Below the pieces are notes generated by a model. It was given only the letters and a program-made list of their open reading frames with translations, did not search any database and had not been told where the DNA came from. Shown piece after piece: positions 1 through 21,232 of a stretch of 21,232 nucleotides of DNA; positions within the stretch are counted from its first letter, which is position 1, and each line of letters opens with the position of its first letter. The stretch is from the IMG/VR virus record IMGVR_UViG_3300029286_003712, positions 1 through 21,232 of that record, one strand, 5' to 3'. Source of the stretch: a virus. The translations under genes and the position numbers were made by a program.

Positions 1-879
1 ATGAGTTGTATCTATCAAGATCCTAAATCAAAAATCTATATGGTAAAAGTCTCCGTACTTGGAAAGACCAAAACCCGATCGCTTAAAACCAAAGACCGGC
101 GAATCGCAGTAGCCCGTGCAAAGTCGGTTGAGACCAAACTATTCCTGGAATTCTACAATCCTGTCAAGCCGAATAATCACGCCACGAAAGACGAAATCTT
201 TGAACGATTCATTGCACACAAACAGAAACAAAATCGGAGCCTGAACACTCTCAGTATCTACCGTAAATGCTGGCTGAATTACACCCAGAAGCGACTTGAT
301 AACTTATCCTTCGAATATCGCAAACTTCACTACCGACATCTCAGCGCAATTTTCAACTTCGCCATCGATAATGGACTCGCAACCGAAAATCCTTTTAAGA
401 AACTTCCTAAAACTACGACACCCGTCATCAGTTATTACTCGGACACCGAGGCCAAAACTATCTTTAATAGATTACCCGATAACCGATTTGGAGACACTAT
501 GAAACTCTTCTTCCTGACCGGAATGCGCCTCGGTGAAATGGTCAACCTGAAACGCGAAGAAATCCTCTCAGATAAAATCATTCTGCATGGTAAAACAGGT
601 CGGCGTACAATCCCGACAACTCCTCCCATTCGTGATATACTTCAGCGCGATCGGATCTTCGATTGGAAATACAACACTCTCAGCGATGCCATGCGCCGGG
701 AAGGATTTTCCGCTACCAAAATCCGGCACACATTCGCAACAACCTTAGTGAAAAAAGGGATCTCGATCTATATTGTTTCCAAACTTCTCGGTCATAAGTC
801 CGTCAAAACGACCGAAACCTACTACGCTCACCTCGCGCCGGAAGAAATAAAAAATCATACGGAGTGGTTGGGGTGGTGA
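1..879 (+). CDS. int: Tyrosine recombinase / phage integrase, compact
   Basis: Site-specific recombinase that would integrate and excise the phage. The C-terminal half has the tyrosine recombinase signature: Arg176 in TGMRLGE, Lys198 in HGKTGR, Arg242-His243 in KIRHTFAT, His265 in LGHKS and a tyrosine nucleophile in TTETYY (274 or 275). The position that is usually His in the H-x-x-R motif is Thr239; other residues are tolerated there in some phage integrases. The N-terminus looks like an arm-binding domain, followed by a core-binding domain starting near SLNTLSIYR (about residue 80). At 292 aa the protein is short for a phage integrase, and the core-binding domain seems to lack roughly 20-25 residues between SIYRKCW and HLSAIFNFA, with no frameshift. 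The ATG is the first base of the window, so an upstream start and the ribosome binding site cannot be judged. It converges on the lysogeny genes. Confidence 0.9.
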   Translation: MSCIYQDPKSKIYMVKVSVLGKTKTRSLKTKDRRIAVARAKSVETKLFLEFYNPVKPNNHATKDEIFERFIAHKQKQNRSLNTLSIYRKCWLNYTQKRLDNLSFEYRKLHYRHLSAIFNFAIDNGLATENPFKKLPKTTTPVISYYSDTEAKTIFNRLPDNRFGDTMKLFFLTGMRLGEMVNLKREEILSDKIILHGKTGRRTIPTTPPIRDILQRDRIFDWKYNTLSDAMRREGFSATKIRHTFATTLVKKGISIYIVSKLLGHKSVKTTETYYAHLAPEEIKNHTEWLGW

Positions 880-1000
880 GGACTATATTATGGAAACTGG
901 TAGTAAGTTTTAATAGAGTGTTTTCTCTGAATAATTAAATATTTTCAAGAAGTTGTACTTGTTATTTGCTACGTTTATTCTGACAGGGATTTACATAGTT

Positions 1001-1045
1001 CACCCTCACCCCAACGTAGAGTGTTGAGATGAGGGTGTCAATTTT
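1001..1045. terminator. Bidirectional terminator between int and the lysogeny operon
   Basis: CACCCTCA (1001-1008) pairs perfectly with TGAGGGTG (1030-1037). An inner CAAC/GTTG pair (1012-1015 / 1023-1026) lies inside it, and on the plus strand the stem is followed by TCAATTTTT. It lies between the convergent integrase and ImmA-like genes, where a shared terminator is expected. The rest of 880-1058 shows no gene. Confidence 0.6.
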
Positions 1046-1058
1046 TCAATTAATCTTC

Positions 1059-1691
1059 TTAACTAATTTCCAATTCCTCAAATATTTTTTCTTTTACAAT
1101 TCTTTCATAGACAATCTTATCCAAAATCCCAAATTCTTTAAAGATAATCATAGCAATATACGATTTGATTTGGTCGATTTCTATTGCTGGAATATCTTTT
1201 TTCATCTTTCTAATAAGGCCGCGGAGTACGTATATTTTACCAAGCAATATGTCACGAGGGACTAATAAGCGTCCTGCAAATTCATCACATTGATATTCGA
1301 GTTTTACAATAGCATCTTTATTATCCCCCTGAACTTTCATCCAACTATCCTTACTTGAAATGCGAACATCTTTTAAAATGTCACGGTGCAAAACAACATG
1401 CCCAATTTCATGTGCCAAATCATGTCGACTTACAGCTTCCCACCCAGCGCTGTAATATCTTTCTTTGTCCGTCCATAATTCGGTACAATCTGACTTAATA
1501 AATGCAATTACACCAACCTGAGAAAACAAATAATCAATAGGAACAGGCTCAATTTGCATATCAATCTCGATAATGTCAACTACGGGGACAGGCAATTGCT
1601 TTGCTTTAGGATAGCAATTCCTAAACTTTTCGACCTCTTCTCGAATTTGCTCATCAGTCCGTGCTGAATAAGATTTAAATAAGTTGCTCAT
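1059..1691 (-). CDS. ImmA/IrrE family metallopeptidase
   Basis: Predicted zinc metallopeptidase of the ImmA/IrrE (DUF955) family, 210 aa. The active site HEIGH is at residues 94-98, and the downstream helix EYQCDEFAGRLLVP (132-145) fits the family pattern in which the first Glu is the third zinc ligand (Glu132). Known relatives inactivate a partner XRE repressor by cleavage, for example ImmA on ImmR of ICEBs1. Here the gene lies directly downstream of an XRE repressor on the same strand, so it is probably the anti-repressor protease controlling induction. The start is supported by GAGG just upstream of ATG (GTGAGGTCGTATG). The family and catalytic motif are clear; the partner and the induction role are inferred from gene order. 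Confidence 0.88.
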   Translation of the reverse strand: MSNLFKSYSARTDEQIREEVEKFRNCYPKAKQLPVPVVDIIEIDMQIEPVPIDYLFSQVGVIAFIKSDCTELWTDKERYYSAGWEAVSRHDLAHEIGHVVLHRDILKDVRISSKDSWMKVQGDNKDAIVKLEYQCDEFAGRLLVPRDILLGKIYVLRGLIRKMKKDIPAIEIDQIKSYIAMIIFKEFGILDKIVYERIVKEKIFEELEIS

Positions 1692-1718
1692 ACGACCTCA
1701 CTTTCTAACTGGCCTATA

Positions 1719-1746
1719 GGGGTTTCCCCCGAACCAGATTATGGTT
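1719..1746 (-). other. Small hairpins between repressor and ImmA genes
   Basis: AACCA (1732-1736) pairs with TGGTT (1742-1746), and GGGG (1719-1722) with CCCC (1726-1729). These form two short hairpins in the 71-nt gap between the repressor stop and the ImmA start. Neither has a T-tract, so they may tune mRNA stability or relative expression rather than terminate. Evidence is weak. Confidence 0.25.
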
Positions 1747-1762
1747 TAAAATTATACACATC

Positions 1763-2140
1763 TTATTTCTCAACTCCATCAAGTTCTCTTCTAATTATCT
1801 CGTACAATTTAGTCATTTCTTCTTCCGTAGGAGTCTGGCCACGAGCAGTCTTGAAGAATATAGGTAAATATTCCAAGACACGATTATCAGGTGCTAGTTC
1901 GCTTGGAGAACTTTCAAGAAAAGCCATATCTTTTAGATTTACATACTGTTCGGATGCAACACTAATACCTAGTGCTTCTGCAATCTTACTAAATGCCAAA
2001 TCAGTTTTGGGTGGTGCAGCGATACCTCTTTCAATTCGGCTCCAATAACTTGGATCGAATCCAGACCTTCTACAAAACTCGCGAAGAGTAACTCCTCTTT
2101 TTACTCTTTCCGCTCGAATCAGTTGACCTACACGTGCCAT
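1763..2140 (-). CDS. XRE-family HTH repressor
   Basis: DNA-binding regulator of about 125 aa, the likely phage or element repressor. The N-terminal helix-turn-helix spans roughly residues 5-60 (VGQLIRAERVKRG, then TLREFCRRSGFDPSYWSRIE); the C-terminal part is helical with no recognised domain. The frame is open up to an ATG at 2218, but the start at 2140 is preferred: AGGAGG lies 8 nt upstream of it, the HTH begins there, and the longer form would start inside the promoter. It forms an operon with the ImmA-like protease 71 nt downstream. The promoter overlaps a palindrome, which suggests autoregulation. This XRE plus ImmA arrangement is typical of prophages and integrative elements, and also occurs as stand-alone stress or TA-like modules. 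Confidence 0.85.
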   Translation of the reverse strand: MARVGQLIRAERVKRGVTLREFCRRSGFDPSYWSRIERGIAAPPKTDLAFSKIAEALGISVASEQYVNLKDMAFLESSPSELAPDNRVLEYLPIFFKTARGQTPTEEEMTKLYEIIRRELDGVEK

Positions 2141-2180
2141 TTGTTCATCCTCCTTTTTTTCATTGCTTGTTACAAATAAC

Positions 2181-2206
2181 GTGGACAATTTAGTCCACAC
2201 TTGTGG
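2181..2206. promoter_or_regulatory. Candidate repressor operator
   Basis: GTGGAC (2181-2186) and GTCCAC (2193-2198) form an inverted repeat around the exact -10 hexamer of the repressor promoter. A second, partly overlapping inverted repeat, CCACA-CT-TGTGG, lies in the spacer (2195-2206). Binding here would block RNA polymerase, so the repressor probably controls itself. The binding protein is inferred from proximity. Confidence 0.55.
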
Positions 2207-2215
2207 AATTGTCAA
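2187..2215 (-). promoter_or_regulatory. Sigma70-type promoter of the repressor operon
   Basis: Reading the minus strand, TTGACA (2215-2210), a 17-nt spacer and TAAATT (2192-2187) form a near-consensus promoter. Transcription would begin near 2180, about 40 nt before the repressor ATG at 2140, leaving room for its AGGAGG site. Confidence 0.7.
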
Positions 2216-2263
2216 CATTTTTTTTAAAAATGAAAAATTAAATTATTCAGTAACCAGATCTAT

Positions 2264-3292
2264 TCAATACGCCAGCACCTGCACCTTCCGGACCTTCGCC
2301 ACGTAGTCGGGGTCGGCGTTAAGACCCTGCAACCGGATTGTATGGATGCTCGTTGTATTTAAGCCAGCAATACTCAGTACCGCCGAATAAACACCATAGA
2401 CTCCGCCGAAATTGACCGTCTGACATTCGACAAGTTTGCTCAGACTGTCATCGACCCAGACCTTTACCTGCGGCGGCGCTGCCGGCGCGTCACTTAATTG
2501 CGTCATTTCAAAAACAACCAAAAGCGTACTATCGGGGGTGAATTTATGGAAGGGAATTAACAGGAAATCTTTAAAGGTGGACGTCATTAAATCGATTACA
2601 TACTCTTCAAATTCGAGCGTCCCGGAAGGCGTAAGGTCAGAAGCCTTATCCGTATAGACCACTCGGTAACCGGCGCCCACGCTTCCGGTACTCCCGGACA
2701 GTGATTCAATCGCATTTTGCAGGAGTTCCAGATTCTGATTCAAATTCATGGTATTGGAAAGAATTGTCTGTAACGTAAAGTTTGGTTTAAAACCAAGCAC
2801 ATTTGACACAATCTGAAAATCAGCCGACACACCGGTTGCCGGCAGATAATCACTGTGAACATGACCAGCGTCGGCTTTTAGCGCAACCGTAGCCGCTAAT
2901 GCATTTAGAGCGCTCAAATCGCCTTTTAACGCCAACTGGGCGATGATCTTCGCGGCACTCCATAAATCGGTCGCGCTCACACCGGCATCATTGATCGATC
3001 GGTGGATTACAGCATTATTCAGATGGGCGAGAATATCTTCATTCAAAAACGGGATGTTCTGTAACTCCTCCTGGGCATTAGTATCGGAATTGACATAGAC
3101 CGAATATAGGCCGGATGGTAAGCCATCGACATAGTAAGTCCCGTCATTGTTGTCGGTTAGTTTCAGTTGTATTCCTTCCGGAGTCGTACTGGCTACAAAA
3201 TCACCTGTCGTTACATTCTTAATCTTGACCAACTGCCCGGAAAGCAATTCATTACTATCCTGTCCAAATAATCCAAAACTGAACCGTGCCAT
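2264..3292 (-). CDS. Tail fibre / appendage protein
   Basis: Predicted virion appendage of 342 aa. An N-terminal domain of about 70 residues resembles a carboxypeptidase-regulatory or Ig-like beta sandwich (LTDNNDGTYYVDGLPSG). A helical and repetitive middle follows, with HVHSDYLPATG near residue 150, a motif seen in many tail fibre and host-recognition proteins. The C-terminal region of about 120 residues is beta-rich and could bind a ligand. It is the last gene of the late block, after the tape measure and hub-like genes, the usual place for fibres. AAGGGGTG precedes the ATG. No close relative is recognised; the role rests on motif and position. Confidence 0.6.
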   Translation of the reverse strand: MARFSFGLFGQDSNELLSGQLVKIKNVTTGDFVASTTPEGIQLKLTDNNDGTYYVDGLPSGLYSVYVNSDTNAQEELQNIPFLNEDILAHLNNAVIHRSINDAGVSATDLWSAAKIIAQLALKGDLSALNALAATVALKADAGHVHSDYLPATGVSADFQIVSNVLGFKPNFTLQTILSNTMNLNQNLELLQNAIESLSGSTGSVGAGYRVVYTDKASDLTPSGTLEFEEYVIDLMTSTFKDFLLIPFHKFTPDSTLLVVFEMTQLSDAPAAPPQVKVWVDDSLSKLVECQTVNFGGVYGVYSAVLSIAGLNTTSIHTIRLQGLNADPDYVAKVRKVQVLAY

Positions 3293-3303
3293 ATTACACC
3301 CCT

Positions 3304-3753
3304 TTACCTTTTAAATCTTATTATCCTGTTGAATTGTATCGATGAAATCATATTATCGATCGTCGGAATCTTCGAGACCAGCCCCTTACTCTTCACCTTG
3401 ATCTTAACGGTGTCAACATCGATCAATCCTTCCAGCGAATCTGGATTGATTTCCTCGATGATGACCTGATAAGCCACGATCGGAACATCTGAGTGCGGAA
3501 CTAACTTTACGACCAAAGATCGATTATAGCATGAGAGTAATGTGTCCAAGACACTTTGCCCAACCTTGCCAAACTCATATTCACCAACAAACCGCCACTT
3601 ATGGTCTGTTCCGGTCAGAATTTCGCCATCGATATTTTCATATGTCTTCCAGGCCGGCTCGAATGTTTCTTTGCGTCCGCCCTTTTTGGGACTTGGCAAA
3701 TCAACCCGCTGGCCACCATAAATGATTACCGGATTGCCGACTCCCCTGTACAT
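3304..3753 (-). CDS. Small tail protein, unknown
   Basis: 149-aa protein of mixed charge, beta-rich, with no transmembrane segment or recognised domain. Its ATG overlaps the stop codon of the upstream hub-like gene (taATG), and GGAG precedes it, so the two are translationally coupled. Lying between hub-like protein and fibre, it is most likely a distal tail or baseplate component. The function cannot be read from the sequence alone. Confidence 0.6.
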   Translation of the reverse strand: MYRGVGNPVIIYGGQRVDLPSPKKGGRKETFEPAWKTYENIDGEILTGTDHKWRFVGEYEFGKVGQSVLDTLLSCYNRSLVVKLVPHSDVPIVAYQVIIEEINPDSLEGLIDVDTVKIKVKSKGLVSKIPTIDNMISSIQFNRIIRFKR

Positions 3754-5345
3754 TACTCACTCTCCAATATTTTTTCACATGTAACTTCCGTAACCGGTTC
3801 CAATAGACCTCGCCTCCGTATAGTTACGATCCCAAGATCGGTACCGTCTATGATAACCCGATCAGCCAACCGAATATCACCGGGTTCAAACATTTTGGCT
3901 ATTGTGTCGGTTTGTATGCCCTCCATAACCGACTTATAGTAAGACTGAATGGCGTCCCATTCATTTTTTCGCACCCGGACGCCGTATGACGACACACGCC
4001 CCTCGCTATCCTCTTCGTACCGGTTAATATCAACCAACACGTCTTCCACCTTCGTTGTTTCTCGATTCATCTCAATAACGTTTCGACGCGGTATTGTAAT
4101 AGACCGTAAAGCCTCACCGCGAGGCAGTAGATAGACTTTGTTCTCCTGATCAACATAAACGTACGAATTAGTTAACACAGCCAGATCGTGCAGAATATCC
4201 ATCGCGCTCGCATCACGGTAAGTCATATTGTAATACTGATCGAAAGGCGTTTCAAATGACAAAAGCAAATCACGCCCAAGCAGATCATTGTACTTCTTAA
4301 GCGCGCGCGCGCTGACGTATGTATTCGTATCGTTGTAATCAACAACAGTCACGTCCATCAAACTGTCCGGATCGTATCCCTCTTCACTCAAAAAGGATCG
4401 AATCTTCTGGGTCGATATGTTTTCCGATGTAGATTTATTAACCCGTTTCCCATACAACGCCTCTAACGGCGGAACGTGATCCTCAAAAGGAAATAATGGA
4501 AAATACTCATGTGTCCGAACGTATTCAATTCCCCCATCCCGGCACAAATAGACCCAATATTTCGCTCCAATCGTCGGAAACTTCAAATCGAACGGCGGGA
4601 TCTTAAAGTGGAAATGAACCCAACTTCCCTTCTTTATTTTTGTAACTCCAAGATCGATCGTTGTCGGCGGAATACTGAAAGACCAATCTAAAAAACTCCC
4701 TTTTTCCCAGAAAGTTTTCATCTTAAACATCGCGTCTTCTTCAATCACATAATTACAACCCAGCCTATACCTGAAATGATAACCTCGGTCTTCAGAAAAT
4801 ACCAGATCAATCAGGTATGAGAGTAAACCTTGACGCGGCAATTTACGCAATACATTTCCAAAAAACTTTCTTACCGTTCCCGGAGCGACCTGAATAGTCG
4901 AATCATCGGCGATAAACATTAAGCCAATCCGGTCATAAACCGCCTGCAAAACCCTCTGGACAATTTCCTTGACAGACATTTGTGTTTTAGTGTCAAATTC
5001 TCTAACCGTCTCATCCTCGCCGGTATCAACTTCTTCGCCGATCTTTGTATCCTTTAGTTTGACCGAAGAAGAACAAATAGTCAATTCTTGAATCACAGAT
5101 GTATCTTCATCTATTTCATCAACGAATCCGGCAAATACCTTCTCGCCGGTTCCCGCGCGTTTGATCAGGATAGTATCATCTCTTTTTACCGATAAACCGA
5201 AAACCTTGAATGTCAGATCACTCGCTTCGAAGTCAAAGAGTCCCGTTCCCTTCCAGGACTCCTCGATGTAATCCGGAAAACTCTCAGCCAGAACCTTGCT
5301 GGTAATATTCTCGTCGTTCAGGTATATAAGCAGGCCGTCAATCAA
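3753..5345 (-). CDS. Tail hub / tail-associated protein (gpD-like position)
   Basis: 530-aa protein translated immediately after the tape measure. It starts at TTG, with TTGA overlapping the tape measure stop (4-nt overlap). The N-terminus (GLLIYLNDENITSKV, then DTILIKRAGTGEKVFAGFVD) resembles the first barrel of phage tail hub proteins, in which a local frame and an 'off' direction are followed by a domain that contacts the tube. The middle and C-terminal parts (DRVIIDGTDLGIVTIRR near the end) also fit hub or baseplate proteins. No peptidase motif was seen. The structural role is supported by position and general fold signals; assignment to a specific family is uncertain. Confidence 0.62.
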   Translation of the reverse strand: MIDGLLIYLNDENITSKVLAESFPDYIEESWKGTGLFDFEASDLTFKVFGLSVKRDDTILIKRAGTGEKVFAGFVDEIDEDTSVIQELTICSSSVKLKDTKIGEEVDTGEDETVREFDTKTQMSVKEIVQRVLQAVYDRIGLMFIADDSTIQVAPGTVRKFFGNVLRKLPRQGLLSYLIDLVFSEDRGYHFRYRLGCNYVIEEDAMFKMKTFWEKGSFLDWSFSIPPTTIDLGVTKIKKGSWVHFHFKIPPFDLKFPTIGAKYWVYLCRDGGIEYVRTHEYFPLFPFEDHVPPLEALYGKRVNKSTSENISTQKIRSFLSEEGYDPDSLMDVTVVDYNDTNTYVSARALKKYNDLLGRDLLLSFETPFDQYYNMTYRDASAMDILHDLAVLTNSYVYVDQENKVYLLPRGEALRSITIPRRNVIEMNRETTKVEDVLVDINRYEEDSEGRVSSYGVRVRKNEWDAIQSYYKSVMEGIQTDTIAKMFEPGDIRLADRVIIDGTDLGIVTIRRRGLLEPVTEVTCEKILESE

Positions 5346-8062
5346 CTTAATTTCTTCCGACTGGTTCTGGTTACTGCCTTCGCAATTCCGCGCTCGGTAA
5401 GATTGTTTCGCGTAGCGTAAATCGCAGACTCGACGCGCTCTAACCGATCTTCGAGTCCCTTTGTATTCATGGCGACATTTGTGCTAACTGCAGTGTTTAA
5501 CTTCGCCCGGAATTCGGGCATGACTTCAGTGTTCATATACCGCCGGAAGTTCTTTTCGGGAAGTACTAATTCACGGCCACTCTGTGCGACCGCCTCTCCG
5601 GCCAGCAACAATGTCGGTTTACTGATCAGTGCGCCTTCAGCCGCTTTAATGACCTTAGACGTCTTTCCCTTAAATGAACTGAGCAGGGCAATAATTCCAA
5701 CCATGGCCGCGCCGATTGCTATCAGACTAAAGGGAAATGGGATCGCCGCATTAGCAGACGCCGTCTTTGCCCCGGCTGTCGCCAATTCCGAACTCGCAAC
5801 GGCTGTGTTAGACGCAATCTTCGCCGTATCGACCGCTTGCTCAGCTGCAGTTGTGGCCACTTTCTCCCCAAACAACCAGTTCTGCACTGCGACTTTTTCC
5901 TTGGCCATCCATCCCTCAATCGCTACCTGTGTGACCGCCCACGCCTGAGTTATTCCAAGCGTATCGACTGTCCAGGCAATTAATTTCTGGCGCGCCCTTT
6001 CCAATACCGATTCATAAGCATCGCTGAACCCGCCACCGGTAATTATCCCCGTTATATCATCTTGCGCCTTTTTGTAAATATTAACCTTTTCCTCTGCCGC
6101 ATCGCGTTCTATATCCAACTGATTCATTTGAACCGCATAATCGCTATCGCTGATTTTTTTATTCAGACGATCGAGTTCTAATTGAAGTTTTTTCCGTTCT
6201 ATTATCTCCAATTCGTCGTTACTTTTGACAGCCGCAAGTTTATCGTTGAGTATTGTTTTTTGTGCGGCCAGACTCTTGTCTGCGCTAGTGTCCTGCGCCT
6301 CGTCAATTTCAATCTGCTGTTTTAACTGGCTGTATTTTAACAGCGCCTCGGCGTCGCCCGCGATCTTGGCAGCCTCGATCCTGGTATTCAGATACTGCAG
6401 GGCGCTTTTACGCGCTTCCGCCCGGCTTTTACCCTCAGCAATTGTCAGATACTCAACTGAGTTTTTAACGTCTTCTAATGTTCCCAGCCGCGCCGCGTCA
6501 GCCGTATTGATCTCGTTTATTCTGGCCTTGATCTGCTGGTATTCTAATTTCCGAGCCGTTGTCAGTTTATTATAAGCCCCAAAACCTTTTAGGCGATCAT
6601 CAAGATTTTTCCGTTCTTGACCGCTATTTTTCGCCTCCAATTCAGCCAGGGCTTTTCGGTCGTCAATCTCTTTCTGCGATAAAATTCCCGCACTTTTCAA
6701 TGTCGTTATCCGACTGTTTAGCGCCCCAATTATATTGTTATTTTCCTGTTTTTGAGCCTCGAGGTCAACTATTCTTTTTTTCCTCTCATCCGCCATCAGG
6801 TCGTTTTCATCACAGCGTATCCTTGAATTTCTCGCCACTACCAGTCCGCTTTGACCCAATTTCTTTACTTCGGCGTCTATCTGCTGGTTATTTTTCTGCC
6901 GAGCGTCGATTTCCTCTTGTAGTTTTCCAATATCATAACTGTTGGCAATTTCATTCAATAACGCCTGCAATTCCCTCAGTTTATCGACTTCTCCCTGCGT
7001 CTTTTGAATATGCCTGTTTTTAATCGCTAATATCACTTCGTAGGCGGCCGTGAGCGCGACGATTGCAATTCCCACCGGCCCCAGGCTGGCGTACAATCCT
7101 TTCAGCGCCACGCCGAGTCCCTTTAGCGACAAGCTTACCCCGGCCGTTTTAAGGCCGAAGGCCTGTAATATTTGCCCCCCATATTTAATCTTAACCACTA
7201 GCGCTACAACCCCGGCCGCAATAACTGTCGTATATCCCACCAGCCCCTGAATCGCTTGCCCCGCCTGATTAACCCCGCCGGTAATCTTGATCATAATCTC
7301 GGCAAAGGGGACTAGGGCGTTTTTAACACCGGCTCCGACGTTTTCCCTCATATCGCCAACCGTATTGGTTAACTGGATCAACTTTCCGGCATCGGTTCTG
7401 GCCAGCGCCTCGGCTTGATCACGGAAGCGCGCATTCACCCCGTCCAATAAATTTTGAAGACGCTTTTGCGAACCGACCGCACCTTCGACCTGAATCCCAT
7501 AACGTCCCAGGGCGTTAACATCCGACCCAATCGTCTTGGCCACCAAATCAGCGGCGCCTACTAGATCCATTCTCTGGGCCGATGCAAAATCCTGTGTTGC
7601 CTTGATAAGTGGCTTTAAACCCTTATCGTCGAGTTTGGTCATCGCCGCCAGCATGGCCGCCGCTTGCACGGTAGCGTCGTCGTCATAGACCGTTGCCCTT
7701 TGGCGTTCGGCCGCATACTCTTTCACCGAATCGACGGATTCCTTTGTATAGGTTCCGGCATTAATCATCGCCTGGGTTAGCGCCGCCTCGGCCTGCTCCG
7801 ACTCGTTTGATGCGACAATAAACTTGCGTAATGTGTTCGACGCTATGTTCCAGTAGAACGCTACCTGTTGTACCACCAAACCAAGTTTTATGAATGACCC
7901 CGCCATGCCATTGATCTTATTACTGGTTTTCTCAACCGAATCGCCGGTCTTGGTCGCAAAATCGTCAAACCGGCGGTTAAGACTGTTAAGGGATTCAACA
8001 ATCTGCTTTATATTGGCAACAACCTCTATTTCCATTCGCTCGTTTGACATTACGCCCGCCAT
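5342..8062 (-). CDS. Tail tape measure protein
   Basis: 906 aa, the longest gene in the window, which is usual for the protein that sets tail length and is ejected with DNA. It has the family architecture: an N-terminal helical region (VEKTSNKINGMAGSFIKLGL), hydrophobic Gly/Ala-rich segments near residues 275-345 (TVIAAGVVALVV; GPVGIAIVALTAAYEV), a long charged coiled coil about 350-660, another hydrophobic stretch near 800 (FSLIAIGAAMVGIIALL), and a C-terminal segment with SGRELVLPE, common in phage tape measures. It follows the chaperone pair. No strong ribosome binding site precedes ATG 8062; internal ATGs at 8050 and 8035 are alternatives. Its 5' end overlaps the candidate promoter of the plus-strand gene next to it. 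Confidence 0.88.
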   Translation of the reverse strand: MAGVMSNERMEIEVVANIKQIVESLNSLNRRFDDFATKTGDSVEKTSNKINGMAGSFIKLGLVVQQVAFYWNIASNTLRKFIVASNESEQAEAALTQAMINAGTYTKESVDSVKEYAAERQRATVYDDDATVQAAAMLAAMTKLDDKGLKPLIKATQDFASAQRMDLVGAADLVAKTIGSDVNALGRYGIQVEGAVGSQKRLQNLLDGVNARFRDQAEALARTDAGKLIQLTNTVGDMRENVGAGVKNALVPFAEIMIKITGGVNQAGQAIQGLVGYTTVIAAGVVALVVKIKYGGQILQAFGLKTAGVSLSLKGLGVALKGLYASLGPVGIAIVALTAAYEVILAIKNRHIQKTQGEVDKLRELQALLNEIANSYDIGKLQEEIDARQKNNQQIDAEVKKLGQSGLVVARNSRIRCDENDLMADERKKRIVDLEAQKQENNNIIGALNSRITTLKSAGILSQKEIDDRKALAELEAKNSGQERKNLDDRLKGFGAYNKLTTARKLEYQQIKARINEINTADAARLGTLEDVKNSVEYLTIAEGKSRAEARKSALQYLNTRIEAAKIAGDAEALLKYSQLKQQIEIDEAQDTSADKSLAAQKTILNDKLAAVKSNDELEIIERKKLQLELDRLNKKISDSDYAVQMNQLDIERDAAEEKVNIYKKAQDDITGIITGGGFSDAYESVLERARQKLIAWTVDTLGITQAWAVTQVAIEGWMAKEKVAVQNWLFGEKVATTAAEQAVDTAKIASNTAVASSELATAGAKTASANAAIPFPFSLIAIGAAMVGIIALLSSFKGKTSKVIKAAEGALISKPTLLLAGEAVAQSGRELVLPEKNFRRYMNTEVMPEFRAKLNTAVSTNVAMNTKGLEDRLERVESAIYATRNNLTERGIAKAVTRTSRKKLS

Positions 8063-8072
8063 CTATTATATT
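8044..8072 (+). promoter_or_regulatory. Near-consensus promoter for plus-strand membrane gene
   Basis: TTGACA (8044-8049), a 17-nt spacer and TATATT (8067-8072) on the plus strand, opposite to all surrounding late genes. The expected transcription start, near 8079, is only about 2 nt before the ATG at 8081, so the transcript would be nearly leaderless. The -35 lies within the first codons of the tape measure gene on the other strand. Confidence 0.55.
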
Positions 8073-8080
8073 TACTATTG

Positions 8081-8293
8081 ATGAGTGCCGAAGCCGAAAA
8101 ATTCAAATACGCAGTCCGAAAATCTTTTTGGGGTATCCTGATCAATATTTCCGCATTCGCTTTGATCGGGTTCATTTTTGCCGCCATATTTCCAAAACTA
8201 TATTTCCTCGGCTACCCGTTCGCAATTCTGCTTTTCTGTGCCCCCGCCCTTCTGGTTGGCTTTGCCGCGTGGGTCGCATGGAAAGACCTGTAA
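8081..8293 (+). CDS. Small two-helix membrane protein, candidate moron
   Basis: 70-aa protein on the strand opposite to the late block, filling the only large gap (8063-8302) in that block. A charged N-terminus (MSAEAEKFKYAVRKSFW) is followed by two hydrophobic segments, about residues 18-38 (ILINISAFALIGFIFAAIF) and 44-66 (YPFAILLFCAPALLVGFAAW), and a short charged tail: a helical hairpin in the inner membrane. It has no ribosome binding site, but a promoter at 8044-8072 would start the message at the ATG, consistent with leaderless translation. A TTG at 8078 is an alternative start. Small membrane proteins expressed from a prophage commonly alter superinfection or the cell surface; that role is inference. 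No homologue is recognised. Confidence 0.6.
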   Translation: MSAEAEKFKYAVRKSFWGILINISAFALIGFIFAAIFPKLYFLGYPFAILLFCAPALLVGFAAWVAWKDL

Positions 8294-8302
8294 TCGTTGA
8301 CA

Positions 8303-8560
8303 TTAGCGTTCTCCCCGGCTAAACTCGACTTTCATCTTCCACCACTCCAACGCTTCAGTCAGTGTCACACTTGAAGAGATCATTTTACCCTTCATGATGT
8401 CACCCTCGGCCAGCCCAAAAACGAGCATATCAATGAATTGTTCTTCAGTTGGTATTTCCGATTCATCTTCCAGTTCTTTAAAGAAATCGTCGTCTGCATT
8501 ATTTTCGGATTCAGTTAATTCTTTGATTTCACCAGAGAGTCTTTCAACTTCTTGATCCAC
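8303..8560 (-). CDS. Tail assembly chaperone, T-like part (reached by -1 frameshift)
   Basis: Downstream half of a G/GT-type tail assembly chaperone. As an independent ORF it would start at GTG 8560, but no ribosome binding site precedes that codon and its frame is open back to 8581. A -1 shift at 8575-8581 would fuse it to the preceding ORF, giving a G-T polyprotein, as in lambda GT and many siphophages. The sequence is acidic (ADDDFFKELEDESEIP), then helical, ending in ALEWWKMKVEFSRGER. It ends about 240 bp before the tape measure, whose folding and packaging such chaperones assist. The gene order and frame relationship make the assignment good; sequence similarity alone is weak. Confidence 0.7.
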   Translation of the reverse strand: MDQEVERLSGEIKELTESENNADDDFFKELEDESEIPTEEQFIDMLVFGLAEGDIMKGKMISSSVTLTEALEWWKMKVEFSRGER

Positions 8561-8847
8561 TCTCTGTTTAATGCCAAAAAATCAGTACCTATCTCCACCA
8601 ATACACTGTTACTCAGATCATCCCAAACGATCCCCTGTTTGTCACCAGTTAGGATAAGGTCCAGCGCCTGGTCGATCAGGTCGTTTTCGAGTAACCACTG
8701 GATTGCACTTTTTACATCTTTGATTTTTTTAAAATCCGGATTGTCTGAATAAGCCGCAACGAACTTGAGCACACGTTTTGTCTGCCCCAGTGTCATTTCA
8801 CCTTGATGTAATTCGCGTCCCTGTACCTGATACTTTCCTTGTTCCAC
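8515..8847 (-). CDS. Tail assembly chaperone, G-like
   Basis: Zero-frame product of about 110 aa, lying two positions upstream of the tape measure as lambda gene G does. It is mostly helical (MTLGQTKRVLKFV; AIQWLLENDLIDQALDLIL), which suits a small chaperone. Start choice: GTG 8847 has GAGG 5 nt upstream and is preferred; TTG 8868 gives seven more residues and overlaps the upstream gene by 8 nt but has no clear ribosome binding site. Most ribosomes should end at TAA (8517-8515); a minority would shift at 8575-8581 and make the longer G-T form. Assigned from position, length and the frameshift signal. Confidence 0.72.
   Translation of the reverse strand: MEQGKYQVQGRELHQGEMTLGQTKRVLKFVAAYSDNPDFKKIKDVKSAIQWLLENDLIDQALDLILTGDKQGIVWDDLSNSVLVEIGTDFLALNREWIKKLKDSLVKSKN
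8533..8581 (-). promoter_or_regulatory. Programmed -1 ribosomal frameshift signal
   Basis: On the minus strand the heptamer T TTT TTG (8581-8575) fits X XXY YYZ in the frame of the upstream ORF (GAT TTT TTG). An 8-nt spacer (8574-8567) leads to a perfect 8-bp stem, CAGAGAGT (8566-8559) with ACTCTCTG (8540-8533), around an 18-nt loop. Slipping back one base moves translation into the T-like frame (GGC ATT AAA CAG), giving one continuous protein. Geometry matches known -1 signals. Confidence 0.78.
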
Positions 8848-8860
8848 TTTAACCTCTTTT

Positions 8861-9643
8861 TTAATCAATAAATATCACTTCACCAGCAATATCAACCGCA
8901 TTTCCGATGAACACCTGACCATCTTCCGGCTGAGAAATCGTCACATAAAACTGTGTGACAAACGGTGTGATTCGAATGTAGTAATTACTCTCCGGTAGAT
9001 CGCTCAACTCGGAAGACTCAAACACAATTTCATGTTCATCCTCTCCACTGATACCATTCTCTCCGAATGTTTCGTAATCACAAATCCAGCCCGTCTGGTC
9101 TTCACGCGTATCGAATGACTTTACTATATTGGAAAAATCCTCATCGGTCGCTATGTCCAGGACAAAATTCATCAGCGACGGTCTGCAGGTTTTCTTATTC
9201 ACAAACATCAAATCGAAATATGGATCATTCGAGTACGGAAACACCACTCGCTTAATTTCCGTTACCGTAAAATCGATGACCGGAATTGTGTAATATTGTA
9301 TTTCAGAATCTATCCCGGATAGATACGACCGGTCGTTTAGAATTACCAGCACGCGCAGATTATTCCAGGATTGCATAACTCGCAGATCACCAGCCGCATC
9401 CCAGTTGAGTTTATATCGTTTCAGCCGACCAGTTAACGGGATCTCATTAAAATCATTCTCCTGTTCTGAGTAGGCCGTCGCCGGAAACCACTCTCCGTCA
9501 ATCTCAAATTGAATTTCTTTCACTGAACATGGATAATTGTATGGATTCTTTGCCTCGATCAGAATGCCCACTACGCCGGTTTCAGTATTAATATCTGCTC
9601 CAACGATTGAAAATTGTATCTCGTTCTTTGTTTTTACAATCAT
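8861..9643 (-). CDS. Beta-rich phage appendage protein with C-terminal DGQVFIG segment
   Basis: 260-aa protein, unrecognised as a whole, rich in predicted beta strands and acidic residues, with no signal peptide or membrane segment. It ends with QPEDGQVFIGNAVDIAGEV and six more residues. This ending looks like the first two strands of a bacterial Ig-like domain cut short, and it also ends two other proteins of the window. It overlaps the upstream Ig-like gene by 4 nt (start ATG 9643). Its neighbours, an Ig-like set upstream and tail chaperones downstream, suggest a virion decoration or tail accessory protein. Function unknown. Confidence 0.65.
   Translation of the reverse strand: MIVKTKNEIQFSIVGADINTETGVVGILIEAKNPYNYPCSVKEIQFEIDGEWFPATAYSEQENDFNEIPLTGRLKRYKLNWDAAGDLRVMQSWNNLRVLVILNDRSYLSGIDSEIQYYTIPVIDFTVTEIKRVVFPYSNDPYFDLMFVNKKTCRPSLMNFVLDIATDEDFSNIVKSFDTREDQTGWICDYETFGENGISGEDEHEIVFESSELSDLPESNYYIRITPFVTQFYVTISQPEDGQVFIGNAVDIAGEVIFID
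8883..8923 (-). repeat. 41-nt repeat encoding DGQVFIGNAVDIAG, copy 1
   Basis: Gene-terminal segment of the 260-aa protein. It differs from the copy at 20639-20679 at only three third-codon positions in 41 nt (GAT/GAC, TTC/TTT, GTT/GTA). It shares the core GGTCAGGTGTTCATCGGAA with the copy at 11404-11444. Confidence 0.85.
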
Positions 9644-9879
9644 TGTGTCACCTCAAAATTGACAACCTGATAGGGAAATGGATGAATGATGTTACCGAAC
9701 CGATCTAATCCCACAGCATAAATTTTATACCGCCCCACTGGCAACGTTAAACTTAATCCATGAGCAGTCGATTCCCACACTCGGACGTCACATTCACCCA
9801 GTCGGTCGTCTGTTTCCGGATTCGGGGATTCTCCCTTCATTTGGTAATACTTCACTTTAACAACGTCAAACGGATACAT
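9640..9879 (-). CDS. Small Ig-like domain protein
   Basis: 79-aa protein made of a single Ig-like module: an opening strand VVKVKYYQMKG, then LGECDVRVWEST and LPVGRYKIYAVGLDRFGN. The same pattern (K-V-K-x-Y ... LL..CDV ... L..G.HKIYGVAVD..GN) occurs in both genes upstream. ATG 9879 is chosen because GGAG lies 6 nt before it; a TTG at 9891 in the same frame would add four residues. It overlaps the LamG gene by 14 nt and the downstream gene by 4 nt, so translation is coupled. Probably a virion surface or tail decoration protein; the target is unknown. Confidence 0.62.
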   Translation of the reverse strand: MYPFDVVKVKYYQMKGESPNPETDDRLGECDVRVWESTAHGLSLTLPVGRYKIYAVGLDRFGNIIHPFPYQVVNFEVTQ

Positions 9880-10798
9880 CGATTTCTCCAAGATATGTAT
9901 TATTCAACTCCCCGGTCGTCCACTCGGCCGGTTCAGATACGTACATCGGTACCGGCAAACGTCCGATGTTATACACTGTCCCGGCCGCCGATTGATTACC
10001 ACTTAAATCAACCGCAACTCCGTATATTTTATGTCGACCCGCCGCTAATGACGATAAAGTTTTCAACCAGGCCGATTCATTATAAAGTGTGGTGATCTGA
10101 TCATCAGTCAGCGCGGAGTTGAACATTCTGACTCCATCAATTTTGCCTTTAAAATGGTAATAAGAGTGAGTAACATATCCCCAGCCGATACACATTGCTG
10201 TTGTTCCGGTTTTCAGGAGTCCAGTAGTCAATGAGGATGTGCTTTTCACACCATTTAAAAACCAATGTTGAACTGAGCCATCGAAACGCCAAACAACATG
10301 ATTCCAGGCATTATTCGTCGCATATGTCTGATGGTAAAGTGTGCCACTGCCGGTTATATGCGCGGTTTGTGCTTTTAACTGGCCATTATCTCCAACGAGA
10401 AATCGACTATTACCATATCCGCTAAGATTAACAATTAATCCGCCATTTCCGTTTAAATGCGGTGGTGTTGGATATATCCACCATTCGACGGTAATCGCGC
10501 CTGAAATTTGCAATGCGGAAACGATTGGAATCTCAACCCAATCATCCACGCCGTCGAACAACCCACAATTGCCAAAGCGTCCGGAATTAGAAATGACCGC
10601 GCCGTTAGCCTTACCATGCGAGATTCCGCCGGAATCAATTACTTCCCCTGTAGCGCCACTCCAAACACCCTCGTTGAATCTCCACCATGATGTATAGGAA
10701 ATCTTTGCATTTACATCACACGTTTCCAAGAGCGTATCTGTTGCGGGAGCGGAATTTGCTCCTAATTGTTTGTAGATTTTGACCTTGCTCGCGTCCAT
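9866..10798 (-). CDS. LamG-like domain protein nested in an Ig-like domain
   Basis: 310 aa. Residues about 35-240 form a concanavalin A-like LamG/laminin-G domain, with the motifs WWRFNEGVWSGATGEVIDSG, GLFDGVDDWVEIP, VEWWIYP, HVVWRFDGSVQHWFLNG and IDGVRMFNSALTDDQI; such domains typically bind glycans. The flanks are the two halves of one Ig-like module: ASKVKIYKQ...LLETCDV before it and LAAGRHKIYGVAVDLSGN after it, matching the uninterrupted modules next door. A C-terminal region of about 45 aa follows. It overlaps the preceding gene by one base and the next by 14 nt. A host-surface sugar-binding tail protein is likely; the ligand is unknown. Confidence 0.75.
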   Translation of the reverse strand: MDASKVKIYKQLGANSAPATDTLLETCDVNAKISYTSWWRFNEGVWSGATGEVIDSGGISHGKANGAVISNSGRFGNCGLFDGVDDWVEIPIVSALQISGAITVEWWIYPTPPHLNGNGGLIVNLSGYGNSRFLVGDNGQLKAQTAHITGSGTLYHQTYATNNAWNHVVWRFDGSVQHWFLNGVKSTSSLTTGLLKTGTTAMCIGWGYVTHSYYHFKGKIDGVRMFNSALTDDQITTLYNESAWLKTLSSLAAGRHKIYGVAVDLSGNQSAAGTVYNIGRLPVPMYVSEPAEWTTGELNNTYLGEIDVSV

Positions 10799-11298
10799 TA
10801 ACCAACCTTTAGCAGAAGAATCGTCACCCGATCGATATGCACGCCAATGTCAACATAGTTCAGGCATTTGTACTTGACCTTAATATCAAACGCCGATGCC
10901 TTTACGATCTGTCCAAAGCCCGTCATACTTCGCTCATAAGTATCCTCTGCCGAACCTATCAGTTGAACATCCAGACCGTTGCCATCACCATCCGCCAAAA
11001 GCAAAAATGGAATCGAACATGGAATTCCATCTATTTTCCCGTCTAATGATGTCAACCTTGCCCCTATCCAGACTAAATATGTTCCCGCAGGTATCGAAGA
11101 AAGCAAAGCCGCTGATGTTGCCCAAGTGTCTGTCATAGACGAGAAACTCGATGCGTCTGCCATCCGGTATTTGTAATACCCTTTCAGATCGCTCGCCTGA
11201 AAGTCAATAAAATTATCATTCACCTTATCAAAGGCGTCCCGTACCTTATCGCCGCTCTGCGCCCCGGCCGTGCCTAAGTTGATTGTCTGAACCGACAT
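10798..11298 (-). CDS. Tail appendage protein with fibre-type N-terminus
   Basis: 166 aa. The N-terminus INLGTAGAQSGDKVRDAFDKVNDNF is a short module found at the start of many phage tail and fibre proteins (G...SGD..R.AF.K.N.NF), probably an attachment segment. The remainder is beta-rich (AGTYLVWIGARLTSLDG; VKYKCLNYVDIGVHIDRV) and resembles a small jelly-roll receptor-binding head, which is inference. GAGGAGAAAAG lies upstream of ATG 11298. It follows the Ig-like gene after a strong hairpin and is joined to the LamG gene by a one-base overlap. Confidence 0.6.
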   Translation of the reverse strand: MSVQTINLGTAGAQSGDKVRDAFDKVNDNFIDFQASDLKGYYKYRMADASSFSSMTDTWATSAALLSSIPAGTYLVWIGARLTSLDGKIDGIPCSIPFLLLADGDGNGLDVQLIGSAEDTYERSMTGFGQIVKASAFDIKVKYKCLNYVDIGVHIDRVTILLLKVG

Positions 11299-11330
11299 CT
11301 TTTCTCCTCTTTGTACGATTTAACCGGAAA

Positions 11331-11354
11331 GGGGAGACTGTTGCCAGCCTCCCC
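11331..11354 (-). terminator. Intercistronic hairpin after the Ig-like gene
   Basis: GGGGAG (11331-11336) with CTCCCC (11349-11354), and inner CTG (11338-11340) with CAG (11345-11347), form a stem with a single mismatch and a TTGC loop. On the minus strand it is followed by TTTCC, so it could act as a partial terminator or protect the upstream mRNA. It lies in the longest gap of the appendage gene set. Confidence 0.45.
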
Positions 11355-11390
11355 AGTCCTGATTCACGTTTTAAAAGAACGTCTTACGAC

Positions 11391-12032
11391 TTACGAAGCC
11401 GTTCCACTGATGTCGATGCTTGTTCCGATGAACACCTGACCGTCAGTGATGTTCGTAACAACCGGCGCATTCGGAGCCGCTGTATCAATCGTGATTGCGA
11501 GTTCGGCGCCCTTCGCGCTCTCGTTATCCTTCTGATCGACCCACGTAGCAACCAGCGTGTGAACACCGTCAGACAGCGCAGTCGCGATCTGAAAAGTGGC
11601 ATAAAGAATTGCCGGCGCATTCAACGAAATCGTTGTCTGGGTCAGCAACAGATTATACGTGTCTGGCGCAGTCTTCTCGTACAACTTCATCGACTTGGCC
11701 GAAGATACCGGAATTGTTACTCCGCCGGGACCTGTGGTGAAATCGACTGACGCTTTGATCTGCGGGGTATTGTCGTTCGTGACATTGTCACTCGAACTTT
11801 CGCCGCTGTCATCCAGCAAATCGCACGACGGCGTATTCGTACAACCCGCCCGGATGTTTTTGATACCCGAAAACGCTCCGACATTGCCGGCAAGGTCTTC
11901 AGATTTCCCCTTGACCTTGTGATCACCTGCAGCTAATGTCTGCGCCGTTTTTGACCAGTTTGATCCACTCACCGCCACACTGGCAAGCAGAGTGGCATCA
12001 TCATAAATATGAACTTTTGTGGCATCTGCCAT
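11391..12032 (-). CDS. Multi-Ig-like domain virion protein
   Basis: 213 aa with two Ig-like modules and the beginning of a third. Module 1 (about 1-75) runs from TKVHIYDDATLLASV to LAAGDHKVKGKSEDLAGN and matches the two genes downstream. A linker with two Cys follows (CTNTPSCDLLDDSGESSSDN). Module 2 (about 90-190) has features of large bacterial adhesins (VTNDNTPQIKASV; LSDGVHTLVATWVDQ; LAITIDTAAPNAP). The last residues, DGQVFIGTSIDISGTAS, are the first strands of another module that stops at the stop codon. GGAG precedes ATG 12032 within the end of the small upstream gene. Likely a decoration or adhesive protein of capsid or tail. Confidence 0.75.
   Translation of the reverse strand: MADATKVHIYDDATLLASVAVSGSNWSKTAQTLAAGDHKVKGKSEDLAGNVGAFSGIKNIRAGCTNTPSCDLLDDSGESSSDNVTNDNTPQIKASVDFTTGPGGVTIPVSSAKSMKLYEKTAPDTYNLLLTQTTISLNAPAILYATFQIATALSDGVHTLVATWVDQKDNESAKGAELAITIDTAAPNAPVVTNITDGQVFIGTSIDISGTAS
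11404..11444 (-). repeat. 41-nt repeat encoding DGQVFIGTSIDISG, copy 2
   Basis: Gene-terminal segment of the 213-aa Ig-like protein. The first half (GACGGTCAGGTGTTC...GGAA) is nearly identical to the copies at 8883-8923 and 20639-20679. The second half is diverged in DNA while keeping the hydrophobic pattern. Confidence 0.75.
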
Positions 12033-12035
12033 AAG

Positions 12036-12194
12036 TTACTCCTTTCCCTTTTTCTCCGTTTTGATGACTTTCCAACCCCATTTTAATTTGACCGGAACCT
12101 TCTTGCGCATGACCTCGACGCGTATTCCGTCCGGGGTTTCCATCATTATTTTTTCATCGCCCTGTTTGTGGGCTATGTAACTCTCTCGACTCAT
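12036..12194 (-). CDS. Small basic protein, unknown (52 aa)
   Basis: Short ORF filling the gap between the lysozyme and Ig-like genes. ATG 12194 is preceded by GAGGAG, and the TAA stop is 3 nt before the next ATG. The sequence (MSRESYIAHKQGDEKIMMET at the start; KLKWGWKVIKTEKKGKE at the end) is soluble and strongly basic at the C-terminus, with no recognised motif. The end of the gene carries the ribosome binding site of the Ig-like gene, which indicates coupling. Function unknown. Confidence 0.6.
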   Translation of the reverse strand: MSRESYIAHKQGDEKIMMETPDGIRVEVMRKKVPVKLKWGWKVIKTEKKGKE

Positions 12195-12231
12195 AACTAC
12201 TCCTCATTTCTGTGTCTATCCATGTTCATGA

Positions 12232-12678
12232 CTAAACCTTTCCTGTCAGCAGCATCATTCGCAGTTCATAGGCACGCTGGCCAGGTTTTTGACCTACCTG
12301 TCTATACCAGGCCGAATCTTCCATCTGTTTCGCCGCCTCATTGAAATTCCCTGCTTTGATCGCCGCAATAAATCGCTTGAACTGGGAAAACGTATTGTAG
12401 CCCATGTTCAGCATCATGTTGATCAGTACTTCCTGTCGGACATCATCCAGTAAGTCGAAATTCAGAAACATTCGTTTGCAATCATTGATCGAATCATTTA
12501 TATCGTTTTCTAACATGAACTCCGCCTCGGCTTCACTGATCCCTCTTTCTTCGATGTTACGTCCGATTCCGATCGTCAACTTTCCTGCCGAGCATCGATA
12601 CGGGAATAACCGACCATTTTTCACTGGACCTGTTCCTTCATGCTGTACAAGCATCTCTTTCAACCGATCGTGGTTCAT
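12232..12678 (-). CDS. Phage lysozyme (endolysin), GH24 T4-like
   Basis: 148-aa muramidase that would cut the glycan chains of peptidoglycan at lysis. The catalytic Glu14 in QHEGT, Cys29 in PYRCSAG and Thr35 in KLTIGIGRN follow the E ... D/C - five residues - T pattern of T4-type lysozymes, with Cys in the place of the Asp20 of T4 lysozyme, a known variant. The E-to-C distance is longer than in T4 lysozyme, because of a small insertion (TGPVKNGRLF). The C-terminal part (VLINMMLNMGYNTFSQFKRF; AAKQMEDSAWYRQVGQ) is typical of the family. No signal peptide is seen, so release would depend on the holin, whose gene overlaps its start by 4 nt. Confidence 0.9.
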   Translation of the reverse strand: MNHDRLKEMLVQHEGTGPVKNGRLFPYRCSAGKLTIGIGRNIEERGISEAEAEFMLENDINDSINDCKRMFLNFDLLDDVRQEVLINMMLNMGYNTFSQFKRFIAAIKAGNFNEAAKQMEDSAWYRQVGQKPGQRAYELRMMLLTGKV

Positions 12679-13058
12679 TTCGTCAGACCTTTCTGCTTTT
12701 CATAACTCCGCATTCCGGCCAGACCGAGCATTCCGAAGATTAATTCGGTCATGATCCCATCCACGCTCGTGTCAAATGGTGGTAACGTATAATGAAAAAA
12801 ACCACCCGCGATCCACAGCGCTATTGGATATACGATAATCCGGAAACCGATCGACAGCGCCAGCATCCAGCCTAAAAACGGCCGCCAGCCCGCCAGGAAG
12901 ATTGACCGCGTCTGCAGTTCGGCTATCGATATATCCGCCTGCATCTTCGCCATGACTTCAGCCTTGGAAAGCCGTTCATCATCGGACGTAAAAACCCTGT
13001 CAATCGCATTTCCGACCGCATCAATCGTCTTCGTCGCAGTATTGCCAAACAGTCCCAC
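12675..13058 (-). CDS. Holin, 3-TM type
   Basis: 127-aa membrane protein upstream of the lysozyme. It has a soluble amphipathic N-terminus of about 50 residues (DERLSKAEVMAKMQADISIAE), then SIFLAGWRPFLGWMLALSIG and IIVYPIALWIAGGFF as membrane segments, and a weaker third (LIFGMLGLAGM) before a charged tail. This matches the 3TM phage holin family (Pfam Holin_3TMs), including the RPFLGW-type motif after the first helix. The start is GTG with GAGG 10 nt upstream. It forms pores that release the lysozyme and set lysis timing. Confidence 0.85.
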   Translation of the reverse strand: MGLFGNTATKTIDAVGNAIDRVFTSDDERLSKAEVMAKMQADISIAELQTRSIFLAGWRPFLGWMLALSIGFRIIVYPIALWIAGGFFHYTLPPFDTSVDGIMTELIFGMLGLAGMRSYEKQKGLTK

Positions 13059-13062
13059 GAAT

Positions 13063-13314
13063 TTATTTCCTCATGCTCTGTCCCAGATCGTCAATCTTGG
13101 TCTCGATCCGGTCCAGTCGTTTGATGATCTGTTTATTTTCTGTCCTGGCTTCAATCATAGAGCCTTCCACCTCGCGAACGCGGATGTCTATCTTATCGTG
13201 ATCTACGTCCACCTTTGCGGAAACCCTTTTGACGCGCCGGTCAAACGATGTAATCGAAAAAATCAAAATCGTTACCAAAATTGAGGCAAATGAAATCAGT
13301 ATTTCCCATTCCAT
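13063..13314 (-). CDS. Membrane-anchored coiled-coil protein (lysis-associated)
   Basis: 83 aa: an N-terminal transmembrane helix (EILISFASILVTILIFSI, residues 3-20), then a basic patch (FDRRVKRVSAKV) and a coiled coil to the end (ENKQIIKRLDRIETKIDDLG). ATG 13314 is selected because GGAGG lies just upstream; the frame is open to 13359 but that part overlaps the previous gene. Directly before holin and lysozyme, a single-helix coiled-coil protein could be a Rz-like inner-membrane spanin or a holin regulator. A lipoprotein partner was not found, so this stays tentative. Confidence 0.6.
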   Translation of the reverse strand: MEWEILISFASILVTILIFSITSFDRRVKRVSAKVDVDHDKIDIRVREVEGSMIEARTENKQIIKRLDRIETKIDDLGQSMRK

Positions 13315-13324
13315 CTCGCCTCCG

Positions 13325-13726
13325 TTAAACGATCGCCTCGAGGTCAAACGCATCCGCAATGTTCGGAGTGTTGGAGAGTTTCTCGATTGCGATCTTGGTT
13401 TTCAGGCTGTCAATTGACGGGATGATGTTGGTCGGGGCGCTTATGACAATCTTTTTGCCCTTAACAGTGAACCGGATTTCGACCGAGTCGATTGTCGGGT
13501 CTTGGATGTTACCCAGATCGGTCGTATCCAACTGTGAAAAAGTCACATCTGCCTTCGCAAGGTACGCATACAGGTCTTTCGACCCGTCTTCAATGTCTTC
13601 ACTCTGCGGTTCGACGGAAAAAGCAACGGAGTCTTTTTTCAAACCTTCCAGTTTGAATTTTTCGACCTCTCCGGCCAGTAAGACCAGATTAAACGGTCCG
13701 TTAATTACTTTCGTTTTGTCTAACAT
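13325..13726 (-). CDS. Candidate major tail tube protein
   Basis: 133-aa acidic, soluble protein with strand-rich segments (GPFNLVLLAGEVEKFKLEG; VEIRFTVKGKKIVISAPTN). It follows the connector and tail-completion genes, where the tail tube is expected. It is shorter than most siphophage tube proteins and no signature was recognised. The other possibility is a further head-tail joining protein, but then no tube gene would be present in the window. Assignment is mainly from order. Confidence 0.45.
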   Translation of the reverse strand: MLDKTKVINGPFNLVLLAGEVEKFKLEGLKKDSVAFSVEPQSEDIEDGSKDLYAYLAKADVTFSQLDTTDLGNIQDPTIDSVEIRFTVKGKKIVISAPTNIIPSIDSLKTKIAIEKLSNTPNIADAFDLEAIV

Positions 13727-13737
13727 GTTTATTTCCT

Positions 13738-14139
13738 CTAAACTTCAAATTTGATTTGGTTGAACGTTAAAATCATCATACTCCCGGCATTGGTCAGGGT
13801 AAAGGGTTGCCACTTAACGTCATTGATCACATCGTCTCCATTGAGACTGTTATCTGTCTGCAAGTTTTTAACAGCCGCAATCATAGCGTCGATTTTGGAG
13901 AGATATAGATCGTTGTTTGGATCAAGCATAAACTCGACTTTAAAGTTCGGTTGATGGGAATCGTCATCTTCTCTTTCCGATTCAGCGCTCTCAATTAACT
14001 GTATAGAAAAGCCGTTATTAATCAGTGCTGTCGGGATGATCCCAAGATCGAGATTGAACCACTTTTCAGCCGGCACATAACGAAAGCCCGCCTTAGTGAT
14101 TATCGCCTTGATCTTATCATGCAGTTGAGTCAGAGTCAT
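13738..14139 (-). CDS. Tail completion / terminator-like protein
   Basis: 133 aa with a helical N-terminus (LTQLHDKIKAIITKAGF), a central acidic stretch (ESAESEREDDDSHQP) and a beta-rich C-terminus (WQPFTLTNAGSMMILTFNQIKFEV). Small alpha/beta proteins of this size between the connector and tail tube genes are usually tail terminator or tail completion proteins (lambda gpU- or gpZ-like). No specific family match is claimed. Its start is 1 nt after the stop of the connector gene. Confidence 0.5.
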   Translation of the reverse strand: MTLTQLHDKIKAIITKAGFRYVPAEKWFNLDLGIIPTALINNGFSIQLIESAESEREDDDSHQPNFKVEFMLDPNNDLYLSKIDAMIAAVKNLQTDNSLNGDDVINDVKWQPFTLTNAGSMMILTFNQIKFEV

Positions 14140-14140
14140 T

Positions 14141-14563
14141 CTATCGCCCGAATGTTATTGATTTCTTAATCCGGTTCTCCGAGTCCCCAGCCACGTTATC
14201 CGTATTGACATCAATCCAGTAGTGCAACGGCACTTTCTTAGCCCTCATGAGGAAAAAGTCAGCCTGATCTACCATCTGGTTCATTGACATCAATTCGGCT
14301 ATTGCGGTTAGCGTTATGCGATCCTTTAGGGCTTGCTCGTTCTCGTAATCCTTGACATTTTGTAAACGGCTCTCAATCTCAGCGTCTGTATATCCGGGAT
14401 AAAGCGCCTGTTCGTGCTCTTTGATTTCCCGGTAAACTCCCCGCTTTGCCGTTTCAATAACATCGTCAAGTGATTGCCCTTCAAACTTCAGATAATCGTT
14501 GATGTCCGGACGGACTTTCAACAGATCTGCTTCTGCAACGACGATGTTTGCCAGAATTGCCAT
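14141..14563 (-). CDS. Head-tail connector protein
   Basis: 140 aa, largely helical (AEADLLKVRPDINDYL; DDVIETAKRGVYREIKEHEQAL; LKDRITLTAIAELM), as in the gp6/gp15-like adaptor proteins that sit under the portal. It lies downstream of the coat gene by one small ORF, a normal place for this function. The ATG overlaps the previous stop (taATG). Structural assignment rests on size, helix content and order. Confidence 0.6.
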   Translation of the reverse strand: MAILANIVVAEADLLKVRPDINDYLKFEGQSLDDVIETAKRGVYREIKEHEQALYPGYTDAEIESRLQNVKDYENEQALKDRITLTAIAELMSMNQMVDQADFFLMRAKKVPLHYWIDVNTDNVAGDSENRIKKSITFGR

Positions 14564-14775
14564 TAGACCGCCTGAATGATCTTGACAGTGAGATTCGGAT
14601 TCGACAGAATTTTAAACTGAAAAGGCGTCAATTGAACTTTTGCACCTTTGACCAGATTCATCCGCTTCCCCGCTATTTCGCAGGCATGGCTTTCCAAAAC
14701 CAGAGCATTGATAAGAACCTCTTTTACTTTGGTTTCTTCCTGGGTGGTTTCTGTGTTAGCGTTTTTCTTTGTCAT
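14563..14775 (-). CDS. Small protein after the coat gene, unknown
   Basis: 70 aa with a Lys/Thr/Glu-rich, probably disordered N-terminus and a compact C-terminal part (GAKVQLTPFQFKILSNPNLTVKI). AGGAAAGG lies before the ATG. It follows the coat gene after a strong hairpin and is coupled to the connector gene. Such small genes may encode capsid decoration or head-completion proteins, but nothing here is diagnostic. Confidence 0.55.
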   Translation of the reverse strand: MTKKNANTETTQEETKVKEVLINALVLESHACEIAGKRMNLVKGAKVQLTPFQFKILSNPNLTVKIIQAV

Positions 14776-14798
14776 GATTTACCCTTTCCTATTGGAGG

Positions 14799-14827
14799 CA
14801 GGGCTGACCCGAGCAGGATCAGCCCTG
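14799..14827 (-). terminator. Strong hairpin downstream of the coat gene
   Basis: CAGGGCTGA (14799-14807) pairs perfectly with TCAGCCCTG (14819-14827) around an 11-nt loop that can add two more G-C pairs. It lies 14 nt after the coat stop codon and has no T-tract on the minus strand. It more likely stabilises the abundant coat mRNA or partly reduces read-through than fully terminates. Confidence 0.55.
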
Positions 14828-14840
14828 TTTATGACGACAA

Positions 14841-15761
14841 CTAAGAATTGGCTCCATAAGAGCTGGCCGACTTGATGACCCACAGCGAATTCTGGTCAAC
14901 GAGACCATATTTCAGGACTCCGTACCAGCCGATGTGCATCATACGTCCGAGTTTGTCGAACGGCCCGGTGATGGTCAATCCGGGTTCCTGCGAAACGGCT
15001 TTTCCCAAAGCATTTCTGCCGATGAAAGCCGTGTCATAAGAATCGACCGCTTCGGCGCCGGCATCTTCGTTCGGTTCCATTCCGGCCGTAGCGACCCAGC
15101 GGAAGCCCTTGTAAATGCCCATTTCGTTGCGCAGAACCGACAGCGCATCCGCATATTTGGAAACATCTTGCCAGTTACTGTTTGCGGCCTTTTTCAGATC
15201 GGAAATGACATCCGGGTGAGCCAGCGCGACATACAGTTCACCGTCAAAGCGCGGAATGTTCGCACGGAAAAGTCGGTTGTGGATGTATTCCAGGTCAGCA
15301 TCCTTGATCACATCTGCGGCAACCAGCGCGGCTTCGCTCGCGGCGCTATTCGCCAGACGGATGTTTGTGGATGCCTGCAGTCCCATGCACCCGAGTCGGT
15401 TCAGAGTTTCAACCATGTTCATGGCGACGACTGCGGCGGTTGCCAGATCGGCCTTTCCGCCTGTTTGAAGGTTGGCGAGTTTGGTTGTGGTGACCACATT
15501 GCCATATTCGGCGGGCGTAAACGGTACCTTCGTGTCTGTCAGACCTTCGGAATCCACTTCAACCCCGTCAGTCAATGGTGTGGTTTTTTTCGCCAGTTTG
15601 GGATATTTCGCAATTTCAATCGATTTCGCCTTGATGTCTCTTTTCACATCAACGAACTGATCGATGACGATATTGTCTTGAGCCGCGAGCAGGAAAGCCT
15701 GATCCATCAGTGTGATGACACTGTCATCTAACTGAGCGGCGGTGGTAATTACGTTAGCCAT
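14841..15761 (-). CDS. Major capsid protein, N4-gp56 / P22-coat-like
   Basis: 306-aa coat protein. Characteristic segments are the helical N-terminus (LDDSVITLMDQAFLLAAQDN), the early beta region (GLTDTKVPFTPAEYGNVV), a family-like core (GELYVALAHPDVISDLKK, then NSNWQDVSKYAD and NEMGIYKGFRWVAT) and the C-terminal IGWYGVLKYGLVDQNSLWVI. These fit the N4-gp56 coat family of HK97-fold proteins. There is no N-terminal delta domain, since a separate scaffold gene precedes it. GAGGAAG lies upstream of ATG 15761, and the start overlaps the scaffold stop by 8 nt. Confidence 0.88.
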   Translation of the reverse strand: MANVITTAAQLDDSVITLMDQAFLLAAQDNIVIDQFVDVKRDIKAKSIEIAKYPKLAKKTTPLTDGVEVDSEGLTDTKVPFTPAEYGNVVTTTKLANLQTGGKADLATAAVVAMNMVETLNRLGCMGLQASTNIRLANSAASEAALVAADVIKDADLEYIHNRLFRANIPRFDGELYVALAHPDVISDLKKAANSNWQDVSKYADALSVLRNEMGIYKGFRWVATAGMEPNEDAGAEAVDSYDTAFIGRNALGKAVSQEPGLTITGPFDKLGRMMHIGWYGVLKYGLVDQNSLWVIKSASSYGANS

Positions 15762-16353
15762 TGTTCACTTCCTCTTGAATGGTTTCGAGTTCTTTGATTG
15801 ATTTCGCGGCTTTGACTCTTTCCTGGAAGGATTGCGTGACTATATTGGTCTTATCACCATGCACTGCTTGCTGGTTTTTGCCCGTAGCAAAATAATCCAG
15901 CGCATTCAGTTCGGATAACTTCGACATGTTGAATTCCAGGTCAGCATCTGCTATCTTGGAAAAATCACGTACACCCTTTGCATCTGGTGCCGGAAGTTTC
16001 AGCAACGTTTCGGCTTTGACAAAATTCGGATGCTTGGAGATTTTCTCGATTTCCTTACTAAAATTATCACGCTGACTGTTTAAGGAATTCTGTTTGAACT
16101 CGCGCAGAGTTTTTAACTCCTCGCTATTGTTTTCCTTTTTCAGCGTCTCGAGTTGACCTTCAAAATCACCTTTTGCCCCTTCCAGTTCGCGGATTTTTAT
16201 TTTACGGTTTTTTGATTCCGTATTAGCCGTCGACAATGAATCCGCGAGGTCTTCTACCCCCGTTTCAATTTCCTTCAAAACGGAACTTACCTTGGCAACT
16301 GCCTCGTCGCCGATCTGCTGGCGTATCTTCGCCAATAAAGCCTTAATGTCCAT
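15754..16353 (-). CDS. Capsid scaffold protein
   Basis: 199 aa, almost fully helical and highly charged, immediately before the coat gene. It has a long coiled coil (about 20-115, such as NRKIKIRELEGAKGDFEGQL) and a C-terminal helical, basic-acidic region (FQERVKAAKSIKELETIQEE), where scaffolds usually bind coat protein. No protease motif is present, so this is a pure scaffold and not a scaffold-protease fusion. AGGTGG precedes ATG 16353. The leader upstream is unusually structured. Confidence 0.8.
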   Translation of the reverse strand: MDIKALLAKIRQQIGDEAVAKVSSVLKEIETGVEDLADSLSTANTESKNRKIKIRELEGAKGDFEGQLETLKKENNSEELKTLREFKQNSLNSQRDNFSKEIEKISKHPNFVKAETLLKLPAPDAKGVRDFSKIADADLEFNMSKLSELNALDYFATGKNQQAVHGDKTNIVTQSFQERVKAAKSIKELETIQEEVNNG

Positions 16354-16383
16354 CCTGACACCACCTGTTAATCTTTTGTAACA

Positions 16384-16481
16384 ACTTTACTTTCACGCTA
16401 AAAAAGTAAGCCCTACAGAAAGTAAAGTCACTCCCGAAATACAGGGAGTAAAACAACAGGTGTTCTCGTCTTGACGAACAC
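16384..16481 (-). promoter_or_regulatory. Three consecutive hairpins upstream of scaffold and coat
   Basis: In an otherwise packed block, the 170-nt gap 16354-16523 has three inverted repeats. ACTTTACTTTC (16384-16394) pairs with GAAAGTAAAGT (16418-16428). ACTCCC (16430-16435) pairs with GGGAGT (16444-16449). GTGT..TCGTC (16460-16470) pairs with GACGAACAC (16473-16481), with a 2-nt bulge. In the minus transcript, the segment from 16401-16410 could compete with the first pair. A leader that controls expression of scaffold and coat, or an RNA processing site, is plausible. No promoter was clear. Confidence 0.5.
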
Positions 16482-16523
16482 TCGATTTACTACTTATTTA
16501 TTTTTTAAGGCTTTTAAAAGGAG

Positions 16524-16844
16524 TTACTTTCCCCACCAATCCCGGATCGGTTTGCGCGGATATTCGTCAAGGTAATCCTGAAGGGTTTCGGGTTTCATTT
16601 TATCAGCGATCCGCTTATCGGATTCAGCAAGGATGATTCTCTGCTCCGGAGTCAGCGCGGCATCTTCCAGAAATTGACGACCTGCTACCAGAAGCAGGTC
16701 TTCGCAATCTTCCATGTCTTCCTGAAGTTCTTCCGCCGTGGTCGAAATGCTTTTTTGCCGGTATTCTTCCAGTTCGCTTTCAATTGCTTCCGGATCGTGA
16801 CGGAGTCTATCCGCCTCTTCTTCGGTTATGAAATTCTGACCCAT
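16524..16844 (-). CDS. Small acidic helical protein, head module
   Basis: 106 aa, strongly acidic, helical (EEEADRLRHDPEAIESELEE; TAEELQEDMEDCEDLLLVAG), ending in the unusual RKPIRDWWGK. It overlaps the minor head gene by 19 nt and is followed by the structured leader of the scaffold gene. No family is recognised. A head-assembly accessory is suggested by location only. Confidence 0.55.
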   Translation of the reverse strand: MGQNFITEEEADRLRHDPEAIESELEEYRQKSISTTAEELQEDMEDCEDLLLVAGRQFLEDAALTPEQRIILAESDKRIADKMKPETLQDYLDEYPRKPIRDWWGK

Positions 16845-17656
16845 CTTACCTTTCTCTCTTCCTCAAAATCAATCAGTTTCTTTGGATTTGGAATATAAGC
16901 CGATTTTAGCATTTTATCGGTAGCAAATACATAATATTTGCCATCACGGATAAACACCAATTGCTTTTGTCCTTTATGAATACGGAAATAAACAGCGTCG
17001 GGTTTTTCTCTTACCCAATCAATCCGCTCGGTTATACTCATATCGCCGTAAAAATCCTTATGCTTGGTCGCGATTTTATCCAATACCCTTTCGGATGCCG
17101 GCGCTTCTTTTGCTAACCTAAGATATTCCTGCCGGTCAGTGTCCTGTAAAAGAGCGTATGTTCGGCTTTTAGGTGATTGTAGCGTTCGGATAATCGGTTT
17201 ATCTAAACCCTTGCCCTGATAGTTCTCCGGCACGAGCTTGCATTTACAATGATCCTGACAGATCGAGAAACCGGACTGTGGCATACCTAATATTTCCCAG
17301 TCTTCCCATGTTTCAACCTGACCGTGCCTTTCAGCGCAATCAGGACAGGGTTTACCGGAAACAGTAACCCACATCCAGCGTGATGCTCCAGCGTCTTTAT
17401 ACTCTTCGTACATTCCCTCGTTCGCCGCCCTGTTGACACCGGAAATGACAATATTTCTCAGATTCTTCTTTAGTTCACCAAGCGAACCGGTACTTTCCTG
17501 AACCTGTTTAGCAATGACAGATTTGATCTGTTTAATATCCATCCCGGAATTAGACATCGTCGTTACGTTCTTTTTGAATTCCGCGAGAAATTGCTCAACC
17601 GTCGCTTCAATGCCGGCGCCGATCTCGATCTCCATTTTCTCTTTATCAACCTTCAT
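16826..17656 (-). CDS. Minor head / head morphogenesis protein with Cys cluster
   Basis: 276 aa. The N-terminal half is helical (EATVEQFLAEFKKNV) and leads to WVTVSGKPCPDCAERHG, with GFSICQDHCKCKLVP about 30 residues later. This C-x2-C ... C-x3-H-C-x-C pattern resembles the Cys-rich segment of Mu gpF / SPP1 gp7 type head morphogenesis proteins and could bind zinc. The C-terminal part of about 110 aa (ITERIDWVREKPDAVYFRIH; KQLVFIRDGKYYVFATDK) is a separate basic alpha/beta domain of the kind sometimes appended to such proteins, possibly a toxin-like nuclease module; this is uncertain. The start ATG overlaps the stop of the morphogenesis gene. Confidence 0.65.
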   Translation of the reverse strand: MKVDKEKMEIEIGAGIEATVEQFLAEFKKNVTTMSNSGMDIKQIKSVIAKQVQESTGSLGELKKNLRNIVISGVNRAANEGMYEEYKDAGASRWMWVTVSGKPCPDCAERHGQVETWEDWEILGMPQSGFSICQDHCKCKLVPENYQGKGLDKPIIRTLQSPKSRTYALLQDTDRQEYLRLAKEAPASERVLDKIATKHKDFYGDMSITERIDWVREKPDAVYFRIHKGQKQLVFIRDGKYYVFATDKMLKSAYIPNPKKLIDFEEERKVRWVRIS

Positions 17657-18240
17657 TTCACGCCAAAAATACGGTTAAAGAATTGTTCCTGCAATCTAAA
17701 AAGTGCAGATGTTGCACGTGTTGAAATACCGAACCACTCCCGTTTTGGCAGGCCGGGATGATGAACCTGTTTTGCAAAATATTTCTTCCCACGGGAAGTG
17801 TACAAAGGACCTAACACCTTTTTATTTTTCGGAGTAATCGTATAAGGTCCAGTCCCCTCATTGTGATATTGTCCAATCTGCTGTCTGGATTGAGGTAAAA
17901 CCAAGCGCGCCTTAAGGCTGTTCGCTGTGGCTTTTTCTTTCAGAATCACGTTTTGCATCCGGCCCGTTGCAAATAATGGTTTTCTGGGATAAGGGACTGG
18001 CTGTTGCCTCTCGCCCTTAAATCTTGTCTGATTGCGCTTACTCTGGATGGTACTCGGTTTAAGTGGTTGAAACAGTTTCCCGTTAATATCCACACTGTAA
18101 TCAATACCGTATGCAATATCGCTCTTGATCGCTCGTGCCATGTTGTTGATCAGGCGTGGCATCCCAGTCCGTGTCCGCGTTTCGACACTCTTAATATATT
18201 TTCCTACAGCAGTCGTGTTAACTTTGACCTGTATCTGCAC
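17653..18240 (-). CDS. Virion morphogenesis protein, Mu gpG / HK97 gp10-like
   Basis: 195 aa. N-terminal helices (LINNMARAIKSDIAYGIDYS) are followed by NGKLFQPLKPSTIQSKR, LFATGRMQNVI and IGQYHNEGTGPYTITPKNKK, and finally HHPGLPKREWFGIS. The order 'substrate-like loop, T-G-x-L/M, YHNEG, P-x-R-x-[WF]-[FL]-G' is typical of the phage virion morphogenesis / gp10-like tail completion family. The start is GTG with AAGGAG 8 nt upstream. It overlaps the preceding 84-aa gene by 23 nt. In many phages this gene lies after the connector; here it comes before the minor head protein. Confidence 0.78.
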   Translation of the reverse strand: MQIQVKVNTTAVGKYIKSVETRTRTGMPRLINNMARAIKSDIAYGIDYSVDINGKLFQPLKPSTIQSKRNQTRFKGERQQPVPYPRKPLFATGRMQNVILKEKATANSLKARLVLPQSRQQIGQYHNEGTGPYTITPKNKKVLGPLYTSRGKKYFAKQVHHPGLPKREWFGISTRATSALFRLQEQFFNRIFGVK

Positions 18241-18472
18241 GTTTTATCTCCTTGAGTATCTTCTGCGCAAATCGATGCCCACTATTAATTCCACGTTGTA
18301 TTTCGATCTCATGTTGAGATACAAATTCCACTGCGATTTCCCGGATATAATTCACAGGGTCATTAAGCAGAGCCTCAATGTCGATCTGTTCCAATATCAA
18401 ATCAGCATCGGCTTTTACATCTTCAGTTAGGCCGTCTAATTGATCTTGAAGAGCATTAATATTATTCGACAT
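18218..18472 (-). CDS. Small acidic helical protein, first gene of the late block
   Basis: 84 aa (MSNNINALQDQLDGLTEDV at the N-terminus; FVSQHEIEIQRGINSGHRFA near the C-terminus), helical, no membrane segment. AAGGAG precedes the ATG. It is the most upstream late gene seen on this strand and overlaps the morphogenesis gene. Position suggests a head protein or chaperone; similarity to a known family was not recognised. Confidence 0.6.
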   Translation of the reverse strand: MSNNINALQDQLDGLTEDVKADADLILEQIDIEALLNDPVNYIREIAVEFVSQHEIEIQRGINSGHRFAQKILKEIKRADTGQS

Positions 18473-18499
18473 TTGTTCTCCTTACCTTGAATATTGAAA

Positions 18500-18562
18500 A
18501 AAGCCCCCGCCGTTTGTAGATTGTTCTGGTTTTTTCTAACAACTAATAACAACGAGGGCTTT
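18500..18562. promoter_or_regulatory. Inverted repeat over the RBS of a plus-strand gene; T-tract on the minus side
   Basis: AAAGCCC (18500-18506) pairs with GGGCTTT (18556-18562), and CGTT (18511-18514) with AACG (18551-18554). The second arm contains the ribosome binding site (GAGGG) and abuts ATG 18563. On the minus strand the 3' arm is followed by TTTTTTC, so it could also terminate minus-strand transcription coming from 18928-19101. The long loop lowers confidence. Confidence 0.4.
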
Positions 18563-18724
18563 ATGCAACTTGATGAAATCGCACTGAGACTAACTGAAGC
18601 GTTGATCGCAAAGAAACCAATAACAGACGTACAAAAGCCAACAGCAATTGTTGATTTGTACATAGAAGTTTTTAATAGTTTGGTACTGGCATCTAAGAAA
18701 AACAAATCAGTCTCCCAGCTTTAG
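18563..18724 (+). CDS. Small helical protein on the plus strand
   Basis: 53 aa (MQLDEIALRLTEALIAKKPI at the start; IVDLYIEVFNSLVLASKK later), helical and soluble. GAGGG lies 4 nt before the ATG. Its pattern of hydrophobic residues, LTEALI ... IVDLYIEVFNSL, resembles small phage proteins often found beside packaging or regulatory genes, but no function can be given. The C-terminal end overlaps the convergent minus gene by 18 nt. A longer reading from 18494 is rejected because it has no ribosome binding site. Confidence 0.55.
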   Translation: MQLDEIALRLTEALIAKKPITDVQKPTAIVDLYIEVFNSLVLASKKNKSVSQL

Positions 18725-18940
18725 TTGTTCGCTTGGTCCCGGGAGCGCAAAGGGATTATCTTTAGACGGCTCATAAGGGACTGATTGTTTAAAAAGCTTT
18801 AAGATAGCCTGATATAGTATTTCTATGTCAAGATGATCTTTTATATCTTGCAATAGACCTGTATCAAGGCAGAAAATAAGCGTCGCCATTCTCATGGCTT
18901 CCTCTTTTAATTCTTTTTCCTTGACGTCTAACTCTGGCAT
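18707..18940 (-). CDS. Small protein, unknown (77 aa)
   Basis: 77 aa with an acidic-basic helical N-terminus (PELDVKEKELKEEAMRMA) and a more hydrophobic middle (LLQDIKDHLDIEILYQAIL), ending in a Pro-rich tail. GAGG lies 7 nt before the ATG, and it overlaps the 57-aa upstream gene by 13 nt, so the two form an operon. No family is recognised. It converges on the plus-strand 53-aa gene. Confidence 0.6.
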   Translation of the reverse strand: MPELDVKEKELKEEAMRMATLIFCLDTGLLQDIKDHLDIEILYQAILKLFKQSVPYEPSKDNPFALPGPSEQLKLGD

Positions 18941-19101
18941 ATGCTTTCCTCTTTCGGCTTTTCCCGTTCGATCTGTTCACGGATCGCCTGAGCAACCCAT
19001 GCGCCCAGATTCAGCGGAACCCGTCGATTCTTGCAGTGATCAGATGCCAACGCATGAGCATCCGGCGGAACCTTGATTGTTTTCAGGTTATCATTACTCA
19101 T
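18928..19101 (-). CDS. Small basic protein, unknown (57 aa)
   Basis: 57-aa ORF (NLKTIKVPPDAHALASDHCK, then VPLNLGAWVAQAIREQIERE) with GGAGG 5 nt before ATG 19101. The layout, a short strand-forming N-terminus then two helices, would fit a small ribbon-helix-helix-like DNA-binding protein or an antitoxin-like protein, but this is a guess from pattern. It is first in a two-gene operon and is divergent from the zinc-ribbon gene. Confidence 0.6.
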   Translation of the reverse strand: MSNDNLKTIKVPPDAHALASDHCKNRRVPLNLGAWVAQAIREQIEREKPKEESICQS

Positions 19102-19154
19102 TTATACCTCCATTTTCAATTCATTCCAATACACGTTTAACTGTTGTCGAAAAC

Positions 19155-19210
19155 ACCTCCGGGCGGTAGATTCAAATGTGTATTGTCATTTAAGCCCTTA
19201 ACCCGGAGGT
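19155..19210 (+). promoter_or_regulatory. Inverted repeat hiding the RBS of the zinc-ribbon gene
   Basis: ACCTCCGGG (19155-19163) pairs perfectly with CCCGGAGGT (19202-19210), a 9-bp stem with a 38-nt loop. The 3' arm is the ribosome binding site (CCGGAGGT) 6 nt before ATG 19217, so translation would be blocked unless the stem opens. GGGC (19161-19164) could pair alternatively with GCCC (19194-19197), giving an open form. The pattern suggests translational control by RNA, protein or ribosome passage. Confidence 0.55.
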
Positions 19211-19216
19211 AATTTA

Positions 19217-19687
19217 ATGGAACCACTAACCACTTTCTCATCAACTATCGCTGGCTTCAACAATGCAGTTTCAATCGTTAGAAAGATAATCGAACTCAAA
19301 ACCAGCAAAGAGGTCAAAGAAAAAACCAGTGAACTACTCAAAATCATTCTTGGCCTTCAATGCGATCTGTCTTCTTTGCATTCTTCTTATATCCAAGCGC
19401 AAGAGGAAATTCAAAATCTTAAAATGGAGATAGCGGATCTCCAACAAAGGATCATGGACATAGGTGCGTATAAACTCTTTTCGCCGTTCCCCGGGACGTT
19501 TGTCTATCAAAGCGTCAACCCGATCGGAAACGTCTCTGAGCCAGTACCCTGGATATGTCCCAACTGTTTTGATAAGCATGGGAAGAAGTCGATCCTGCAA
19601 ATTTCTAATCAATGGGCGCATTGTTCCTCCTGTAATTCAAATTTTAGGTTAAAAGACGATCTAAGGCATGTCACGTTTGGCCGGTAA
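19217..19687 (+). CDS. Coiled-coil zinc-ribbon protein
   Basis: 156 aa. A helical N-terminal half (FNNAVSIVRKIIELKTSKEV; EEIQNLKMEIADLQQRI) forms a coiled coil. The C-terminal half has a zinc ribbon: CPNC (ICPNCFDKHGKK) and CSSC (HCSSCNSNF) about 20 residues apart. This architecture is shared by a widespread family of uncharacterised bacterial proteins often found near phage genes or in accessory regions. The activity is unknown; zinc binding is predicted from four well-placed Cys. It starts at ATG 19217 after GGAGGTAATTTA, with an unusual RBS-occluding leader. Confidence 0.72.
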   Translation: MEPLTTFSSTIAGFNNAVSIVRKIIELKTSKEVKEKTSELLKIILGLQCDLSSLHSSYIQAQEEIQNLKMEIADLQQRIMDIGAYKLFSPFPGTFVYQSVNPIGNVSEPVPWICPNCFDKHGKKSILQISNQWAHCSSCNSNFRLKDDLRHVTFGR

Positions 19688-19750
19688 TCTGGTCTTGGTT
19701 CCATCTCAATTTTCAAAAAACATATTCATTCCATTCAAATAACTCTCAAT

Positions 19751-19818
19751 TAACGTTTCATCACGAATTTAAATGTAACATAACGTTTCAGTCAAGAGAT
19801 TTTTTTACTATTCGTGAT
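19751..19818 (+). promoter_or_regulatory. Direct and inverted repeats upstream of the HTH gene
   Basis: TAACGTTTCA occurs exactly at 19751-19760 and 19781-19790, 30 bp (about three helix turns) apart. ATCACGAAT (19760-19768) is repeated inverted as ATTCGTGAT (19810-19818), around the second copy. A candidate -10, TATAAT, follows at 19831-19836 with a weak -35. The arrangement suggests an operator region, possibly of the HTH gene's own product. The remainder of 19688-19876 is AT-rich with no gene. Confidence 0.5.
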
Positions 19819-19876
19819 TATTTTTTACAATATAATTGTTTCTACCCTCGACAAACGTGAATATATTTTACCTGTA

Positions 19877-20317
19877 ATGAATGCAATTGAATTACTAAAC
19901 GAGTTAAGATCAAAAGGTTTTGAACTAACGGAAATCAGTCAAAAAACTGGTATCTCATTTCAAACCCTAAATCAGATAAAAAGGGGAATTACAAAAAAAC
20001 CCCGAGCATATAACGGTAAGGCTCTTGCCGACGCTTTCGGTTACGATCTGAAGTACGAACATGGCGAACCGCAGTTCTATAAGAAGGAAGAATCGCCGCC
20101 TGCAATCAGGGCAAACCCCGAGACGCGGAGGGCGGATGAAATCTATGCCTATCTTAAAGACAACGGAATCAATAGCCTCGAGGAACTCCACAGTTTCTTT
20201 GAATTTTTAAAAATGAAGGGATTGTTTTTGAACCAAATCAAAGCGGAGTTAGACCAAACTCTCCGCGGTTCCTTGCTTTGGGCTATTTATGAAATATGGT
20301 TAAAACAAAATAAATAA
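19877..20317 (+). CDS. HTH DNA-binding protein
   Basis: 146 aa from ATG 19877. The N-terminal helix-turn-helix covers about residues 1-45 (NAIELLNELRSKGFELTEIS; TGISFQTLNQIKRGITKKP), of the kind found in Cro/XRE-like regulators. A linker (YKKEESPPAIRANPE) leads to a helical C-terminal region (FEFLKMKGLFLNQIKAELDQ) that could dimerise. The frame is open to 19814 but that extension is rejected because it would start upstream of the likely -10. No ribosome binding site is evident. Repeats upstream could be its operators. A regulator of accessory or lysis-lysogeny genes is likely. Confidence 0.6.
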   Translation: MNAIELLNELRSKGFELTEISQKTGISFQTLNQIKRGITKKPRAYNGKALADAFGYDLKYEHGEPQFYKKEESPPAIRANPETRRADEIYAYLKDNGINSLEELHSFFEFLKMKGLFLNQIKAELDQTLRGSLLWAIYEIWLKQNK

Positions 20318-20324
20318 AACAAAA

Positions 20325-20347
20325 AAGGGAGCGTGCAGCGCTCCCTT
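20325..20347. terminator. Hairpin between HTH gene and the tagged-protein bicistron
   Basis: AAGGGAGCG (20325-20333) pairs perfectly with CGCTCCCTT (20339-20347) around TGCAG. It lies 8 nt after the HTH stop. T residues follow it on the minus strand (TTTTTTG) more than on the plus strand. CTCCCTT may also pair, with a bulge, with AAGGAG of the next gene's ribosome binding site (20363-20368), so a leader function is possible. Confidence 0.55.
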
Positions 20348-20377
20348 AACCAATAACAACGGAAGGAGTACTATTTT

Positions 20378-20692
20378 ATGGAAGAGAAAGACAATGAGCA
20401 AGATAAAAAAGGCGGATTTTGTTTTGTAGAGCGCCCGATTGTTATAAAAGCGGGAAATGTAAACATTAAAATTACGCCATCAATGTCAATCATCGGTGAA
20501 GATTACTCCCAAGAAGAACCGCCGTTTGACCCCAAAAATCCTGTTGTTGTTCCCATGAAAAATGGTCAAATATTAATGGGATTTAAAATAGATATTGGTG
20601 TTTACGATCCGCCGTCCACCGGGATTACTTCGCCGGTAGACGGTCAGGTGTTTATCGGAAATGCGGTAGATATTGCTGGAACAGTCGAATAA
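20378..20692 (+). CDS. Small protein with C-terminal DGQVFIG segment
   Basis: 104 aa, no signal peptide. An acidic disordered start (EEKDNEQDKKGG) leads to a beta-rich core (IVIKAGNVNIKITPSMSII; VPMKNGQILMGFKIDIGVYD), and the last residues are TSPVDGQVFIGNAVDIAGTVE. The ending copies that of two late-block proteins 9-12 kb away on the opposite strand. GGAAGGAG precedes the ATG at 9 nt. It is followed after 12 nt by the secreted CsgG-like gene, so the two probably share an mRNA. A virion-associated or surface-assembly role is suggested by the shared end but is unproven. Confidence 0.6.
   Translation: MEEKDNEQDKKGGFCFVERPIVIKAGNVNIKITPSMSIIGEDYSQEEPPFDPKNPVVVPMKNGQILMGFKIDIGVYDPPSTGITSPVDGQVFIGNAVDIAGTVE
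20639..20679 (+). repeat. 41-nt repeat encoding DGQVFIGNAVDIAG, copy 3
   Basis: Third copy, in inverted orientation relative to the copies at 8883-8923 (38 of 41 bases identical) and 11404-11444. All three lie at the end of a gene, followed within 21 nt by its stop. Confidence 0.85.
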
Positions 20693-20704
20693 AAGCCGGG
20701 GAAA

Positions 20705-21232
20705 ATGAAAAGTATTTTAACAAGGATATATTTTGTCTTGTTCTTTTTAATTTCAAGCCTTTATCCGGGCGTAAAAGTTGCCATTATAGAGTTCGATTGT
20801 CAGGATACAGAGAAATCTGAGGCATTTACCGAACGCCTATCTACTGATTTATTCAGGATTGGGAACTATGAGGTTGTAGATCGAAACAGTATTAAAAAGA
20901 TTTTGGCCGAACAAGCCTTTCAATTGAGCGGTATTACCTCAGGTGATGCAATTGAGTTGGGAAAAATATTGGGGGTGAAATATATAATTACCGGAAACAT
21001 AACCACAATTAACGGTTTTTATTCTGATACGTACTCCGTAACAGCAAAGATATTGGATGTTGAAACCGCACAAGTATATAAAGTAGGATCAGCAGATATT
21101 AAAGGCTCTTTTAATAAATTTTTAAACTTTGGATCAAAATCAATATCTTTACAGTTGTCGGAAAAATCATCCTCGCAAGTTGAGCTTTACCCCAAAAACT
21201 GGAAAGGGAGCATAGGTGTGGAAAATGCGTAA
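20705..21232 (+). CDS. Secreted CsgG / LpoB-like protein
   Basis: 175 aa. An N-terminal hydrophobic segment (IYFVLFFLISSLYPG, residues 8-22) is a likely Sec signal peptide with no lipobox Cys. The mature part begins VKVAIIEFDC and has the CsgG/LpoB-type pattern: a first strand, then ERLSTDLFRIGNYEVVDRNS, a helix with IKKILAEQAFQLSG, and AIELGKILGVKYIITGNI. Family members act in secretion channels (CsgG) or activate peptidoglycan synthases (LpoB); many relatives are short and have no known partner. It lacks the CsgG membrane barrel. GGGG precedes the ATG. The stop coincides with the window end. Confidence 0.7.
   Translation: MKSILTRIYFVLFFLISSLYPGVKVAIIEFDCQDTEKSEAFTERLSTDLFRIGNYEVVDRNSIKKILAEQAFQLSGITSGDAIELGKILGVKYIITGNITTINGFYSDTYSVTAKILDVETAQVYKVGSADIKGSFNKFLNFGSKSISLQLSEKSSSQVELYPKNWKGSIGVENA

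Follow-up and report, generated by a model that had tools for sequence, protein, structure and literature searches.

A probable -1 programmed ribosomal frameshift in putative tail assembly chaperone genes of a phage contig from a metagenome collection

Introduction

In phage lambda a -1 frameshift yields gpGT beside gpG, an arrangement widely conserved in long-tailed phages (PMC5009743); a preliminary description of the DNA studied here had likewise pointed to the G-T fusions of lambda and many siphophages, and the literature agrees. The locus analysed here lies in a viral record of 21,232 nt (IMGVR_UViG_3300029286_003712, the whole of which is called the window below), and all elements of the candidate signal are on its minus strand. 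The slip sequence of lambda is GGGAAAG, unlike the TTTTTTG of the window. As in lambda, a short chaperone and a rare -1 fusion would be encoded upstream of the tape measure gene (PMC5009743), but no sequence homology is detectable between the lambda and window proteins.

The same slip sequence is known from phage P2, where E and E+E' arise by a -1 shift at TTTTTTG that no hairpin follows (PMC3091744). In P2 and the Burkholderia P2-like phages KS5, KS14 and KL3, two products from one start are encoded beside the tape measure gene by a -1 shift at TTTTTTG (PMC3091744), as proposed here; none of the four has a predicted downstream hairpin, whereas the window has an 8-bp stem, and P2 itself is a myophage with no protein homology found to the window. 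Signals of the dnaX type likewise combine a heptamer with a downstream stem and possibly with an SD-like site lying 10-14 nt upstream, but the heptamer is A_AAA_AAG (PMC5009743), the gene is unrelated, and the SD-like site of the window is weak. Among T-type heptamers, those that work best in E. coli have a pyrimidine as their last base, and U_UUU_UUG is not among the most efficient (PMC4066793), so a moderate rate, with the stem helping, would be expected, judging by E. coli, which may not be the host. A literature search for a TTTTTT slip together with a tail assembly chaperone gave no result.

The evidence presented here makes it very probable that a -1 programmed ribosomal frameshift in the window yields two tail assembly chaperones, in what seems a well-supported further case of the known G/GT frameshift class, with slip sequence and arrangement both already known. 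The annotation would thereby be corrected from two genes to one fusion and one short protein, in an otherwise unmatched phage whose putative chaperones are recognised by no family model.

Results and Discussion

The upstream reading frame, ORF1 (8515..8847, minus strand; 110 aa), runs from GTG 8847, with AGAGG 5 nt upstream and an in-frame TTG at 8868 as alternative start, to TAA 8515. Nineteen codons ahead of this stop lies the heptamer T_TTT_TTG (8581-8575, minus strand), phased GAT TTT TTG within the zero-frame codons GGT ACT GAT TTT TTG GCA TTA AAC AGA GAG TGG ATC AAG. The second frame, ORF2, is exactly -1 relative to ORF1: a -1-frame TGA (8584-8582, minus strand) abuts the 5' side of the heptamer, leaving this frame open only from the slip site, from where it continues for 90 codons (8303..8575, minus strand) to TAA 8305-8303. 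Both the zero-frame phase of T TTT TTG and a second frame exactly at -1 and open from the slip had been proposed earlier, and both hold on the minus strand. The heptamer alone carries little weight, since TTTTTTR heptamers occur in the window 20 times against 21.4 expected, without enrichment.

The stem-loop downstream of it is more telling. The minus strand of the window holds 114 XXXYYYZ heptamers (Y being A or T), and of these TTTTTTG 8581-8575 alone is followed, 4-12 nt downstream, by a perfect stem 8 bp long or longer. After an 8-nt spacer, GCATTAAA, the arms CAGAGAGT (8566-8559) and ACTCTCTG (8540-8533) pair perfectly around an 18-nt loop, each of these measures agreeing with the preliminary description, and the predicted fold places an inner 4-bp TCAA/TTGA helix within the loop (8555-8552/8547-8544). 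This putatively stimulatory stem-loop (8533..8566, minus strand) has an energy of -15.5 kcal/mol and a z of -3.18, with none of 200 shuffles equally stable. When the codons downstream of the slip were synonymously recoded in 3000 trials, such a stem appeared in 0.3% of them and a fold of equally low energy in 0.8%. Close to the start of ORF1, however, a 60-nt stretch has a fold of slightly greater stability (-19.0 vs -17.3), so the argument draws on position and conservation and not on stability alone. An intrinsic terminator was considered for the stem-loop and rejected, with no T run after the stem and none predicted.

Relatives were sought through the capsid protein, which led to L002, L003 and L004 (22 loci in all), with capsid identities to the window of 84% for L002 and 41% for L004. 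L002 is the only close relative covering the chaperone region, and its contig alone was returned again by a search with the neighbouring gene. Neither ORF1 nor the tape measure protein, searched directly in viral contigs and phage records, gave a match; genome collections scanned with alignments of ORF1 and the capsid protein gave no relative, and nor did phage records for the chaperone of L004. Streptomyces phage Kumquat (MCP 30%) was set aside: no frameshifted chaperone is annotated in it, and its genes are ordered differently.

Both frames are present in L002, the zero-frame protein being 58% and the -1-frame protein 39% identical to those of the window, and T_TTT_TTA occupies the same codons as T_TTT_TTG. 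Its stem (GCGGATGG/CTATCCGC; 8 bp with one G-U pair, spacing 10, z -3.57) differs in sequence and starts two nucleotides further downstream, and a perfect 8-bp stem arose in 0.2% of synonymous recoding trials. The two contigs therefore offer a natural comparison, in which the slip site is retained and the stem sequence replaced. Past the overlap, their -1 frames differ at 28, 22 and 42 first, second and third codon positions in 63 codons, an excess at third positions that is as expected for a coding -1 frame.

Further away, the heptamer of L004 is T_TTT_TTT; the gene that holds it matches PHROG 1442, tail assembly chaperone (E 5e-20), and 5 nt separate the end of the -1 frame from a tape measure gene, itself matched by Pfam PhageMin_Tail and many PHROGs. 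The fold downstream of the L004 heptamer is no better than chance (z -1.1). Other capsid relatives carry A_AAA_AAG near the 3' end of the gene that precedes the tape measure gene, within its last codons, and the -1 extension is 46-49 codons long in one set (L007, L008, L017-L022 and L024) and about 103 codons long in another (L009, L011, L012, L015 and L025), the extensions of L012 and L015 ending at contig ends; many of these contigs being near-identical, they are counted as two groups and not as fourteen cases. The -1 frame of the L009 group holds its own in-frame GTG, which makes frameshifting less secure there. In three members of this group (L009 at 3341, L011 at 3679 and L025 at 2265) A_AAA_AAG abuts the zero-frame stop (AAAAAAGTAA), and the -1 frame runs on for 103 codons ahead of the tape measure gene.

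Conservation in related phages had been put forward as a check on the frameshift, and heptamer and stem are indeed kept in L002, with a slippery heptamer and a -1 frame in L004 and the two groups. This comparative evidence makes chance, a sequencing indel and independent starts unlikely, and lends support to the G-T fusion through U UUU UUG suggested at the outset. A sequencing or assembly indel that split one gene could be suspected on the grounds that this viral contig was taken from a metagenome collection and that the junction falls in a T6 homopolymer; the same -1 arrangement, however, recurs in the independent contigs L002 and L004, the former with a stem of its own, and the probability left to such an error is practically negligible. 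Slippage of RNA polymerase on the T run, giving -1-frame mRNAs, could also connect the two frames, the run being T6 in the window and L002 and T7 in L004. It is nevertheless short for this kind of slippage, the phase of the heptamer and the stem downstream fit slippage by the ribosome, and the capsid-related groups have AAAAAAG instead, so that a transcriptional origin seems extremely improbable.

A third alternative has two separate proteins, with ORF2 starting by itself at GTG 8560, perhaps coupled to translation of ORF1 opening the stem. A start codon does stand at this position in both the window and L002, where it is ATG, and the alignment there reads VDQE in the window and MDQE in L002. 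This NTG arises, however, because the zero frame keeps a Trp codon, TGG, in both (GAG TGG in the window, GGA TGG in L002), before which all but one of the four bases yield a start-like codon, and it is thus weak evidence for independent initiation. Neither GTG 8560 nor the ATG of L002 is preceded by an SD at a workable distance, in keeping with the earlier remark that the GTG of ORF2 has no ribosome binding site; both codons lie within the stem, and ORF1 ends 43 nt (window) or 85 nt (L002) beyond them, so that ordinary re-initiation would have to reach back too far. Since separate initiation would also leave the heptamer and the new stem unexplained, we regard it as very unlikely.

Under the -1 programmed frameshift, most ribosomes would finish ORF1 at TAA 8515, releasing the short G-like protein of 110 aa. 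A minority would pause at the stem-loop with UUU in the P site and UUG in the A site, both tRNAs would move back by one base onto UUU UUU, and reading would go on in the -1 frame as GGC ATT AAA CAG ... to TAA 8303. The predicted product from GTG 8847 is a G-T-like fusion of 182 aa with the junction ...IGTDF(L/F)-GIKQRV..., for which the predicted tryptic junction peptide is QGIVWDDLSNSVLVEIGTDF(L/F)GIK. If lambda is a guide, the short form would coat the tape measure protein and the T part of the fusion would recruit the major tail protein. The analysis shows the sequence elements described, their conservation and the conserved -1 coding frame; the slippage, its rate and the chaperone role we infer.

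A weak SD-like GGAG (8593..8596, minus strand), whose end lies 11 nt upstream of the slip, may act as a stimulator and add a third element to the signal. Similar elements precede the slip in L002 (GGAGG, 13 nt) and L004 (GAGG, 10 nt), with p values under synonymous recoding of 0.08 for the window, 0.04 for L002 and 0.11 for L004, each of them no more than suggestive. It is tempting, if rather doubtful, to see three stimulators working jointly here (the SD-like site, U_UUU_UUN and a rapidly evolving stem), and to suppose that, with A_AAA_AAG in the capsid relatives, the slip sequence was switched during evolution and the frameshift kept.

The identity of the proteins is less directly approached, as neither ORF1 nor ORF2 has a match in the Pfam or PHROG families. 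A structure model of ORF1, built from a three-sequence alignment (mean pLDDT 77), found nothing below E 0.9 by Foldseek against the PDB; against BFVD several of the named matches are tail assembly chaperones, all weak, with E above 0.03. In a structural comparison with ten PDB chains the best two were YqbN (3klu, Z 3.5), a member of an XkdN-like chaperone family, and, at Z 3.4, the tail assembly chaperone of HK97 (2ob9), both weak resemblances. The putative chaperone of the window and its counterpart in L004 are only 22% identical and hhalign gave no support for their homology. The chaperone role of ORF1 is thus suggested mainly by its position before the tape measure gene and by the frameshift arrangement, together with a weak resemblance in fold.

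The next gene on the same strand after the chaperone pair is that of the tape measure protein (5342..8062, minus strand; 906 aa; PHROG 27166, tail length tape measure, E 3.3e-4). A small ORF of the opposite strand intervenes (ATG, 8081-8293, plus strand; 70 aa, hydrophobic), which has no match in PHROGs and looks like a moron. A candidate promoter with an 11/12 match to sigma-70 (TTGACA-17-TATATT, 8044-8072, plus strand) precedes it, the -10 ending 8 nt ahead of ATG 8081, and the mRNA of this ORF is possibly leaderless. L002 is without this insertion, and its tape measure ATG follows 3 nt after the T stop.

No ORF of the window is matched by PHROGs or Pfam as a major tail protein; 13325-13726 is a candidate by gene order only, separated from ORF1 by lysis and fibre-like genes. 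These genes, holin-like (GTA_holin_3TM), lysozyme-like and fibre-like, occupy 8861-13359 (minus strand) between the candidate and the chaperones, in an unusual order that L002 shares in outline. A 57-nt inverted repeat (88%; 8883-8939 and 20623-20679) links the ends of two opposite-strand ORFs; a motif related to that of the repeat, GQVFIGNAVDIAG, is found within ORF 11391-12032, and if the copies recombined, some 12 kb could be turned round or the fibre-like genes reshuffled. A tyrosine integrase (Pfam; 1-879, plus strand) and a regulator that by eye looks helix-turn-helix-like (1763-2218, minus strand) suggest a temperate phage.
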